DNA from: Phycisphaerae bacterium RAS2
GTDB taxonomy: Bacteria > Planctomycetota > Phycisphaerae > UBA1845 > UTPLA1
Direction: 5' to 3'
NCBI GenBank assembly: GCA_007753915.1
Contig: CP036352.1
Location: 2,853,306-2,917,305, forward strand
Length of the DNA: 64,000 nt
Part shown: piece by piece, positions 1 through 64,000 of the stretch
Position numbering within the stretch: position 1 is the first letter of the stretch
How the letters are laid out: every line of letters begins with the position of its first letter
Position numbers and translations under genes: made by a program
Notes under the pieces: model-generated
The model's input: only the letters and a program-made list of their open reading frames with translations
Told to the model about the DNA's origin: nothing
Databases searched by the model: none

Positions 1-1
1 G

Positions 2-439
2 ATCACCGTGCTGGGCACGCGCACCGCGCCGCCCGCCGTCGGACAGGTTTGGGATGGCGCCGACTTGTCTGCCGGCGTCCTACTGGTCGAGATGCTCAAG
101 GATCGACCCTTCCGCCACCAGGTAACGGCGATTTACGTTGATAACTACAACGGTCGAGACGACGCGGCAAAGCCTTACATCGAACTGGCGACGGATCGAA
201 AGGACTCGCGCGTCTGGTGGGGCCGTCCGCCGAACGAAGAGTTCGGTCGCGAGCCGACGGCGACGCAGAAGATCACGCTGCTGGAGTCGCTCTATCGCCA
301 ATGGGGCCGCATCGACATGAACCGGCCGTACGTCAGCGTTACAACCTGGCCCGACCGCGTCGCCATGCCGAAGCCCATGTCCGCGCTCGACACGTCGGAG
401 CCTGCCCGCAACCCGGGCATTCGCCTGTTGCGCGGTTGA
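2..439 (+). CDS. 3' end of an envelope/cell-division-like protein (possible FtsQ C-terminal region), 5' truncated by window
   Basis: The reading frame is open from the first base of the window to a TGA at 437-439, so this is the C-terminal ~145 residues of a gene that starts upstream. A GTG at position 8 could act as a start, but there is no room to judge it. The fragment alternates short hydrophobic strands with polar loops and contains a W-W-G-R-P-P motif followed by a run ending in a predicted strand. This resembles the extracytoplasmic beta domain of FtsQ/DivIB-like proteins, but the similarity is from memory and weak. It is followed 112 bases later by a membrane protein gene on the same strand. 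It could equally be an unrelated planctomycete-specific envelope protein. Confidence 0.5.
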   Translation: MTVLGTRTAPPAVGQVWDGADLSAGVLLVEMLKDRPFRHQVTAIYVDNYNGRDDAAKPYIELATDRKDSRVWWGRPPNEEFGREPTATQKITLLESLYRQWGRIDMNRPYVSVTTWPDRVAMPKPMSALDTSEPARNPGIRLLRG

Positions 440-551
440 GCCCAAGCGTGACGTGCCGCCGCATTTCTCGTTCTGCAAAGTTGGTGGGCGACGGGGTTCG
501 TCGTATGCTGTGCCGGTACGGGGCCGTGGCGCCGTCGCGAGAAATCCGACC

Positions 552-1424
552 ATGACACTCGACCATCCCATTGCATCCATCGCCCTGACCGATCCGACGT
601 GGCTGAAGACCTTCCAGGAACTGCTCAAGTACTACCTTCCGCCGTTTGATCAGAATTCTCCCGCGCTGAATGTCGGCAGCCTCGTCGCCATTGTGACAGG
701 CGTCTTTCTGACGTTCCGCTGCGCCCGGTACGAACGCGGCGTGGTCTGTGTGTTCGCGCTCTTTGCCGGGTCGTGGGCCGGGTATCGCGTCTCGCTGCTG
801 GCCAACACGCCCGGGCCGATCTCCGCGGCGCTCGGCGCGGTCGTGCTGGCAGCCATCGCCTATCGAACCTATCGTTGGTGGCTGGCGGCCGGCTCGGTCC
901 TGGTGCTGTTCTCCATCGCAACGTTGTTTCAGCTTGGCCGCGGCGATCTCCAGCGCTACCTGCCCGCCGCCGGTGAAAGCCGAGCCGCGCCGACAAGCGG
1001 CGTCCAATTGAGTTCGCCCGGCGAACAGGAGCGCAACCTGTACCCCGCGGCGCAGGATCAATTGGCCAAGATCAAAGAGCGCGTCTGGGCGGAGTTGAGC
1101 AACCTCGGCCCGCGCGGTTGGCTGCTGCCGGCGCTGGCGGCTGTGGTCGGCGGCTTTCTCGCATTCTGGGCACTCAAGACATTCGCCGTCATCTGGATTG
1201 GCCTGGTGGGAGCCTCGGTCGCCGTGATTGGATTCTCTACATTTGTCGGTGCTCACTGGCCCGCAGTGCGCGACAGCTTCATTAACCAGCCGCAAATCGT
1301 TGCCTACACGATCATCAGTCTTTGGCTGCTCGGTCTCGTGCTCCAGGCCAAAGAAGCCCGCTTTCCCAAGCGAAAGCCCGCATCCGGCGGCGGCGGCGAG
1401 AAGCCCGCGCCCCGACCTGCCTAA
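552..1424 (+). CDS. Multi-pass membrane protein of unknown function
   Basis: A 290-residue protein. I chose ATG 552; an upstream in-frame start at 453 would add residues that look non-coding. Hydrophobic segments lie around residues 35-55, 60-80, 85-102, 105-122, 190-210, 212-235 and 258-275, giving about six or seven membrane passes. A soluble charged loop between the fourth and fifth segments holds a short amphipathic helix. The C-terminus is basic and Gly/Pro-rich. The Gly-rich paired helices are vaguely like TMEM198/DUF4203 proteins, but no catalytic motif is visible. It ends 26 bases before the convergent dnaE stop. Function unknown. Confidence 0.7.
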   Translation: MTLDHPIASIALTDPTWLKTFQELLKYYLPPFDQNSPALNVGSLVAIVTGVFLTFRCARYERGVVCVFALFAGSWAGYRVSLLANTPGPISAALGAVVLAAIAYRTYRWWLAAGSVLVLFSIATLFQLGRGDLQRYLPAAGESRAAPTSGVQLSSPGEQERNLYPAAQDQLAKIKERVWAELSNLGPRGWLLPALAAVVGGFLAFWALKTFAVIWIGLVGASVAVIGFSTFVGAHWPAVRDSFINQPQIVAYTIISLWLLGLVLQAKEARFPKRKPASGGGGEKPAPRPA

Positions 1425-1450
1425 CGCATCGCGCCACAGCGCCCATTCAA

Positions 1451-4400
1451 TCAGGCTTCCAGCGCTGCCTCATCATCGATCGGTCCGAGTACTTCTGCGC
1501 GGTCCCCGTCCGCTCCACCGCGCCCGGCACTCACCGGCGTTCGCGCCGTCTCGCGGTGCCGGCGGCCCATTACGTCCACTACGCAGCCCGTCAGCGACTC
1601 AACCGACGACACAAACGCCGGCGTCGGCAGCACCGACATTTCCGGCCCGCAGCGCACCATCGCCGTCATCGCCGTGGAGGATCGCAATTCGAGATACAGC
1701 GGCACCGGCCCGCGATGCTTCCGGCACGCGTCACGTAACTGCCCCAGGAGCGACCGGTCCTCCGCACGATCGCCCAATCGGACAATCACCGACTCGGCCA
1801 GTCGATGCGGCGCCTCGTCGAGCGAAAGCACCTCCGTCACTTTCACATTCGGCGTTTCACGGCGCTTGTCGATCCGGCCACGCAGGAAAACCAGCTTATC
1901 CGGGGCGACCAGGTCGCGGTGGCGCTCCAGTTCTTCGCCATAGACAACCGCCTCGATTGATCCGCTTAGGTCCTCGAACGCCAGCACGGCCAGCTTCGAC
2001 CCGGCATTGCGCCCGTTGCGTGTCACCGTGAACCGCAGCCGGCTGATCATCCCGCCCAGCACAACCTCCGCGCCGTCCGGCATGCCGGGGATGTGCGCGA
2101 TGTCCGCCGTCGAGAAACTGCGCAAGTCCCCCGCTCGCTGCGCCAGCGGATGGCTCGTCACGTAGAAGCCCAGCACGCTCTTCTCGTGCGCGAGCATCTC
2201 GGCCTCCGACCACTCCGCCGTGGACAGCGCCGGTCGGGGCGCAGCCGACGACGAATCGGGCGAGAACGATCCAAACATCGTCATCTGCCCGCTGGCGCGA
2301 TCGCGCTGCGCCTCGGCGCCGACCTGCATGGCGCGTTCGAGCGAATCCACCAGTGCCTTGCGCATCGCGCCGGTCGTGTCAAACGATCCGGCCTTGATCA
2401 GGGCTTCGATCACCCCGCGATTGACGCAGGTCAGATCCACGCGCTCGCAGAAGTCGAAGACGCTTTCGAATCGCCCGCCCTTTTCCCGCGCGGTGACCAC
2501 CGCCTGCACCGCCTTCACACCGACGCCCTTGATCGCCGCCAATCCGAATCGAAGGCATTCGGCGCTCTCGCCGCTCGCTTTCAGCGGCGTGAAGTCCGCA
2601 TGGCTGCTGTTAATGTCGGGCGGCTTGACGTCGATCCCCAGGCGCCGGCACTCGTCGATGTATTCCACCACCTTGTCGGTGTCGCCCATTTCGTACGTCA
2701 GCAGGGCCGCCATGAACTCCAGCGGGTGGTACGTCTTCACGTAAGCGGTCTGAAACGCCACCAGCGCGTAGCCCGTCGAATGCGCCTTGTTGAACGCATA
2801 TTCCCCGAACGGGAGAATGTCGTTGAAGATCTTCTCGGCCGCCTGGCGCGACACGCCGTGCGCCACCGCCCCCGCGACGAACGGCTCGCGCTCCGCCTCG
2901 ATCATCGACGTCTTCTTCTTGCTGATCGCCTTGGCGAGGCGAAACGCACGCTTCCGCTCGATCTGACCGAGCTGGTTCACCAGCCGCGCAACCTGCTCCT
3001 GGTACACGATGATGCCGTACGTCTCTGCCAGCACCTCGTCCATGATCGGGTGCGGGCTGGACCAGCGCTCGCCATGCTTGCGCGAAACGTATTGCTCGAT
3101 GTATTTCATCGGGCCGGGCCGGTAAAGCGCGTTGGCGGCAATAAGGTCCTCAATCCGATTGGGCCGCATCTTCATGAGCACATCGCGCATGCCGCCGGAC
3201 TCGAACTGAAACACGCCTCGCGTATGGCCCTGCGCGAACAACTCATAGACCCGGGCGTCCTTCAGATTCAGATTCCCCAGATCAATCGTCACGCCGTGAT
3301 TCTGCTCCACCAGCCTGCAGGCAAGCGTCAACACGCTCAACGTCCGCAGACCGAGGAAGTCCATCTTCAACAGGCCCACGGCCTCGACCGTCGGCCCTTC
3401 GAACTGCGTCATCACCGCGTCGGTCTTGGTGTCTTTGTACAGCGGGAGCAACCGATCCAGCGGCTCATCGGCGATGACCACGCCCGCCGCATGCACCGAC
3501 GGATGCCGTGCGAGGCCCTCAATGCGCCGGCCAATGTCGATCACCTTGCGAAGCGTCGCGTCGGAGTCGTACAGCTTGCGCAGCTCCGGCTCCTGGGCCA
3601 GCGCCTTGTCGAGCGTCATCTTCAACTCTTCGGGCACCAGCTTGGCAACGCGATCCGCCTCCGACAGCGGCACGCCCATCACACGACAAACGTCCCGTAT
3701 CGCGGCCCGCGCCTTCAACGTACCGAAGGTGATGATCTGCGCGACGTGGCCGTACTTCTCCCGCACGTAGCGGATGACTTCATCCCGGCCATCCTGACAG
3801 ATATCAATATCAATGTCCGGCATGTCGTCGCGATCCGGATCCATGAACCGCTCGAAATACAGGCCGTACCGCAATGGGTCGGGTTGCGACAAATAGAGGC
3901 AGTACGCGACGACCGACGAACAGCCGCTGCCGCGCGCCCCGCACGGAATGCCCCGGCCGCGAGCGTAGTGCACGAAGTCCCAGCAGATCAGGAAATAACT
4001 GGAGAACCCCTTGCTTTGAATGACGTTCAGCTCATAGTCGATCCGTTCGCGCAGCTCGTCGCTGATCTCGCCGTATCGCTCGGCCGCACCTTCGTACACG
4101 TGGCGGCGCAGACAGTCCTCGGCCGGCTCGGCGTCGGGCGGGCGATAGACCGGCGTGTGGCGCGTCTTAAAGTCCAACTCGACATTGCAGCGCTCGGCGA
4201 TGGCCAGCGTGTTCGACATCGCTTCGGGCAGATTCGGAAACAACGTCGCCATGTCGGTCGGCGATTTGAGAAAGAACTGATCCGACGGGAACTTAAACCG
4301 ATTGGTGTCGGCCTGCAACGCCCGCGTGGCGATGCAACAGAGCACGTCGTGCGCCTCGACATCTTCATGCCGCAGATAATGCACGTCGTTCGTCACGATC

Positions 4401-5053
4401 AGCCCGACGCCCTTGCGGTTTGCGATGTCAATCAGCTCCGGATTGATCATCCTCTGGTCGTCAATGCCGTGGTCCTGCAACTCGATGAAGAATCGTTCCG
4501 GTCCGAAGACTCGCAGGTACCAATCGGCGATCTGTTCAGCGGCCGCACGATCCCGCGCAATCAGCGTCTGCGGAATCTCCGCCCCGAGGCAGGTGCTCGT
4601 GCAGATCAGCCCCTCGCTGTGCGCTTCGAGCGTCTCGCGGTCGATCCGCGGCTTGTAATAGAACCCCTCGGTGTAGCCGAGCGACGCCAGCCGCAGCAGG
4701 TTGCGGTAGCCCGTGTTGTTCATCGCGAGCAACAGCAGGTGATAGTTTGGGTCGCGTCCGTCAGCTGAGGATTTTTCAAAGCGACTGCCCGGCGCGATGT
4801 AGGACTCCATGCCGAGGATGGGCTTCACACCGGCGGCGACGGCCGTCTTGTAGAACTCGACCACGCCGAACATGTTTCCGTGATCCGTGATGGCGACGGA
4901 CGACATGCCGAGGCGCTTGGTCTGGTCGATCAACTCGTTGATGCGATTGGCGCCGTCGAGCAGGCTGTAGTGCGTGTGGACGTGCAGGTGCGCGAAGGGC
5001 GCGGCGATAGGCTGGGAGGACGCCGCGCCGGCGATGAGACCATCCGTGGACAT
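1451..5053 (-). CDS. dnaE: DNA polymerase III alpha subunit
   Basis: Replicative C-family DNA polymerase, 1200 residues from ATG 5053. An in-frame TTG at 5092 would add 13 residues, but the ATG is the better start. The N-terminal PHP domain begins with H-L-H-V-H-T-H-Y-S-L-L-D-G and continues with A-I-T-D-H-G-N. The palm carries the catalytic acidic motif P-D-I-D-I-D-I-C-Q-D-G-R, followed by the I-I-T-F-G-T-L-K-A-R-A-A-I-R-D segment. A second palm motif, K-M-D-F-L-G-L-R-T-L, is also present. The helix-hairpin-helix region, OB fold and a short C-terminal domain follow, matching the length of bacterial DnaE1 (about 1150-1200). The N-terminus has a short Ser/Ala-rich lead. It is convergent with the upstream membrane protein gene and transcribed after fxsA. 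Confidence 0.97.
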   Translation of the reverse strand: MSTDGLIAGAASSQPIAAPFAHLHVHTHYSLLDGANRINELIDQTKRLGMSSVAITDHGNMFGVVEFYKTAVAAGVKPILGMESYIAPGSRFEKSSADGRDPNYHLLLLAMNNTGYRNLLRLASLGYTEGFYYKPRIDRETLEAHSEGLICTSTCLGAEIPQTLIARDRAAAEQIADWYLRVFGPERFFIELQDHGIDDQRMINPELIDIANRKGVGLIVTNDVHYLRHEDVEAHDVLCCIATRALQADTNRFKFPSDQFFLKSPTDMATLFPNLPEAMSNTLAIAERCNVELDFKTRHTPVYRPPDAEPAEDCLRRHVYEGAAERYGEISDELRERIDYELNVIQSKGFSSYFLICWDFVHYARGRGIPCGARGSGCSSVVAYCLYLSQPDPLRYGLYFERFMDPDRDDMPDIDIDICQDGRDEVIRYVREKYGHVAQIITFGTLKARAAIRDVCRVMGVPLSEADRVAKLVPEELKMTLDKALAQEPELRKLYDSDATLRKVIDIGRRIEGLARHPSVHAAGVVIADEPLDRLLPLYKDTKTDAVMTQFEGPTVEAVGLLKMDFLGLRTLSVLTLACRLVEQNHGVTIDLGNLNLKDARVYELFAQGHTRGVFQFESGGMRDVLMKMRPNRIEDLIAANALYRPGPMKYIEQYVSRKHGERWSSPHPIMDEVLAETYGIIVYQEQVARLVNQLGQIERKRAFRLAKAISKKKTSMIEAEREPFVAGAVAHGVSRQAAEKIFNDILPFGEYAFNKAHSTGYALVAFQTAYVKTYHPLEFMAALLTYEMGDTDKVVEYIDECRRLGIDVKPPDINSSHADFTPLKASGESAECLRFGLAAIKGVGVKAVQAVVTAREKGGRFESVFDFCERVDLTCVNRGVIEALIKAGSFDTTGAMRKALVDSLERAMQVGAEAQRDRASGQMTMFGSFSPDSSSAAPRPALSTAEWSEAEMLAHEKSVLGFYVTSHPLAQRAGDLRSFSTADIAHIPGMPDGAEVVLGGMISRLRFTVTRNGRNAGSKLAVLAFEDLSGSIEAVVYGEELERHRDLVAPDKLVFLRGRIDKRRETPNVKVTEVLSLDEAPHRLAESVIVRLGDRAEDRSLLGQLRDACRKHRGPVPLYLELRSSTAMTAMVRCGPEMSVLPTPAFVSSVESLTGCVVDVMGRRHRETARTPVSAGRGGADGDRAEVLGPIDDEAALEA

Positions 5054-5168
5054 GAGCGATGCTGCCTTCGGGCGAATCGTCTGACGTATCAACCGGCGAT
5101 GGCGCGTATCCTATGCACGGCGCGCGGCGCTGCCAAGCGACACCGGTTCGGCTGTGAAAATACTTTTG

Positions 5169-5681
5169 TCAATTCTGATCGCCGTCGACCACGCGGCTGG
5201 ACACGACGCGCGGCGCGTCCGCAGAACTCATCCCCGGTTGCTTCATTCCGGCCTCCCACGTCTGTGAAATCATCTCCCCCTCGCCCGTGCGCACCGTTCG
5301 AATCGTGACATTCCCGACCACCATTCGCCTTGTGAAGTACCTTCGTAACGCGCCACGGAACATGCGCCGCGTCAGAGGGATTAACAGGAAGATTCCAAGC
5401 AGATCCGTCAGAAACCCCGGCGTTACAAGCAACGCTGCCGCCAGGAGAATCATCGCCCCATCGGCCAATTCGTCCCCGGGCATCCGGCCGCCTGCCAATT
5501 CGCCCTGAATCCTCGTCAGCGTCCGCACGCCCTGCCAACGGGCCAAGGCCGCCCCGGCAAACCCCGTCAAAAGCACGACCCCGACGGTCGGCCAGAACCC
5601 AAGCTCACCGCCGATGCGAAGCAACAGCGCAAGGTCTGCAAGCGGCAACCCAATGAACAAAATGAAGAGCCAACCCAGCAA
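5169..5681 (-). CDS. fxsA: FxsA family inner membrane protein
   Basis: A 170-residue membrane protein with the FxsA pattern. It has an N-terminal hydrophobic hairpin with the I-G-L-P-L-A-D-L sequence, a second hydrophobic pair around T-G-F-A-G-A-A-L-A-R, and the L-L-V-T-P-G-F-L-T-D-L-L-G signature near residue 95. An Arg-rich cytoplasmic tail follows. In E. coli, FxsA overproduction suppresses F exclusion of phage T7; its normal role is unclear. No ATG start is available. I chose TTG 5681 because a GGAGG sits 7 bases upstream of it, while TTG 5687 lies only one base from the same GGAGG. Downstream on the same strand is dnaE, about 115 bases away. Confidence 0.85.
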   Translation of the reverse strand: MLGWLFILFIGLPLADLALLLRIGGELGFWPTVGVVLLTGFAGAALARWQGVRTLTRIQGELAGGRMPGDELADGAMILLAAALLVTPGFLTDLLGIFLLIPLTRRMFRGALRRYFTRRMVVGNVTIRTVRTGEGEMISQTWEAGMKQPGMSSADAPRVVSSRVVDGDQN

Positions 5682-6027
5682 TTCCAAACCTCCAGGCTGC
5701 GGAGACGCTCCAACATTATGTTTTACATAATGTTATGAGCAATCAATCCCATGTCTCGGTGCGCCTTGCGGGACCGGCGGCATTTCCATCAGCCCCTTGA
5801 AGAGTAGTCCCGGCGAACCAATCAAACAACCATGCACCGATGCTCCTTCTCGGTCGGTTCCTTCGCACGGCGAACCGCTCTCGCCGCCGACAATACTGGT
5901 ATGGCCTGTTTCCCCGGCTGGCAGTATTGAAATCGCGTGCGGGTTGTTTGATGCACTTCGTTCGGCGGTTATATTTCGGCCACGCGGCGCAGGCTTCGTC
6001 CCCGCCGCACCTTGCACAAGGGGCAGG
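5682..6027. other. Intergenic region between divergent fxsA and bamA
   Basis: About 345 bases without a convincing gene. It holds a perfect AT-rich inverted repeat at 5712-5734 just upstream of fxsA. Closer to bamA the reading frame stays open upstream of ATG 6028, but the translation there (Pro/Ser/Cys-rich) does not look like protein. Promoters for both divergent genes must lie here; I could not assign -35/-10 boxes with confidence. Confidence 0.5.
5712..5734. promoter_or_regulatory. Perfect 9-bp inverted repeat (candidate operator)
   Basis: AACATTATG, five bases TTTTA, then CATAATGTT: a perfect 9+9 palindrome with an odd spacer, AT-rich in a GC-rich setting. It lies 31 bases upstream of the fxsA TTG start and about 300 bases before bamA. 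The size and symmetry suit a dimeric repressor such as TetR or MarR types. It lacks a T-run on either side that would make it a terminator. The regulator is not identifiable here. Confidence 0.5.
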
Positions 6028-8409
6028 ATGACGCGCCAGACACGGATGTTCAGCCAGATCCCTCCTCGCCGGGCCGTTGCTGTCTTAACGCTCGGTTTGT
6101 TCGGCCTTGTTTCAATGATGGGCTTGCTTCAGGTCGGCCCGCAGCCGACACCGGAAACCGTTCGCGCCGAAGGGCGCATCATCGATCGCGTCGAAATCCA
6201 AGGCCTGCGAACCGTTGACGAAGCCTACCTGCAAACCGTCATACGCATTCAGCCCGGCACGCCGTGGCGGCGCGAAGAAATCACCGCGGCCGTCGCGCGA
6301 CTCGCCGAGACCGGCAAGTTTGAAGGCAATCCCTACGCCGAAGCGCGCGAGGAAGACGGGAAGCTCGTCTGCGTGTTCGTCGTCCAGGAACGGCCATTCG
6401 TGACGGAAGTCACGATACTGGGCAACGAGAAATTCAAGACCGACGAACTGATGAAGGACATCGATCTGTCCGTCGGCTCGCCGATCAGCGAGTTTCTGCT
6501 GAACCAGGCGAAGCAGGTCGTCGAGCGCAAGTATCGTGAAGCAGGCTATTACCACGTGGCTGTCGATGTTGATGAAGGGGCCTTGCGCGACGAACAGCGA
6601 GTGATCATCCGCATCGCCGAGGGGCCGCGGGTCAAGGTGCGAAAGATCCTCTTTGAGGGCAACGCAAGCTTCACGCCGCGCCGCCTGCGCGAGCAGATTG
6701 AAACGACGACTTACATCTGGCTGCTGCGAACCGGCGCGTTCGACGACGAGACGGCCCAACGTGACGCCGCCGCACTGAAGAAATACTACGTCGACCGCGG
6801 TTATCTCAATGCGCAGGTCGGCTATCGCATCGATCTGGCCGAGAACCAGGGCGACCTCACGGTGACGTTCCAGATCGACGAAGGGCAGCAGCATCTCATC
6901 AAGTCCATCGAATACGTGGGCAACCGCGTGTACGACAACGACCGGGTCTCCTCAATCATGACCCGCACCAATGTCGGCAAGCCCATCGACGCCGACATTC
7001 TCAAGGAGGACCGCGAAAAACTCGTCGCCGCCTACGGGCAGGAAGGCTACATCTACACCGAGGTCACAACGACGCACGTCTTCGACGAGGAGGACGGCTA
7101 CGTTAACCTCACCATCGACGTGAAAGAGCGAGAACAATACCGCTTTGGTCGCGTCGAGGTGCGCGGCAATCGGAACACGAAGGACAAGGTCATCCGCCGC
7201 GAGCTGCGGTTCTTCCCCGAGGAACTGTACAACACGACGGCCACCAAGGACGCCGAGAATCGGCTCGTCGAGTCGCGCCTTTTCAGCGAGGCGACCATCA
7301 CGCCGCAGGGCGAGTTGCCCGGCGTGCGCGACGCGCTTGTCGAAGTCGCCGAAGCCCAGACGACGACCGTTCTCTTCGGCGTCGGCGTCACGAGCAACAA
7401 CGGCCTGGTCGGCTCGGTCACGATTGAGAACCGCAACTTCGATCTTTTCGATTGGCCGCGAACGGCGGGCCAGCTTTTCCGCGGGCGGGCGTTCAAGGGC
7501 GCCGGGCAGACGCTGCGCCTGCAACTCGAGCCGGGCACCGAGGTCAGCCGCGGGCGAATCGACTTCCGCGAGCCGTACCTCCTCGACCAGGAGATCGGCC
7601 TGGGGCTGGGCGCGTACGTCTTCGAGCGCAGCCGAGAAGAATACGACGAGGAGCGACTCGGATTCTACACCAGTCTCGATCGCCGATTCCGCGAGGGCAT
7701 CCTCAAGGGCTGGGCGGCCGAAGCAGCCTTCCGGTTCGAGTACATCGACATCGGCAGCGTCGACTGGCTGGCGGCCGATGAGATCAAGGACGACGCCGGC
7801 GACAGTTGGCTGACGTCGATCAAGCCGAGCCTTGTGCGCGACACGACCGACAGCGCCTGGCTGCCGTCCAAGGGCTACCGATTCAAGACGTCCTACGAGC
7901 AGGCCGGTGCGATGGGCGGCGACTACAGCTTCGGCAAGCTCATGGTCGAACACGACCACTATTTCACGCTGCACAAGGACACGTTCGACCGCAAGCACAT
8001 CCTTCACCTCGGCGCGACCGGCGGGCAGATCTTCGGCGATGCCCCGGTCTTTGAGCGATTCTATGGCGGCGGCATCGGCTCGATCCGCGGCTTCGAGTTT
8101 CGCGGCATCAGCCCTCGCGCCGGCCTGCGGGACGATCGCGTCGGCGGCGATTTCATGCTCGTCACGACGGCCGAGTACTCGTTCCCGATCATGGGCAAGG
8201 TGCTGCGCGGCGTGGCGTTCACGGACATGGGCACGGTGGAAGACGATTTCGGAATGTCCGACTGGCGGGCCAGCGTAGGCATCGGCGCGCGGTTGTACAT
8301 CAAGTACTTCGGCCCGATTCCGCTCGCGTTCGATCTTGCTTTCCCCGTCACAAAGAACAGCGACGACGACACGCAGGTCTTCAGCTTCTCGTTCGGCACG
8401 ACGTTCTAA
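6028..8409 (+). CDS. bamA: Outer membrane protein assembly factor BamA (Omp85 family)
   Basis: A 793-residue Omp85 protein that inserts beta-barrel proteins in the outer membrane. ATG 6028 was chosen (GGGGCAGG just upstream). It is followed by a basic stretch and a hydrophobic signal segment (residues ~13-35). About five POTRA repeats follow, recognisable by the V-x-I-x-G-N/L motif and G-Y pairs: G-L-R-T-V-D at ~55, G-N-E-K-F-K, G-N-A-S-F-T, G-N-R-V-Y-D and G-N-R-N-T-K. The C-terminal half is the 16-strand barrel. It carries the conserved R-G-F-E (residues ~690) used in lid-loop packing and ends with the F-S-F-G-T-T-F terminal strand. Its presence supports a Gram-negative-like envelope. Its TAA overlaps the convergent amidohydrolase stop. 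Confidence 0.93.
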   Translation: MTRQTRMFSQIPPRRAVAVLTLGLFGLVSMMGLLQVGPQPTPETVRAEGRIIDRVEIQGLRTVDEAYLQTVIRIQPGTPWRREEITAAVARLAETGKFEGNPYAEAREEDGKLVCVFVVQERPFVTEVTILGNEKFKTDELMKDIDLSVGSPISEFLLNQAKQVVERKYREAGYYHVAVDVDEGALRDEQRVIIRIAEGPRVKVRKILFEGNASFTPRRLREQIETTTYIWLLRTGAFDDETAQRDAAALKKYYVDRGYLNAQVGYRIDLAENQGDLTVTFQIDEGQQHLIKSIEYVGNRVYDNDRVSSIMTRTNVGKPIDADILKEDREKLVAAYGQEGYIYTEVTTTHVFDEEDGYVNLTIDVKEREQYRFGRVEVRGNRNTKDKVIRRELRFFPEELYNTTATKDAENRLVESRLFSEATITPQGELPGVRDALVEVAEAQTTTVLFGVGVTSNNGLVGSVTIENRNFDLFDWPRTAGQLFRGRAFKGAGQTLRLQLEPGTEVSRGRIDFREPYLLDQEIGLGLGAYVFERSREEYDEERLGFYTSLDRRFREGILKGWAAEAAFRFEYIDIGSVDWLAADEIKDDAGDSWLTSIKPSLVRDTTDSAWLPSKGYRFKTSYEQAGAMGGDYSFGKLMVEHDHYFTLHKDTFDRKHILHLGATGGQIFGDAPVFERFYGGGIGSIRGFEFRGISPRAGLRDDRVGGDFMLVTTAEYSFPIMGKVLRGVAFTDMGTVEDDFGMSDWRASVGIGARLYIKYFGPIPLAFDLAFPVTKNSDDDTQVFSFSFGTTF

Positions 8410-9482
8410 CCGACGCGAAGCAGCTCCCTCGCCCGCGTGAACACACCCTCATCAAATCCCAGCGCGCGCTTGAGTTGCAGATCCTGCTCGATCCACGACG
8501 GCATCCGCCGAATCTCCGATAGCCGACGGCCGCTGACCATCAGCGAGAACGGCCAGCGCATGACGGGAATCGGAAAATCGCTGCCCCACACCAGCTTCGC
8601 GTGCAATTCGCGCCGCCGGGCAATTCGCCGCAGCCAGCTTGTCCGCCCGAAGGCAGCCAGCGCCGAAATGTCCGCGTAGATCGGCGCGTCGCGGAATTCG
8701 CCGAGCAACGATTCGACAAAGGCATCGCAGTCGCGCCGGCTATGCCAGCGGAATGACGGCGTGGCGACGTGCGCGACAATCGTCGTCGGCATGCGTCCCT
8801 CGGCGCGCAGATCGCGCAGGACCCCGAGCATCGGCAGCGCGCTTTCAAATTCCATGTGCTGGCGCGACAGCGACATCTCGCCGCCGTAGTGAATCAGCAT
8901 CGCGATGTTCAACTCCGCCGCGCGGCGCAGAAAAGCAATCGTCCGCTCATCGTTCGCCGACATGTTCTGGTGGATCGGCAGCCATTTCACGAGCACCGCC
9001 CCGGCCCGAACGACTTCCTCCAGCGCCGCCAGCGCGCCAGGCCGATAGGGGTGAATCGACGCGCCGAAGAGATAGCGATCCGGCCGCGCCGCGCACATCG
9101 CGCGAACCAGCGAGTTGGAAACGTACAGGTCGCTGCCGAATCGCACGCCCTTGTCGACCGGGCCGATCGCCCGGCCCGCGTCATTTCGATACTCATCGAA
9201 GGCAAGCAGGACAAGCCGATCCACGCCTGTCGCTTTCGAAAAGTGCTCCTGGTAGATCGCCTCGATTCGCGCATCCAGCTCCGGGCCGATCTGAAGCCGC
9301 GGGTCGATCTTCAACATGCGCTTGACGAAAAACCAGGCGATCCGCTGAAGCAGGCGCGGCGAGAAATAACTGTCATACCCGGGGTGCGCGGCCGCGCCGT
9401 CGGACTCGAAATCGAAATAGATGATCGCCGGATCGATTCGCCGAGCGCTGTAGCCGACATGACAATGAACGTCGATCACCAT
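8406..9482 (-). CDS. Amidohydrolase-2 family metal-dependent hydrolase
   Basis: A 358-residue TIM-barrel hydrolase starting at ATG 9482. The N-terminal metal motif D-V-H-C-H-V-G (H6, H8) opens the barrel. A mid-protein H-I/G-A-S-I-H-P-Y segment and I-V-A-H-V-A-T provide further His ligands, and the final V-W-G-S-D-F-P motif (residues ~285) gives the catalytic Asp. This is the layout of the amidohydrolase-2 branch, which includes decarboxylases and lactonases. The substrate is unknown. The gene diverges from the GMC oxidoreductase, with 60 bases between starts. Its stop overlaps that of the convergent bamA by 4 bases. Confidence 0.85.
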   Translation of the reverse strand: MVIDVHCHVGYSARRIDPAIIYFDFESDGAAAHPGYDSYFSPRLLQRIAWFFVKRMLKIDPRLQIGPELDARIEAIYQEHFSKATGVDRLVLLAFDEYRNDAGRAIGPVDKGVRFGSDLYVSNSLVRAMCAARPDRYLFGASIHPYRPGALAALEEVVRAGAVLVKWLPIHQNMSANDERTIAFLRRAAELNIAMLIHYGGEMSLSRQHMEFESALPMLGVLRDLRAEGRMPTTIVAHVATPSFRWHSRRDCDAFVESLLGEFRDAPIYADISALAAFGRTSWLRRIARRRELHAKLVWGSDFPIPVMRWPFSLMVSGRRLSEIRRMPSWIEQDLQLKRALGFDEGVFTRARELLRVG

Positions 9483-9542
9483 GGACGCCCCGCATGGCCG
9501 GCGGACTTTACGCCCGGCCGCAGGCGACTATAACACGGAGAC

Positions 9543-10994
9543 ATGACGCGTAAAGACTGCGATGTGCTGATCATCGGCTCCGGGTTCGGGGGCAGCGTCT
9601 GCGCATTGCGGGCGGCGGAAGCGGGTCTGCGCGCGATCGTCCTGGAGCGCGGGCCTCGAATCACGCCGGAATTCCTCACCGACGTTCAGGCGGGCCGCCG
9701 AAATCCGCTTCGCGGCGCGGACAGCCACGGCCCGTTTGACGTGCAGCGCCCAGCCGGCCTGATCGCGGTGATGGGTAGCTGCGTGGGCGGCGGCTCGCAC
9801 GTTTATACATCCGTCACGGTTCGCGCCCGTCCGGACGTCTTTACCGAGGAGTGGCCCGCAGCCATCACGGCGAAAACGCTGGCGCAACATTACGATCGCG
9901 CCGAGGCAATCATCGCGCCAAGCCCCATTCCGATTGATCTGCCACGAACCATCTCCCTCGAATCCGCGGCAACCGTGATGAACCAGCGCGTCGAGCGCCT
10001 TCCTCTGGCTGTGGAATGGCCGGCCGACCATTCGACCATGCGCGCTACTCCGCCGTTTGAAGGCGTGCGTGCCGAAGTCGCCGCATGGCTTCGCGGCGGG
10101 CATGGCGTACGCCGTCGTTCGCTGGATCGCACCTACCTCGGCGCCGCGGAACTGCGCGGGGCGGATGTGCGCCCGCTGCACGAAGTCACGGTCATCGAGC
10201 CGGAGCGAGGCGGATTCGTTGTGCATGGCAACCGCCTGGCGGCCGGTCCGCAGGGGCGATTCTCGCTTCGCGCCGAACGCATGATCCTCGCGGCCGGGGC
10301 GCTGAACACCGTGCGGCTGCTGCTTTCCTGTCGCGAGCTTCATCGAACGCTGCCGGCGATCGGTCCGGCACTGGGCGAGCGATTCTATACAAACGGCGAC
10401 GATGGCGCGCTGCTGCTCGGCGGGCGCGTCCCCGCCGAGCGCGACGCCGGGCCGCTCGTCACCGCCTGGCTGGACGGCTGGGAGCGCGATCGGCTGATGC
10501 TGATGGACATCGGCCTGTTGCCGCCGCTGCCCTGGCTGGCGGCGCGGGCGCTGCGATCATTCGTGGGCAGTCCGTCGCTCGGCGAACCCGGCCGCAGCGC
10601 GTGGATCATCGGCGCGATGGGCTTGGATCGCACACCGCTGCGATTAGCCCTGCGTAACAAGCGATTGATCTGCGACCGCACCGCAACAACGTCGGCGTTT
10701 GCCCGCCGCACACGCGATCGGCTGCAATCCCTCGCCGATGCGCTTGGCGCGTCGCTCGTGCTGCCTCCCGCGGCCATCGCATCCCCCGGTTCGTTCACAG
10801 TCCATGCCATGGGCGGCGCCCGCATGGCCGACGACCCGGTCAAGGGCGTGACCGATGGACTGGGCCGCGTGCACTCCTATCCCGGACTGTACGTCGCAGA
10901 TGCGAGTCTGTTTAGCAGCCCCATCGGCGTCGCGCCGTCGCTCACCGTCGCGGCGCTCGCCGAGCACGTCATGGAGCACCTGCTGCAACCATGA
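9543..10994 (+). CDS. GMC-type FAD-dependent oxidoreductase
   Basis: A 483-residue flavoprotein. The Rossmann FAD-binding motif D-V-L-I-I-G-S-G-F-G-G-S lies at residues 7-18, followed by an acidic end of strand 2 (V-L-E-R-G). A G-S-C-V-G-G-G-S-H-V-Y segment follows at ~77, typical of the cholesterol-oxidase side of the GMC family. Near the C-terminus are the H-A-M-G-G-A-R motif and the final FAD motif with G-L-Y-V-A-D-A-S-L-F and P-S-L-T-V-A-A-L. GMC enzymes oxidise alcohols or sterols; the substrate here is unknown. The TGA overlaps the next gene's ATG in an ATGA, so translation is probably coupled. Confidence 0.85.
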   Translation: MTRKDCDVLIIGSGFGGSVCALRAAEAGLRAIVLERGPRITPEFLTDVQAGRRNPLRGADSHGPFDVQRPAGLIAVMGSCVGGGSHVYTSVTVRARPDVFTEEWPAAITAKTLAQHYDRAEAIIAPSPIPIDLPRTISLESAATVMNQRVERLPLAVEWPADHSTMRATPPFEGVRAEVAAWLRGGHGVRRRSLDRTYLGAAELRGADVRPLHEVTVIEPERGGFVVHGNRLAAGPQGRFSLRAERMILAAGALNTVRLLLSCRELHRTLPAIGPALGERFYTNGDDGALLLGGRVPAERDAGPLVTAWLDGWERDRLMLMDIGLLPPLPWLAARALRSFVGSPSLGEPGRSAWIIGAMGLDRTPLRLALRNKRLICDRTATTSAFARRTRDRLQSLADALGASLVLPPAAIASPGSFTVHAMGGARMADDPVKGVTDGLGRVHSYPGLYVADASLFSSPIGVAPSLTVAALAEHVMEHLLQP

Positions 10995-12127
10995 CCACGC
11001 CGGCCCGCCATTCCGAGTATCCGCTCGATCGCGCGTTTCCGGCGCTGGCCGAGGCCCTGCCGCGCGTTGCACTCGGTGCATGGCCGACGCCCGTGACCGC
11101 TTCGCCGCAGTTCGCCAATGCCCACGGCCTCTCTTCGCTGCATGTCAAACGCGAAGACCAGAGCCACCCGCAATGCGGCGGCAACAAGGTGCGCGGGCTT
11201 GAACTGCTTCTGGGCGATGCGGTATCGCGCGGCGCAAACACGATCATCACGATGGGCGCGGCCGGCAGCCACCATGTCTGCCGAACCGCCTGGCATGCGG
11301 CCCAGCTCGGCTTGCGCACGGTTGCCGCACTCGTCCCGCAGGCAGAAGCCGAGTATGCACGGCGAAATCTTCTCTGCGCGGCGTCAGTCGGCGCGGAGTT
11401 GAAACTGGTCACCTATGTCGGCGTCGCTCCGACGCTGATTTGCGAAATGCTCCGGCCTCGGAACTGGCATGGCGCGGAGCCGCCCTACTTCATTCCGCCC
11501 GGCGGCACCAGCCCGCGATCCTGCGTGGGTCACGTCAACGCGATGTTTGAGCTGCGCGATCAGATCGATGCGGGCGTCCTGCCTGAACCGGATTTCCTGT
11601 ATGTCCCGATGGGCAGCCTCGGCACGGCCGCAGGTCTGCTGCTGGGCGCACGGCTTGCCGGTCTGAAGACACGAATCATCGGCGTCGCCGTGTCGTACAA
11701 ATGGTATTGCACGGCCGGACGCTGCGTGCGGATGGCGATGCGGTGCCTGCGATTCATGCGCCGGTTTAATTCGTCGATTCCCGAAGTTGACTTGGGCACG
11801 GGCGACGTCGAGATTGTTCACTCGGTGCTGGGCGAGGGCTATGCCCAATTCACCGAGAAATCGGTCGCGCTGGCGGGTGAACTCCACCGACTGGACGGCG
11901 TTGGGCTGGACGGAACCTACACAGCCAAGGCGCTGGCGGGAATGATGGATTTCATTCGCGAACACGATCTTGCAACTCGACGAAACCTCTTTTGGCACAC
12001 CTATCATCCTTTGCCCCCGTCGATGTGCGCTCCGGGAGCGAGGAATAGCCTGCCGCCTGCCCTGGCGCAATACGTCGAGGCCGAAGTTCAGCCGCTCGAC
12101 AAACAATTGCACTATCCGCGCGAGTGA
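10991..12127 (+). CDS. PLP-dependent enzyme, ACC deaminase / D-cysteine desulfhydrase family
   Basis: A 378-residue fold-type II PLP enzyme. The lysine expected to bind PLP is in Q-C-G-G-N-K-V-R-G (residue ~65). The neighbouring motifs are V-K-R-E-D and T-M-G-A-A-G-S-H-H, the latter matching the carboxylate/phosphate binding loop of this family. A later P-M-G-S-L-G-T-A-A-G-L-L-L-G is the phosphate-cup glycine loop. Relatives use ACC, D-cysteine or L-cysteate; the sequence alone does not settle which. It is longer than the usual ~330 residues. Its ATG overlaps the GMC gene stop and its TGA overlaps a GTG of the next frame, so three genes form one operon. Confidence 0.8.
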   Translation: MTTPARHSEYPLDRAFPALAEALPRVALGAWPTPVTASPQFANAHGLSSLHVKREDQSHPQCGGNKVRGLELLLGDAVSRGANTIITMGAAGSHHVCRTAWHAAQLGLRTVAALVPQAEAEYARRNLLCAASVGAELKLVTYVGVAPTLICEMLRPRNWHGAEPPYFIPPGGTSPRSCVGHVNAMFELRDQIDAGVLPEPDFLYVPMGSLGTAAGLLLGARLAGLKTRIIGVAVSYKWYCTAGRCVRMAMRCLRFMRRFNSSIPEVDLGTGDVEIVHSVLGEGYAQFTEKSVALAGELHRLDGVGLDGTYTAKALAGMMDFIREHDLATRRNLFWHTYHPLPPSMCAPGARNSLPPALAQYVEAEVQPLDKQLHYPRE

Positions 12128-12132
12128 CCACC

Positions 12133-12450
12133 ATGCCCGATGAATTCATCAGCGAGGCGATCACTCCTGACGCGGGCACGTTCGATACCGCCGCGATGGC
12201 GACCGGCGCGCCGGGTCTTCCAGCCGGATTCACCTGGCGAGACGAGCATTTCAGAATCGTGGAAGTCTTGTCGACCTGGAAAGTCAGCGAGGCCGAGGAT
12301 CACGCGGGCGGCGAGCTGTATTATCGCAAACAGTTCTGGAAAATCCGAACCGATCGCGGACTTGTCGCATCGATTTACGCCGTTCGCCACATCAAACGCG
12401 GCGAGTCGCCCCGCAAGCGCTGGTGGCTCTACACCCTTCACCACGATTGA
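12133..12450 (+). CDS. Small conserved protein of unknown function (possibly DUF6504-like)
   Basis: A 105-residue protein starting at ATG 12133. A GTG at 12124 overlapping the previous stop is an alternative. A disordered ~30-residue lead is followed by a compact beta-rich domain. Its key features are F-x-W-R-x-E-H-F-R-I-V-E-V-L, then Y-Y-R-K-Q-F-W-K-I-R-T, and a closing W-W-L-Y-T-L. The pattern of a W/R-rich half-barrel resembles the DUF6504 type of small proteins, but I am not certain. It is the last gene of the GMC/PLP operon. No catalytic residues are obvious. Confidence 0.6.
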   Translation: MPDEFISEAITPDAGTFDTAAMATGAPGLPAGFTWRDEHFRIVEVLSTWKVSEAEDHAGGELYYRKQFWKIRTDRGLVASIYAVRHIKRGESPRKRWWLYTLHHD

Positions 12451-12499
12451 GCCACGTTTGCCTCCCTCGCTAAGCAGCAGTCGCGCCGGATAGCATTCG

Positions 12500-12540
12500 C
12501 GCAAGAAAGAAGCCGACGGAATGCCTTCCGCCGGCTTCGG
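12500..12540 (-). terminator. Intrinsic terminator of the downstream PEP-CTERM propeller gene
   Basis: On the minus strand, GAAGCCG, a C/A mismatch, CGGAA, a short loop and the matching complement form a 12-bp stem (12509-12538). It is followed by a T-rich CTTTCTTG tail. It lies 50 bases after the stop of the minus-strand gene at 12589. It may also stop transcription from the opposite side. Confidence 0.6.
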
Positions 12541-12588
12541 TAACTGGTTCGATTCAATTCACAAAATCGAAATCACCGAGAAACCGCA

Positions 12589-13518
12589 TCACACTCGACG
12601 CGATCGCCGGCGAAGCAGCGCCAGCGCCGGCAGCAGCAGCGCGCCGGTCGCCGGCTCGGGAACGCGAAACGCCAAATCGACGATCTTCGCACCGGGGCCG
12701 GGGTTCAGGAATGCGCTGTCGATCTCGGTGAAGGTCACCGGATCAAATACATGCGTCTGATTACTGATGCCGTCCACGACGTAGATGTTGCCGTCGAACG
12801 GGCTGATCTCGATCCCGTGCACGTTGCCCCAGCCCGTGCCGCTGAACTGACCGATTAGGTTGTACGACGTGTCGTATCGATACACCTGGTTGGTCCCCAT
12901 CCCGGTGACGAGCATCTCGCCGCTCGGCAGGAACTCAATGTCATTCGTCCGCGATCCAAACGGCAGCGACCACATCGTGACAAAGGCGCCGGTCACGGCA
13001 TCGAGTTCGGTGACGGTCCCCGGCCCCCATGAGCAAACGAAGAGATTGCCGTTCGGGCCGATGCGCATGTCCGACGGATTCGTCACGGGCGCCACGACGC
13101 GAATGAATGCGCCGGTCGTCGCGTCATACTCGCGCACGTCGTCGGTCACCCAGCTGGTGACATAGACACCGCCGGTCGGGGCGTACAGACCCGCCCATTG
13201 CGTCCCGATGCCGGGGCCGCCGTTGTAGGTCTTGATGTACGCGCCGGTGACCGCATCGTACTCATCCACACCGCCGTTGAAATGGCCGACCAGCATGCGG
13301 TCGCCCGCGGCATTGAGCTTCACCCCGAGTTGGCCGACGCCGTTGACCGACGGTGCGAACGGCCCGGCATAGTTCCCGGTCACCGGATCGTATTCGCCCA
13401 CGACGTTGAACACGTCGCTGGAGACAAACAAACTCGCGGACAACGGCCCGGCGATGGCAGGCGACGTAACGATCGCGAGAAGACAGACCACGGCAAACAG
13501 TTGACCCAATCGTTTCAT
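12589..13518 (-). CDS. PEP-CTERM secreted beta-propeller protein (copy 1)
   Basis: A 309-residue exported protein starting at ATG 13518. It has a signal peptide (basic start, hydrophobic core, cleavage near A-I-A-G at ~24). Five or so repeats of the form E-Y-D-P/A-V-T-G-x-Y/F follow, about 40 residues apart, as in NHL/YncE-like propellers. The C-terminus carries V-P-E-P-A-T-G, a hydrophobic stretch rich in L/A and an R-R-R-S-R-R tail: a PEP-CTERM sorting signal read by an exosortase (none in this window). The next gene upstream is a close paralogue. Role unknown; such proteins are usually surface or exopolysaccharide associated. Confidence 0.85.
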   Translation of the reverse strand: MKRLGQLFAVVCLLAIVTSPAIAGPLSASLFVSSDVFNVVGEYDPVTGNYAGPFAPSVNGVGQLGVKLNAAGDRMLVGHFNGGVDEYDAVTGAYIKTYNGGPGIGTQWAGLYAPTGGVYVTSWVTDDVREYDATTGAFIRVVAPVTNPSDMRIGPNGNLFVCSWGPGTVTELDAVTGAFVTMWSLPFGSRTNDIEFLPSGEMLVTGMGTNQVYRYDTSYNLIGQFSGTGWGNVHGIEISPFDGNIYVVDGISNQTHVFDPVTFTEIDSAFLNPGPGAKIVDLAFRVPEPATGALLLPALALLRRRSRRV

Positions 13519-13567
13519 CCTTCACTCCTCCTAGGCAGTTTGAATTGACAAGTCATCGGATCGCAAC

Positions 13568-13590
13568 CGCGTAGCGCGCTGCGTTACGCG
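13568..13590. repeat. Perfect hairpin over the stop codon of the second propeller gene
   Basis: CGCGTAGCGC, loop GCT, GCGTTACGCG: a 10-bp stem with one G-T pair, covering the TAA of the gene ending at 13584. There is no T-run after it on the minus strand, so it is not a classical terminator. It could act as an mRNA 3' barrier between the two tandem genes. Confidence 0.4.
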
Positions 13591-14519
13591 CGGCGCGATC
13601 GCCGGCGGAGCAGCGCCAGCGCCGGCAGCAGCAGCGCGCCGGTCGCCGGTTCTGGAACGCGAAACGCCAGATCGACGATCTTCGCGCCGGGGCCGGGACT
13701 GAGGAACGCGTTGTTGATCTCCGTAAACGTCACCGGGTCAAAAGCGTGCGCCTGGTTGCTGATGCCGTCCACGACGTAGATGTTGCCGTCGAACGGGCTG
13801 ATCTCGATCCCGTGGACATTGCCCCAGCCCGTGCCGGAGAACTGGCCGACCAGGTTGTACGACGTGTCGTAGTGATACACCTTGTTCGCGCCCATGACGG
13901 TCACGAGCGGATCGCCGTTCGGCAGAAACTCTATGTCGTTCGTGCGGTCCTGTCCGCCGGGCTGCGACCATTGATTCACAAATGCGCCCGTGATCGCATT
14001 GACCTCTTTGACGTAACCTCCCATGAACGAGCAGACGTACAGATTGCCGTTCGGACCGATCCGCATGTCCGACGGGCCGTCGACCGTGGTCACGACCCGG
14101 ATGAACGCGCCGGTGTTGGCGTCGTACTCGCGCACGTCGTTGGTCGTCCAGCTTGTGATGTACACGCCGCCGGTCGGGGCATACAGGCCCGCCCACTGCG
14201 TGCCGACGCCCGGGCCCGCGTTGTAGGTCTTGATGTACGCGCCCGTGACCGCGTCGTACTCATCGACGCCCTCGTTGAAATGGCCGACGAGCATGCGCGT
14301 GCCGGCCGTGTTGAGTTTGACGCCAAGCTGGCCAATGCCGTTGACCGACGACGCGAACGGCCCGGCATAGACTCCGGTGACCGGGTCGTATTCACCCACG
14401 ACGTTGAAAACATCGCTGGAGACAAACAGGCTCGCGGGGATCGGCCCGGCCGAAACCGGCGTCGCGGCGAGCGCCAGGGCGCAAACGAGACCCATGAACG
14501 AAACGAATCGAGACATCAC
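13584..14519 (-). CDS. PEP-CTERM secreted beta-propeller protein (copy 2)
   Basis: A 311-residue protein starting at ATG 14519, closely paralogous along its whole length to the gene at 12589-13518. It has the same signal peptide layout, the same repeats of E-Y-D-x-x-T-G, an identical I-S-P-F-D-G-N-I-Y-V-V-D segment, and the same V-P-E-P-A-T-G / Arg-rich PEP-CTERM end. Divergence is concentrated in the middle of the chain, around residues 150-215. The two copies are in tandem with 65 bases between them. This suggests a recent duplication, perhaps with gene conversion at the 3' end. Confidence 0.85.
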   Translation of the reverse strand: MMSRFVSFMGLVCALALAATPVSAGPIPASLFVSSDVFNVVGEYDPVTGVYAGPFASSVNGIGQLGVKLNTAGTRMLVGHFNEGVDEYDAVTGAYIKTYNAGPGVGTQWAGLYAPTGGVYITSWTTNDVREYDANTGAFIRVVTTVDGPSDMRIGPNGNLYVCSFMGGYVKEVNAITGAFVNQWSQPGGQDRTNDIEFLPNGDPLVTVMGANKVYHYDTSYNLVGQFSGTGWGNVHGIEISPFDGNIYVVDGISNQAHAFDPVTFTEINNAFLSPGPGAKIVDLAFRVPEPATGALLLPALALLRRRSRRA

Positions 14520-14858
14520 TTCCTCCTCCGGGGGCGCTCATCGGGAGCTGGTCAGGACAAGTTTCAACTTTCCCGCGAATCGCCCCCCGCTAGTTTAACC
14601 GAAATCGACGTTTGATTCCATGAATCCGGGCCGTGCTGTGCCGCGATTCATCCCTCGCGAACAAACTATCTATCAACGCACCGGCGTTCCGCTCGGCACG
14701 CGCTCTTCGTCACCTTATAATCCACCGCGGCGGGCGGGATTCCTGCCCATAGGGAGACGGCTCCCGCAGCCGGGCCGGCTGTCGCAAAGCTCAAGAAAAC
14801 GCGGCGGACCGGCCGAAAAGCGGCCGCGCGTGGCGCATCAGGAAGGAAAGGGCGAACG
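14520..14858 (+). promoter_or_regulatory. Leader region of the HPF-like gene with stacked hairpins
   Basis: This 339-base gap has no gene. A TATAAT hexamer sits at 14716-14721. Downstream are three consecutive GC-rich hairpins: GGGCGGG/CCTGCCC (about 14732-14748), GGGAG-ACGG-CTCCC (about 14752-14765) and CAGCCG-GGC-CGGCTG (about 14768-14782). A further GGCCG/CGGCC hairpin follows at 14811-14825. The Shine-Dalgarno is the purine-rich run just before ATG 14859. A structured 5' leader of ~130 bases is likely. I could not match it to a known riboswitch; the 3-hairpin order does not fit the c-di-GMP or cobalamin consensus as I remember them. Confidence 0.45.
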
Positions 14859-15182
14859 ATGACGTTGACGATTTTCGTGCGAGGCGTCGAAGGCGGCGCG
14901 AAACTGAAGGAATTGGCGGACAAGAAATTTGCGAGCGGCCTGCGGCGTTTCGACGCCGTGATCCGCAAGGCGACCGTGAAACTGGAAGACGAAACCGGCC
15001 CGCGCAAACAGACGGTGGACAAGGTCTGCACGGTGGAGTTGAAGCTCGTCCGCGGCGGCGAACTGCGCGTGCGCGAAGTCGGCGACGATTTCGCCGGTGT
15101 CATCAACACGGCCCTGGACCGTGTCAAGGCCGCCTTAAGCCGATCGGTCGGGCGAATGAAGCGGGGCGTGGGGCAGGGGTAG
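14859..15182 (+). CDS. HPF/RaiA-like ribosome-associated (S30AE) protein
   Basis: A 107-residue protein with the short ribosome hibernation factor layout. A first beta strand (L-T-I-F-V-R-G) is followed by the helix L-K-E-L-A-D-K-K, the strand V-I-R-K-A-T-V-K-L-E-D, and a final amphipathic helix with D-D-F-A-G-V-I-N-T-A-L-D-R-V-K-A-A-L. The family binds the 30S subunit at the decoding site and silences ribosomes in stationary phase. It lacks the C-terminal dimerisation domain of long HPF. The AGGAAAGG run upstream of ATG 14859 fixes the start. It is preceded by a hairpin-rich leader. Confidence 0.7.
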   Translation: MTLTIFVRGVEGGAKLKELADKKFASGLRRFDAVIRKATVKLEDETGPRKQTVDKVCTVELKLVRGGELRVREVGDDFAGVINTALDRVKAALSRSVGRMKRGVGQG

Positions 15183-15259
15183 GCGGAACGAGTATGCCGG
15201 CCAACTAAGTCTAGGATTCATCGATGTGACCGACCGCGTCTGTAGCCCGGGTTCTCCCA

Positions 15260-16555
15260 GTGCAAATCCTGATCTGGACTGCCGCCAGCCTCGTCCTTCT
15301 CACAGTTGTACGAATTATTCTCCATCAGCGAATACGACTGTCGAACCGCATTGAATATCATCTTATTTCTCTAGACGATCCCAAATTTTCCGCGCCAATC
15401 GCCGCGTACTTCAGGAAAGTGGCGGATGCGCTGGCAAGCCATGACTTTCACATCGCAGCGACCCTCATAGCTCCGAAGCATCGTCGAGGAAGAACGCTAT
15501 ACGTACTCATCTTGGAGAATCGCACGGAATCGACCGTCGTCACTGTGTCCATATTTCCTTATCCGCTTTCCTACGATAGGTCACCGAGTGTCACTGCGGA
15601 TTTCTGTACGCATCTACAAAACCAAGTTCGAATTGAAACGAACATCAGCCAAGGGAATTCCGGCTTGTACGCTACTCCTCCGTTCTTGAATACCGTCAAC
15701 TTGCCGGGTGTGGCCGACCTAGAGCTGCTCTTTCAGGCGCACCGATTTCACCTTAGCAGCTTCAAGGAAGAGCCAAGAGCACAACTCCCCAAAAAGTCGG
15801 AGTGGCCGGAGTTCTTAAGTAAAGAGCTGAATTGCATTTTGGAGTGGTATTCCGAGGAGGGGTGGCTCAAGAAAGTATCGGATCATGAATACGCCCCCAC
15901 TTCAAAACTTAGGTGGCGCTTATTCCGGAAAGATTTGATTTCTCGTGAAGTCTTGCAAGCAATTAAGCGTCGCCGCCGGACACGGCAATACCTCACGCAA
16001 GCGGGACTTGAAAGTCGTTACAAATATCAATCGATGGCAAGGCTCGTTCGAGATGCCGTCAGGCCTGCTGGACAAGTGTTTCAGCCAATGTTTCGTCTTA
16101 CGAAGCCGAAGTTGCTGCAACTCACATGCGTTGCACTCCTGTTTGCCTACTTTGCATTCCAGATGGGCCATCCCAAAGGCACCTTTCTCTTCGGCGTCAT
16201 TGGCTTAATCGCATTGGTAATCGTTTCGCTGGCCATGGCTTCCAGAGTCGTTGTGCTCACTGCGAAATCACACTATTGCCGCGCCTGTGGTCACGATCGC
16301 GGACCGAACAGCGTCTGGTGTCAGGCCTGCGGCGAGGGTTTATGCTTTCGATGCGGATACAACCTCTTCGGCAACCAATCAGGATGTTGCCCTGAGTGTG
16401 GCACGCAATATTGCACGCAATGTGGTCGCAGCCTGTACGGCCGTTCGGCTGACGAAGGATGTCCCGATTGCGGAAATGCACTAGTTGCCGCTGCCACTCC
16501 GACTGTTCTGGACCCGGCCGCACTTTCGGGTGATGATTCCGCAAACCAGTCATAA
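15260..16555 (+). CDS. Membrane protein with C-terminal tandem zinc ribbons, unknown function
   Basis: A 431-residue protein from GTG 15260, with no good ATG nearby. It has an N-terminal TM helix (residues ~3-20), a soluble ~270-residue domain with no motif I recognise, and two TM helices near 288-305 and 310-330. Three Cys4-type ribbons follow: C-R-A-C-G ... C-Q-A-C-G, C-F-R-C-G-Y-N-L ... C-P-E-C-G and C-T-Q-C-G-R-S-L ... C-P-D-C-G. The C-x2-CGYNL ribbon is common in planctomycetes. The gene is visibly more A/T-rich, with relaxed codon use compared with its neighbours, so horizontal acquisition or weaker selection is possible. Function unknown. Confidence 0.7.
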   Translation: MQILIWTAASLVLLTVVRIILHQRIRLSNRIEYHLISLDDPKFSAPIAAYFRKVADALASHDFHIAATLIAPKHRRGRTLYVLILENRTESTVVTVSIFPYPLSYDRSPSVTADFCTHLQNQVRIETNISQGNSGLYATPPFLNTVNLPGVADLELLFQAHRFHLSSFKEEPRAQLPKKSEWPEFLSKELNCILEWYSEEGWLKKVSDHEYAPTSKLRWRLFRKDLISREVLQAIKRRRRTRQYLTQAGLESRYKYQSMARLVRDAVRPAGQVFQPMFRLTKPKLLQLTCVALLFAYFAFQMGHPKGTFLFGVIGLIALVIVSLAMASRVVVLTAKSHYCRACGHDRGPNSVWCQACGEGLCFRCGYNLFGNQSGCCPECGTQYCTQCGRSLYGRSADEGCPDCGNALVAAATPTVLDPAALSGDDSANQS

Positions 16556-16586
16556 CCTGCAACGTGAGAATTCCGGAGGGACGTTC

Positions 16587-17426
16587 ATGTCAGAATACCA
16601 AGGCAAACCCGCCGATTCGTTCGGCTTTAAGCACATCAAGTACGAAAAGGCGCGGAATCGCGCCACGGTGACCTTCAACCGCCCTGCGGTGCACAACGCC
16701 GTCAACGGCGAAATGCTCACCGAACTGATCGCCGCGTTTCAGGATGCCTCGTGGGATGACGCCGTGCGCGTGCTCATCCTCACCGGCGCGGGCGACAAGG
16801 CATTCTGCACCGGGGCCGACGTGAAGGAGCAGGCCGAGGAGTTCGTCGGCGAGCCCGGCAAATACTGGAAGTGGATGGGCCTGTTCATCGAGGCGCACGA
16901 GAAGCTGCGCAACCTCGGCAAGCCGACGATCGCCCGGCTCAACGGCATGGTGGTCGGCGGCGGCAACGAGTTCAACATGTCGTGCGACCTGGCCATCGCG
17001 GCGGAGGACATCATCATTCGCCAGGTCGGCGCGGCCCGCGGCAGCGTCGCGGCGGCCGGTGCGACGCAGTTTCTCCCGCTCATCGTCGGCGACCGCCGGG
17101 CGCGGGAGATCCTCTTTCTTTGCGAGGAGATTCCCGCAAAAAAGGCGCTCGAGTGGGGCCTGGTAAACGAAGTAGTCCCGCGGGCGAAGCTCGATGCGGC
17201 CGTCGACGCGATGGCGACGAAGCTCATCGACAAGCTTCCGACGTGCATTCGTTACGCGAAGCAGCAGTTGAACTTCTGGCGCGATTTGTCGTGGCATCTT
17301 ACGATCGGCCACGCACGGGATTGGCTTTCGATCCATAACATGGCGCCGGAAGTGGCCGAGGGGATGCGCGCGTTCGTGGAGAAGCGGCCGGTGGATTATG
17401 AAAAAGTGCGGCGAGAGATAAAATAA
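16587..17426 (+). CDS. Enoyl-CoA hydratase/isomerase (crotonase) family protein
   Basis: A 279-residue crotonase-fold enzyme. ATG 16587 has GGAGGG seven bases upstream. The oxyanion-hole segments are G-A-G-D-K-A-F-C-T-G-A-D-V (residues ~66) and N-G-M-V-V-G-G-G-N-E-F-N-M-S-C-D-L-A. The long A-A-R-G-S-V-A-A-A-G stretch is typical of subgroups acting on cyclic acyl-CoAs, such as naphthoyl-CoA synthases and ketocyclohexanecarboxyl-CoA hydrolases. The N-terminal F-K-H-I-K-Y-E-K lead also recalls that subgroup. The exact substrate is not determined. It stands alone between the zinc-ribbon gene and a phosphatase. Confidence 0.85.
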   Translation: MSEYQGKPADSFGFKHIKYEKARNRATVTFNRPAVHNAVNGEMLTELIAAFQDASWDDAVRVLILTGAGDKAFCTGADVKEQAEEFVGEPGKYWKWMGLFIEAHEKLRNLGKPTIARLNGMVVGGGNEFNMSCDLAIAAEDIIIRQVGAARGSVAAAGATQFLPLIVGDRRAREILFLCEEIPAKKALEWGLVNEVVPRAKLDAAVDAMATKLIDKLPTCIRYAKQQLNFWRDLSWHLTIGHARDWLSIHNMAPEVAEGMRAFVEKRPVDYEKVRREIK

Positions 17427-17442
17427 CTGCGCGAAACGGATA

Positions 17443-17460
17443 CGGGCCGCAAACGGCCCG
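17443..17460. terminator. Perfect 7-bp hairpin after the crotonase gene
   Basis: CGGGCCG, loop CAAA, CGGCCCG, 17 bases after the crotonase stop. There is no T-run, so rho-independent termination is doubtful. It more likely protects the 3' end of the mRNA. Confidence 0.35.
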
Positions 17461-17534
17461 GCTAAATGGCAGTGCATACCGCAATATCAAACTGATCGTT
17501 GCATGCCTCACGACGCACCACCGAAAGCCCGCCC

Positions 17535-18803
17535 ATGCTCCCCGCACCGATTCCCGACTACGAACAGGAGCGCCTCGCTGATCTGCGCGCCCTGAAGATT
17601 CTCGACACGAAGCCCGAAGAACGCTTCGACCGCATCGTCACGCTTGCGGCCGACATCTTTCACGCACCGATCGCCTACATCGCGCTCATCGACTCCGATC
17701 GTCAGTGGTTCAAGGCCAAGTGCGGCCTCACCGCCAATCAAACGGACCGGTCAATCTCCTTCTGCGGCCATGCGATCCTGCATACCGAGCCGCTGGTCAT
17801 TCCCGACACGACGCTGGACGAGCGCTTCCATGACAGCCCGCTGGTCACGCAGGAGCCGCACGTGCGCTTCTATGCCGGGCATCCGCTGGCCGGGCCGAGC
17901 GGGCAGAACGTCGGCACGCTCTGCATCGCGGACCGCAAGCCGCGCAACATCGACTCGCTCTCGCTGGAGACGTTCAGCCGACTGGCGGCGCTGGCCGAGC
18001 ACGAGCTGAACATGCTCGATCTCATCACCGTGCAGCGCGATCTGATCGACACCCAGACGCGCCTGCTGCGCATGCAGGAGCGGATGCAGCAGGAGTTGCA
18101 GGACGCCGAGCGATACGTGCGAACGCTGCTGCCGCCTCCCATTCACGAATCGGGACTGCGCATACACTGGCGATTTGAATCCAGCTCGGCCCTGGGCGGC
18201 GACATCTTCGGGTATCACTGGCTCGACGACGATCATCTCGCACTTTACGTCGCCGATGTAATGGGCCACGGCGTCGGAGCGGCCTTGCTGGCGAGTTCGG
18301 TGCAGACCGCACTGCGCAGGCAGACACTCCCCGCGACGCAGTTCAACGAGCCCGTTTCGGTCCTGCGCGGGTTGAACGCGGCCTTCCCCATGGCGCTGCA
18401 CGCCGACCGATTCTTCACCGCGTGGTACGGCGTGTTGAATCGCCGCACCCGTGAGCTGCGTTACGCCAGCGGCGGGCATCCTTCCGCACTGATGCTCGAC
18501 CCGTCGGGCGGCATTCACGAATTGAAATCAACCGGAACGATCGTCGGGCTGAACGTCGGTGTGCCCATCGAACAGGCGGGCATTTCGCTGCAACCCGGCG
18601 CTCGCCTTTACTTGATGACGGATGGCGTGGTGGAGGTTCGCACGGGCCCCGGCGCGCTCTTGGGGGTCGAGGGCCTCTCACGTATTATTCGCGGTGAAAC
18701 AAGCGAGAATCGCGTGGACGCCATCCACGAAGCGCTGCGCGCCATGCAGGCGAGCGAGCCTTTTGAAGATGACTTCTCGCTAATCGAAGTGCTGGTTGAA
18801 TAG
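17535..18803 (+). CDS. GAF domain / PP2C-type (SpoIIE/RsbU-like) serine phosphatase
   Basis: A 422-residue cytoplasmic sensor phosphatase from ATG 17535. Residues ~20-165 form a GAF domain, beginning with the E-x-x-R-L-x-x-L-R lead and F-D-R-I-V-T-L-A. A helical linker (165-200) follows, then a PP2C_SIG domain. The metal motifs are L-G-G-D-I-F-G-Y and V-A-D-V-M-G-H-G-V-G-A-A-L-L, followed by the S-G-G-H-P-S-A and L-M-T-D-G-V-V-E motifs. Relatives dephosphorylate anti-anti-sigma (STAS) proteins. A possible STAS-like small gene occurs at 35.9-36.1 kb, but no link is shown. The stop abuts the Shine-Dalgarno of the next gene, suggesting cotranscription. Confidence 0.88.
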   Translation: MLPAPIPDYEQERLADLRALKILDTKPEERFDRIVTLAADIFHAPIAYIALIDSDRQWFKAKCGLTANQTDRSISFCGHAILHTEPLVIPDTTLDERFHDSPLVTQEPHVRFYAGHPLAGPSGQNVGTLCIADRKPRNIDSLSLETFSRLAALAEHELNMLDLITVQRDLIDTQTRLLRMQERMQQELQDAERYVRTLLPPPIHESGLRIHWRFESSSALGGDIFGYHWLDDDHLALYVADVMGHGVGAALLASSVQTALRRQTLPATQFNEPVSVLRGLNAAFPMALHADRFFTAWYGVLNRRTRELRYASGGHPSALMLDPSGGIHELKSTGTIVGLNVGVPIEQAGISLQPGARLYLMTDGVVEVRTGPGALLGVEGLSRIIRGETSENRVDAIHEALRAMQASEPFEDDFSLIEVLVE

Positions 18804-18814
18804 GAGGGCTTCCC

Positions 18815-20200
18815 ATGCCGGCGACTGCGGCGATCGAAAAGGCGTTTGCATACCTGGAGCAGAACAAGTCCCGATTCATGGATGAGCTGTTCGACTTCCT
18901 GCGGATCGAGAGCATCTCGGCGCAGAAGGAGCACGAGGCCGACAACCGCAAATGCGCCGAATGGGTGAAGAAGCGCTTCGAAGCCGCCGGGCTGAAAGCA
19001 GATATCGAGCCGACGACGGGCTGGCCTGCGGTCATCGCACAGGGCGAACAAAGGCCCGGCCGGCCGACGCTGCTGTTCTACGGCCACTACGACGTGCAGC
19101 CTGAAGGCGATTTGAACCTCTGGCACACGGGGCCGTTCAAACCGGTGATCAAGGACGGCATGATCGTCTGTCGCGGCTCGGCCGACGACAAGGGACAGGT
19201 GTTCTGCGCGATGCTGGCGGCCGAAGCGTGGATGAAGACGGCCGGCTCGTTGCCGGTGAACGTGAAGTTTTGCGTCGAAGGCGAGGAGGAAGTCGGCTCG
19301 CCGAACCTGGCGCCGATGATCCGCAAGAATCGCGAGCGACTGGCCTGCGACTACGTCGTGATCCACGACACGGCGCAGGTCGGACTGGGCAAGCCCGCGG
19401 TGACAGCGGCGACGAAAGGGCTGGTCTATAAGGAAGTCATCGTGCGCGGCCCGAAGAAGGACCTGCACAGCGGCACCTTCGGCGGCGCGGTTGCCAACCC
19501 GGCCAACGTGCTCGCAGCGCTCGTCGCGTCGCTTCACGATGCAGACGGCCGTGTGAATATCCCCGGCTTCTACGACAAGGTGAAGGAAATGTCGGCTGAG
19601 GAAGTGAAGATGATGGAGGGGCTCGGCCTGAAGGAGTCCGACCTGCTTGCCGACCTGGGCAGCCCGAAGACCTGGGGCGAAAAGGCATACAGTGTGACCT
19701 ACCGCCGCTGGGCGCGACCGACGCTGGACGTGAACGGCATCTTCGGCGGCTACATGAAGGAAGGTTCCAGCACGATCATTCCCTCGTTCGCCGGCGCGAA
19801 GGTTTCGATGCGCCTGGTTCCCAACCAGACCGGTGCCGAGATCGACAAGCTCTTCGAGGCGGCGGTGAAGGCCCGCCTTCCCGACACGGTGACGTTCGAG
19901 ATCAAGACGCACGCGAACTGTGACCCGTACCTGGCGGATGTCACGTCGGCCGGCATGAAAGCCGCGCGGCAGGCGGTGGCGATGGGCTTTAACAAGGACG
20001 CGACCCTGATCCGCGAAGGCGGCAGTCTCCCCATTTTGCCCATGCTGAAGGAAGTGCTGGGGGCCGACAGCCTGATGATGGGTTACGCCCAGCCGAACTG
20101 CAACGCTCATTCGCCGAACGAGTTTTTCCACGTGAGCGATTTCGAGTCGGGCATGCGCGCGTCAGCCGCGTTTCTGGGCCTGATGGGTACGGGCGCGTAG
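18815..20200 (+). CDS. M20 family metallopeptidase (dipeptidase-like)
   Basis: A 461-residue zinc peptidase. GGAGGG overlaps the preceding stop and lies 8 bases before ATG 18815. The metal-binding and catalytic residues are visible: H and D of Y-G-H-Y-D-V-Q-P (~90), the bridging D of G-S-A-D-D-K-G-Q (~128), E-E of V-E-G-E-E-E-V-G-S (~160), a D in V-I-H-D-T, and a late H in N-C-N-A-H-S-P-N-E. A lid dimerisation domain lies between ~190 and 330. The set matches the M20A/CNDP-like dipeptidase subfamily acting on dipeptides. It probably shares a transcript with the phosphatase upstream. Confidence 0.88.
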   Translation: MPATAAIEKAFAYLEQNKSRFMDELFDFLRIESISAQKEHEADNRKCAEWVKKRFEAAGLKADIEPTTGWPAVIAQGEQRPGRPTLLFYGHYDVQPEGDLNLWHTGPFKPVIKDGMIVCRGSADDKGQVFCAMLAAEAWMKTAGSLPVNVKFCVEGEEEVGSPNLAPMIRKNRERLACDYVVIHDTAQVGLGKPAVTAATKGLVYKEVIVRGPKKDLHSGTFGGAVANPANVLAALVASLHDADGRVNIPGFYDKVKEMSAEEVKMMEGLGLKESDLLADLGSPKTWGEKAYSVTYRRWARPTLDVNGIFGGYMKEGSSTIIPSFAGAKVSMRLVPNQTGAEIDKLFEAAVKARLPDTVTFEIKTHANCDPYLADVTSAGMKAARQAVAMGFNKDATLIREGGSLPILPMLKEVLGADSLMMGYAQPNCNAHSPNEFFHVSDFESGMRASAAFLGLMGTGA

Positions 20201-20431
20201 TTACGGGACGAAGTCGCGCCGCATCGGCAGTTTCCGCGCGACGCGGCCCGCGCGCTCACTTGGCAATCGATCTCATACCGACTCTTCGCAAGGCCGATAT
20301 GTTCTTCGGCGGCGGAGCCGTTGCGTGGTTTCTCGAACAAACAGCCGTGGTCGTTTTCGGAGCAGCGACATTCGGCGCGGGTCAAGAGCTTGCTGCGCGG
20401 GGCGATATCGCGCGGCGCGAGGCGTTCTCCC
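20201..20431 (+). other. Gap upstream of the PEP-CTERM protein gene
   Basis: No gene seen. It contains GCGATATCGC, a 10-bp palindrome at about 20402-20411, close to the start of the next gene. Nothing else recognisable. Confidence 0.4.
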
Positions 20432-21550
20432 ATGCGAAAGAATCAGACGGCAATCAGTCTTGGTGTTGCGATTGTTTCATTGTGCTGGGCCTCGGCCGCG
20501 CACGCACAGTTCGGGAGCATCCAGCAGTTCCTCTTTCGCGGCTCCGAGTACCTGTTCGACCGTGACTTCATCTCCAGCCCGCAGGGCGGGCCGCTCTTCG
20601 ACAACAACATCTTTGAGCAGCGCGTCGAGTACAACCGAACCGGCGATGGCTACACCTACGAGTCGTTCCGCTTCTTCGGGCCGGACAGTTTCGACAATCC
20701 CAACACGCTCGATCTTGGGCCGCTCAAGGTCGTCCTTGGTCGCGATCCGGCCGTGGTGCAATCCCCACAGCCGATCGGTATTCATGACCGAATCGGCTAC
20801 ACGACGCGATTCATCCCGGAGCTTTTCTTCAGTTCGCAGACCGGCCAGCGAAACTTTGACATCTTCAGTGGCCAGACCGCGTTCGTGCCGGTTCCCCTGA
20901 ATTACACCATCACGCTCGATGCCGGTGTCCAGAACATGGAATGGACCGGCAACGCGTTGATCGACGCCGATGCCAAGATAAACGCATTGGGCTTCTATGA
21001 TTTTGAGCTCAGCTTTATCAACGTCGGAAACTACACCGCGGACGGATATCTGTTGCATGATGAGCAGGTCACGGACTTTGATTCCGGGCCCATTAACGTG
21101 AAGGGCAACATCCTGCTTGATGCCGTGGCCGGCATGCTTCAATTGAATGGAAATCCCGCGACAGCCGTTCCGCCTCGCATCGGGTCGTCGGCGTCGGGCA
21201 AGGGCAAGACTGTTGACGAACTCATGGTGCAGGTTGAAGCCGGTGAGCCAATCACTGACGAAGAGCTCTCCTTCCTCGTTCAGCAGATGTTCGTCACGGC
21301 ATTCAAGAACGACCCGCTCGGTTTCATCATGAACGGGCTGCCCGAAGTGGTTCCAGGCTTTGAAGGCCTCACCCTGGGCCTGACCCCGAGCAGCGATCCG
21401 GCGGCGATCGAGGCCGCCGCTCAAATCAGCGGGACAGACGGCGCCGCGACGGCTGTGCCGGAACCGGGGGTGCTCGTGCTCCTGCTCGTTTCAGCAATGG
21501 GGGCCCAGGCGTTTCGTTCCTGGCGGGTCCGCTTCAATCCCGCGCTGTAA
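20432..21550 (+). CDS. PEP-CTERM secreted protein
   Basis: A 372-residue protein from ATG 20432. A signal peptide is clear: M-R-K-N then a hydrophobic core and A-A-H-A-Q near residue 24. The body is beta-rich with many aromatic and Gly residues and no domain that I recognise. The C-terminus reads A-V-P-E-P-G followed by a hydrophobic helix and R-S-W-R-V-R, a PEP-CTERM tail. Its target is presumably the cell surface after processing by exosortase. It is unlike the propeller PEP-CTERM proteins at 12.6-14.5 kb. It is followed by a strong terminator. Confidence 0.8.
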   Translation: MRKNQTAISLGVAIVSLCWASAAHAQFGSIQQFLFRGSEYLFDRDFISSPQGGPLFDNNIFEQRVEYNRTGDGYTYESFRFFGPDSFDNPNTLDLGPLKVVLGRDPAVVQSPQPIGIHDRIGYTTRFIPELFFSSQTGQRNFDIFSGQTAFVPVPLNYTITLDAGVQNMEWTGNALIDADAKINALGFYDFELSFINVGNYTADGYLLHDEQVTDFDSGPINVKGNILLDAVAGMLQLNGNPATAVPPRIGSSASGKGKTVDELMVQVEAGEPITDEELSFLVQQMFVTAFKNDPLGFIMNGLPEVVPGFEGLTLGLTPSSDPAAIEAAAQISGTDGAATAVPEPGVLVLLLVSAMGAQAFRSWRVRFNPAL

Positions 21551-21895
21551 CACCCGCCGGAACTGGTCAGCGCCGCGTTGAGCATAGGGACGCTTGTTCG
21601 TTCGCGACCGAAAAAAATTATGGTTTCTATTCACCCTGCTGGAGCGATCCAGTAGGGTTTTTTTATATCGGCCGAGGCAAGCCACTGCCACGGGGGTCAT
21701 GCACACGCCCTTGACGGCCGCCCTCGAACCGGCGAAGCAGGACCGCTACTAGATAGACTTGGCCGCCGAACACGCCCTAAGATAAAGAAACCTCGGGCAC
21801 CGGTATTCCGCAGCGATTTCAATTCATGCGACCGGCAGGACGGGGAACGCGGTCGTCGCCATCGTACACGACCCGGAGACGAGGAAGTGATCGCA
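21551..21895 (+). other. Intergenic region with one terminator
   Basis: About 345 bases without a gene. The only clear element is the rho-independent terminator at 21633-21664. The promoter of the next gene must lie downstream of it, but I cannot place it. The short frames here do not look coding. Confidence 0.5.
21633..21664 (+). terminator. Rho-independent terminator
   Basis: ACCCT-g-CTGGA, loop GCGA, TCCAG-t-AGGGT, followed by seven T. It ends transcription from the PEP-CTERM gene 80 bases upstream. Confidence 0.85.
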
Positions 21896-23023
21896 ATGGA
21901 AATCGAAGCCGCTCGCGCGCAGATGCCCATTTGCCGCGAATACAACTTCATGGACCATGCAGCGGTCGGGCCGGTCTGTGGTCCCGCCGGCGACGCGATG
22001 CGCGCATACCTCGAAGAGGCCCAGCACCATGCCTGGGCGCGCGGCGGCATGTTGCCCGAGACGGCTCGCGTCCGCCAGAACGCCGCCAAACTTCTGAACT
22101 GCCACCCCGAAGAGGTCACGTTCGTCAAGAACACCTCCGAAGGCCTGGGCTATGTCGCCAACGGACTGCAATTCTCCAAAGGGGACAACATCGTCACCAC
22201 CGGTGTCGAATTTCCCGCCAATATTTATCCGTGGATGAATCTCCGTTCGCACGGCGTGCAGCTCAAGATGGTGCCGGAAGACAACGGCCGCATCCCGCTC
22301 GAGCGTCTCGTCGAGTTGATCGACGATCGGACGCGCGTCGTCACCGTTTCGGCCGTACAATACGCCAGCGGGTTCCGCACGGACCTCGCCGCCCTGGGGA
22401 CGATCTGCCAGCAGCGCGGCGTTCTGTTCTGCGTCGATGCGATCCAGGCGCTGGGCGTGCTGCCGATCGACGTGCGCGCGATGAAGATTGATTTCCTAAG
22501 CGCCGACGGGCACAAGTGGCTGCTCGGGCCGGAAGGCGCGGGGGTCTTCTACTGCCGCCACGAATTGCTGGGCCTGCTGCGTCCGTCGAGCGTGGGCTGG
22601 CTCAACGTGCGCGACGCGATGGCGTTCAACGACTACCGGTTGGAGTTTCGAGATGACGCGCGGCGATTCGACAGCGGAAGCTACAACTTCGCGGGCGTCT
22701 GGGGACTTGGCGCGTCGATCCAATGGCTGCTCGGCATCGGCATCGACGAAGTTTGGAAACGCGTCGAACTGCTGACAACCCGTCTCGCCGATGGCGTCCG
22801 CGAGAAGGGCTACCGGCTCGTCAGCTCGCGCCAGGCCGGCGAATCCAGCGGCATTGTGTGCTTCGTTTCGGCAAAGTTCGACCACGCTCGAATCGTCAGC
22901 CATCTTCGCCAGGAATACCGCACGGTCATCTCCACGCGCGGCGGCCGTCTGCGCGTCAGTCCGCACTTCTACAACACCGAAGACGAAATCGACCAGTTGA
23001 TCGAACACCTTCCGGCGCACTGA
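21896..23023 (+). CDS. Class V aminotransferase / cysteine-desulfurase-like PLP enzyme
   Basis: A 375-residue fold-type I PLP enzyme from ATG 21896 (GAGGAA nine bases upstream; GTG 21887 is an alternative). The conserved features are N-F-M-D-H-A-A-V-G-P (substrate end), N-T-S-E-G-L (phosphate contact), the Asp in F-C-V-D-A-I-Q-A-L-G and the Schiff-base Lys in S-A-D-G-H-K-W-L-L-G-P-E-G (~206). There is no obvious catalytic-loop Cys as in IscS/SufS, so it may be an aminotransferase or lyase. It is followed by cardiolipin synthase after 74 bases. Confidence 0.85.
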   Translation: MEIEAARAQMPICREYNFMDHAAVGPVCGPAGDAMRAYLEEAQHHAWARGGMLPETARVRQNAAKLLNCHPEEVTFVKNTSEGLGYVANGLQFSKGDNIVTTGVEFPANIYPWMNLRSHGVQLKMVPEDNGRIPLERLVELIDDRTRVVTVSAVQYASGFRTDLAALGTICQQRGVLFCVDAIQALGVLPIDVRAMKIDFLSADGHKWLLGPEGAGVFYCRHELLGLLRPSSVGWLNVRDAMAFNDYRLEFRDDARRFDSGSYNFAGVWGLGASIQWLLGIGIDEVWKRVELLTTRLADGVREKGYRLVSSRQAGESSGIVCFVSAKFDHARIVSHLRQEYRTVISTRGGRLRVSPHFYNTEDEIDQLIEHLPAH

Positions 23024-23097
23024 CTGCCTCGCTCATAGGGGCTATACTGGAGCCGGCGCACGCGCCGACGCGCTCGCGCGCCCAGGCGGTAGCGCCC

Positions 23098-24546
23098 ATG
23101 CCCTCTTTTGAATTCTGGACCCTCGTTTCGCTCGCATCGTATGTCTGCGCCATCGTCGCAATCATCGACATCCTGATAAAGCGACGCGACCCGCGCGGCA
23201 TGATCGCCTGGATCTTCGCCCTGATCTTTCTTCCCATCGCCGGTGTCGTGCTCTACGCGCTAATTGGCTACCCTCCGCTTTATCGAAAAGTTCGCCGCCG
23301 TGAGAAACGCAAGCGCATCATCGCCGCGGCCCTCGCTGCGCGCTCGCAAGCGACCGTCGCCGCGCACCCCGCCGACACGGCCCTGGCCACCGATGCATCG
23401 CAGCGCGCCCTCATGGCCATGGCCAGCGCGGTCAGCGAGACGTCGCCCACCGGCGGCAACACCGTCGAAATCCATCACGACGCCGAAAAAATGTTCGCCG
23501 CCCTATTCGCCATGATCGAGTCGGCCCGGTCGCACGTTCATCTCGAATACTACATCTATGCCGACGACGAGACCGGCCGCGCGCTGGGCGATCTGCTGGC
23601 TCGTAAAGTGCGCGAGGGAGTCGAGGTGCGCCTGCTCTTGGACGCGGTTGGCTCATGGAAATTGTCTCGTGCCTTTGTACGCGATCTGCAATCGCGCGGC
23701 GTGCGGGTCGCCTTTTTTCTCCCATGGGGCCTGACGACGCGCCGCCTGAACATCAACTGCCGCAACCATCGCAAGCTCGTGGTCGTCGACGGAGTCCACG
23801 CCGTCATCGGAAGTCACAACATCGCAGACGAGTACCGCGGGCGTAAAGCACGGTTCGGTCCCTGGCGCGACACCACGCTTTGCATCCATGGCCCGGCCGC
23901 CGCGCAATTGCAGGAGATCTTCGCCGAAGACTGGCACTTCGCCACACGCGAGAGCCTGCTCGCTGAACGTTACTTCCCGACGGTGGATCCCGCCGGCAGA
24001 CAGGTCGTTCACATCATCCCAAGCGGGCCGGATCGGCGACCGCGCATCCTCGATCATTTGCTCTTCGCCGCGGTGTCCGATGCGCGGCACGCCGTGCTGC
24101 TGATCACGCCCTATTTCGTGCCGGACAACGCCATGCTGCTCGCGCTGGAGTCAGCGGCCTTGCGCGGCGTGCGCGTGCGGCTGTTGCTTCCATCGAAGTC
24201 TGATCACTGGATGGTGCTATGGGCCGGCCGCGCAACGTATCAGGAGCTACTCGAAGCGGGCGTGGAGATATACGAATACGACCGCGGCATGTTGCATTCC
24301 AAGGTCGTCGTCGTCGACCAGCGCTGGGCGATGGTTGGCTCGGCCAACATGGATGTCCGAAGCTTTCGCATCAATTTTGAACTGACCAGCATCCTCTACG
24401 ACGCCGACGCCGCCCGGTTGCTCGAAGCCGATTTCGACGCCCTGCTCGCATCATCTCACCGCGTCCTGCCCGGCGAAATCGCCGCTTACAGCTTCGGGCA
24501 GCAACTCGCCCTCGGCGCAGCACGCATGGCCACGCCGGTGCTATGA
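23098..24546 (+). CDS. cls: Cardiolipin synthase (phospholipase D family)
   Basis: A 482-residue phospholipid synthase from ATG 23098 that joins two phosphatidylglycerols into cardiolipin at the inner membrane. Two N-terminal TM helices (residues ~5-27 and ~38-58) enclose the R-R-D-P-R-G loop typical of Cls. Two HKD motifs are present: N-H-R-K-L-V-V-V-D-G (~223) and L-H-S-K-V-V-V-V-D (~399), each followed by a G-S-x-N. Length is normal for the family. The neighbour is a minus-strand PEP-CTERM gene ending convergently. Confidence 0.93.
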   Translation: MPSFEFWTLVSLASYVCAIVAIIDILIKRRDPRGMIAWIFALIFLPIAGVVLYALIGYPPLYRKVRRREKRKRIIAAALAARSQATVAAHPADTALATDASQRALMAMASAVSETSPTGGNTVEIHHDAEKMFAALFAMIESARSHVHLEYYIYADDETGRALGDLLARKVREGVEVRLLLDAVGSWKLSRAFVRDLQSRGVRVAFFLPWGLTTRRLNINCRNHRKLVVVDGVHAVIGSHNIADEYRGRKARFGPWRDTTLCIHGPAAAQLQEIFAEDWHFATRESLLAERYFPTVDPAGRQVVHIIPSGPDRRPRILDHLLFAAVSDARHAVLLITPYFVPDNAMLLALESAALRGVRVRLLLPSKSDHWMVLWAGRATYQELLEAGVEIYEYDRGMLHSKVVVVDQRWAMVGSANMDVRSFRINFELTSILYDADAARLLEADFDALLASSHRVLPGEIAAYSFGQQLALGAARMATPVL

Positions 24547-24626
24547 GTTTCAGCGAGGCCGGGCCCGCTTGCGCGCGACATGTTTCATCGCACCGTCCCA
24601 CGAATGTGCGCTGGTTATTGTGACAA

Positions 24627-24660
24627 CAAAAAATAAGAGGACACGCATTGCGTGCCCTCT
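24627..24660 (-). terminator. Rho-independent terminator of the PEP-CTERM gene at 24.7 kb
   Basis: Read on the minus strand: GAGGGCACGCA pairs with TGCGTGTCCTC (one mismatch), followed by TTATTTTTT. It lies about 45 bases after the minus-strand stop at 24706. Confidence 0.8.
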
Positions 24661-24705
24661 CGTGAAGAAACTTGAATCAAGTCGCCCAGCGACTCCTCGG
24701 TCGCA

Positions 24706-26109
24706 TCAGCGGCTCGACGACCGGCGGCGCGGGCGGAACAGCGCAAAGCCCATCGCCAGGGCAGCCAGTGTTGCCGGCTCGGGAACGTTAAGCCGCAGGA
24801 AGCCATCACCCAATGCCGTGCCGGCCCCATTGCGCAGCGTCGCGAGGAAATACACCAGGCCGCTGTCGGTCAGGTGAATGTCATTCGGCTGGATGGAAGC
24901 GAGGAACACGTCGTCGTCGAAGAAACCGTTGTTGTCGAGGTCGATCGGATCGCCCTCGCGGATCAGCACGGTCGTGCCGTTGTAAACCAGGACGTTGTCA
25001 ATGTTCGGATCGCCGATGTCGGTGTTGCCCGCCAGCAGCCAGTTGCCGAGGCGGTCGCCCGTGAAACTGCTGAACGTGTTGCCCCAGTGCTCGGCGCCGG
25101 CAATCAAATCGCCCGTCTTGGCAAGCAGAACACCATTGCGAACGGCCCAGTCGTTGTCGGCCGGGTCATCGCCGCGCGAAAACCAATCGCCGTTGCTGAC
25201 CATGCGCGTGAAGAAGATGTCGGCCATGATCGGCGTGCCGACGCCGGCGACCGGCGAACCCTCCTGAATCACGATGGTGTCATTGACGGCAAGAATGTCG
25301 TCAATCGCTGTGTTGGGGTTCTCGGTGTCGCCCTCCGCAAACCAGAACGCGCCATCGGGCGTGCCGCCGGAATCGCTCAAGTCGAAGCTATCCCAGATCT
25401 CCAAGCCGATCGGCGTGATGCCCGACTGCTTGAACGCCATGTTGTCGCGAAAAATGGCCGGATACCGCGTCGAGTGGAGATTCGTGATCGGCGTGTTGAC
25501 GAATGACACGCGCCCGTCATCCAGCAGATACACCGAGTTCATCGAGTTTCCGAACGTTTCGTTGCCGGAGTTGCCCGGAGGGTTGTCGATCAGGCCCAGG
25601 GCCGCGTCGCCCATCTGAACCTGGATCGTGTGAACGCCGCCGACAACTTTGACAATCTTCTCGAAGACCGACGCCACGCCGCCCTTCGCCCGGAAGCTGA
25701 ACGCGATGTTGCCCGCCGAGTCCCACGCGGCCGGTACCGGCGAGTCAAAAAAGTCATATTGCTCGCCTGGGGCGCCGCCCTGTACGGGCTGGCCATCCTG
25801 CGCGAACATCGTGCCGCCCAGGCCCGATCCCTTAACGAGTATCGAGTCATTCGTCGTCGCCTGTGTCGTGCGGCCCTTGAGCATCCATTCGCTGCCGTCA
25901 TGGCTGATCGAGAGGTCTTCCAGCGCGAGCCAGTTTGTCGCGACCGGATTGCCGCCTCCATCGAGCGCGCCCGGAACCGTCCCCGACGAATGCGTTGTGA
26001 TTTCCGTATAAATCACGCTTGGGCCGACGGCCAAAGCAGCCGACGCACCCCACACCAAGGTAAACGCGACGCACGCGCCGCGCACGAACTTCGAACGAAA
26101 CACAAACAT
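24706..26109 (-). CDS. PEP-CTERM secreted protein
   Basis: A 467-residue protein from ATG 26109, with GGAGAA six bases upstream. It has a signal peptide with basic start, hydrophobic core and A-A-L-A-V cleavage region (~30). The body contains repeated W-L-A / D-N-x-x-V-Y-N and S-x-x-G-D-W-F/G-N-W blocks, suggesting several beta repeats. The end reads L-N-V-P-E-P-A-T-L, a hydrophobic helix and P-R-R-R-S-S-S-R, a PEP-CTERM sorting signal. No enzymatic motif is seen. It is followed by a clear terminator. Confidence 0.82.
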   Translation of the reverse strand: MFVFRSKFVRGACVAFTLVWGASAALAVGPSVIYTEITTHSSGTVPGALDGGGNPVATNWLALEDLSISHDGSEWMLKGRTTQATTNDSILVKGSGLGGTMFAQDGQPVQGGAPGEQYDFFDSPVPAAWDSAGNIAFSFRAKGGVASVFEKIVKVVGGVHTIQVQMGDAALGLIDNPPGNSGNETFGNSMNSVYLLDDGRVSFVNTPITNLHSTRYPAIFRDNMAFKQSGITPIGLEIWDSFDLSDSGGTPDGAFWFAEGDTENPNTAIDDILAVNDTIVIQEGSPVAGVGTPIMADIFFTRMVSNGDWFSRGDDPADNDWAVRNGVLLAKTGDLIAGAEHWGNTFSSFTGDRLGNWLLAGNTDIGDPNIDNVLVYNGTTVLIREGDPIDLDNNGFFDDDVFLASIQPNDIHLTDSGLVYFLATLRNGAGTALGDGFLRLNVPEPATLAALAMGFALFRPRRRSSSR

Positions 26110-26451
26110 GGAAGCTTCTCCTTCCCGTACAAGCCGACGTGTGTTGACACGCCAGCCCTCTTGCCTCGCGGCAACCACCAGCCCCCTACCGGGACTTTCC
26201 CATTTCCTATGATGTTAAGGTTAACGGAATCGGACCGATCAATCAAGGATTTTGCCGAGCTTCACCGGGAAATTCCAAACCGGGGTCCGTTCTCGATTTG
26301 TGTGCCAAACGCTTGCAGAGCAAGCACTTCCAAGCACGTGATGCCCCGGCTTCAGCCTAATGCCAAGAATCGAGACAGCGCCGCAGTCGTGGCAACTTCG
26401 AATGCGTAATTGCACGAACCACGCTGGTTCTGCGACCCGATCCGATTTGAC
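26110..26451. other. Intergenic region upstream of the PEP-CTERM gene
   Basis: About 340 bases without a supported gene. A small hairpin, GCTTGC-AGA-GCAAGC, lies at 26311-26325 with no T-run. The promoter of the PEP-CTERM gene (minus) should lie here. Nothing else recognised. Confidence 0.4.
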
Positions 26452-27288
26452 TTAATGGCCGAGGCGGCGAAAGAGATACTCGCTGCACGCCTCTCCGGTC
26501 GCGATGTTGATCAATTCCATTCCCAGTTTATTGCGGCCGAAGCGGAGTACCTCCTGTGGCGTAGCATCCTCGTAGGGTAGGCCGCCGAGCCAGTCGCGCA
26601 CGTCTGTCATGTAGTCCATGCCGCGGTCGCGCGTCTCGCGCAAGATGCGAAACGGATTACGCAGTTTCACCGCGCACGGCAGTAGCAGATGGCGCATCAG
26701 GTATCGTGCTTCCAGCCAGCGTTTGGTTAACTCGCCGCCCGCGTTGTATCGCTTTTTCGTCTCCAGCCAGTATCCTGATTTGGGGGTTGTCGTGTACAGC
26801 GCGACAAAGAACATGCCGTCGGGCTTCGCGAGCTTGGCCGCGTTTTCTACCGCTTCCCACATGCTGCCGGTGTGATGCAGCACGCCCCAGGAGTAAGCGA
26901 TGTCGGCCGGCTCGATCCGCGCGAGAAACGCCTTATCCAGCGCTGATCCATGCAGAACTTCCCATCGATCAGCCGAGCCGAATTGATCGCGAAGTTTTGT
27001 TGTCGTGGCGACCGACGCAGGGTCCAGATCAAAACTGACGATTCGATCAGCCCCGCTTCGAAACGCGGCCAGCGAGTGCAACCCGCTGCCCGACCCGATA
27101 TCGAGAAAGTACTTGCCTTTCAAATCGGGCAATTCGAGAAAATCGAGCAACCGCTTCTTCGCCGCGTCTACGATCGCGTCGCTGAAACGCGTCGCAATAA
27201 ACTCGGCCCAGTTCTGCCCGAAGGAAAAACTGACAGGAGAGGGAGTCTCGTCTCGTCTCGTTTCGTCTCGTCTAACGTTATCGACCAT
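26452..27288 (-). CDS. Class I SAM-dependent methyltransferase
   Basis: A 278-residue methyltransferase from ATG 27288. Motif I is F-L-D-I-G-S-G-S-G-L-H-S (~61), followed by the acidic residue of strand 2 in I-V-S-F-D-L-D and a late W-G-V-L-H-H-T-G motif like those of Methyltransf_11/25 proteins. A C-terminal helical region (170-270) may hold the acceptor; the substrate is unknown. Residues 6-15 are R-R-D-E-T twice, encoded by a 5-bp repeat directly after the start codon (see the repeat entry). It diverges from the acyl-CoA synthetase. Confidence 0.82.
   Translation of the reverse strand: MVDNVRRDETRRDETPSPVSFSFGQNWAEFIATRFSDAIVDAAKKRLLDFLELPDLKGKYFLDIGSGSGLHSLAAFRSGADRIVSFDLDPASVATTTKLRDQFGSADRWEVLHGSALDKAFLARIEPADIAYSWGVLHHTGSMWEAVENAAKLAKPDGMFFVALYTTTPKSGYWLETKKRYNAGGELTKRWLEARYLMRHLLLPCAVKLRNPFRILRETRDRGMDYMTDVRDWLGGLPYEDATPQEVLRFGRNKLGMELINIATGEACSEYLFRRLGH
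27246..27272 (-). repeat. 5-bp tandem repeat inside the methyltransferase start region
   Basis: Five consecutive copies of TCTCG on the plus strand (one is TTTCG) from 27246 to 27270, i.e. AGACG units in the gene. They occupy codons ~6-14, just after the ATG. Because 5 is not a multiple of 3, gain or loss of a unit shifts the frame. Confidence 0.8.
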
Positions 27289-27485
27289 TACAAAAATCGA
27301 CCTCGCCTTGCGCCTAAACTTGTTGAGTTTCTACACACCGCAATGGTACATGGGATGATTGTTCATGTTCAAGCGCCATAACAGCCAAGTAGGGGTGCCT
27401 GTTATTTGGACGAGCGGTTGCGATGATCCGAATGCGGTGCTTCAATAGCGTTCATCAGTTCATCATAAACGCGGAGGTTCGCCTG

Positions 27486-29252
27486 ATGCCGGAAGCCGCC
27501 AACGTTCAATGCAATCCCTCCTTCGACGCTGCAACAGCCAAGTTGATCGACGCTGCGCACGTTTGCGAGCCGCTGCCCGCGATTGACGACGAGTTGCCCT
27601 TTCGCAGTCTCGGCGAACTTTGGTACGCCCAGGGCACGCAGCGCGTCGATCAGCCGTGGATGACTTATTACCCGTGCCACGCTGATGACGAGACGCCGAC
27701 GACCTACTCCTACGGCGCGTTCCTGTCGCTGGTCGAGCGCGTGGCAAAGGTGCTCGCGAATCAATACGGGCTCCTGCCGGGCGGCAGCATTGCCACGCTC
27801 ACGATCAACGAGCCGATGACCGTTGCGATCTACTTCGCGGCATGGCGAATCGGTGCGCGGGTCGTGCCGATCAATCCGAGCGAATCCGACGACCGCGTCG
27901 GCTACATCGTCGGCAACAGCGACGCAACGGTGCTGATCGCCCACGCAACCGCGCGGAAGAATTTCTCCGGAATCGAAAAGGCCATCGGCCCGAACGTCCG
28001 CCGCGCGATGTCCACCGAGGGCGAAGGCGGCGCGGGTGGAACCGCAGCAAAGGCCATTGCCGGCTGGGATGATTTCGCAGCGCTCGTCGCCTTGGTCAAA
28101 CCGTCGCCGATGGCCGAACCGCCGCCGCCGATTTCGTGGGACAACGAGGCGCTGGTGGTCTATACGTCCGGCACGACGGGCAACCCCAAGGGTGTCGTGT
28201 TGACACAGAAGCAGATGCTCTGCGATGCGTGGGCGATCTGCCGTTGGCATCACATCACCCATCGCACCGTGATGATGAATGTGCTGCCGATTCACCATGT
28301 GAACGGGACGATCGTGACACTCCTGACGCCTGCGTTCGCCGGGGCGCACGTGGTGGTGAACCGTCGCTTCCGCAGCGGCGGTTTCTGGCGGAAGCTGGCG
28401 CGACACACCGTCGAGATTGTCAGCGTCGTGCCGACCCTGCTGCAATTCCTCCTCGAGGCCTACGAACCGTATCGGCCCGAAGACATCCCCGCGTTTCGAC
28501 ACTTCATCTGCGGGGCCGGCCCGCTCTCCGTCGAAGTCGCCCGCGATTTTCAGGAGAAGTTCGGCCTGCGCATTGTCCACGGCTACGGCCTGTCCGAGAC
28601 AGTTTGCTATTCCTGCTTCCTCCCGGTCGATCTGGAATGGGACGAGCATTGCAGTTGGATGTATGACCACGGCTTTCCGTCGATCGGCTGCCCGGTCGAA
28701 GTCAACGAGATGGCCATTCACGATGACCGCGGCCTCTCCGTGCCTGACGGTGTCAAGGGCGAAATCGTCATCCGCGGACACAACGTGATGGTCGGCTATT
28801 TCAAGAACCCGGAAGTCAACGCGACAACGTTCAAGTTCGGCTGGTTCCGCAGCGGCGACGAGGGCTTCCGCCGGCGCGGCAACGACGGGCGGGATTATTA
28901 CTTCATCACCGGGCGCCTGAAGGAGCTGATCATCCGCGGCGGGGTAAACATCTCGCCGTTTGAGATTGACGAAGTGCTGACATCGATGCCGGGCGTGCGC
29001 GTGGGGCTGGCAGTCGGGTTCGACAATCGCTACTACGGCGAGGAAGTCGGGGCCTATGTGCAGGTGCAGCCGGGGCAGGCGGTCACGGATGAGGCGGTGA
29101 TGGCGTACTGCCGCGACAAGCTGCCGGCGTCAAAGTGCCCGAAGGTAGTGCTGTTTGGCGACGACATCCCGGTGACGAGCACGGGCAAGTACCAGCGCGG
29201 CAAGCTCAAGCCGCTGTTTGAGAAGTGGAAGGATGTGCAGTTCAAAGGGTGA
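27486..29252 (+). CDS. AMP-dependent acyl-CoA synthetase/ligase
   Basis: A 588-residue ANL-superfamily enzyme from ATG 27486 (GGAGG eight bases upstream; ATG 27423 would add a tail without family likeness). The AMP-binding P-loop is V-V-Y-T-S-G-T-T-G-N-P-K-G (~225). The A5 motif is G-Y-G-L-S-E-T, then Y-F-I-T-G-R-L-K-E-L-I-I-R-G-G (A8 hinge), with the catalytic Lys near the end in S-T-G-K-Y-Q-R-G-K. It activates a carboxylic acid as adenylate and then transfers it to CoA; fatty or aromatic acids are possible. A small lipoprotein gene follows seven bases later, so they may be cotranscribed. Confidence 0.9.
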   Translation: MPEAANVQCNPSFDAATAKLIDAAHVCEPLPAIDDELPFRSLGELWYAQGTQRVDQPWMTYYPCHADDETPTTYSYGAFLSLVERVAKVLANQYGLLPGGSIATLTINEPMTVAIYFAAWRIGARVVPINPSESDDRVGYIVGNSDATVLIAHATARKNFSGIEKAIGPNVRRAMSTEGEGGAGGTAAKAIAGWDDFAALVALVKPSPMAEPPPPISWDNEALVVYTSGTTGNPKGVVLTQKQMLCDAWAICRWHHITHRTVMMNVLPIHHVNGTIVTLLTPAFAGAHVVVNRRFRSGGFWRKLARHTVEIVSVVPTLLQFLLEAYEPYRPEDIPAFRHFICGAGPLSVEVARDFQEKFGLRIVHGYGLSETVCYSCFLPVDLEWDEHCSWMYDHGFPSIGCPVEVNEMAIHDDRGLSVPDGVKGEIVIRGHNVMVGYFKNPEVNATTFKFGWFRSGDEGFRRRGNDGRDYYFITGRLKELIIRGGVNISPFEIDEVLTSMPGVRVGLAVGFDNRYYGEEVGAYVQVQPGQAVTDEAVMAYCRDKLPASKCPKVVLFGDDIPVTSTGKYQRGKLKPLFEKWKDVQFKG

Positions 29253-29258
29253 ATTGGA

Positions 29259-29897
29259 ATGCCACTTCGGTTTGGCTTTCAAGCTGCATCTCTGTTCCTG
29301 CCGATTCTCGTGGCAGGCGGCTGCTCAAATCAACCCGGCGCGCTGACGATGCAGGTGACGCCGACGAAGGCAGATTTCAATGCGGATGAGCCGATTGTCT
29401 TATCCGTGTCGTTGCGCGCGGGGAGCAGCCCGATATGCCTATCCAAGGCTCGCACCTTTCGATTCGAAGTCAATCGCGCCGGCAAGAAAAGCCCGGTCGC
29501 CGGAGACATCAACAACAATTACGCCCGATGCGGCACCGGCATCTTGGAATCACTGATTCTGTTTCCATACCTGTGGGCCTTTGCCTGGCTCGACATGGCA
29601 GATGTGGCGAATCGATTTCATGTTTTGCAAGCGAACGATTCAATTGTGCATGAGTTCTGCCTCCGCGGAGACTCCGTGGAATTGCCTGAATTAGGCGACA
29701 AGGGCTACGTCGTGTATGTTCGCTCCCCCATCGACTTAAGTCCGGGTGAATACGACGTACGAATCGATCTGCGCAACGAACGTGCGTTCTGCGGCGACTT
29801 CTTGCCGCTGCCACTCGGCTGGCAGCTCTACAGCCAGCCAGTCCAGGCCATGACGAGGATTCGAGTTCACGGCACTACCTCTCAACCCGCAGATTGA
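29259..29897 (+). CDS. Putative lipoprotein of unknown function
   Basis: A 212-residue protein from ATG 29259, six bases after the preceding stop. A hydrophobic N-terminus ends in L-V-A-G-G-C (~22), a relaxed lipobox. The mature part is beta-rich, with an early stretch of the kind found in intracellular proteinase inhibitor-like or Ig-like domains (V-L-S-V-S-L-R-A-G). Several Cys are present (~49, 77, 134, 173). No known family was recognised. It probably depends on the acyl-CoA synthetase promoter. Confidence 0.6.
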   Translation: MPLRFGFQAASLFLPILVAGGCSNQPGALTMQVTPTKADFNADEPIVLSVSLRAGSSPICLSKARTFRFEVNRAGKKSPVAGDINNNYARCGTGILESLILFPYLWAFAWLDMADVANRFHVLQANDSIVHEFCLRGDSVELPELGDKGYVVYVRSPIDLSPGEYDVRIDLRNERAFCGDFLPLPLGWQLYSQPVQAMTRIRVHGTTSQPAD

Positions 29898-30035
29898 GGC
29901 CAGCCGCCGGCGTTTAGCCGTTGAATCGCTGCCCGCCTTTCATCTATCATGGCAATGAGTAGGAAATTGCGCGCCCGGATAAGAATGCATGCGACATGCA
30001 TCCCATTAGGAAGGCGCGCCGGGAAAGGAACCACC

Positions 30036-31268
30036 ATGCGACCGACCCTCTACGGCTGCACCGTTCTGATTTTTTCCATGCTGCACATCTCCGCCGATAC
30101 GGCCTGGACGGCAGACTGCCCCCCCGGCTATTTCAGCCCGACCGGACAAGAGCCGTGCCTGCCCTGCCCAGCGGGGACGTACCAGGTATGGACCGGTGCG
30201 ACGACTTGCGCCCCCTGTGAAGCCGGGAGTTTTCAGGATCAAGTGGGACAGACGTCTTGCACACCTTGCGCATCAGGAAAGTACGCCCCCTGCACCGGCG
30301 CATCGCAATGCCTGAACTGCCCCGCCGGCAGCATTTCAACCGGAACAGGCAACACGGTCTGCACGCCCTGCGCCGCCGGCGAGTACCAAAGCTCCACCGG
30401 CCAAAGCTCGTGCTTTGCCTGCCCACCCGGCGCCTACGCACCGACCGCCGGAATGGCGAATTGCCTGCCCTGCCGAGCCGGCACCTATTCCGACGGTACC
30501 GGCGCGATCAATTGCACGAACTGTCCAACCGGAACCTTTATGGCTGGCGAGGGTGCAACGATCTGCACGGCCTGTGCGGCCGGCCAGTATCAGGACTCGC
30601 CCGGTCAGACCGCCTGCAAAGCGTGCCCTTCCGGAACTTATTCCTCGGGGACGGGCAACTCAAACTGCACCGCATGTGAAACTGGAAAGTATCAAAGCCA
30701 GCCGGGCCAAACGAGCTGCACGAATTGCCCGTCGGGACACTACGCGCCGATTATCGGCATGACGGCATGTCTGGCGTGCGCACCAGGTACCTACGCGAAC
30801 GGAACCGGGTCAACGAACTGCACCAAGTGTGAAGTTGGTAAGTACCAGGCCAATTCCGGCGCGACGGCATGCGTCGCCTGCGCCGAGGGGCAGTATCAGC
30901 CTGGCACGGGTCAAACAAGCTGCTTGATCTGTCAGCCCGGTACCTTTAACAATCAAACAGGCCAAACCGCATGCACCCAATGCGCGGCCGGGACCTACAG
31001 CGACATCCAAGGCGCGACACAATGCCTGAACTGCGGAATTGGCACGTTTCAGAATTGCACAGGTCAATCCGCGTGCTTCACCTGTTGCCGGTCGGATGTC
31101 AACCACGACGGCCGGCGCAACGGCCACGATATCGACTCTTTCACCTTCTGCCTGCTCGGCGATGAGACCGATTGCGCGTGCGCTGATGTTGACTTGAACG
31201 GAACCGTGACTCCCGCCGACGTCGTGCATTTCGTCAACGACATTCTCACCGGAGAAAGCTGCTCTTGA
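30036..31268 (+). CDS. Secreted Cys-rich repeat protein (GCC2/GCC3, ephrin-receptor-like) with dockerin-like C-terminus
   Basis: A 410-residue exported protein from ATG 30036 (AGGA six bases upstream). Signal peptide covers residues 1-27. Residues 28-350 are nineteen tandem 17-residue repeats with consensus C-x-x-G-T/K-Y-x7-G-x3-C-x2, each starting with Cys and having a second Cys 14 residues later. This is the pattern of GCC2_GCC3/ephrin-receptor-like repeats. The C-terminal ~55 residues hold two EF-hand-like calcium loops, D-V-N-H-D-G-R-R-N-G and D-V-D-L-N-G-T-V-T, as in type I dockerins, so attachment to a cohesin-like partner is possible. Disulphide-rich rod for surface or exopolymer attachment is my inference. 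Confidence 0.85.
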   Translation: MRPTLYGCTVLIFSMLHISADTAWTADCPPGYFSPTGQEPCLPCPAGTYQVWTGATTCAPCEAGSFQDQVGQTSCTPCASGKYAPCTGASQCLNCPAGSISTGTGNTVCTPCAAGEYQSSTGQSSCFACPPGAYAPTAGMANCLPCRAGTYSDGTGAINCTNCPTGTFMAGEGATICTACAAGQYQDSPGQTACKACPSGTYSSGTGNSNCTACETGKYQSQPGQTSCTNCPSGHYAPIIGMTACLACAPGTYANGTGSTNCTKCEVGKYQANSGATACVACAEGQYQPGTGQTSCLICQPGTFNNQTGQTACTQCAAGTYSDIQGATQCLNCGIGTFQNCTGQSACFTCCRSDVNHDGRRNGHDIDSFTFCLLGDETDCACADVDLNGTVTPADVVHFVNDILTGESCS

Positions 31269-31349
31269 CGTTTCGAGGCGCGCACGCGGCCTTTCGCAGA
31301 CCTTACAAAATGAGTATCATCGGCACGCCTCATGAAGGAGCCTGCGACG

Positions 31350-32306
31350 ATGAAACTCTGCCAGTTCTACAAAACCGAGAATGATCGCGCGGCGGACCTG
31401 CAACGCCGCGTGCCCGTCAACGCCCGCCTCGGCGCGCTGGTCGGCGACAAGATCGTGGACATCACCGATCGCGCCGCCAAATGCGCCGACCTGCGCGATC
31501 CACAGTTCGCCGGCGTGCTCACTGCGGCCGCCGCGATGGCGCCGGAGTTTGAAGCCCTTCGGGGCGAGGTTCGCAAGCTGCCCGCCGACGGCGGTCTCGC
31601 GCCCGACAAAGTTTTTTTTGGCCCGTGCGTCCTGCGGCCGTCGCAATTCATGGACTTCTACGCCTTCGAGCAGCATGTGATGACCATGCGCAAGAAGCGC
31701 GGCTTCGACTTCATCGTGCCCGAATGGTACGAAGTGCCCGCTTATTACAACTCGAACGCGACCAGCCTCATCGGCCACGGCATGACGGCGACCTTCCCCG
31801 CCGGCGAGGACAAGCTCGACTACGAATGCGAGATGGCGTGCATCGTCGGCCGGCCGATCCGCAACGCCACGCTGGAGACGGCGCGAGCGGCGATCGCCGG
31901 ATACGCGACGCTGAATGACCTGTCGGCCCGAGCGCGGCAGACGAAGGTGATGCCGATCAACATGGGGCCGAGCGCCGGCAAGGACTTCGGCAGCGCGCTG
32001 GGGCCGTACCTCGTGACGCCCGATGAGATTCCCGATCTGGGCGCGCTGGGGATGCGGGCATTTGTGAACGGCGAAAAATGGACCGACGGCCGTTACGGCA
32101 CGGTGCAGCACTCGTTCGAGGCGATGATCGTGTTCGCGAGCGCCAGCCGATGGCTGTATCCGGGGGACGTGCTGGGCAGCGGGACAGTCGGCGGCGGCTG
32201 CGGCGCGGAATTAGGCAAGTTTCTCAAACCTGGCGACACAATCCGCGTGGAGATCGACACGCTGGGGGCGGTGGAGAACAAGGTGGAGCGGGATGACGTG
32301 CAGTGA
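31350..32306 (+). CDS. Fumarylacetoacetate hydrolase (FAH) family protein
   Basis: A 318-residue FAH-fold enzyme from ATG 31350 (AAGGAG nine bases upstream; ATG 31332 is alternative). Metal ligands E-x-E occur in D-Y-E-C-E-M-A-C-I-V-G (~158), with an upstream E in F-I-V-P-E-W-Y. The later Y-A-T-L-N-D-L-S-A-R and S-A-G-K-D-F motifs fit the family, as does the final V-G-G-G-C-G region and L-K-P-G-D-T-I-R. The family cleaves C-C bonds or decarboxylates/hydrolyses aromatic-degradation products; substrate not determined. A damaged second copy of its 3' end lies 0.6 kb downstream. Confidence 0.88.
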   Translation: MKLCQFYKTENDRAADLQRRVPVNARLGALVGDKIVDITDRAAKCADLRDPQFAGVLTAAAAMAPEFEALRGEVRKLPADGGLAPDKVFFGPCVLRPSQFMDFYAFEQHVMTMRKKRGFDFIVPEWYEVPAYYNSNATSLIGHGMTATFPAGEDKLDYECEMACIVGRPIRNATLETARAAIAGYATLNDLSARARQTKVMPINMGPSAGKDFGSALGPYLVTPDEIPDLGALGMRAFVNGEKWTDGRYGTVQHSFEAMIVFASASRWLYPGDVLGSGTVGGGCGAELGKFLKPGDTIRVEIDTLGAVENKVERDDVQ

Positions 32307-32359
32307 TTGGCGTCCACATTAGGATTGCAAATCGTTTGCTGCGAGAATAGAATTTAACA

Positions 32360-32632
32360 ATGGAGCTTGAGTGGGACGAGGACAAGGCGGTCCGCAACGT
32401 CTCAAAGCATGGCGTCGAATTCGCAGAAGCGGCGACGGTCTTTGGCGACGCATTGGCCCTGACATTCCTTGATCCGGATCACTCGGAACGAGAGGAAAGA
32501 TACTTGACATTCGGGCACTCCATCGCCGGGAGACTCCTGGTTGTCGCACACACAGATCGCGGCGATCGGATCCGAATCATCAGTGCACGAATGGCGACAC
32601 GCCGCGAAAGGGCTTTGTATGAAGAAGGCTAA
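32360..32632 (+). CDS. brnT: BrnT family toxin (RelE-fold ribonuclease)
   Basis: A 90-residue protein. It opens with M-E-L-E-W-D-E-D-K-A and N-x-x-K-H-G-V-E-F-A-E-A, the BrnT hallmark, and continues with D-P-D-H-S-E-R-E-E-R-Y-L-T-F-G. The end has I-R-I-I-S-A-R-M-A-T-R-R-E-R, matching the family's R-x2-S-A-R motif. BrnT is a type II toxin that cleaves RNA and blocks translation. It is followed by an overlapping antitoxin gene (14 bases). Confidence 0.9.
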   Translation: MELEWDEDKAVRNVSKHGVEFAEAATVFGDALALTFLDPDHSEREERYLTFGHSIAGRLLVVAHTDRGDRIRIISARMATRRERALYEEG

Positions 32633-32825
32633 GCCACGACAGAACCACGACGACGTTCGCCCCGAGTATCGCCGTGAGGACCTGAAGGGCGGTGTCCGGG
32701 GCAAGTACCTGAAACGTTTTCGCAAGGGCAATAATCTGGCCCTGCTGGCGCCTGATGTCCGCGCTGCCTATCCTACCGATGCATCGGTCAATCGGGCGCT
32801 GCGGTCGCTGCTGAAACAACGTTGA
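32619..32825 (+). CDS. brnA: BrnA-type antitoxin
   Basis: A 68-residue protein from ATG 32619, overlapping the toxin stop by 14 bases, as usual for translation-coupled brnTA pairs. It begins with a basic lead and contains V-R-P-E-Y then L-K-G-G-V-R-G-K-Y. The C-terminal N-L-A-L-L-A-P-D-V-R-A-A-Y-P-T-D-A-S-V-N-R-A-L-R-S-L-L is the antitoxin ribbon-helix-helix-like domain. In the known system BrnA neutralises BrnT and represses the operon. The pair sits directly between the FAH gene and the partial FAH repeat. Confidence 0.85.
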   Translation: MKKAKPRQNHDDVRPEYRREDLKGGVRGKYLKRFRKGNNLALLAPDVRAAYPTDASVNRALRSLLKQR

Positions 32826-32833
32826 ACGTCTAG

Positions 32834-32941
32834 AGCGGCTGCGGCGATGAATTAGGCAAATTTCTCAAACCGGGGGACACGATCCGCGCGGAGATCGACA
32901 CGCTGGGGGCGGTGGAAAATCGAGTGGAGCGGGATCAGTAG
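32834..32941 (+). pseudogene. Remnant of a second FAH-family gene 3' end
   Basis: Bases 32835-32935 align without gaps to 32194-32294 (the end of the FAH gene); I count 12 mismatches in 101, mostly third-position or conservative changes. The translated fragment reads G-C-G-D-E-L-G-K-F-L-K-P-G-D and then I-D-T-L-G-A-V-E-N-R-V-E-R-D-Q before a TAG. The frame is closed by a TAG immediately upstream at 32831-32833, so it cannot be an intact gene. It is a direct repeat of the FAH 3' end lying just beyond brnTA. Confidence 0.85.
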
Positions 32942-32949
32942 CCGCGCCA

Positions 32950-33441
32950 TCAGCCCAACGTCAGCTCCCACCACCCCACGTCGTGCCACCGGTCAAACTT
33001 CCAACCCACTTCCTTGAACCTGCCGACGTATTGGAATCCGACCGCCTCGTGCAATCGCACCGACGCCTCGTTCGGGAGGGTGATGCCCGCGACGACCTGG
33101 TGAAACCCCGCTGCGCGCAACCGCTCAAAAAGCGCGAAGTACAGCGATTTTCCAACGCCCCGACCCTGATACGCCGGCGAGATATAGATGCCCGTCTCAA
33201 CTGTGAACCGGTACGCATCCCGATCGCGCCACGGCCCGGCCTTGCAATACCCGGCGAACGCGCCATCGACTTCCGCCGCCAGCCACGGCCCAGCGGCCCG
33301 GCCCTTCTCCCAGTACGCGCGGAACGCGTCATCCGTCGCCGGCTCGTACGCAAAATGGATGGGAGTGGTGCGGATCACCTCGTTCGTGATCGCATTGGCC
33401 GCTGCCACGTCGGACTCGTTGAAATCCCGAATAATCATCAC
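32950..33441 (-). CDS. GNAT family N-acetyltransferase (phosphinothricin acetyltransferase-like)
   Basis: A 163-residue acetyltransferase from ATG 33441. It begins with the I-R-D-F-N-E-S-D-V-A-A lead and has the acetyl-CoA motif A: Y-Q-G-R-G-V-G-K-S-L-Y (~95). The pattern E-T-G-I-Y-I-S-P and H-E-A-V-G-F-Q-Y-V-G, with a late W-H-D-V-G-W-W-E-L, matches the PAT/MnaT subfamily acting on L-amino acid analogues. It ends just 8 bases after the FAH remnant, tail to tail. Confidence 0.85.
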   Translation of the reverse strand: MMIIRDFNESDVAAANAITNEVIRTTPIHFAYEPATDDAFRAYWEKGRAAGPWLAAEVDGAFAGYCKAGPWRDRDAYRFTVETGIYISPAYQGRGVGKSLYFALFERLRAAGFHQVVAGITLPNEASVRLHEAVGFQYVGRFKEVGWKFDRWHDVGWWELTLG

Positions 33442-33520
33442 GCGGCCTCGATGGCACCCGACTGATTCGAGTCCTACGACTGTCCGCCCGGATGGGTTCG
33501 ACGCGGCGTTGCGAGGCGGC

Positions 33521-35719
33521 TCAATTCAGGACGCTGGCCACCGCCGAGATGGTGAACTCGCCGTTCGCCTGATCAGAAGAAAGACTGACGCGCTCGCCGA
33601 TCTTCTTGCCGAGCAGCGACCGCGCAAACGGGCTTTGATAGGAGTATTCCTGCTTTGCCAGATCGGACTCATCCGCCCCAAGGATGGTCACCGTAATGGA
33701 CGCACCACCCGCGACCGGCTGCAAGGTCACCCGATGGCCGATGCTGACGTGGTCCGCCGGGATGTCGGCCGGTTCGAGCAGCTTGGCCATCGCCAGTTCG
33801 CGGTTGAGCTTCGCCACGCGCGCCCGGAGGAGGTCGCGCTCCTCGAGGGCGAACTTGTACTCGGAGTTCTCGCTCAAGTCGCCGTGCGAAGCCGCCTCGC
33901 CGATGGCCTTGGCATTCTCGCGCATCTTTACGTTCACGATTTCGGTCAGTTCCTGTTCCTTGGACTTCAAGCCGCGCCCGGTGAAATACAGCACGCTGTC
34001 ATCATCCCACAGCGCAACCTTCGGCTTGACGTACATGTTCGGGAACTTCGCGCGCAGAATGTTCGCCATGTCGTCCTGCACGCTCGGACCAAGCCCCTCG
34101 GCTCGCTCGATCAATCGGCGCATGGCCGCGGCCATCGCGTCGTCCATCGATTCAAGACATTTGCGATATTGCCCGTAATCGCGCGCCGACAGGCCCGCAC
34201 GCACGCGCGCCCGCATCTCATTCACCGATTGCCCGGCCGCCTTGCCCTCCGACACCCGCGCCGGGCCGACCAGCGCCAGAATCAGCGTCAACATCTCCGT
34301 CGGCGGCGGGAGCGGAAGTGCCGTCGAGACATCCGGCCCCTTCCACAGCCACATCATCGCGTCCGTGAATCGCCCCGGCTCGGCCAGCGCCCGCTCTGCA
34401 ACGCCGGCTAGCGCTTCGCCGCGACCCGCGCCTTCGACCTTTTTCGCCAACGCATCGCATTGACCCGCCGGGGCATACAGAATCAGCTCCGCCAGCAGTT
34501 CCGGCCAGCGATCCGAGAACGCCTGCTCCACGCACGCCACCGCCAGCGTCCACAGCCGACTGTCCGTCACGTTCGCGACGATTCGCACCGGGTCCGACGT
34601 TTTGCCCAGCATGTCCAGCGCCATGCCGTGCGCGTCGGTCGAAACCGGCAACCCGTCGGCCGCCACGCGCTCGATCACCAGCGCCGTCGTGAATGCCTGC
34701 ACCGGCTCCTTGTGCTTCAGAAACCGCTCGATCTGCCCTACCAGGGTCTTCTGCGCACGCTCGATGAACGCCGTATCCGGCTTTGACTTGCGGCTGCGCG
34801 TCTCTCGAAGGTAACCCTCTAGCAACTCCAGCCACTCGCGCGGCGTCGTCGCCTTCGCGAACGCTCCCCACGTCTCCTCTTCCAGCGTCTGACCGACCGG
34901 GTCGTATATCAGGAACATCGGCGAGCGACCTTCGATCCGCAGGTGGTGGCTCTTTTTCACCGCGTTGCGAAGGGAGGTCCACCAGTCGGACCAGCGCTCG
35001 GCAGGGATGTGCCGCGGCACGAGCATCACTCTTAAGTCATCACGCGTGATCTTGTTGCGATGGCCACGCAGGATGCCCACCGCGAGGGTCGACGGATCGC
35101 CCTCCGCCAGCTCCGCGATGCGCTCCGGTCGCAACTGCTGCAGCACGCGGAAATCGTTCTCCTCCACCACGTCATAGTCGTCCAGCAGTTCTGCGAGGTC
35201 GATCGTCTGCGGGCGGCGGCCTGCCTGAATCGTCGCGCTGTCGCCGGCGAGGTCCAACTCCAGCAACTGAGCCGCGTGGTCGTCGCTGCGATGGATGAGG
35301 TAAGCGCCCTTGGAAAGCCGAAGGCCGGTATCAAGAAACCGAAGCGCCCGGCGAACCGACTTGCCGGACTTCAACCCCGCCTTGTCAATCCATTGTTCCA
35401 GGTCGGAGCGGTCCTTGTACGTCACCCGATACAGCGCGAGGATTTCCTCCCGCAGGCTGTCGCCATCCGTCAGCCGCACACACAATTCGCGCCCAATTTG
35501 CAACGCCGTCTCCGGCGGGCGGGACTCCTTGACGCTCGATAGCCATGCCCAGCCCAGCGTGTCCGCGAGCGGCGCCTGGCCGGCCTTCACGACGGTGTCG
35601 ATCACCGGCAACAGCCGCGTACCATCTGCGGAAGGTTCTTCGATGAGAGACAGCCAGCCTTTTTCGAGATCGGCCCAGCGGCCGGCTTTGGCGAACGTCT
35701 GAAGTGCGTCGTAGTCCAT
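33521..35719 (-). CDS. GreA/GreB C-terminal domain fused to a long helical N-terminal domain
   Basis: A 732-residue protein from ATG 35719. Residues ~1-560 are mostly helical with no family I recognise; they include H-S/T-P-R-E-W-L and W-W-T-S-L-R motifs and look TPR/HEAT-like. From about 570, a GreA/B-type module follows. It has an N-terminal coiled coil with G-D-L-S-E-N-S-E-Y (residues 613-621), keeping the Asp/Glu tip pair used to stimulate RNA cleavage, and an FKBP-like C-terminal half with V-S-I-G-H-R-V-T-L and S-P-F-A-R-S-L-L-G-K. Intact Gre factors are ~158 residues. The large extension suggests a lineage-specific transcription factor; its partner is unknown. Confidence 0.8.
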   Translation of the reverse strand: MDYDALQTFAKAGRWADLEKGWLSLIEEPSADGTRLLPVIDTVVKAGQAPLADTLGWAWLSSVKESRPPETALQIGRELCVRLTDGDSLREEILALYRVTYKDRSDLEQWIDKAGLKSGKSVRRALRFLDTGLRLSKGAYLIHRSDDHAAQLLELDLAGDSATIQAGRRPQTIDLAELLDDYDVVEENDFRVLQQLRPERIAELAEGDPSTLAVGILRGHRNKITRDDLRVMLVPRHIPAERWSDWWTSLRNAVKKSHHLRIEGRSPMFLIYDPVGQTLEEETWGAFAKATTPREWLELLEGYLRETRSRKSKPDTAFIERAQKTLVGQIERFLKHKEPVQAFTTALVIERVAADGLPVSTDAHGMALDMLGKTSDPVRIVANVTDSRLWTLAVACVEQAFSDRWPELLAELILYAPAGQCDALAKKVEGAGRGEALAGVAERALAEPGRFTDAMMWLWKGPDVSTALPLPPPTEMLTLILALVGPARVSEGKAAGQSVNEMRARVRAGLSARDYGQYRKCLESMDDAMAAAMRRLIERAEGLGPSVQDDMANILRAKFPNMYVKPKVALWDDDSVLYFTGRGLKSKEQELTEIVNVKMRENAKAIGEAASHGDLSENSEYKFALEERDLLRARVAKLNRELAMAKLLEPADIPADHVSIGHRVTLQPVAGGASITVTILGADESDLAKQEYSYQSPFARSLLGKKIGERVSLSSDQANGEFTISAVASVLN

Positions 35720-35819
35720 GGTGTGCGAAGGCTCCTTCTCCTGCTCAATGGAAGCCCCGCATTGTCACCGTGAACGGCTCGAATGTCGAGTCGGAGACGA
35801 TCCCAGTTCTCCAAGCTGT

Positions 35820-35862
35820 AAAAAAAGGGAAACCCGCCGCGAAATCCTTTCCGGGCGGGCGC
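35820..35862 (-). terminator. Probable intrinsic terminator for the small STAS-like gene
   Basis: Read on the minus strand, GGCGGG/CCCGCC or GGAAA/TTTCC can pair, followed by TTTCCC and a run of seven T (35826-35820). It follows the stop of the minus-strand gene ending at 35877 by about 15 bases. The stem is not unique, so I rate it moderate. Confidence 0.45.
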
Positions 35863-35876
35863 CTCCAACGCGTTGG

Positions 35877-36125
35877 TCAGTTGGTGGTACTTGCTGTACT
35901 CGGCCGAGCGGAGAGGTTCGACATTCCGCAACGGGCCAGGTATTCAACGACATGCGGAGAAAACTCAACGATCGGTTCCCCTCCGCCCGACTCAACCAGG
36001 CGCTGTAATCGCGCGGACAGGATTCGCAGGCCGACGACCGTTGTGCCATCGACCCCTGCAACCGGCTGCCGATCCCTGGCGCCAATCGCTTCGCGAACCA
36101 CTGCCAACGCTCGAACCACATCCAT
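35877..36125 (-). CDS. Small protein with a STAS-like pattern
   Basis: An 82-residue protein from ATG 36125. It reads as an alpha/beta sequence with G-L-R-I-L-S-A-R-L-Q-R-L-V-E-S-G-G-G followed by E-F-S-P-H-V-V-E-Y-L-A-R-C-G-M. This resembles the middle to C-terminal part of STAS/anti-anti-sigma domains, but it is short (usually ~100-110) and lacks an obvious phosphorylatable Ser in its usual place. There is no Shine-Dalgarno match. A terminator downstream supports real transcription. It lies between mraZ and the GreA-like gene, all on the same strand. Confidence 0.45.
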   Translation of the reverse strand: MDVVRALAVVREAIGARDRQPVAGVDGTTVVGLRILSARLQRLVESGGGEPIVEFSPHVVEYLARCGMSNLSARPSTASTTN

Positions 36126-36250
36126 GGGTGATACTCGACGATGAATGGGCGAATGATCGACCCACCGGCGCGCGGAAACGGCGCACCCATTTTTCAGTTC
36201 TCTGACTATTGCTGTTTCAAATCGCCCGCTTATTGCCCGAAGCGTCGGAC

Positions 36251-36283
36251 GCGGAGAGAGGCCCTCATCCGGTCTCTCTCCGC
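36251..36283. repeat. 10-bp perfect hairpin after mraZ
   Basis: GCGGAGAGAG, 13-base loop, CTCTCTCCGC, about 60 bases downstream of the mraZ stop on the minus strand. There is no T-run, so termination is possible only if factor-assisted. Confidence 0.45.
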
Positions 36284-36340
36284 GCCCTTGCCTCGAATCT
36301 ACACCTCACCGGGCGGCACACGCCACCCATCGGTCAGGTT

Positions 36341-36835
36341 TTATCCCGACTCCGTTTCCGGATCGGGTTGCCGCCTCGTGCCAGACTCCGCTTTCAACGC
36401 CCGTTCGTAGTGTTCGTCATAGTGTTCGACGAACTCCTTTATCTCCGGGTCAAACCCGCCCCGCGGTCGAATCTCCAGGAACGCGCCGGCTCCGGTGATC
36501 ACCACCTCCCGGGGCAGTTCGCTGATTCGCATCAGCCGCTCGGGAACCACGATTCGCCCCTGCGAGTCAGGCTCGACAAACTCCGCGAGGGCGAAGAAAT
36601 TGCGATTGAACACCGTGCTCGCCTGGGGCTGGAGCAGGTGCGGGCGGCGCTCGGCTGCTTGCCGCTCGAACTCACGCTCCGTATAAAGTCGCAGACAGGA
36701 CTTCGGCAGTCCGATCGTGAGGTAGAACCCCTTGCCGTCTCGATCCGGCTCCAGCCGGTTGCGATACTTGGACGGAATGGCGAGGCGGTTCTTTTCATCG
36801 ATGTTGTGGTCTGCTGACCCTGTTAGGAAAAGCAT
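36341..36835 (-). CDS. mraZ: MraZ transcriptional regulator
   Basis: A 164-residue SpoVT/AbrB-fold protein from ATG 36835 (an upstream start at 36868 would add an unlikely lead). Two MraZ domains are visible, with D-E-K-N-R-L-A-I-P-S-K-Y-R at ~14 and D-S-Q-G-R-I-V-V-P-E-R-L at ~92; the D-x-x-x-R pairs contact DNA. In other bacteria MraZ controls the dcw cell division operon and itself. Here it is not followed by rsmH or ftsL; the next genes are a small STAS-like gene, the Gre-like gene and others. The C-terminal tail (residues 140-164) is longer than usual. Confidence 0.93.
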   Translation of the reverse strand: MLFLTGSADHNIDEKNRLAIPSKYRNRLEPDRDGKGFYLTIGLPKSCLRLYTEREFERQAAERRPHLLQPQASTVFNRNFFALAEFVEPDSQGRIVVPERLMRISELPREVVITGAGAFLEIRPRGGFDPEIKEFVEHYDEHYERALKAESGTRRQPDPETESG

Positions 36836-36864
36836 GGTGTTTCCGTGGCGTTTGGGCCGGCGAC

Positions 36865-36917
36865 CCACTTGTCACCACTAGAAGGGAATTATCACCACAA
36901 TCCTCCACCGATTGCAA
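36865..36917 (-). promoter_or_regulatory. mraZ promoter with phased GTGG boxes (likely MraZ operator)
   Basis: On the minus strand a -35 like TTGCAA (36917-36912) is followed after 18 bases by GATAAT (36893-36888). Four NGTGG-type boxes start at 36909 (GGTGG), 36899 (TGTGG), 36879 (AGTGG) and 36869 (AGTGG). They are exactly 10 bp in phase, with only the 36889 position missing. In E. coli MraZ binds direct repeats of a TGGGN/GTGG-like core with 10-bp spacing; the match supports autoregulation. Two boxes lie in the spacer and two downstream of -10. Confidence 0.7.
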
Positions 36918-37028
36918 GACTTTTCTGCACCCATTTCTTCAAATGTTTTCGGCGAGCGCGGAACCTCCGTAGAAACAGAAGTTTGCGTAAGAAAGATTTT
37001 TCTATTCACAGAGTCTGCATGGGCGAAC

Positions 37029-38120
37029 TTATCGGCCCATCGCCCGCTCGTACAGCGCAATCCAGCGGTCCACCACCCGGTCCATGTCGTGCTGGTCGCG
37101 AACATAGTCCATCCCCGCCCTGCGAATGGCCTGTTGTTCGGGGTTTGTAAGGACTCGCCGCCCCGCCGCGGCAATGGCCGCGACGTCTCCCACCGGCGCG
37201 AGCAGACCCCGGCGCCCCTCGTCCAGCAATTCACGACAACTTGCGATATCCGATGCCACCACAGAGCATCCGCACGCCAGCGCCTCCAGCACAACGTTCG
37301 GCGAACCCTCCGTGCGCGAGCACAACAGCATCAGGTCCGCGGCCTTCAACCAGCCGATCACGTCCTCGCTCCAGCCAAGCATCCGCACGCAATTGGTCCG
37401 CCCGGTTGCGCGAACGTATTCCGCGAGTGCCTCGCGCCGCGAGCCGTCGCCAAGCATCACGCCGAAGGCACCGGCCGCGTCATGCAGCGCGCCCATCACA
37501 TCGACAACGGTCTCCAACTGCTTAACCGGATCGAGCCGCCCGGCCCACACGACAAGGGGCGACGTATCGGGCAGCCCGAATCGCCCGCGATTCACCGGCG
37601 GCGTCCGCTCGATCGCGCGCAGATCCAGCCCGTTGGGAATCACCACAACGCGCCCGGGGTCCACTCCCAGATCGCCGATCACATGCCGGGCCACTGCATT
37701 CGAATTCACCGCGTGAAGCGTTGACCGTCCGGCCGTCAGCATCTCGCCCCATCGGTGCCACCGGCGCTCAATCTCGATGGTCACGGTGGACGTGATGATC
37801 GGCCGCTCACAGTCAAGGCGTCCCATCCACCGCGCCGCGAGATTCGCGTGAAACAGCGACGCATGAATCAGATCGGGATTCTCGCGTCGAATGACGCCCC
37901 GCAGCGCTGCCACGGCGCGAACGTCGCTCACCCGAGTCGCCCCACAGGCGAACGTTGCAACGCCTTGTTCTTCGAGGATTCCGTGAAGTTCACCCCGGCC
38001 CCCGAGGCAGCCCACGATCGGCCGATGCCCGCGCTCCCGAAGCGCAATCGCCAGCCGCGTCATGCGCCACGGCAGCCCGCCGGGTTTGAGATCGGTCGTC
38101 AGAATCAGCGGGCGGAGCAT
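37029..38120 (-). CDS. Glycosyltransferase family 4-like protein
   Basis: A 363-residue GT-B glycosyltransferase from ATG 38120 (38159 is an alternative). The N-terminal acceptor domain holds G-G-L-P-W-R and the glycine loop G-G-R-G-E-L; the C-terminal donor domain has V-V-I-P-N-G-L-D, V-V-W-A-G-R-L-D-P-V-K and the E-x7-E signature in R-T-E-G-S-P-N-V-V-L-E-A-L-A-C-G. This is characteristic of retaining GT4 enzymes that use nucleotide sugars. Acceptor unknown. No Shine-Dalgarno is evident. It ends about 110 bases upstream of the mraZ promoter. Confidence 0.88.
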   Translation of the reverse strand: MLRPLILTTDLKPGGLPWRMTRLAIALRERGHRPIVGCLGGRGELHGILEEQGVATFACGATRVSDVRAVAALRGVIRRENPDLIHASLFHANLAARWMGRLDCERPIITSTVTIEIERRWHRWGEMLTAGRSTLHAVNSNAVARHVIGDLGVDPGRVVVIPNGLDLRAIERTPPVNRGRFGLPDTSPLVVWAGRLDPVKQLETVVDVMGALHDAAGAFGVMLGDGSRREALAEYVRATGRTNCVRMLGWSEDVIGWLKAADLMLLCSRTEGSPNVVLEALACGCSVVASDIASCRELLDEGRRGLLAPVGDVAAIAAAGRRVLTNPEQQAIRRAGMDYVRDQHDMDRVVDRWIALYERAMGR

Positions 38121-38216
38121 AGTTTGATGGTGGGCAGCGCGCGTCCATCGCGGCCACACGGGTCAAGCGACCGGTCGCAACGAGCCCGACCGACTTTGAT
38201 TCGAGCCACCCTCGAT

Positions 38217-41200
38217 TCAGGCAACTTTCGAATCGGGAGAGGCAGCGCGCGGGCGGCCCGTCAAAAGCAGCATGCCCGACATGACGAGCGAAGCGAGGAG
38301 AATGCCGATGGCGATCGCGACATCCTTCTTTTCCAGGTCAAACATCGCCGGCATCACCGGGTCCATCGGCTGGAATTGAACGGCCCCTGCGGCGCTGATT
38401 TGCCGCGAGGAACGCACACGCTGAATCTCATCCTCGGCTTCGGTGATTCGATTCTTGATGGAGGCCATTTGCTCGCGCTTCCGCTCGACCGCGTCCTTTT
38501 GCGCTGCAACGGCCGCCACCTCGTCCGGCGTCAGCGTCGCCGCTCCATCCACGCGCATGAACTCTTCGCTCAAATTCTGATGCCGCGTTGTCGCGCTCTC
38601 CACGGCAGCCTTCAATTCCGCCAGCCGAGCCGTGCGATGCGCCTCGCGCTCCTTCGCCAGCGTGTCGGCAACCGCCTTCTTATGATGCTCCTGCCGCTCG
38701 CGGATGCGCGGGGCGAGGTCGTTCAATGCGTTTCGCAGGGCCTTCAACTCCACGTTGTACCGCGGCGCCACGTCGCGCGCCTGAACCGTCCAGCGATTCC
38801 GCGCTTCCAGGCTCTTGTGTGCCAGGTTGGTCAGGATGCTCTGGATGATCCGCCGCTTGGTCATCTCGTTGCCGGCCGCGCCGATCTGCTCGGCCTTTTG
38901 CGCCGCGCCGCCAAACGACAATCTCGACGCCGCGTGGAAATCGCGCACGAGCGACTCCGCCTTCTGCTGATACTCGATCAGCAACTGCGGGTCCATGCCC
39001 TGCTTCCACGCGCTGGCCTTGGGCATCAGGTCTTCCCAGCCGCTCGCGAACGTTTTGGCCTGCTCCTGATAATCCGCGAGGTCCAGCCCGATCAACTCCA
39101 GTTCCTTGCGAATCTCTTCATCAGTCTGCGTCGAGACCTGCTTTTTCGTTTCCTCGACGAGTTCCTCAATGCTGGTGAGCAATTCCGGAATCGGCCGACG
39201 CGCCTTGTCCATCGCTGAAACAAGCGACGCATGGAACTCAACCGCCTTGCTCTGCTGCTGCTGCAAGGCCTGGTTTAATTCTTCGTCCGACGTGGCCGCC
39301 GCCGCAAGTTGCGCCTCGGTCGGGACAATCGGCGCCGTTGGAGCCGGGGTCGCCTCAAACGCGGCGAGTGCCGACTTGGCCGCATCGATTTGCTTCTGCG
39401 CTGCGGCAAGGTCGTCCTTGATCCGCGCTTTGGATTGCTGCGCATCGTTGACCCGCTTCAGCAGCGGATCGGTCGCCGCGGCCTGTTCAAGAGTCGTCAA
39501 CTCGGCCTGTGCCTCGGCCAGTTCGCCTCGCAGCGGCGCGATGCCCGCCTCAAGGGACGCTGTGCGCCGTTCAATCTCCTCCTGCGAGTTGCCCAGCCGA
39601 CCCAGCGCTGCCGTGTATGCCTGCCCGACCGCGTTGACCCAGCCCTGGGCCTTGTCCTGATCCGCGAGCGGCGCCTTGATACGAACGTCCACGCAGTCGC
39701 CGGTCGGCGCATCGGCCACAAAAAATCGTTGATCGCGATACAACGCCTTCAAATCCGCCGAAGCAAGACGCGACGCCTCGTCGAACACTTCGGGGCGGAG
39801 GATGTTGGCCGCGTGCTCGCGTGCGCTGGCCTGAATGCCCTGGCCCGTGCCTTCGAGTGCGAATCGCCCTCGAACGATCACATCGCGCGACGGTGTGTAC
39901 AGGTACGCCATAGCCGCCAGGCCGCCGAAGATCAGCCCGAACGATGCCGCGCGGAAGACTCGCCGTCGCGGCGCGACCGACTCGGCCGCAGGCAGGCCCA
40001 CGACCTCGGGCTGCACTGCCGGGAGAGGAAGCTCGTTCAACTCCTCTCCGGTCACGAATTCCAGATCGTGATCGTCCAGCACGTGCCCATCGTCATTGAA
40101 CGAATCCGCAGGCGAAACGACGGGGGACCCCGCATCCTTCGGGTCGTCGTCGAACGACGTCGCACCGCGTGCCCCGGCCGGCACGTCGAACGAGTCGTCA
40201 TCGGCGAGAAATCTAACAATGTCTTCATCCGACGTCGAGCCTTCATCGATTCGCACGTCGGCGATGTCGTCCCGAATCGGCATCCGGCGCGATTGCTCCG
40301 CCCGGCTCGCCGCACGAGCCGCTGCGTCGGCCGCGGCACGCGTTGCCTCGCGCCGAAGGTCGGCACGCTCCTCGGTCCATTGCGCCTCGCGCCGTCGAAA
40401 CTCCTCCGCATCGCGCTGGATCCGCTCGCGCAACGCCTCCAGTTCCGACTCGACCTCCGTGCGCCGACCGGTGAACTCGCTCTGCAATTGTGACTGCTTC
40501 GCCCGGTGCTCGCTCTCCAGGTCCTGGCGCTGCCGTGCCGCCTGCGCGTCCAATTGCTCGCGCCGCTCCTTCAGTTCCGTCTCGAGTAGCTCAAGCCGAG
40601 TTTGAATGTCACGCTGCACTTCCGACAGGCGATTCTCACATCGACGCTGCGTTTCTTCCTCGCGGCGCTCCACGTCCGCCAGGCGATCCGCGATGGACAA
40701 CTCAAACTTCTCGCGCAACTCCTGCATCGCGCGCTCTTCACGGCCGGCTGCCTCGGCTTCCAGCGCTTCCACGCGTGCCTGATAGTCCGCTTCCAACTGT
40801 CGTTCGCGGTCGCGAAGCTGGGCCTCCAACTCCGCCACCTGCGACTCGGCGTCATGCCGCGAGCGCTCTAGCGCCGCACGACGATCGGCAACCGCCTCCT
40901 CCAGATCGTCCCGCTGGCGAAGCAACTGCTCGACTTCCTGCCGAACCTCCGCCGCCTTGCCTTCCACCGCACGCGTGCGACGCTCGATTTCCTGCTTCGC
41001 CTCAGCCACTTCTGCGGCGACGGCAGACAACGCCTCTTCGTGCGCACGCAGCGCCTCTTCCTTCTGACGAAGCTCGCGCTCCTTCGCCTCGGCATCCCGA
41101 AGTAGCGTCGACAGCTTCTGGCCCGATTCGCCGCGGCCGTGAAGCTCGGCCCAGTCCTGCCGTTGCCGGCGCAGTTCGGCCAGTTGGCGCTTGAGATTCG

Positions 41201-44200
41201 CTCCATATTGCTCGAGTTGCCGCGCCCGTTTCGCCATCCGCTCTTCGCGGTCGGCCAGCCGCCGGCGATGTTCGTCATTCAGCCGCCTCGCCTCGACATC
41301 GGCCGCCTGCTGCTCTTCCAACTCCTCGCGCGCCCGGGTCAAGCGTTGCTGCTCGGCCGCGATGTGCTGATGCGATCGCTCCAGCTCTTCGCGCTCCTGC
41401 GTCAGCTTCAATCGCTCGCGCCGAGCCGCTTCCAGTTCTCCGTTCAGTTCTTTCAAGCGAGCATCGACCAGGCCGGCGTCTTCCGCGAGCCGCGCCTTGC
41501 GCAGCCGCATGCGGTCGGCCTTGGCCACAAGCTGGCGGCGAAGTTCCTCCGTCTCTTCGGTTGTTCGTCGCAGAGACGCCCGGGCCTGCTCCACCTCGGC
41601 CTGCGTGGCCTTGAGCTGCGCCGTCTCTTCAGCCAGCAGCCGCTCGCGATCGCGCGCAGCCACGCGCTCGCGTTCCAGTTTTGCCCATTCGCGATCCAGT
41701 TCCTCTCGCCGGGCGTCGACATCCGTGCGCTGCGACGCGATCTCCTCGGCACGCAGCGACAACTCCTCACGGAGGCGGTCCTGATGCGCCTTGTCTTCGG
41801 CCATGCGCGATCGCTCGGCTCGAAGCGTCTCCTGCGCCTCACGAAGCGCCTGCCCCTGCTTCTCGACTTCGGCCTTCTGGCGCTCCAGGTCGGACACGAT
41901 GCTCTCGCGCGCGTCCAGATCGGCGAGCCGCCGCGTATGCGTCTCGCGCAGGGCCGCGATCTCCGCCTGTTGTGCCTCAAGCGCCTTCTGGGCCGAATGG
42001 ACCGATTCCGACTCGCGTGCCAGTTCCTTCGACCGCGCTTCCAGGGCCGACTCGCGCACGTCGAAGTCCGCCGCCTTGCGATCCACTTCCAGGCGCATCT
42101 TCTCAAACTCGGCCGCCTCTCGATCGAGCATCGCCTGCGCGTGATCCACTTCGCGCTGCTTCTTCTCGACCGCCGCCATTTGTGCTTCGAGGTCCAGCCG
42201 CTGCGCCTCGACCTCGCTCGCGCGATGCTCCAGGTCGATCAGCTTTTCGCGCTCCTGCGCCAGCCGCCTCGCCTCGGCATCCAGGTCGCGGTTGAGCGAC
42301 TGAATTTCGTCCGTCCGCGCTTTCAGCGCTGATTCACGCGATTCCATTTCGGCGCTGCGCGCCGTCAGCAGCTCGCGCTCCTGCTCCAGATCCCCCTCAC
42401 CCTTGCGAAGCGCATCCAACTGCCGCTCGATGCGGTCCTTCATCTCGCGGACCGATTGTTCTGCCGCTTCCGCCTCCACGATCCGGCGATCCACCGCCTG
42501 GCGAAGCTCATCCAGCTCCCGCCGGCGTGAATCCTGCTCGGTTTCGCGATCCTTGATGCGATGTTCACGCATCTCCAAATCGAGCTGACGATGCGAAAAC
42601 TCCTGCTCGCCCTGCTCGACGGCTTCGGCGCGCGATGCCAGCAACGCCTCGCGCTGCTTCAACTCCGCCTCGACGGTCGAGAACGACTGCTCCCGCTGCG
42701 CGATGGCCTTCTCGCGATCTTCCAGCGTGCGCAACCGGTAGGCGATCTCCGCCTCGTGCCGTGCCACCGCCTCGGCCACTCGCTCCCGGATAATCGCTTC
42801 TTCCTTCTCGACTGCTTCGCGATGGCGGCGGATTTGCTCTTCCAGTTCCGCCGCGCGAGACTTCTGTTGCTCCGCTTGCGAGGCGCGCGCCTTCTCCAGC
42901 GCATCAGACTTGCTGCGAATCTCCGCCTCCAGCCGTGCCACGGCTCGCTCACGCTCCTCGATTTCCGTGCGGCGCGCCGCTGACTGACGATCCATCTCCG
43001 CCAACCGTGCAACGATCGTCTGCTCCAGTTTGGTCTCGCGCTCGAACAGCGATCGTTTCTGCTGCTCCAGTTCGGCCTGCTCTTCGGCCAGCCGCCGGCG
43101 AACATCGCCCACGCGCGACTGCACCATTTGCTCAAGGTCGGCCTCGCGCTTGGCCAGCGACGCCGCCCGGGCACGGACTTCGCCTTGCTCGTCCATCAGT
43201 TCACGGCGAAGCTCGCTCACGCGATTGCTGACCGCCTGCTCCAGCTGCGCTTCGCGCTTGATGAACTGATCCTGCTTGGCCGCCAGTTCGGCCTGCTGCT
43301 GTGCCAGCTCGCGCTTCATCTCTGCGATTCTGGCCGCGGCGGTCTGCTCCACCTCCGCCTCGCGCTTCATCAGCGCGTCGCGCTTTTTGTCCAGTTCGGT
43401 CTGTTTCTCGACCGTCTCGCGCTTCAATTCGGCCAACCGCGTGCTGACGTTTGCTTCCAGTTCAGCCTCGCGCTTGAAGAGCAGGCGCTTCTTGGCCTCC
43501 AGCGCGGCCTCGCGCGCCGCCATGTCGCGTTCCAGTTCCGCCAGTCGCGCCGCGCGCTCGGCCTCGATGCGATTCTCTCGCTCGTTCAATCCTCGCTCAC
43601 GCGACTCCAGTTCCGTCTGTCGCGCCGCCAGTTCCTTCTTCGCTTCGGCGAATCGAACCTGAACTTCGCGATCGGCATCCGACAGACGCCGACCGGCCTC
43701 GCGCTCGGCCTCGTCCAGCCTTGCCTTGGCGCGCTGATCAAACGTCATCTCGCGTTCGGACAGGACTCGCTGGCGCGTCCCGAGTCGACCTTCCCAACTC
43801 GCCGCCTCGCGCTTGATCTGCGCCGCGCGCGACTGAATCACCTCGTCCAGCTTCGCCTCGCGCTCGACGAGCGCCCGTTCGCGCTGCACCAGCACCGCCT
43901 GCCGCGCGGTGAGCTGCGCCTTGACCATCTGCTCCAGTTCGGCGCGGCGCTGCGCCAGCTCCGCCTTCGCGGTCTCGCGAAGCTGCGCCTCAAGCTGCTC
44001 CAGCTCGGCCGTTCGCCGGGAAAAATCCGCCCGCTGAACCTCCAGCTCTTCCTGCCGCCGCGCACTGTCCGGTCCGTACACCTGTCGCCGCGACTGTTCC
44101 GAAAGCTCCGACGCGCGCCGCTGCAGTTGGGCGTGATAGGCTTTCAACCGGCTGCGTTCCGCCGCCAGAGCCTGTCTCAGTTTTCGCGCGCGCTCATCCA

Positions 44201-45092
44201 GCGCCTGTTGCGCCATCACGACGCGCTGACGCAACTCGGTCGCGCGCTTGTCAATCTCTTCTCGCGAAAGCCCGCCGGCTGAACCAGCCTCTGAACCGGC
44301 ATTCGTCGTTGCGTCGGCTCGAGTTCGATTTGTCGCTTGGCCGGGTGCGCGCTGCTGCTGCGTGATGGTCTCTCGTGCCTCGGCCAACTGCTCGCGCGCC
44401 TCCTGCAGTTCCTTCTGCATGCGGCCCAGCGTCTGCTCCGAAACACCTTCGTCCAGCAGCGGATCGTCCCCGGTCGACGCCCCCGACGACGACTGCGCCG
44501 CCTGTCCCATCACGAAATCCCTGGGCATCGGTTTTCCCATGTTGAGCGCCGTTCGAATGCGACCGCCGGCTGAACCGGCGCCGTCGCCGGTTGACTGCTG
44601 TGGTGACGCGGCCGAACCCGAGCCAACAGCCCGTTCGTGCGCGCGAAGCGTCGCTCCGGCATCCGGCCAGAGCGGCTTGGAATTCCTGGCTGCCCCGTCC
44701 CCCATCCCCGCCGAAGCCCCCCCGCTTTGGAATTGTACCCCCGTCTGCGGTGAATGCGACGAACCCTTCGCACCGATCCCGGCACCATCAAACCCCGACC
44801 CCAGCGCCGCCAGCGCCGCCGCTTCATCCGCGTATTGGTCCGCCCAACCAAGCCCGGCGCCGAATCCATCTGCAACCGATCGAAGCTTCTCCAGGTCACG
44901 CGTCAAGTCAGCCTCGACGGAGGCCGCTGCCGTCGCAAATTCCGAGGCAACATCCAATGGATCGCCCAGGCTTGGGCTGCCGCCGGATGCCATGGCTGAT
45001 CCGAGATCGTGCGCCGCGTCGGACGAAGGCGCGCCCGAATTCGGAAAGCCTTGCTCTGTGTTGTCTTCGTATGGAGAACCTGGGTTGTGCAT
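38217..45092 (-). CDS. Giant 2291-residue two-TM coiled-coil protein
   Basis: From ATG 45092. Residues 1-~230 are low-complexity (Ser/Gly/Ala/Asp), likely disordered. From ~230 to ~1620 the chain is almost continuous charged coiled coil (Glu/Arg/Ala/Leu, hardly any Pro). It includes a stretch of 36-residue tandem repeats whose units begin R-E-A-E/Q-L-E and contain a V/L-S/A-R-L/I-A-E-M/L-K-R-E core (nucleotides ~43600-42950). Residues ~1620-1700 are acidic and disordered. TM1 lies at ~1712-1730 and TM2 at ~2258-2279, enclosing a ~525-residue extracytoplasmic part that is again helical. Topology recalls Wzz/SMC-like proteins: a large cytoplasmic filament anchored in the inner membrane. Function unknown; a structural or scaffolding role is my inference. 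It follows the FHA gene in the same orientation. Confidence 0.85.
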   Translation of the reverse strand: MHNPGSPYEDNTEQGFPNSGAPSSDAAHDLGSAMASGGSPSLGDPLDVASEFATAAASVEADLTRDLEKLRSVADGFGAGLGWADQYADEAAALAALGSGFDGAGIGAKGSSHSPQTGVQFQSGGASAGMGDGAARNSKPLWPDAGATLRAHERAVGSGSAASPQQSTGDGAGSAGGRIRTALNMGKPMPRDFVMGQAAQSSSGASTGDDPLLDEGVSEQTLGRMQKELQEAREQLAEARETITQQQRAPGQATNRTRADATTNAGSEAGSAGGLSREEIDKRATELRQRVVMAQQALDERARKLRQALAAERSRLKAYHAQLQRRASELSEQSRRQVYGPDSARRQEELEVQRADFSRRTAELEQLEAQLRETAKAELAQRRAELEQMVKAQLTARQAVLVQRERALVEREAKLDEVIQSRAAQIKREAASWEGRLGTRQRVLSEREMTFDQRAKARLDEAEREAGRRLSDADREVQVRFAEAKKELAARQTELESRERGLNERENRIEAERAARLAELERDMAAREAALEAKKRLLFKREAELEANVSTRLAELKRETVEKQTELDKKRDALMKREAEVEQTAAARIAEMKRELAQQQAELAAKQDQFIKREAQLEQAVSNRVSELRRELMDEQGEVRARAASLAKREADLEQMVQSRVGDVRRRLAEEQAELEQQKRSLFERETKLEQTIVARLAEMDRQSAARRTEIEERERAVARLEAEIRSKSDALEKARASQAEQQKSRAAELEEQIRRHREAVEKEEAIIRERVAEAVARHEAEIAYRLRTLEDREKAIAQREQSFSTVEAELKQREALLASRAEAVEQGEQEFSHRQLDLEMREHRIKDRETEQDSRRRELDELRQAVDRRIVEAEAAEQSVREMKDRIERQLDALRKGEGDLEQERELLTARSAEMESRESALKARTDEIQSLNRDLDAEARRLAQEREKLIDLEHRASEVEAQRLDLEAQMAAVEKKQREVDHAQAMLDREAAEFEKMRLEVDRKAADFDVRESALEARSKELARESESVHSAQKALEAQQAEIAALRETHTRRLADLDARESIVSDLERQKAEVEKQGQALREAQETLRAERSRMAEDKAHQDRLREELSLRAEEIASQRTDVDARREELDREWAKLERERVAARDRERLLAEETAQLKATQAEVEQARASLRRTTEETEELRRQLVAKADRMRLRKARLAEDAGLVDARLKELNGELEAARRERLKLTQEREELERSHQHIAAEQQRLTRAREELEEQQAADVEARRLNDEHRRRLADREERMAKRARQLEQYGANLKRQLAELRRQRQDWAELHGRGESGQKLSTLLRDAEAKERELRQKEEALRAHEEALSAVAAEVAEAKQEIERRTRAVEGKAAEVRQEVEQLLRQRDDLEEAVADRRAALERSRHDAESQVAELEAQLRDRERQLEADYQARVEALEAEAAGREERAMQELREKFELSIADRLADVERREEETQRRCENRLSEVQRDIQTRLELLETELKERREQLDAQAARQRQDLESEHRAKQSQLQSEFTGRRTEVESELEALRERIQRDAEEFRRREAQWTEERADLRREATRAAADAAARAASRAEQSRRMPIRDDIADVRIDEGSTSDEDIVRFLADDDSFDVPAGARGATSFDDDPKDAGSPVVSPADSFNDDGHVLDDHDLEFVTGEELNELPLPAVQPEVVGLPAAESVAPRRRVFRAASFGLIFGGLAAMAYLYTPSRDVIVRGRFALEGTGQGIQASAREHAANILRPEVFDEASRLASADLKALYRDQRFFVADAPTGDCVDVRIKAPLADQDKAQGWVNAVGQAYTAALGRLGNSQEEIERRTASLEAGIAPLRGELAEAQAELTTLEQAAATDPLLKRVNDAQQSKARIKDDLAAAQKQIDAAKSALAAFEATPAPTAPIVPTEAQLAAAATSDEELNQALQQQQSKAVEFHASLVSAMDKARRPIPELLTSIEELVEETKKQVSTQTDEEIRKELELIGLDLADYQEQAKTFASGWEDLMPKASAWKQGMDPQLLIEYQQKAESLVRDFHAASRLSFGGAAQKAEQIGAAGNEMTKRRIIQSILTNLAHKSLEARNRWTVQARDVAPRYNVELKALRNALNDLAPRIRERQEHHKKAVADTLAKEREAHRTARLAELKAAVESATTRHQNLSEEFMRVDGAATLTPDEVAAVAAQKDAVERKREQMASIKNRITEAEDEIQRVRSSRQISAAGAVQFQPMDPVMPAMFDLEKKDVAIAIGILLASLVMSGMLLLTGRPRAASPDSKVA

Positions 45093-45173
45093 ACTGGAAC
45101 GACTCCGCCGTACCGTCGCATCAGATTCAGTGGGTCACCCATCCATGGGCGACTCCGGGCGCGATGGCCCGCT

Positions 45174-47621
45174 TTAGGAACCTTCTCCTTCAAGGGGAAT
45201 CGGCTCCAGAGGTTTCCGGCCGTCGGGAGCAACTTGCACCCGCAGCGACGCGATCTTTTCGCTCAATCGCGCCTTCAGCGCCGTGGGCCAGCGAGACTTT
45301 TGCGCGGCGTCGGTCGCGCTGGTGTTCGGATCTGACTCCGGCGCCACCTGCGGAATTCCGCGAATCGCGTCCTGCAGGCCCTCGATCTCGCGCTGCAGGT
45401 CAGTTAACCGGCCTCGCTCCGTAGACGTCGCAGCCGGAGCCTCCACCCCGAATTCATACGACTCGGCCGACCCGGAATGCCCGTTCGAAGGCGTCGCGTC
45501 GAATCGGGTCGAAGGGGTCGCACCCATTCGGGATTTTGTTTCTCCTTCGGGCGTCGTGCCGCACGACAATGCATTCATCCACGAACTCAAGCCGCTCTGA
45601 CGCGATTGAATCTCTCGCTCGATGTCCGTCAGCCGCGCGTTCAGCACCTTTTCCAATTCGCCTGCAGTTCGATCCAGTTCGAATCGTCCGGCTTCCTCGA
45701 TTGCCAGGCGCTGCGCCCGAATCTCGCGCTCGCGAGCTTCCAGCGCCGATTGCTGCCGCGCCAGTTGGTCCTCGATTTGCTGCCGCCGTTCGCGAGCCAT
45801 TCGCGCCAGCTCGGCCGCGCGCCGTTGCATCTCCGATTGGCGCATCTGCAACCGCAATCGCTCGGACTCCAGCGTCTGGCGAAGTTCAGTGCGACGAGAC
45901 TCGAACTCATCACGGGTCGCCGCCAACTGTTGCGCTTCTGCCGCGATCTCCGCTTGTCCCTGCTCGGCCTCGGCGAGGCTGCTGTTCACGGTCGCCTGCC
46001 GCGCCTCCACCTGACGAATCCGATTCATCAGCGCTTCGTGCTCACCCGCCAACGCCTGGTGCGCACGGCGAAGCGTCTGGACGCGCTCGTCCAGTTCCTT
46101 GCGCCGCACGCGGTGTCTGTCCTCGGCGCGGTCCAGGTGGCTCCGCAGCCGCTCAATGTCAAATCGCAATGCCTCCAGCCGCGCGTCCGTTTCATCCACT
46201 TCGCTTCGCTCGGCGCGAACCAGCGACGCCAACTCCGCCGCCTGGGCTTCCAAGGAGTCGGCCGAAATAACGGTAAAGGGTTGCGTAGCGGTCGCCGCGT
46301 CCGAAGTCGTCGTGCCTTCCGCCCGGCGAATCGCATGATCCGTCGCATCTGCGTTTCGCTTCGTCGCCTCGGCCGGTTCAAATGCCCCACCGAAAACGCG
46401 ATCCACCTCGCGGCGGTCGATGAGTGGCGGAACCGGTTCGGCACGCTCGGCGGCCTGGTTGGGGTCGGCCGCGCCGGTCTGCGCCTGGAGCGCCTCGCGT
46501 TTTTGCATCGCGGCTTCCAGCAGCTTGCGGGCCTTGGATTGCAGTTCGCTGTGATAGCCGCTCAATCGTTCGCGTTCCTTCGAAAGGCCGTCCCACAGCT
46601 TTTTCGCGCGCTCGTCGAGCGCATGCTGCGCCGCGGCCACGCGCGCCTTGAGGCGCTCGCTTTTCTCATTCACCACTTTGAGTCGTGCCGAGACAACGGC
46701 ATCGTTCGCATCACCCATGGACGCCGTTTCGGTGGATGCGCCCCGCTCGCCGGCGACGTGAGACGCTTCCGCCGACGCTGCAATGGCTTCCTCGATTTCC
46801 GTATCGTCAATTGTCTCACCAAGCGATTTCGCGCCGCCCGCCCCGGTCAGTATCGAATCCGGCCACGGTGTGTCGGCGTGCGACATCTGGCTCAAGATTT
46901 CTGCGAGGCTCGTGCCGCCCTCGGCGCCGGTCAGGGTCGCGCTTCCCGCGCCAACCGCCTGCTCGCCCGTGGGAACGGCGATCGATTGGGCCCTGCACGA
47001 GAATGCAAGCTCGTATGGGCCGATGCCGATCCGATCGCCTTCGCACAGAGTCGATTGCTGCACGTGCCGGCCGTTGCGCCGAATGTTGAAGCTGCCCACC
47101 AAGTCGCGCAGCACGGGCCCCTGCGTCGTCCAGGCGATCAACGCATGACGCGGACCAATCGAGGGATCGGCCAGCACGACATCGCACGCTGCGTCGCTGC
47201 CGATTAACAGCACCGGTTCCTGACTTGTTATTTCCCCAATCGTGCGGTCATCGCGCAGCGTGAACGTTCCATAGGCCGCGTTGCCCGCAATCGTGTTCGA
47301 CAATTCAACGCAGAAGGAATACGGACCGATCTTGAGCACGGTCCCGTCGCTCAACCGCTCAAACCGAATTCGCCGCTCGTTCACGATCGTGCCGCCTGCG
47401 CCGCCGAGATCGCAGGCGAACGCCGCGGCGCCAATGCGAAGGATCGCGGTGTGTGCCGCATCGACCCGGCTGGATGAAAGACAGATTTCACAGCCATCGC
47501 CCGATCCGATGATCGTCAGGTCCTGTTCGACGCCGCGCACCCCCGGGCGGACCGACGGATCGGTGGACACGAGGCGAATGCGAGCTTCCGAGACGGCATT
47601 GGGCGCTGGGCGGGTCTTCAC
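45174..47621 (-). CDS. FHA domain protein with C-terminal coiled coil
   Basis: An 815-residue protein from GTG 47621 (purine-rich T-G-A-G-G-T-G-A upstream). Two FHA-like domains are seen at ~15-110 (I-I-G-S-G-D-G-C-E-I-C-L ... H-T-A-I ... G-T-I-V-N-E) and ~115-215 (L-I-G-S-D-A-A-C-D-V-V-L ... P-R-H-A-L-I ... L-R-D-L-V-G-S-F-N). In both, the usual G-R of the phosphopeptide pocket is G-S, and in the second S-R-x-H is altered, so phospho-Thr binding may be weak. The second half is coiled coil. Residues ~325-375 contain a module A-Q-H-A-L-D-E-R-A-K-K-L near-identical to one in the giant neighbour gene. The two genes are separated by 81 bases in the same orientation. Confidence 0.8.
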   Translation of the reverse strand: MKTRPAPNAVSEARIRLVSTDPSVRPGVRGVEQDLTIIGSGDGCEICLSSSRVDAAHTAILRIGAAAFACDLGGAGGTIVNERRIRFERLSDGTVLKIGPYSFCVELSNTIAGNAAYGTFTLRDDRTIGEITSQEPVLLIGSDAACDVVLADPSIGPRHALIAWTTQGPVLRDLVGSFNIRRNGRHVQQSTLCEGDRIGIGPYELAFSCRAQSIAVPTGEQAVGAGSATLTGAEGGTSLAEILSQMSHADTPWPDSILTGAGGAKSLGETIDDTEIEEAIAASAEASHVAGERGASTETASMGDANDAVVSARLKVVNEKSERLKARVAAAQHALDERAKKLWDGLSKERERLSGYHSELQSKARKLLEAAMQKREALQAQTGAADPNQAAERAEPVPPLIDRREVDRVFGGAFEPAEATKRNADATDHAIRRAEGTTTSDAATATQPFTVISADSLEAQAAELASLVRAERSEVDETDARLEALRFDIERLRSHLDRAEDRHRVRRKELDERVQTLRRAHQALAGEHEALMNRIRQVEARQATVNSSLAEAEQGQAEIAAEAQQLAATRDEFESRRTELRQTLESERLRLQMRQSEMQRRAAELARMARERRQQIEDQLARQQSALEAREREIRAQRLAIEEAGRFELDRTAGELEKVLNARLTDIEREIQSRQSGLSSWMNALSCGTTPEGETKSRMGATPSTRFDATPSNGHSGSAESYEFGVEAPAATSTERGRLTDLQREIEGLQDAIRGIPQVAPESDPNTSATDAAQKSRWPTALKARLSEKIASLRVQVAPDGRKPLEPIPLEGEGS

Positions 47622-48061
47622 GAGCGTCTCACCTCATTCACACGGATTTCGAGAATCCGTGCGCCATCTACGGGTTCCGTTTCTGCGCCGCGCGCCCGCA
47701 TCCGTCGATACCGCAAGGATGCGTTGCCGCTGCGCAGGGCCACGCCAACTTTGCCTGGCCGACCATTTCCATGTTCCTGCAACCGCCTCGGCGGATGCCG
47801 ATAATATCAGCGCAAACCGCGACCAAACCAAGCTTTATCCCTGTTATCGGATCATTCATGCCCGTAACAATACTGGCGATTGAATCCCGCGCCACTAGCA
47901 GGCCACGTTCCAGGGGTCAAGAATCCGGGAGGTGTGCGTGGACGAACAGTATCCCATTTGCCCTTCCAATCTGGACGAGGCCGTGTTCCTGATACTGAAA
48001 TCGACGTTTTTGCAGTGATTGGCGAGTCGGCGGCCGACCCACACGAGCCGGACTATCGGCG
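47622..48061 (-). promoter_or_regulatory. Upstream region of the FHA gene
   Basis: 440 bases with no gene supported. A perfect 8-bp hairpin, CACGGATT-TCGAG-AATCCGTG, lies at 47641-47661, 20 bases before the GTG start and just upstream of the Shine-Dalgarno, so it could influence translation. Scattered short frames here (e.g. minus strand 47668-47895) have no coding-like composition. Confidence 0.4.
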
Positions 48062-48763
48062 TCAGGGGGAATCGTTTGCGGCAACAGCCTCGCTGGACAA
48101 GGCCTTTTGAACTTCGAATGAGCGGCCGGTCAGAAGGTCTGTGAAGACCACCACGGCGGTTACGGACTGACCGGACGGCTTGCGGCAGTTGGGTCCGAAC
48201 GGCAGCCGCAAGGTGTAGTGAGAGGTCATGAAGCGGCCGAACCAAAGGGGCTTCAGCTCTTCCGCGGAATAATCGAGCCGGGCCAAGGATTGCTGCCCAT
48301 CGGGAAGTGACAAGTCATAAAGTGAGACGCGAACTGAACCCGCCGCCTTGAGAACGTCATTGTCGGCGTCATAAAGACGAACATAAAGCACGATGCCGTC
48401 GGGCACGCCGTCGCGATTGTCGTCATACATTCCCGAGAGGCGGTCCAGGTCGATGCGGTCGACACGCACGAGGCGGTCGTACCGGGCGCGATCATCCATG
48501 CCGCGCAGTCGCTGAATCTCCGCGGCTTGTTGTGCGAGGGTCGCGTCCTTCTCGGCGAGCGACCTGCCCTGCGCCGCGACTTTGTCTTCAAGCTCCTGAA
48601 TCTGTGCGATGTGGGCGTCGGGCCGCGTGTTGCAGCCGAGACCCGCAAGCATCAGACCGAACGCGATCGCGCCGGTCAGGTGAATTCGCCACCGGCATGC
48701 AACGAGGTTCGCATGGCTGTGCGGGACGAAGCCCGCGGCTCGTTGAGCATCAAAGTGAGGCAT
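48062..48763 (-). CDS. Putative lipoprotein with coiled-coil segment
   Basis: A 233-residue protein from ATG 48763. A hydrophobic segment (residues ~30-44) ends in G-L-M-L-A-G-L-G-C, a relaxed lipobox preceded by a ~28-residue lead. A short coiled coil (A-Q-I-Q-E-L-E-D-K-V-A-A-Q-G) follows, then a beta-rich domain with D-D-N-R-D-G-V-P-D-G-I-V-L-Y-V-R-L-Y-D (calcium-like D-x-N-x-D-G loop). Family not recognised. It lies just 8 bases after the ClpP stop, so it is probably the last gene of a tig-clpP-clpP operon. Confidence 0.65.
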   Translation of the reverse strand: MPHFDAQRAAGFVPHSHANLVACRWRIHLTGAIAFGLMLAGLGCNTRPDAHIAQIQELEDKVAAQGRSLAEKDATLAQQAAEIQRLRGMDDRARYDRLVRVDRIDLDRLSGMYDDNRDGVPDGIVLYVRLYDADNDVLKAAGSVRVSLYDLSLPDGQQSLARLDYSAEELKPLWFGRFMTSHYTLRLPFGPNCRKPSGQSVTAVVVFTDLLTGRSFEVQKALSSEAVAANDSP

Positions 48764-48771
48764 CAGACTCG

Positions 48772-49407
48772 TTAGTCCTCGTCGGAATTGGCACGGCGGA
48801 CCATTTCGGGCTGCCGCTCGAGAATCTTGTCCACGAGGCCGTATTCGGTCGCTTCCACCGGATCGAGCCAGAGATTGCGATCGCAATCCTTCTCGATCTT
48901 CTTGATGTCGGCGCCGGTGTGCTTGCGGATGATGCCGTACAGCACGTCTCGCAATCGCAGAATTTCCTTCGCCTCGATGGACAGGTCCGTGGCCGCGCCC
49001 TGCATGACACCGCCGATCAGCGGCTGGTGGAGCAACACGCGCGAATTGGGCAGCGCGTAGCGTTTGCCCTTGGCTCCGCCGCACAGCAGGATCGCGCCCA
49101 TGCTGGCCGACACGCCGACGCAGTAGGTCGCCACGTCGCAGCGGAGAAACTGCATGGTGTCATAGATCGCGAGGCCGGCTGAAACGCTGCCGCCGGGCGA
49201 GTTCACATAAAAGTGAATGTCGGCCTGCGGGTCCTCGTTCGAGAGGAACAGCATCTGCGCGACGATGACGTTCGCCACTTCGTCGTCAATCGGCCCCCCG
49301 AGAAACACGACGCGGTCCTTCAGCAGCCGCGAGTAGATATCGTAGGACCGTTCGCCCCGGCCAGTCTTTTCAATGACAAACGGAATCAGGTTGTTGTTCA
49401 TCGCCAT
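48772..49407 (-). CDS. clpP: ATP-dependent Clp protease proteolytic subunit (paralogue 1)
   Basis: A 211-residue ClpP. ATG 49407 is chosen with GGAGT eight bases upstream; GTG 49416 overlaps the same Shine-Dalgarno. The catalytic triad is in place: Ser in [11 protein letters not shown], His in V-L-L-H-Q-P-L, and Asp in [10 protein letters not shown]. The N-terminal hairpin, P-F-V-I-E, and the oligomerisation strand are as in normal ClpP (~200 residues). It forms a chambered protease with ClpX/ClpA (absent from the window). It is preceded by a second clpP. Confidence 0.92.
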
Positions 49408-49448
49408 CGTCGGCACTCCTTCGCTCGCGTGCGTTGCCTTCCGTTGCG

Positions 49449-50096
49449 TTACTTCTTCTCTTCCAGCTTCTTGCCCGGGGCGTCGAGAATCTCATCGACG
49501 AGGCCCCACTTCACCGCCTCGGCCGGCTCGATGAATCGATCGCGTTCCGTTTCTTCCTCGATCTTCTCCGGCGTCATGCCGGTGTGTTTCGCCAGAATCT
49601 CATTCAGCTTGCGCTTGTCGCGCAGGATCTCCTCGGCCTGGATTCGAATGTCTTCCGCCTGACCGGTGATGCCGCCCCACGGCTGGTGCAGCATGATCTT
49701 GCTGTTTGGCAGGGCGAAGCGCTTGCCCTTGGTGCCGGCCGTCAGGATGACCGCTCCGCCGCTGGCCGCCTGCCCGATGGAATACGTCGCGATGTCGCAG
49801 GTGAGAAATCGCATCGTGTCGTAAATGGCGAGGGTCTGGTCGACCATGCCGCCGGGGCAGTTGATGTACAGATGGATGTCCTGGTCCTTCTTGATGCTTT
49901 GAAGGTACAACAACCGCATGATCACGAGGCTCGCCGAACGATCGTTGATCGGCCCGGCGAGAAAGATGATGCGATTCTCCAGGAGCATGTCCTCGATGGA
50001 CATCTCTCGGATGCGCTGATAGGGCGCGCCCTGCGCAAAGGTGTCCGGCATGAGCCGCTGAATCATCCCCATCGCCGCGCTTCTGGTTCCATCCAT
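49449..50096 (-). CDS. clpP: ATP-dependent Clp protease proteolytic subunit (paralogue 2)
   Basis: A 215-residue ClpP from ATG 50096 (AAGGG eight bases upstream). Ser is in [11 protein letters not shown], where the usual S-M-G is replaced by S-G-G; His in I-M-L-H-Q-P-W-G-G; Asp in E-T-E-R-D-R-F-I. The N-terminal M-D-G-T-R-S lead is longer than usual. It differs clearly from the next paralogue, and the two may form a mixed ClpP1P2 ring as described in some bacteria. It lies 75 bases after the trigger factor gene and 41 before the other clpP. Confidence 0.92.
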
Positions 50097-50171
50097 GGTA
50101 TTGCCCTTCGTTCAAACAACCCCGACCCGACGGCCGGGATCATAGTCGCACAATCATCGGACACGGCACGG

Positions 50172-51836
50172 CTACTTCTTCGACGGCGGCTTGCGCGCCG
50201 GCTTGGCTGCGTCGCCGCCGGACTCCTTCTTCTTTTCGGGCTTTGGAGCGGCGGCCTTCGCCTCTTTCTTGGCGGCCGGCGCCTTGTCCGATTTCTCGGC
50301 CGTTTCGGCCTTTTCTGCCTTTTCGGGCTTGGCCTTGGCTGCTTTCTCGGCCTTTTCGCCCTTGCCCTTGATGTCCGGCTTCGACTCTTTGATCACCGCA
50401 TGCTTGATGACGTGGTCCAGGCACTTGTCGTCCCGAACCTGGAGGTACAGCGATTCGATGCCGTTGTTCTTCATCAGGTCGTCGCGCACCCGGTCGAATC
50501 GGCGGCCGTACATCTGGGCGATGGAAGCGATCTGGGCGTTCAACTCCTCCTCGGAGACATCCAGTTCCAATTTCTCGGCGATCTCCTCAAGGACGAAGTG
50601 CAGCTTCAATTCAGCGAGCGCGTCTTCCGCGGCGCTAGTGCGAAGCTCGTCGGCATGTTTTTCAATCTCCTCCATCGGCACGCCCTGGCGCTGCAACTCT
50701 ACGATGCGGCGCACAACGGCCCGCTCCACGGTCCGCGAGCTTAAGCCTTCGGGGAGGTCCAGCTTCGTATTGTCGAGCAGGTATTTTCTCGCCTGGCCGC
50801 GCATGCCCCGGCTGATGGCGGTCGACAGCTCGCCTTCCATCTGCCGGCGAAGGTGCTCGCGCAGGTCCTTCTCGGAATCGAAGCCGAAGCTTTCCAGGAA
50901 TGCTTTGTCCAGCGGCGGCAATTGCAGCCGCTTGATGTCGTTGACCTTGATCTCGAACTTCGCCTTCTTGCCGCGGGCGTCCTCCACGTCGTAGTCGTCG
51001 CCCAGCGTGCCCTCAAGCGTGCGCGAGTCGCCGACCTTCGCCCCCTTGATCGTGTCGCCGAAGTCCTCGAACGCAACGGTCTCGATTCGCTGCGCCCGGG
51101 CCGCCAGCGTGACGTTGTCCTGCTTTTTGACTTCCTTCCCGCCCACGGAGACGACCAGGTCGCAAACCACGATGTCGTTCGGCTCGACCTTGCCGTCCAC
51201 CACCGGAGCGAAATGCCCGCGACGCGAGCGAAGCCGGTCGACCTGCTCGTTGATGTCGTCTTCGTTGATCTCGACCTGCGGCTTCTCGATCTCCACGCCT
51301 TCGAGCTTCGGCAGCTCGAACGACGGCTTGACCTCAACCTCGCATCGGAATTGAAGCGACCCTTCGGCCGGCAGCTTCATGCCCTGCAGGTACGTCGTCA
51401 TCTCGACAAGCTGCTCTTTTGCCTGCGGGTCGCTCTGTTTGTCCTTCGGAACCGCCCAGATCAACGGATCGCCCAGGACTTTCAGATCCTGCTTTTCAAT
51501 CGCGGCGAGGTAGGCGTTGGACACGATGCGCGTCTGGACCTGTGCACCGACTTCTCCGCCGAAGCGTTTCTCGACCAGCCGCCGCGGGGCTCGACCGCGC
51601 CGAAAGCCCGGCACGATCGCCTCGCGCGTCAGCTCGCCGTATTCCTTGTCCAGCTCGCGGTCGATCGCGTCGCGCGGCACCGTCACTGTCAGGCTCTTGC
51701 GCAGCACGCCGGCGTCGGCCACCTTCACGTCGATCGCCTTGGCCATCAGCGCCTTGGGGTCCTGCTCCTCCTCGGCTTCGTCCGCCGTCGCGTTGTCGCC
51801 GTCGGTCTGTGAACCGGTGATTCCCTTTGCCGCCAT
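50172..51836 (-). CDS. tig: Trigger factor
   Basis: A 554-residue ribosome-bound chaperone from ATG 51836, with AGGAGG eight bases upstream. The N-terminal ribosome-binding signature is V-P-G-F-R-R-G-R-A-P (~75). A PPIase-like domain (V-K-V-N-D-I-K-R-L-Q-L-P-P-L) and a C-terminal helical arm (F-V-L-E-E-I-A-E-K-L-E) follow. From ~490 to 554 is a Lys/Ala/Glu/Pro-rich low-complexity tail absent from E. coli (432 residues). It heads an operon with two clpP genes and a small lipoprotein gene; this is the classical tig-clpP order. Confidence 0.93.
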   Translation of the reverse strand: MAAKGITGSQTDGDNATADEAEEEQDPKALMAKAIDVKVADAGVLRKSLTVTVPRDAIDRELDKEYGELTREAIVPGFRRGRAPRRLVEKRFGGEVGAQVQTRIVSNAYLAAIEKQDLKVLGDPLIWAVPKDKQSDPQAKEQLVEMTTYLQGMKLPAEGSLQFRCEVEVKPSFELPKLEGVEIEKPQVEINEDDINEQVDRLRSRRGHFAPVVDGKVEPNDIVVCDLVVSVGGKEVKKQDNVTLAARAQRIETVAFEDFGDTIKGAKVGDSRTLEGTLGDDYDVEDARGKKAKFEIKVNDIKRLQLPPLDKAFLESFGFDSEKDLREHLRRQMEGELSTAISRGMRGQARKYLLDNTKLDLPEGLSSRTVERAVVRRIVELQRQGVPMEEIEKHADELRTSAAEDALAELKLHFVLEEIAEKLELDVSEEELNAQIASIAQMYGRRFDRVRDDLMKNNGIESLYLQVRDDKCLDHVIKHAVIKESKPDIKGKGEKAEKAAKAKPEKAEKAETAEKSDKAPAAKKEAKAAAPKPEKKKESGGDAAKPARKPPSKK

Positions 51837-51889
51837 CGCACGCCTCCTGTCTGTCGGCCGCCGGGAAACACGCCCGGTCGTCCGCGCAA

Positions 51890-51924
51890 CAAAAAAAGCC
51901 GGTCAGGCGTTTGACGCCCGACCG
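51890..51924 (-). terminator. Rho-independent terminator after tRNA-Gly
   Basis: On the minus strand, GGTCGGGCGT pairs with ACGCCTGACC (one mismatch) and is followed by GGC TTTTTTT. It lies between the tRNA-Gly 3' end (52060) and the trigger factor start (51836). Confidence 0.8.
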
Positions 51925-52059
51925 ACTCTGGTGTCGATCTCCCCGGGGCACACGCATCCGCAGCCAACGCCTGACCATGTGAAACGGTCGGTACCCTGCG
52001 GTGCTATTGATTTTCAGCCAACTGAACGGCCCCGCGATCCGCGGCGACCATCCAATCAA

Positions 52060-52131
52060 AGCGGGTGATGAGATTCGAACTCACGACATTCACGTTGGCA
52101 ACGTGACGCTCTACCACTGAGCTACACCCGC
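52060..52131 (-). tRNA. tRNA-Gly (anticodon GCC)
   Basis: A 72-base cloverleaf on the minus strand. Acceptor GCGGGTG/CACCCGC with discriminator T; D-loop TAGCTCAGTGGTAGAGC; anticodon stem TCACG-TTGCCAA-CGTGA giving GCC; T-loop TTCGAAT. CCA is not encoded. It sits 76 bases downstream of gcvP and is followed by a terminator. Confidence 0.93.
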
Positions 52132-52207
52132 GTCGCTCTCCCTTTCATATCGGCCAGAGGGAGACCCCTATTTCTAAGGGTGATACGCAAAATCGTCAAG
52201 TCGGGCA

Positions 52208-55174
52208 CTACTTCACTGACTTTTCCATCGGCGGACACGTGCAGAACAGGTTCCGATCCCCATAGGCATTATCAATCCGCCCCACAGCGGGCCAGAACTT
52301 GTGATCCCGCACCCACGGCAGCGGGTAAGCCGCCTGTTCCCTCGCGTACTTGTGCGGCCAATCGTCCCGTGCGACCGATTCGGCCGTGTGGGGCGCGCCC
52401 TTGAGCGGATTGTCGTCTCGCGGCATCGCGCCGTTCTCGATCGCACGAATCTCTTCGCGGATGGCGATCATGGCTTCGCAGAAGCGATCAAGTTCTTCTC
52501 GCGATTCGCTCTCGGTCGGCTCGATCATGAGCGTGCCGGGGACGGGGAAGGACATGGTCGGAGCATGGAAGCCGAAATCGATCAGGCGCTTGGCGATGTC
52601 CTCGACTTTCACGCCCGCAGACTTCTCGAACGGGCGGCAGTCGAGAATGAATTCGTGCGCGACGCGACCGTTGTTGCCGCGGTAGAGGACGGTAAAGTGC
52701 CTCTCCAGCCGGCGTGCCATGTAATTGGCATTCAGAATGGCAACCTGCGTCGCGCGCTTCAACCCCTCGCCGCCCATCGCCGCGATATAGACCCACGAGA
52801 TCGGCAGGATCGACGGGCTGCCGTATGGAGCGGCCGACACCGCGCCGACTGCTTTCTCCCCCGCGGTGCCGGGCCGGATGACCGGATGCCCCGGAAGAAA
52901 CGGCGCGAGCGCGGCGGTAACGCCGATCGGCCCCATGCCCGGTCCGCCGCCCCCGTGTGGAATGCAGAACGTCTTGTGGAGATTGAGATGGCAGACGTCG
53001 GCGCCGATGTCGCCGGGGCGGCAAAGCCCGACCTGCGCGTTCATGTTCGCGCCGTCCATATAGACCAGCCCGCCGTGCTGATGGACGATCTGGCAGATCT
53101 CGCGGATGGCCGTCTCAAATACGCCATGGGTGGACGGGTAGGTCACCATCAGCGCACCAAGGCGGTCCTTGTGCTCGGTGGCCTTGGCGCGAAGATCCGA
53201 CACATCGATGTTGCCGGCCGAGTCGCACGCGACGGGCACGACGGTGAACCCGGCGACGACGGCGCTGGCGGGGTTGGTGCCGTGCGCCGAATCTGGTATG
53301 AGACAGACGTCGCGATTAGCCTGGCCGCGCTCCTGATGATACGCCCGGATGACCAGCAGCCCGGCGTACTCCCCCTGCGAGCCCGCGTTTGGTTGCAGCG
53401 ACACTCTGGCGAAGCCCGTGATCTCCGCGAGCCAGCCCTCCAGTTGGGTAAACACCTTCTGATAACCGGGCCACTGATCGGCCGGCGCGAACGGGTGCAT
53501 CGCCCCAAACGCGGGCCACGTCACCGGAATCATCTCGCAGGTCGCATTGAGTTTCATGGTGCAGGAGCCGAGCGGGATCATCGCATGAGCCAGCGACAAG
53601 TCTCGATTCTCCAGCCGCTTCATGTAGCGAAGCATCTCGGTCTCGCTGTGATACAGATTGAAAACGGGATGCGTCAGATAGGACGATTCGCGTTGCGGTA
53701 GATCGGCGGGCGCTGCCTTGTACGGATGTACCGAGCCGCTGCGGCCGGCGCTATTCGCCAGCGTGCGGAGCGCTTCAATCAGCCTCGCGATGTCGTCTTC
53801 CGTCGTGGTCTCGTCCACCGAGATCGACACCTCGGCCTCGCTCGTCGCACGGATGTTGAATCCGGCCTTCGCGGCGGCATCCACGAGCGTTGCCGGCGCG
53901 CCGACGAAATAACTCTGCTCGTCGAGATGAACTGTGATCGTGTCGAAAAACCGATTCGCCGGCAGGCAGAAACCCAGCGATGCGAGTTGCTCGCGCAATC
54001 GAGCAGCACGACGGTGAATCCCCTCCGCGATTCGCTTCAACCCCGCCGGGCCGTGATAAACCGCGTACATGCTGGCCACGATGGCCAGCAGAGCCTGGGC
54101 CGTGCAAATGTTGCTGGTTGCCTTCTCGCGGCGGATGTGCTGCTCGCGCGTCTGGATGGCCAGGCGATAGGCCGGTCGCCCGTGGACATCCTTCGAGACA
54201 CCGATCACGCGGCCGGGAATGAGTCGTTTGTATTCATCCTTCGTCGCCAGGAACGCCGCGTGCGGCCCGCCCAGGCCCATCGGCACGCCCAAGCGCTGCG
54301 CCGAGCCGAGGGCGATGTCCGCGCCCCACTCGCCGGGCGGCGCGATCAGCGTGCAGGCCAGCAGGTCCGTCGCCGCCGCGACCGGTACGCCGAACTCGTG
54401 CGCCCAGGCCGTCAGCCCGCGATAATCTTCGATCCGCCCGTCCGTCGTCGGGTATTGCAGCAACAGCCCGAACAGGGTCTTCATCCGGGCGGCATCCTTT
54501 GACCGGAGCAACTCGGCCGGATCGCCTGTCGTGACAACGATCCCCAGCGGCTGCGCTCGCGTCGTCACGACGGCGATCGTCTGTGGATGACAATCGGCCG
54601 CCACAAAAAATACATTCCGCTCATTCGATTCGCCCGCGATTGACCGGCACATGTGCATGGACTCGGCGGCGGCGGTCGCTTCGTCTAGCAGCGACGCATT
54701 GGCCAGCGGCAGGCCCGTCAGGTCGGCGACCATTGTTTGAAAGTTCAGCAATGCTTCGAGACGGCCCTGCGAAATCTCGGCCTGGTACGGTGTGTATTGC
54801 GTGTACCAGCCGGGGTTTTCGAGGATGTTTCGAAGGATGACCGGCGGCGTGATGCAGTCGTAGTAGCCCGTGCCGATCATCGAACGCAGCACGCGATTCT
54901 GCGCGGCATGGCCGGCCAGCTCGCGTAATACGTCGGTCTCACTGCGTGACGGACCAATTGCCAGGGGTTTCTTCAGCCGGATGTCTGCGGGCACCGTCTC
55001 GTCGCTTAGTGCATCCAGCGATGCGCAGCCGACGACGGCGAGCATCTCCGCGATGTCGTGGTCGCGCGGCCCAAGATGACGCGGGACAAACGTGGCGGCG
55101 GGGTCGATCGGTTCGGCTTCGTGGGAGCGCGAACCAGGGTCGGTCGCGCCGGATGAACTGGACGACGAAGACAT
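52208..55174 (-). CDS. gcvP: Glycine dehydrogenase (decarboxylating), P protein
   Basis: A 988-residue single-chain P protein from ATG 55174 (further starts upstream; the family start is about residue 30). It decarboxylates glycine and passes the aminomethyl group to lipoyl-GcvH. The N-terminal half has [10 protein letters not shown] then [15 protein letters not shown]; the C-terminal half has the PLP Lys in [16 protein letters not shown] (~733). Both halves fused is the E. coli type. Order on this strand is gcvT, gcvH, gcvP. Between gcvH and gcvP is 207 bases with a palindromic hairpin. Confidence 0.95.
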
Positions 55175-55364
55175 GGATGCGGGCTTCTCCCCTGCGGCAT
55201 GCTGCGGCCGCGGCGACGCGGATGTTCTAGTCATCCGAATATCGTCGGGCAACGGGGGAGAATTGGCAATGTCAACGAGAACGTTTAGTGCTGCTCAGCT
55301 TGCATCCAGTAGTTGGCTGGAGGGGCAGTGTTATCCGATGCGAGGGTAAACGTGGATAAGCAGC

Positions 55365-55381
55365 GGTGGGCAATGCCCACC
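55365..55381. repeat. Palindromic GGTGGGC hairpin after gcvH
   Basis: GGTGGGC-AAT-GCCCACC, a perfect 7-bp stem directly abutting the gcvH stop codon. Such palindromes are widespread as REP-like elements in many genomes. It may be a weak terminator or an mRNA stability element within the gcv operon; it lacks a T-run. Confidence 0.5.
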
Positions 55382-55759
55382 CTACCCCAACTGCTTCTCG
55401 TAATCCCCCGCCGAGAGCAGGCCCGCATGCTGGGCCGCGTCGGATACCTTCACCTTAATCATCCAGCCACCGTCGAACGAATCGTTGTTCACCAGTTCCG
55501 GCGAATCGCTCAACTTCGCGTTCACTTCGGCCACGGTGCCGCTGACGCCGGCGTACAGATCGCTCGTCGCCTTGACGCTTTCCACCTCGCCGAAGGGTTT
55601 GCCGGCTGTCACCGCCGCACCCACTTTCGGCAGCGAGACGTACGTGATGTCCGTCAATTCATCGGCCGCGAACTTGGTGATGCCGATCGTGCAAAGGTCG
55701 CCTTCGAGCTTGTGCCACTCGTGGGAGGAAAGATATCGCCGGTCTGTTGGTACGCTCAC
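55382..55759 (-). CDS. gcvH: Glycine cleavage system H protein
   Basis: A 125-residue lipoyl carrier from GTG 55759; family length and an AAAGGGCGGG run 6 bases upstream support this start. It contains the S-H-E-W-H-K-L-E-G-D lead, the lipoyl Lys in E-V-E-S-V-K-A-T-S-D (~63), and the typical D-G-G-W-M-I-K-V-K-V end. It moves the aminomethyl group between P and T proteins. Confidence 0.95.
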   Translation of the reverse strand: MSVPTDRRYLSSHEWHKLEGDLCTIGITKFAADELTDITYVSLPKVGAAVTAGKPFGEVESVKATSDLYAGVSGTVAEVNAKLSDSPELVNNDSFDGGWMIKVKVSDAAQHAGLLSAGDYEKQLG

Positions 55760-55871
55760 GTTGTGCCCGCCCTTTCTACCATCATCTCGTTCAATCGGGC
55801 CAACACGGCCCGGCTCCGATCGCTCGTGCGATCGGCTCTTTGCGTGCAATCCTCTTACGGTCTGCGCCGAA

Positions 55872-56972
55872 TCAACCGGCGCGTTTGTAAAACGGCAGCG
55901 ACACGACCGTCGCCCCGATGCGCTCGCCGCGCACATCGACGCAAAGCGCCGCGCCGCTCGACAACGCCGCCGCATCGACATACGCCATCGCGATCGACTC
56001 CTCCAGCGTCGGGCTGAACGTCCCGCTGGTCACCTCGCCCGCTTCGGAATCGCCGACAAGCACCTTCGAGCCCTGCCGCGCGATGCGTCGACCCTCAAGC
56101 ACCAGCCCCGTGATCTTCCGCTTCGGCCCGTCCGCCGCGATCTTCCGCAGCGCCGCCGCGCCAAGAAACTCCTTTTCCAGGTCCACGCACCAGCCACACC
56201 CGGCCGACAATGGATCAATCTGTTCGTTCAACTCGTGCCCGTAGAGCGGCATGCCCGCTTCGAGGCGCAGCGTGTCCCGCGCGCCCAGCCCGGCGGGCCG
56301 CACCGTAACGCGATCGGCCCCGCCATCCTTCGTCAGAAAATCCCACGCCAGCACGCCCAGCCCCGCGCCGAGCACGACTTCCAGCCCATCCTCACCGGTG
56401 TAGCCGCTGCGAAAGATGCTGTACTTCTGGCCCATGTACGAGCCGCTAATGAAGCCGTACCGCCCCATGTCGTCCACTTTGAACGGCATGTGCTTCTTGA
56501 ACAGGTCCATCGTCGCCGGCCCCTGCACCGCGAACATCACCGACGCCGCCGTCTGGTCGTCCAGCTTCACGTCGCGCCCGGTCATGTGCTGCTTCAGGTG
56601 CGCCACGATCTTCTCGCGATTGCCCGCGTTGCACACCATCAGCCATTTGTCTTCATAACGCGAGACGATCACGTCGTCGAGAATTCCTCCCGCTTCATTG
56701 CACACGTGGCTGTACCCGCTGCGGCCGACCTTGAGCTTGCTGACGTTTCGCGTGCAAACGTGCTGGAGCAATGCCTCGGCCTCCTTGCCGGTCAGATAGA
56801 GCCGGCCCATGTGGGAGACATCGAAAATGCTGCTTGCCGTGCGGGTGTGAACATGCTCCTCGACGATGCCGCGATACATGACGGGCATCTCCCAGCCGCC
56901 GAAGTCAATGAGCCGGGCGCCGAGCGATTTATGCGTGTCGTAAAGGGGGGTTCTAAGTTGCATTTGTGGCAT
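55872..56972 (-). CDS. gcvT: Glycine cleavage system T protein (aminomethyltransferase)
   Basis: A 366-residue folate-dependent aminomethyltransferase from ATG 56972 (ATG 56963 also possible). It starts L-R-T-P-L-Y-D-T-H and has D-F-G-G-W-E-M-P-V-M-Y, D-V-S-H-M-G-R and Y-T-G-E-D-G-L-E-V, with the family end G-T-F-S-P-T-L. It transfers the one-carbon unit to tetrahydrofolate and releases ammonia. It heads the gcvTHP operon; no glycine riboswitch is visible in the short gap upstream. Confidence 0.95.
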   Translation of the reverse strand: MPQMQLRTPLYDTHKSLGARLIDFGGWEMPVMYRGIVEEHVHTRTASSIFDVSHMGRLYLTGKEAEALLQHVCTRNVSKLKVGRSGYSHVCNEAGGILDDVIVSRYEDKWLMVCNAGNREKIVAHLKQHMTGRDVKLDDQTAASVMFAVQGPATMDLFKKHMPFKVDDMGRYGFISGSYMGQKYSIFRSGYTGEDGLEVVLGAGLGVLAWDFLTKDGGADRVTVRPAGLGARDTLRLEAGMPLYGHELNEQIDPLSAGCGWCVDLEKEFLGAAALRKIAADGPKRKITGLVLEGRRIARQGSKVLVGDSEAGEVTSGTFSPTLEESIAMAYVDAAALSSGAALCVDVRGERIGATVVSLPFYKRAG

Positions 56973-57050
56973 GTCGTTCAGTTTATTGTCCGCCCGCAGT
57001 GGAGGCAAGAATCGTACATTGCGCACGGCTCCTCGTGCCCGTCGATGCAC

Positions 57051-57091
57051 CAACAAAAAAACGGAAGCGCACCGCATCGATGCGCTTCCGT
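57051..57091 (-). terminator. Rho-independent terminator of the RNA-binding protein gene
   Basis: On the minus strand ACGGAAGCGCA pairs with TGCGCTTCCGT around a 9-base loop and is followed by TTTTTTTGTTG. It separates the RRM gene (stop 57154) from gcvT (start 56972). Confidence 0.88.
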
Positions 57092-57153
57092 CAAGTTTAC
57101 ACAAACGCTGGCGAGCTGATTAGATCAGCCCATCGTTCGCGCGTCGCGAACGA

Positions 57154-57549
57154 TTACCACTCGCGTCCGCCGCCACCGCCGCCGCCGCCGTAGCCGCCGC
57201 GACCGCCGCGACCACCACCGCCGCCGCCGCGTCCGCCGCCGTAGCCGCCGCGACCACCGCCGCCGCCGCCGTAGCCGTAGCCGCCACCGCCGCCGCGATT
57301 CTCCTTCGGTCGCGCCTCGTTGACCGTCAGCGCCCGGCCGCCCTGCTGGGAGCCGTTGAGCGCGTCGATCGCCGCCTGCGCCTCGGAGTCGTTGGACATT
57401 TCAACGAAACCAAAGCCCTTGCTTCGGCCGGTGTCGCGGTCGCTGATGACTTGTGCGCTGGAGACCGAGCCGTGCGCCGAGAAGAGTTGTTCCAGTTCGC
57501 CGTCGGTCATCGAGAACGGCAGATTTCCCACATACAGTTTCTTCGCCAT
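57154..57549 (-). CDS. Glycine-rich RRM RNA-binding protein
   Basis: A 131-residue protein from ATG 57549 (GGAGG 12 bases upstream). Residues 1-85 form one RRM: RNP2 in L-Y-V-G-N-L and RNP1 in K-G-F-G-F-V-E-M. The C-terminal ~45 residues are almost only Gly, Arg and Tyr, a glycine-rich tail as in cyanobacterial Rbp and plant GRP proteins, which act in cold response and RNA chaperoning. The GGC/CCG-rich tail DNA is very repetitive. Followed by a strong terminator. Confidence 0.9.
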   Translation of the reverse strand: MAKKLYVGNLPFSMTDGELEQLFSAHGSVSSAQVISDRDTGRSKGFGFVEMSNDSEAQAAIDALNGSQQGGRALTVNEARPKENRGGGGGYGYGGGGGGRGGYGGGRGGGGGGRGGRGGYGGGGGGGGREW

Positions 57550-57915
57550 CTGAATTTCTGGCCTCCTGGCCATCGAACAAAAGACCCGCCCAATCAAATA
57601 CTTTCCGGGCGGACAAGAAAGGGCCCGTGGTCACGGACCAGAGAGGCGGAGGCGTGCGACCGGGAAGCGGAATCATCTCCACGAAATGCGCGAACCCAAT
57701 TCGAACGTCAAACCGACCGGCGGATAGCATAACCCGGACCGCTCCCGGCTGTAAACAAGCGATTTTCGTGGGTTTTCCGGGGGAAAGTGCCCCTTAACCT
57801 CCCCCCGCCGGGCGTGTCTGAAGGGAAGATAGCAAGGCGAAATCCCCCCGCCGCGCTGCATGACGGGCCGCGGCTGGCTATTCTCTTCCAACCTTTAGCC
57901 GTCAGGAGACGATTC
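57550..57915. other. Intergenic region between divergent RRM and CsgG-like genes
   Basis: About 365 bases without a supported gene. It should hold both promoters. The AGGAGA before ATG 57916 is the only clear signal; GC-poor stretches are absent and I could not assign -35/-10 boxes. Confidence 0.4.
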
Positions 57916-59133
57916 ATGCCCAACGTATCGCCCCCGGTTCTCGTTGCCTTGACCGCATTGATCGGGCTGACCGCCACAGCCTACGCCAAGGAAAAGCAGG
58001 TCGTGACCGTGTCGTATGTGGTCGGGCCGGAGAAGGGTCCGCCCGAGGGAATCACGACGGTGGCCGTCATCGACGCGGGTGTGGCGAGCATCGACGGCAT
58101 CAAGGGCAACGCGCGCGAACGAAAATGGGCTGGCATCGCGGCGGATTTGCTCGAAGCCATGTTGCAGGACGGCGCGGCACAGGCGACATCATCAAGTCAC
58201 AAGCTGACGGTCGTGCAGCGCCGCGCGACGAAAGCGATCCTCGATGAGCAGGACCTGCAACTGGTCGGCATCGTCGAGGGCGACGCAGCGGCCCGCGCGG
58301 GCAAACTGCTCTCGGTGGACGGCCTCATCATGAGCCGAATCAACATCAACATTGATGTCCAGAAGCGGACAAAGTCGCAAATCGATTGGGGCCAGATGCT
58401 GGGCGGCGCGATGGGCGGTCCGCCGCCGGCACCGCGCGATGTGCGCTATCGTGGCGGGCCGGGGCCGGGGCCGGGTCGCGGTCGACCGAGAGGCGGTGGC
58501 GGGCCCGGGCTGCCGACGCGCGAGATCGAGGAGATCAGTCGGAGTCTGACGGTGCAATGTTCGTTCAGCCTGGTCGATGCGGTGACGGGCAAGAGCGTGT
58601 TGCACCATGCGCCGCCGGTGTTCCAGAAGACGGACACGAAATCGCCAGATTTCTTTTTCGGGCAGTTCATCGAAGCGGGCGACCTGGATCCGGTGGATCA
58701 CTTCATCGGTGAACTGGTGGAGCGGGCGGCGCGGGATTTTGCCAGCCGGCTGGTGCCGGTAACGGTCGAGCAGCAATACGAGATCATCGGCCGCGGCAAG
58801 TTCGGAGAGAAGGCCGTGCGAGCCTTGCGCGGAGACGACCTGGCGCAGGCGATCCAGCTCTTCGAGAAGGCGCACGCTGACGAAGACGACGAGCCGGACA
58901 CCGTTTTCGCGCTGGGCGTAACGTGCGAGCTGGCGGATCAATATGAACAGGCGCTGAAGTGGTACCAGAAGGTCGTTTCCATGGAAGACGCGGATGAGGA
59001 CGATCTGCCGATGTACCTCGACGCGAAAAAGCGGCTCACGGCACACATCGGGCGAATTGTTCGAAGCGGCCCGACCGAGGCGCCATCAGCCGGCGAGCCG
59101 GCACCGGGCGACGGCGGCCAACCGAAGCCATGA
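57916..59133 (+). CDS. Secreted CsgG-like / TPR protein of unknown function
   Basis: A 405-residue exported protein from ATG 57916 (AGGAGA seven bases upstream). Signal peptide ends near A-T-A-Y-A-K (~25). Residues ~40-240 resemble the alpha/beta core of CsgG/TolB-N-like proteins: T-V-A-V-I-D, then a helix, L-T-V-V-Q-R-R-A-T-K-A-I-L-D-E-Q, then V-D-G-L-I-M-S-R-I-N. Residues 175-200 contain a Pro/Gly/Arg-rich loop. The C-terminal part holds TPR-like helices (A-I-Q-L-F-E-K-A-H and D-Q-Y-E-Q-A-L-K-W-Y). Possibly a periplasmic secretion or assembly accessory; not certain. Confidence 0.65.
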   Translation: MPNVSPPVLVALTALIGLTATAYAKEKQVVTVSYVVGPEKGPPEGITTVAVIDAGVASIDGIKGNARERKWAGIAADLLEAMLQDGAAQATSSSHKLTVVQRRATKAILDEQDLQLVGIVEGDAAARAGKLLSVDGLIMSRININIDVQKRTKSQIDWGQMLGGAMGGPPPAPRDVRYRGGPGPGPGRGRPRGGGGPGLPTREIEEISRSLTVQCSFSLVDAVTGKSVLHHAPPVFQKTDTKSPDFFFGQFIEAGDLDPVDHFIGELVERAARDFASRLVPVTVEQQYEIIGRGKFGEKAVRALRGDDLAQAIQLFEKAHADEDDEPDTVFALGVTCELADQYEQALKWYQKVVSMEDADEDDLPMYLDAKKRLTAHIGRIVRSGPTEAPSAGEPAPGDGGQPKP

Positions 59134-59226
59134 TCTGATTGGATTGTATTGATGATCGACGGTATCGCGCGCTCACCCGGGCAGAACACTTGAAATGCAG
59201 CCCGTCGTAAAGGTAGGATTGGACGC

Positions 59227-59730
59227 ATGAACACGTCACGAATCTTAATGATCGGTTCCCTGGTAGCGCTTGCCGCGTTGTCGAGTTGTTCGCAATCGGC
59301 CGGACCAGTGAAACAGGCGCCGGACTTCACGCTTGACAGCCTGAATGGTGGAAAGGTGTCACTCGCGCAGCGCCGGGGGCAAGTCGTGCTGATCGGTTTT
59401 TGGGCGGTCAAGTGAGGGCCCTGCCGTGCGGAGGCTCCGCACTTCAAGGCGTTGCAGGCGAAGTACGCGTCGCGCGGGTTCACCATCCTGGCGGTCAATG
59501 CATGGAATGAGTCGAAAGACATGGTTCAGGAGTTCGCGACGAAGAACAGTCTGAACTACCCGATTCTCCTCGACGGGAAGCAAGTCTTCCGCGATGACTA
59601 CGGCGGCAAGTCGATTCCTCATTCATTCCTGCTCAACAAGCAGGGCGAGGTGGTTTGGTCGCAGATCGGCTGGGGCGACGAGCTGACGGACGTGCTGGAG
59701 AAGAAGATCGAGGAATTGCTGGCCCAATAG
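59227..59730 (+). CDS. TlpA-like thioredoxin-fold lipoprotein with selenocysteine at in-frame TGA
   Basis: A 167-residue protein if TGA 59413-59415 is read as selenocysteine. The lipoprotein signal ends L-A-A-L-S-S-C (Cys21). Residues ~27-62 are the TlpA/Trx start (A-P-D-F-T-L-D-S-L-N-G and V-V-L-I-G-F-W-A-V-K). Codon 63 is TGA, then G-P-C-R-A-E-A-P: the active site is U-G-P-C where TlpA relatives have C-x-P-C. The frame then continues smoothly with I-L-A-V-N-A-W, the cis-Pro loop S-I-P-H-S-F-L-L and a final helix. No frameshift is needed. A SECIS-like hairpin lies directly after. Reduces or isomerises thiols in the envelope, presumably; selenocysteine would raise reactivity. SelA/B/C genes are not in the window. 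Confidence 0.8.
59413..59442 (+). promoter_or_regulatory. Bacterial SECIS-like element after the Sec TGA
   Basis: TGA at 59413-59415 is followed at 59426-59442 by GTGCGGA-GGC-TCCGCAC, a perfect 7-bp stem with a 3-base loop starting GG (or a 6-bp stem with AGGCT loop, close to the E. coli fdhF AGGUCU loop). The loop G at 59433 is 17 bases after the TGA, within the 16-37 base spacing given for bacterial SECIS. It lies inside the coding frame, as SelB-type elements do. Confidence 0.65.
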
Positions 59731-60016
59731 TGAAGCATCTTTCACCAGGGCGAGATCACAGAATCCGATCGACGAACGCGCAAGCGACGGCAGCCGCCCA
59801 AGCGAATTCGACGTTGAGGACTGGAATTTGGGATTTAAGAGTTCAGATTTGAGATTTAAGATTTACCACTTGGCATTTAAGATTTAGGATTTGAGATTCG
59901 AGAATCGACGCTTGTCACCTGCGCGCCTTGACACTTGAGTGATCCGATTGCAGCCTTGACCACTTGAGAGTTGCAAACCGCCTATTTGATTCGCTCAACA
60001 AGAGCGGAGCACCATC
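59731..60016 (+). repeat. Degenerate 7-bp tandem repeats upstream of the four-helix-bundle gene
   Basis: From ~59824 to ~59906 the sequence keeps a 7-base phase of AGATTTG/AGATTTA-like units (e.g. AGATTTG AGATTTA AGATTTA ... AGATTTA GGATTTG AGATTCG AGAATCG), strongly A/T-rich in a GC-rich region. Flanks are GC-rich and untranslated. The complementary unit recurs inside the next gene (60290-60324). Confidence 0.75.
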
Positions 60017-60547
60017 ATGAAATACTCCCGCTTTGAGGACTTGCCGGTCTGGAAGGCCGCGCAGGATCTCGCCGAGCGGGTTTATCGAATGACAAAGGAC
60101 CGCGCATTTCATCAGCCCGGTGATCTGCTGGATCAGATGCGTCGCGCGGCACTTTCAGTATCCAACAACATCGCGGAAGGGTTCGAACGCGGCTCGACGG
60201 CCGAACTCCTGATGTTCATTTACATCGCGCGGGGGTCTGCCGGAGAAGTTCGCTCGATGCTCCACTTGTGCGAGCGTCTGCCGGAGTTTTCAAATCTCAA
60301 ATCTGAAATCTCAAATCTGAAGAGTCTGGCGGAATCGTGTTCCCGTCAACTTCGCGGCTGGGCGGACAGCCTGCAGAACACGGAGATCAAAGGCCAGCGA
60401 CATTTGAACGATCAATCTCGCGACGTTTATGAGCACCGGCGACGCGCGTCCGCGTTCTGGGAGAAGATCGAGAAGATGCACGAAGCAAAGATGGAGGCAC
60501 TTCGGCGAGAGCGCGAATCTGAAGAGCGCGAATCAGAAGTGAAATAG
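60017..60547 (+). CDS. Four-helix bundle protein of the 23S rRNA-IVP (S23/bAvd-like) family
   Basis: A 176-residue helical protein from ATG 60017 (GGAGC seven bases upstream). Family marks are Y-S-R-F-E-D-L-P-V-W-K-A-A-Q-D-L-A, M-R-R-A-A-L-S-V-S-N-N-I-A-E-G-F-E-R-G and F-I-Y-I-A-R-G-S-A-G-E-V. These small proteins are encoded in 23S rRNA intervening sequences in some bacteria and as stand-alone genes elsewhere; bAvd of diversity-generating retroelements shares the fold, but no reverse transcriptase is here. Residues ~91-103 (S-N-L-K-S-E-I-S-N-L-K) are encoded by the 7-bp repeat. The last ~50 residues are highly charged with a duplicated R-E-S-E-E motif. Confidence 0.85.
   Translation: MKYSRFEDLPVWKAAQDLAERVYRMTKDRAFHQPGDLLDQMRRAALSVSNNIAEGFERGSTAELLMFIYIARGSAGEVRSMLHLCERLPEFSNLKSEISNLKSLAESCSRQLRGWADSLQNTEIKGQRHLNDQSRDVYEHRRRASAFWEKIEKMHEAKMEALRRERESEERESEVK
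60290..60324 (+). repeat. 7-bp repeat inside the four-helix-bundle gene
   Basis: TCAAATC TCAAATC TGAAATC TCAAATC TGAAGAG: five units in frame with the gene, giving S-N-L-K-S-E-I-S-N-L-K. They are the reverse complement of the AGATTTG-type units at 59824-59906, so the two arrays could pair in the mRNA. Confidence 0.8.
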
Positions 60548-60700
60548 CGAGGAATTGAGGAAAACGGAACGTGAAGTTACGCCGCCTTTTTTCATCCGGC
60601 CATCAACGAAATTGGGGTATAGCATCGCGAAGTTAAGGCTGCCCGTCAAGTTCCTTCGCTGAATCGCACGAGCGGCAATGGTCTGTTATCCTTTCGCACC

Positions 60701-61564
60701 ATGCACATCGCCGAGTCCATCGCTTCGGTTCGCCCGGCCATCGCCGCGGCGCGCGCGGGCGGCCGCACGATCGGCTTCGTGCCGACGATGGGCGCGCTGC
60801 ACGCGGGGCATGTCAGCCTCATCGATCGCTGCCGGGCCGATGGGTGCTTCACGGTCGTCAGCATCTTCGTGAACCCGACCCAGTTCGGGCCGAATGAAGA
60901 CTTGAATCGATATCCGCGGACCTTGGACGCCGATCGCACGGCCTGCGAGCGGGCCGGGGTCGATGTCATCTTCGCGCCGACCGCCGAGGAAATGTATCCA
61001 CCGGGGGAGCAAACGCGCGTGCGGCCTGGCAGGTTGGCCGATACCCTGTGCGGGCCTTTCCGCCCGGGGCATTTCGAGGGCGTCTGTACGGTCGTCGCAA
61101 AGCTCTTCAACATCGTGCAGCCCGATGTTACCTATTTTGGACAGAAGGACGCGCAGCAGGCACTGATCCTCCGACGCATGGCGATCGACCTTGCCATGCC
61201 GGTACAGATCGTAACGTGTCCGATCGTTCGAGATGCCGACGGCCTGGCGCTCTCCAGCCGCAACGCATTGCTTTCACGCGAGGAGCGCAGTCATGCGTTG
61301 GCTTTGTATCGCGCGCTCTGCATCGGACGCGACGCGATTCTCCGAGGCGAGGCATCCATCGGCCGAATCGTCGCCGCGATGCGGAATGCGGTCGTTCAAA
61401 GTGCGGGCTCGGCTGTGATTGATTACTTGAGTCTCGTGGACCCCGATACGCTGGAGCCGATCACCCCGCACTGCCCACGGGTGTTGATCGCCGGTGCGAT
61501 TCGCCTGGGCGGCGTGAGATTGATTGATAACCTCACCGTGGAAATCCCGCCGCCGACCCCATAG
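60701..61564 (+). CDS. panC: Pantothenate synthetase
   Basis: A 287-residue enzyme that joins pantoate and beta-alanine with ATP for coenzyme A synthesis. Motifs: F-V-P-T-M-G-A-L-H-A-G-H (HIGH-like, ~27), F-V-N-P-T-Q-F-G-P-N-E-D-L-N-R-Y-P-R, F-G-Q-K-D-A-Q-Q and L-S-S-R-N (KMSKS-like). Length is normal. Not linked to panB here. Start ATG 60701 has no strong Shine-Dalgarno. Confidence 0.95.
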   Translation: MHIAESIASVRPAIAAARAGGRTIGFVPTMGALHAGHVSLIDRCRADGCFTVVSIFVNPTQFGPNEDLNRYPRTLDADRTACERAGVDVIFAPTAEEMYPPGEQTRVRPGRLADTLCGPFRPGHFEGVCTVVAKLFNIVQPDVTYFGQKDAQQALILRRMAIDLAMPVQIVTCPIVRDADGLALSSRNALLSREERSHALALYRALCIGRDAILRGEASIGRIVAAMRNAVVQSAGSAVIDYLSLVDPDTLEPITPHCPRVLIAGAIRLGGVRLIDNLTVEIPPPTP

Positions 61565-61610
61565 GATGCCTCGCGTGAACCTTCCAACGCCCTGAACCCG
61601 CCGCGACCCC

Positions 61611-62840
61611 ATGTATCCCACGCTTTTCAAGATTCCCTTCCTTCCCGACTGGCTGGCCGACGTCAAGAGCTATGGCGTCATGCTCATGGTCGCGTTCCTG
61701 ACCGGCATCTGGATGGCCTGCCGACGGGCGGACCGGTCGCAGGCCAACGCCGACACGGTGCTGAACATCGGGTTCCTTTCGTTGATCTGCGGCGTAGCCG
61801 GCGCGCGGATCATGTTTGTGTGGCATTACTGGGATTCACGCTTCGCGAACACACCCAATCCGCTGGCGGCGGTGTTCGATCTGCGCTCCGGCGGGCTGGA
61901 GTTCTGGGGCGGGCCGCTGCTGGTGATCCCGGTTTTGATTATCTATCTGCGTCGATATGCGAAGGTGTCGGTTCGCTGGTACCTCGATATCACGGCCCCC
62001 TCGCTGGCGTGGGGTCTCGCGGTCACGCGGATCGGTTGTTTCCTGAACGGCTGCTGCTGGGGCGCGGCCTGCGTCGATCACACCGACCCGGCGCGCGAGC
62101 GGGCCGAGGTTCCGTGGGCGGTCCATTTCCCGTATGGCAGCCCGGCGATGGTGCAACAGTTCAAGTTCGGGCAATTGACGATCCCCAAGGAACTCATCAC
62201 CATCGATCGCGCGGGCGAATCGACGCCCTTCTATGCCGAGTACCTCAAGCTCGCCGCGGCCGACAACGGAAAAACTTACACGGCCCTGAATGACCGCCTG
62301 ACCGCCGCGCGACTGGCGCCGGCGCGACCCGAGATTGCAGCTGACCCAAATAAACTCGCCCGGGCGAATGAAGAATTGCAGGCCGCCACGCGCGCGCTTC
62401 AACAATTCACGCAGTCCGATCCCATCGGCGCGGTCGAACAACACGCCCGGCGGTTCGGCCTCACGGCGGCGCAGCTCTGGGAGATGGCGCAGCATTACCA
62501 TTCCAAGCCGGCCCATCCCACGCAACTGTACGAGACCATCTCGGCGTCGATTATCTGTCTCGTCTTGACGCTGTTGTTCTACTATCGCGAGCGGCACGGA
62601 ATCGTCCTGGGATGGTTCCTGATGCTGTATTCCATCTCGCGCATCCTGAACGAGTCGATTCGGCAGGACAACCCGCTCGACTCCATGGGCCTGACGATTT
62701 CGCAGTTGATCAGCATCGGTACGTTCGTAACAGGGCTGGCGTGGGTCATCGTGCTGCACGCGAAGTTCCCGAAGTTCAGCCCGCGGGCCGTGCCGTTTGT
62801 CTATCCCGACGAGCCTTCGCCGCAACCTGCAACGCGATAA
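61611..62840 (+). CDS. lgt: Prolipoprotein diacylglyceryl transferase with a large insertion
   Basis: A 409-residue polytopic membrane enzyme that attaches diacylglycerol to the lipobox Cys of prolipoproteins. Recognisable are F-W-G-G-P-L-L, T-R-I-G-C-F-L-N-G-C-C-W-G in place of the classical G-R-I-G-N-F-I-N-G-E, and H-P-T-Q-L-Y-E. Between them (residues ~170-300) is a ~120-residue soluble insertion with A-A-R-L-A-P-A and E-E-L-Q-A-A-T-R segments; E. coli Lgt has 291 residues. The several lipoprotein genes in the window are its likely substrates. Confidence 0.88.
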   Translation: MYPTLFKIPFLPDWLADVKSYGVMLMVAFLTGIWMACRRADRSQANADTVLNIGFLSLICGVAGARIMFVWHYWDSRFANTPNPLAAVFDLRSGGLEFWGGPLLVIPVLIIYLRRYAKVSVRWYLDITAPSLAWGLAVTRIGCFLNGCCWGAACVDHTDPARERAEVPWAVHFPYGSPAMVQQFKFGQLTIPKELITIDRAGESTPFYAEYLKLAAADNGKTYTALNDRLTAARLAPARPEIAADPNKLARANEELQAATRALQQFTQSDPIGAVEQHARRFGLTAAQLWEMAQHYHSKPAHPTQLYETISASIICLVLTLLFYYRERHGIVLGWFLMLYSISRILNESIRQDNPLDSMGLTISQLISIGTFVTGLAWVIVLHAKFPKFSPRAVPFVYPDEPSPQPATR

Positions 62841-62930
62841 GTTACGCAGCGTTCCAGTTACAACGACGTTCACGGGGTATAATCCGTGTGCGAGCTTCAC
62901 CGCCTGATCCAGCCCGTTAACGGTCCTGCC

Positions 62931-64000
62931 ATGTTCACGCGTCACCGCAAACTCCTGCATACGCTCGGGCTGCTTGCTGCATTCGGCATCACGTCGACGA
63001 CATTGGCCGGCGATCCGCCGCGCAAGCCCAAGCCTGCTGCGAAGGAGAATCCGGCGAAGAAGCCCGTGCCCCAGCGGATGGACTTCAAGAACAACGTGCT
63101 GCCGGGGCAGCTTGCGACCTACGAAGTGCGCCGGGCGACGCGTCGCTCGCGACCGATCGGCAAATCGCTCGAGACTTTCAGCTACGAGCAGGTCGCGACG
63201 TGGACACAGATCAACATGGCCGACCCGAAGCCTGCAACGGCGACGTTGTATCAGATGATGGCCGACGGTCCGGCGAAGGTGCTGGGTTACTTCAAGGACA
63301 ACAAGCAACTCAAGAGCGCGCCGAAGGCATCGCGTTCGCTGCTCTCGCGCGGAAGCACGCGGCTGGAGAGCGGCGAGAAGTCGATGCGCGACAGCCCTGC
63401 GCTGACGCCGCGCGTCGAGGGACCGGAGCGCGCGATCCTGGAGCTGGTGCTGGACTTCGCACACTGGCCGCCCAAGCGGATCGAGGCGGGCCACAAGTGG
63501 GAGCGCGACGTGAAAGCGCCCGACTTCTCCGGAACGCAGACCTTCGAGTTCGTCGACCTTTCGAAGGAAGGCGGCGAGACGCTGGCGCGATTGACGATGT
63601 TTGGAAGCGGACGATTCGCCGGCGGCCTGGAGCGCGAGTACGAATTCGGCAAAGTGCAGGCGGTCATTCATTGGGCACGGCTCGATCAGCGGCTGGAGCG
63701 CATCGAGGCGCAGGCTTCGTGGCGGCGGCTGCGCGGCGACGCGCCGATTGAGTACGATATGAAGATCCAAGTGAAGCTGATCCACGCGCAGCGCCTGGCT
63801 GAATCGGTTCAGGAGCGGCTCAAGCAGCAGGTGGAGGCGATCAATCTCGCGGCGCGGGAAACGCAACTGGGCCACACGCGCGACGCGACGAAGCTGGTGG
63901 ACGGATTTGTCCAGCAGTATCCCGACTCGCCGTGGATGCCCGTGATCGCCGACCTTCGCGCGAAGATCAAGGCACAGAATGACGGGCAGGCGCGATTGAG
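62931..64000 (+). CDS. Secreted protein, 3' end beyond window
   Basis: An exported protein from ATG 62931, open to the last base of the window (356 codons seen). Signal peptide: basic start, hydrophobic core, S-T-T-L-A-G near residue 27. A Lys/Pro-rich stretch (30-47) is followed by a beta-rich domain with W-E-R-D-V-K-A-P and a helical region with A-Q-R-L-A-E-S-V-Q-E-R-L that ends in a TPR-like segment. No known family recognised. It follows lgt on the same strand after 90 bases. Confidence 0.7.
   Translation, partial: MFTRHRKLLHTLGLLAAFGITSTTLAGDPPRKPKPAAKENPAKKPVPQRMDFKNNVLPGQLATYEVRRATRRSRPIGKSLETFSYEQVATWTQINMADPKPATATLYQMMADGPAKVLGYFKDNKQLKSAPKASRSLLSRGSTRLESGEKSMRDSPALTPRVEGPERAILELVLDFAHWPPKRIEAGHKWERDVKAPDFSGTQTFEFVDLSKEGGETLARLTMFGSGRFAGGLEREYEFGKVQAVIHWARLDQRLERIEAQASWRRLRGDAPIEYDMKIQVKLIHAQRLAESVQERLKQQVEAINLAARETQLGHTRDATKLVDGFVQQYPDSPWMPVIADLRAKIKAQNDGQARL

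Follow-up and report, generated by a model that had tools for sequence, protein, structure and literature searches.

A predicted selenocysteine form of a ResA/TlpA-type lipoprotein in Phycisphaerae bacterium RAS2 and its relatives

Within the 64,000-nt stretch of planctomycete DNA that we analysed (the window), one gene encodes a ResA/TlpA-type lipoprotein whose active site is interrupted by an in-frame TGA. The best explanation overall, to which we give a probability of about 0.93, is that the nucleophile of this protein is selenocysteine (Sec), forming a U63-G-P-C66 site. Decoding of the UGA as Sec appears almost certain, since the codon is conserved and followed by a SECIS hairpin, the genome carries the Sec machinery, and purifying selection acts on both sides of the UGA. 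The first-pass annotation had called the gene a candidate selenoprotein with Sec in place of the nucleophilic Cys, a proposal that the machinery, the conserved TGA, compensating changes in the hairpin and purifying selection after the TGA now strengthen. The features of the locus are collected in Table 1.

Table 1. Features of the predicted selenoprotein gene, in window coordinates
Feature	Position	Strand	Basis
TlpA/ResA-like lipoprotein gene, TGA read as Sec (predicted)	59227..59730	+	frame, Pfam, AlphaFold model with ResA and DsbE-like PDB matches
Signal peptide through lipobox Cys21 (L-S-S-C)	59227..59289	+	sequence; Cys in 8/8 aligned rows
TGA codon, predicted Sec63, first residue of the U-G-P-C active site	59413..59415	+	translation; orthologue codons
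Resolving Cys66 codon	59422..59424	+	translation; invariant in eight-orthologue alignment
SECIS hairpin	59426..59442	+	RNAalifold, pair counts, published SECIS rules, folding energy

On translation, the gene is a single frame of 167 residues that ends in TAG and has the TGA at codon 63 as its sole internal stop. The TGA occupies the first Cys position of the C-x-x-C motif (FWAVK-U-GPC-RAEAP). In an alignment of eight orthologues, with Sec written as C, the lipobox Cys21, active-site positions 63 and 66 and the cis-Pro P131 are all invariant. The frame had been described at first pass as continuous except for this TGA, with the stop exactly at the first Cys and the cis-Pro loop intact, and each of these points was borne out. 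The ORF list splits the gene into a 62-residue piece and a 92-aa frame starting at 59452. That the same TGA occurs in G011, a genome of the same genus, at 86% identity, and altogether in 33 of the 114 order genomes, shows that the observation is no chance event.

The protein has a ResA/TlpA-type thioredoxin fold with the [C/U]xxC motif and cis-Pro. Its Pfam matches were AhpC-TSA (87.6 bits) and Redoxin (86.9 bits), and the nearest NCBIfam model was ResA (NF002854), at 95 bits against a cut-off of 170, which places it outside ResA proper. A sequence profile search of the PDB ranked ResA 4nmu first (E = 1.7e-33), then 3gl3, 3kcm and 1st9. An AlphaFold model built with Cys in place of Sec (pLDDT 88.6, pTM 0.80) also had ResA 4nmu as its top Foldseek match (E = 2.9e-15); its best PDB matches were ResA and DsbE-like proteins, and StoA too was among the best sequence and fold matches. 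With the Cys forms ResA, TlpA and StoA it shares the common fold, membrane anchoring as a class, the position of the C-x-x-C motif and the cis-Pro; the difference is that their nucleophilic Cys is here a predicted Sec. At the N-terminus, the LSSC sequence fits the lipobox claimed at first pass: its Cys is present in 8/8 aligned rows, and our own lipobox pattern fits 31 of the 33 Sec orthologues; the other two have VGFGC and LTMGC at this place. Lipidation is a prediction from this pattern, and we consider it highly probable that the protein is an envelope lipoprotein.

In ResA/TlpA enzymes, the first residue of the C-x-x-C motif attacks a client disulfide, and the mixed disulfide that forms is resolved by the second. 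We propose that SelB carrying Sec-tRNA(Sec) would bind the hairpin, allowing the UGA to be decoded, and that the protein would be exported, lipidated at Cys21 and retained in the envelope. There, Sec63 would attack disulfides of client proteins and Cys66 would resolve the selenenylsulfide, with electrons supplied by the only DsbD found in its genome. The one DsbD_TM match is a protein of 878 aa that combines DsbD N-terminal, membrane and thioredoxin-like domains. Because its gene lies far from the Sec gene, the link between the two proteins is one that we infer, and for a DsbD-fed reductase role the odds are about even. The neighbouring genes, compared in eight stretches, neither support a reductase role nor name a client. 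They comprise an upstream gene whose product has TPR-like matches below cut-off, a 23S-rRNA-IVP-type ORF, panC and lgt; the latter two also follow the gene in G011 and G014 and were not found in six other stretches of 11-15 kb.

Three further observations concern the surroundings of the gene. The 23S-rRNA-intervening-sequence-type ORF (60017-60547) separates the Sec gene from panC; no such ORF was found in G011, in which the two genes are about 180 bases apart. An AT-rich repetitive stretch of gatttaag/gatttgag units lies behind the Sec gene at 59820-59920. Elsewhere in the window, ARAGORN called a tRNA-Arg (tct) at 55152-55244, antisense to the start of the gcvP frame, which is probably a false call.

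We also weighed a Sec-dependent envelope peroxidase, which would reduce peroxides, like peroxiredoxins and glutathione peroxidases, rather than disulfides. AhpC-TSA and Redoxin as top Pfam families are in keeping with such an enzyme, as are a weak Pfam match to GSHPx and weak NCBIfam matches to PrxQ and other peroxidase profiles. However, the site is U-x-x-C at the thioredoxin position, as opposed to the T-x-x-U of Sec peroxiredoxins, ResA, DsbE-like proteins and StoA match best in sequence and fold, and the genome encodes DsbD. A peroxidase is thus an unlikely reading, at perhaps one chance in a few, and we retain the ResA/TlpA-type protein with a Sec nucleophile.

The host genome (G000; one contig of 4.32 Mb, rated 97.4% complete) has all the components for making and inserting Sec that the first-pass annotation had suggested looking for, each above its curated cut-off. 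A tRNA-Sec is found at C1:221463-221556 (71 bits, cut-off 47; ARAGORN: SeC, anticodon tca), together with selB (679 aa, 323.3 bits, cut-off 242), selA (486 aa, 508.8 bits, cut-off 268) and selD (372 bits, cut-off 125). The selB and selA genes are adjacent and lie about 36 kb beyond the window. As a separate observation, selD (G000:C1:2633461-2634384, L112) is itself predicted to encode a selenoprotein, with an in-frame TGA in the motif CAG-U-AGK.

Orthologues were compared at this codon, another check suggested at first pass. In the family, where 17 genomes were searched, TGA is present in G000, G011, G014, G001, G016 and G008, and Cys is present in two tandem copies in G015. In that genome, the tandem Cys paralogues (L016 and L031, on C35) replace the Sec gene, and selA is present. 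When 114 order genomes were searched with a profile, 33, host included, had an orthologue with TGA, and seven Cys copies (TGC or TGT) were found in six genomes (G015 twice, G019, G024, G108, G082 and G013). In a tree, a branch with support 95/86 sets these 40 rows apart from the other TlpA-like paralogues used, and seven Sec/Cys changes are needed. G012 (TGA, E = 8e-31) and two more TGA paralogues fall outside the 40-row clade and are not counted in the 33; G049 (E = 3e-37, no stop, 551-aa frame) and lower-scoring frames were left off the tree, a few being used as outgroups. By this pattern, an in-frame UGA conserved in relatives at a position where homologues have Cys, the gene is a predicted selenoprotein gene. 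A sequencing error at the TGA, which would undo this assignment, is excluded in practice by the TGA in 32 other assemblies from the order. Between G000 and G011, dN/dS is 0.13 before the TGA and 0.08 after it; the part behind the UGA is therefore translated as protein. The 17 bases of the hairpin are identical between these two genomes.

A selA gene was detected in 99 of the 114 order genomes, in 93 of them over cut-off. It exceeds the cut-off in 28 of the 33 TGA genomes, and G079 has a partial match just below. Three TGA genomes have none (G018, G089 and G107, which are 80, 83 and 98% complete) and G078 (63% complete) has a match of only 30.6 bits; in these four, the missing or poor selA counts against the Sec reading. 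Each of the six genomes that carry Cys copies has selA over cut-off, so the Cys copies are not explained by loss of Sec decoding. In 11 genomes of the family coded f3 (for example G026:C1:1372057-1373508), the selA match falls into two pieces within one open frame, as if there were an insert near model positions 259-267.

Behind the TGA, a 7-bp stem (59426-59432 with 59436-59442) encloses a 3-nt GGC loop (59433-59435) that begins 17 nt after the codon. The DNA of the 33 TGA rows aligns without gaps from the TGA onward, and RNAalifold, with no structure supplied, returned one hairpin on this alignment, pairing columns 14-20 with 24-30, which is the hairpin of Table 1; 98.3% of cells are paired. 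Pair 17-27 is C-G in 26 rows, A-U in 4 and U-A in 3, with four changes on the tree. The codons that contribute its two bases go together without exception: Ala GCG with Pro CCG (26), Glu GAG with CCT (4) and Val GTG with CCA (3). The Pro base tracks the altered base of the opposite arm in 7/7 changed rows and, because the change is silent, this base is demanded by the RNA and not by the protein. In 32 of 33 rows, T is the last base of the codon that closes the loop on its 3' side; elsewhere in these frames, GCT makes up 50 of 402 Ala codons.

Rules for bacterial SECIS elements, as given in a 2026 review (PMC13188914), specify a loop of 3-9 nt, a stem of 4-16 bp, a spacing of 16-37 nt, a G in the first two loop positions and a minimum free energy of up to -7.5 kcal/mol. 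With 7 bp, a GGC loop, a spacing of 17 and -9.9 kcal/mol, the window's hairpin conforms to these rules. So do 31 of the 33 Sec rows, G075 by way of another hairpin; the misses, G089 and G102, have 6-bp stems at -7.2 kcal/mol. None of the seven Cys copies passes, but the rules in this form alone prove little, because about 94.5% of 12,788 window positions also fail; they are loose, with a background pass rate of 5.5%. The 19-nt hairpin stretch folds at -11.3 kcal/mol (z = -3.42), while the window's 51 nt starting at the TGA are no more stable than shuffled sequence (z = -0.17); this longer fold was uninformative, and covariation took its place. Rfam gave nothing relevant at the locus, and three weak matches nearby (best E = 0.44) were dismissed as chance.

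These results also bear on what the UGA encodes. It might be read as another amino acid, through genome-wide reassignment to Trp or near-cognate read-through with the hairpin as a stimulator, since hairpins can stimulate read-through and our evidence for Sec comes from sequence. Yet tRNA-Sec, selA, selB and selD are all present, the TGA aligns with the redox Cys, a position at which some relatives have Cys instead, and UGA still ends proteins, since 10 of the 33 orthologues have TGA as the first stop behind the frame; decoding by another tRNA is very improbable and we rejected it. Ordinary gene calling yields two frames here, as would be expected if the gene made two separate products without Sec, the 62-residue piece and an internally started one. 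Such a split would cut the thioredoxin fold at the active site, and selection and the hairpin are conserved across it, so this idea, slightly less probable again, was also rejected. Finally, a pseudogene, point mutation or sequencing error that turned a Cys or Trp codon into TGA and left the rest untranslated, which the lone TGA in an intact frame and the existence of TGC or TGT relatives might suggest, was rejected as the least credible option, given the same TGA in 33 genomes, a dN/dS of 0.08 behind it and the compensating hairpin.

The predicted Sec protein has counterparts beyond the order. In the 17 family genomes, a covariance model built from the hairpin gave E < 1e-12 at the six TGA orthologues and nowhere else; of the other matches listed, the best had E = 0.002. 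Across 392 genomes of the phylum, it matched at E <= 1e-5 in 38 genomes, at 41 sites including the window's; the codon is TGA at 40 of these and TGC at one (G369). All 40 sites outside the window have x-x-Cys behind the codon, and their frames all have AhpC-TSA and Redoxin matches in Pfam at E <= 0.001; for L139 and L152, the printed translation starts behind the TGA. Adding 29 phylum sites to the 33 order rows, and leaving out 11 weaker sites, gave a set of 62 rows (57 distinct). Here 99.0% of cells are paired, and changes on both sides occur at five of the seven pairs, in 28 cells as against a mean of 3.2 in shuffled controls, with 0/500 shuffles reaching the observed count; shifting the partner by 1-3 columns abolishes such changes. 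The added rows were found by the model and are biased towards its structure, and related rows inflate the cell counts. Another control measure, further pair types, was less discriminating, its observed value being reached by 109/500 shuffles with 62 rows and 498/500 with 33; in the 33-row set, the single double-changed pair was reached by 296/500 shuffles. The first-pass annotation had remarked that Sec oxidoreductases are rarely met in the envelope; predicted from these sites, TlpA-like Sec proteins of this sort recur in the phylum.

A second TlpA-like group with an in-frame TGA (L024, L036 and L027, in G012, G009 and G005) reads FWATW-U-GPC and has a longer C-terminal part. It carries a different SECIS-like hairpin 30 nt behind the TGA, the arms of which vary in step (GCACCU/AGGUGC, GCAUCU/AGAUGC). 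No NCBIfam cut-off is reached by this group, and a Cys copy is found in the host genome (L109).

TlpA-like UxxC selenoproteins have been known since 2005; what is new here is a lineage-wide member with unusually good RNA-level evidence. Among the entries in Table 1 of PMC13188914 is a thiol-disulfide isomerase-like protein (cd02966, UxxC), which goes back to the Sargasso Sea work of Zhang et al., 2005 (PMC1088965) and is known there from four sequences. The same table includes a UGC-containing TlpA, a Redoxin family UxxC protein and a Prx-like thiol:disulfide oxidoreductase, and PMC2398784 lists related Prx-like and Trx-like groups. Our protein shares with the cd02966 selenoprotein the TlpA-like fold, a predicted Sec first in UxxC and prediction from a TGA and SECIS; it has the motif, its domain was judged by the Pfam and PDB matches, and the representative MGB1650493.1 was compared by description only. 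The Prx-like oxidoreductase (PF00578) and Redoxin family (PF08534) selenoproteins belong to the same Pfam families and have the same UxxC; like the cd02966 group, they were compared by description, without representative sequences. The NCBIfam selenoprotein family NF041054 ('ResA-like WAxxUGC motif-containing protein') and the UGC-containing TlpA disulfide reductase family are also ResA-like and have Sec at the equivalent point of the fold, but their UGC motif has one residue between Sec and Cys as against UGPC here; against NF041054 our protein scores 57.9 bits, far below the cut-off of 300, and so falls outside that family. The accessible part of PMC4807772 reports selenoproteins in two planctomycetes, TlpA not being among those named there, and the corresponding parts of PMC5029168 and PMC1794560 hold nothing further on this protein. 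No planctomycete TlpA selenoprotein was found in the open-licence literature, which was searched by title or by the opening of the abstract.

That many families of the phylum share this hairpin points to Sec as the older state here and to Cys as derived. Planctomycetota may accordingly hold an ancient Sec form of a ResA/TlpA-type protein, with the hairpin inherited in one register, in the first helix of the thioredoxin fold, and with Cys copies that arose later, as genomes that continue to make Sec repeatedly lost it from this protein. We put this forward tentatively, at somewhat less than even odds; the Sec/Cys changes were counted on an unrooted tree, which does not give their direction. If it is true, much of the phylum would use selenium routinely in the disulfide chemistry of its envelope. 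The predicted protein would be a widespread envelope selenoprotein in a poorly studied phylum, of a kind that ordinary gene calling splits in two. Its 17-nt hairpin would be a compact case of dual coding, in which RNA structure and codons share the same bases and a silent Pro base follows the opposite arm. The Sec and Cys orthologues in genomes with Sec machinery, seven changes apart on one tree, would offer a natural testbed for the benefit of Sec in a thiol-disulfide oxidoreductase.
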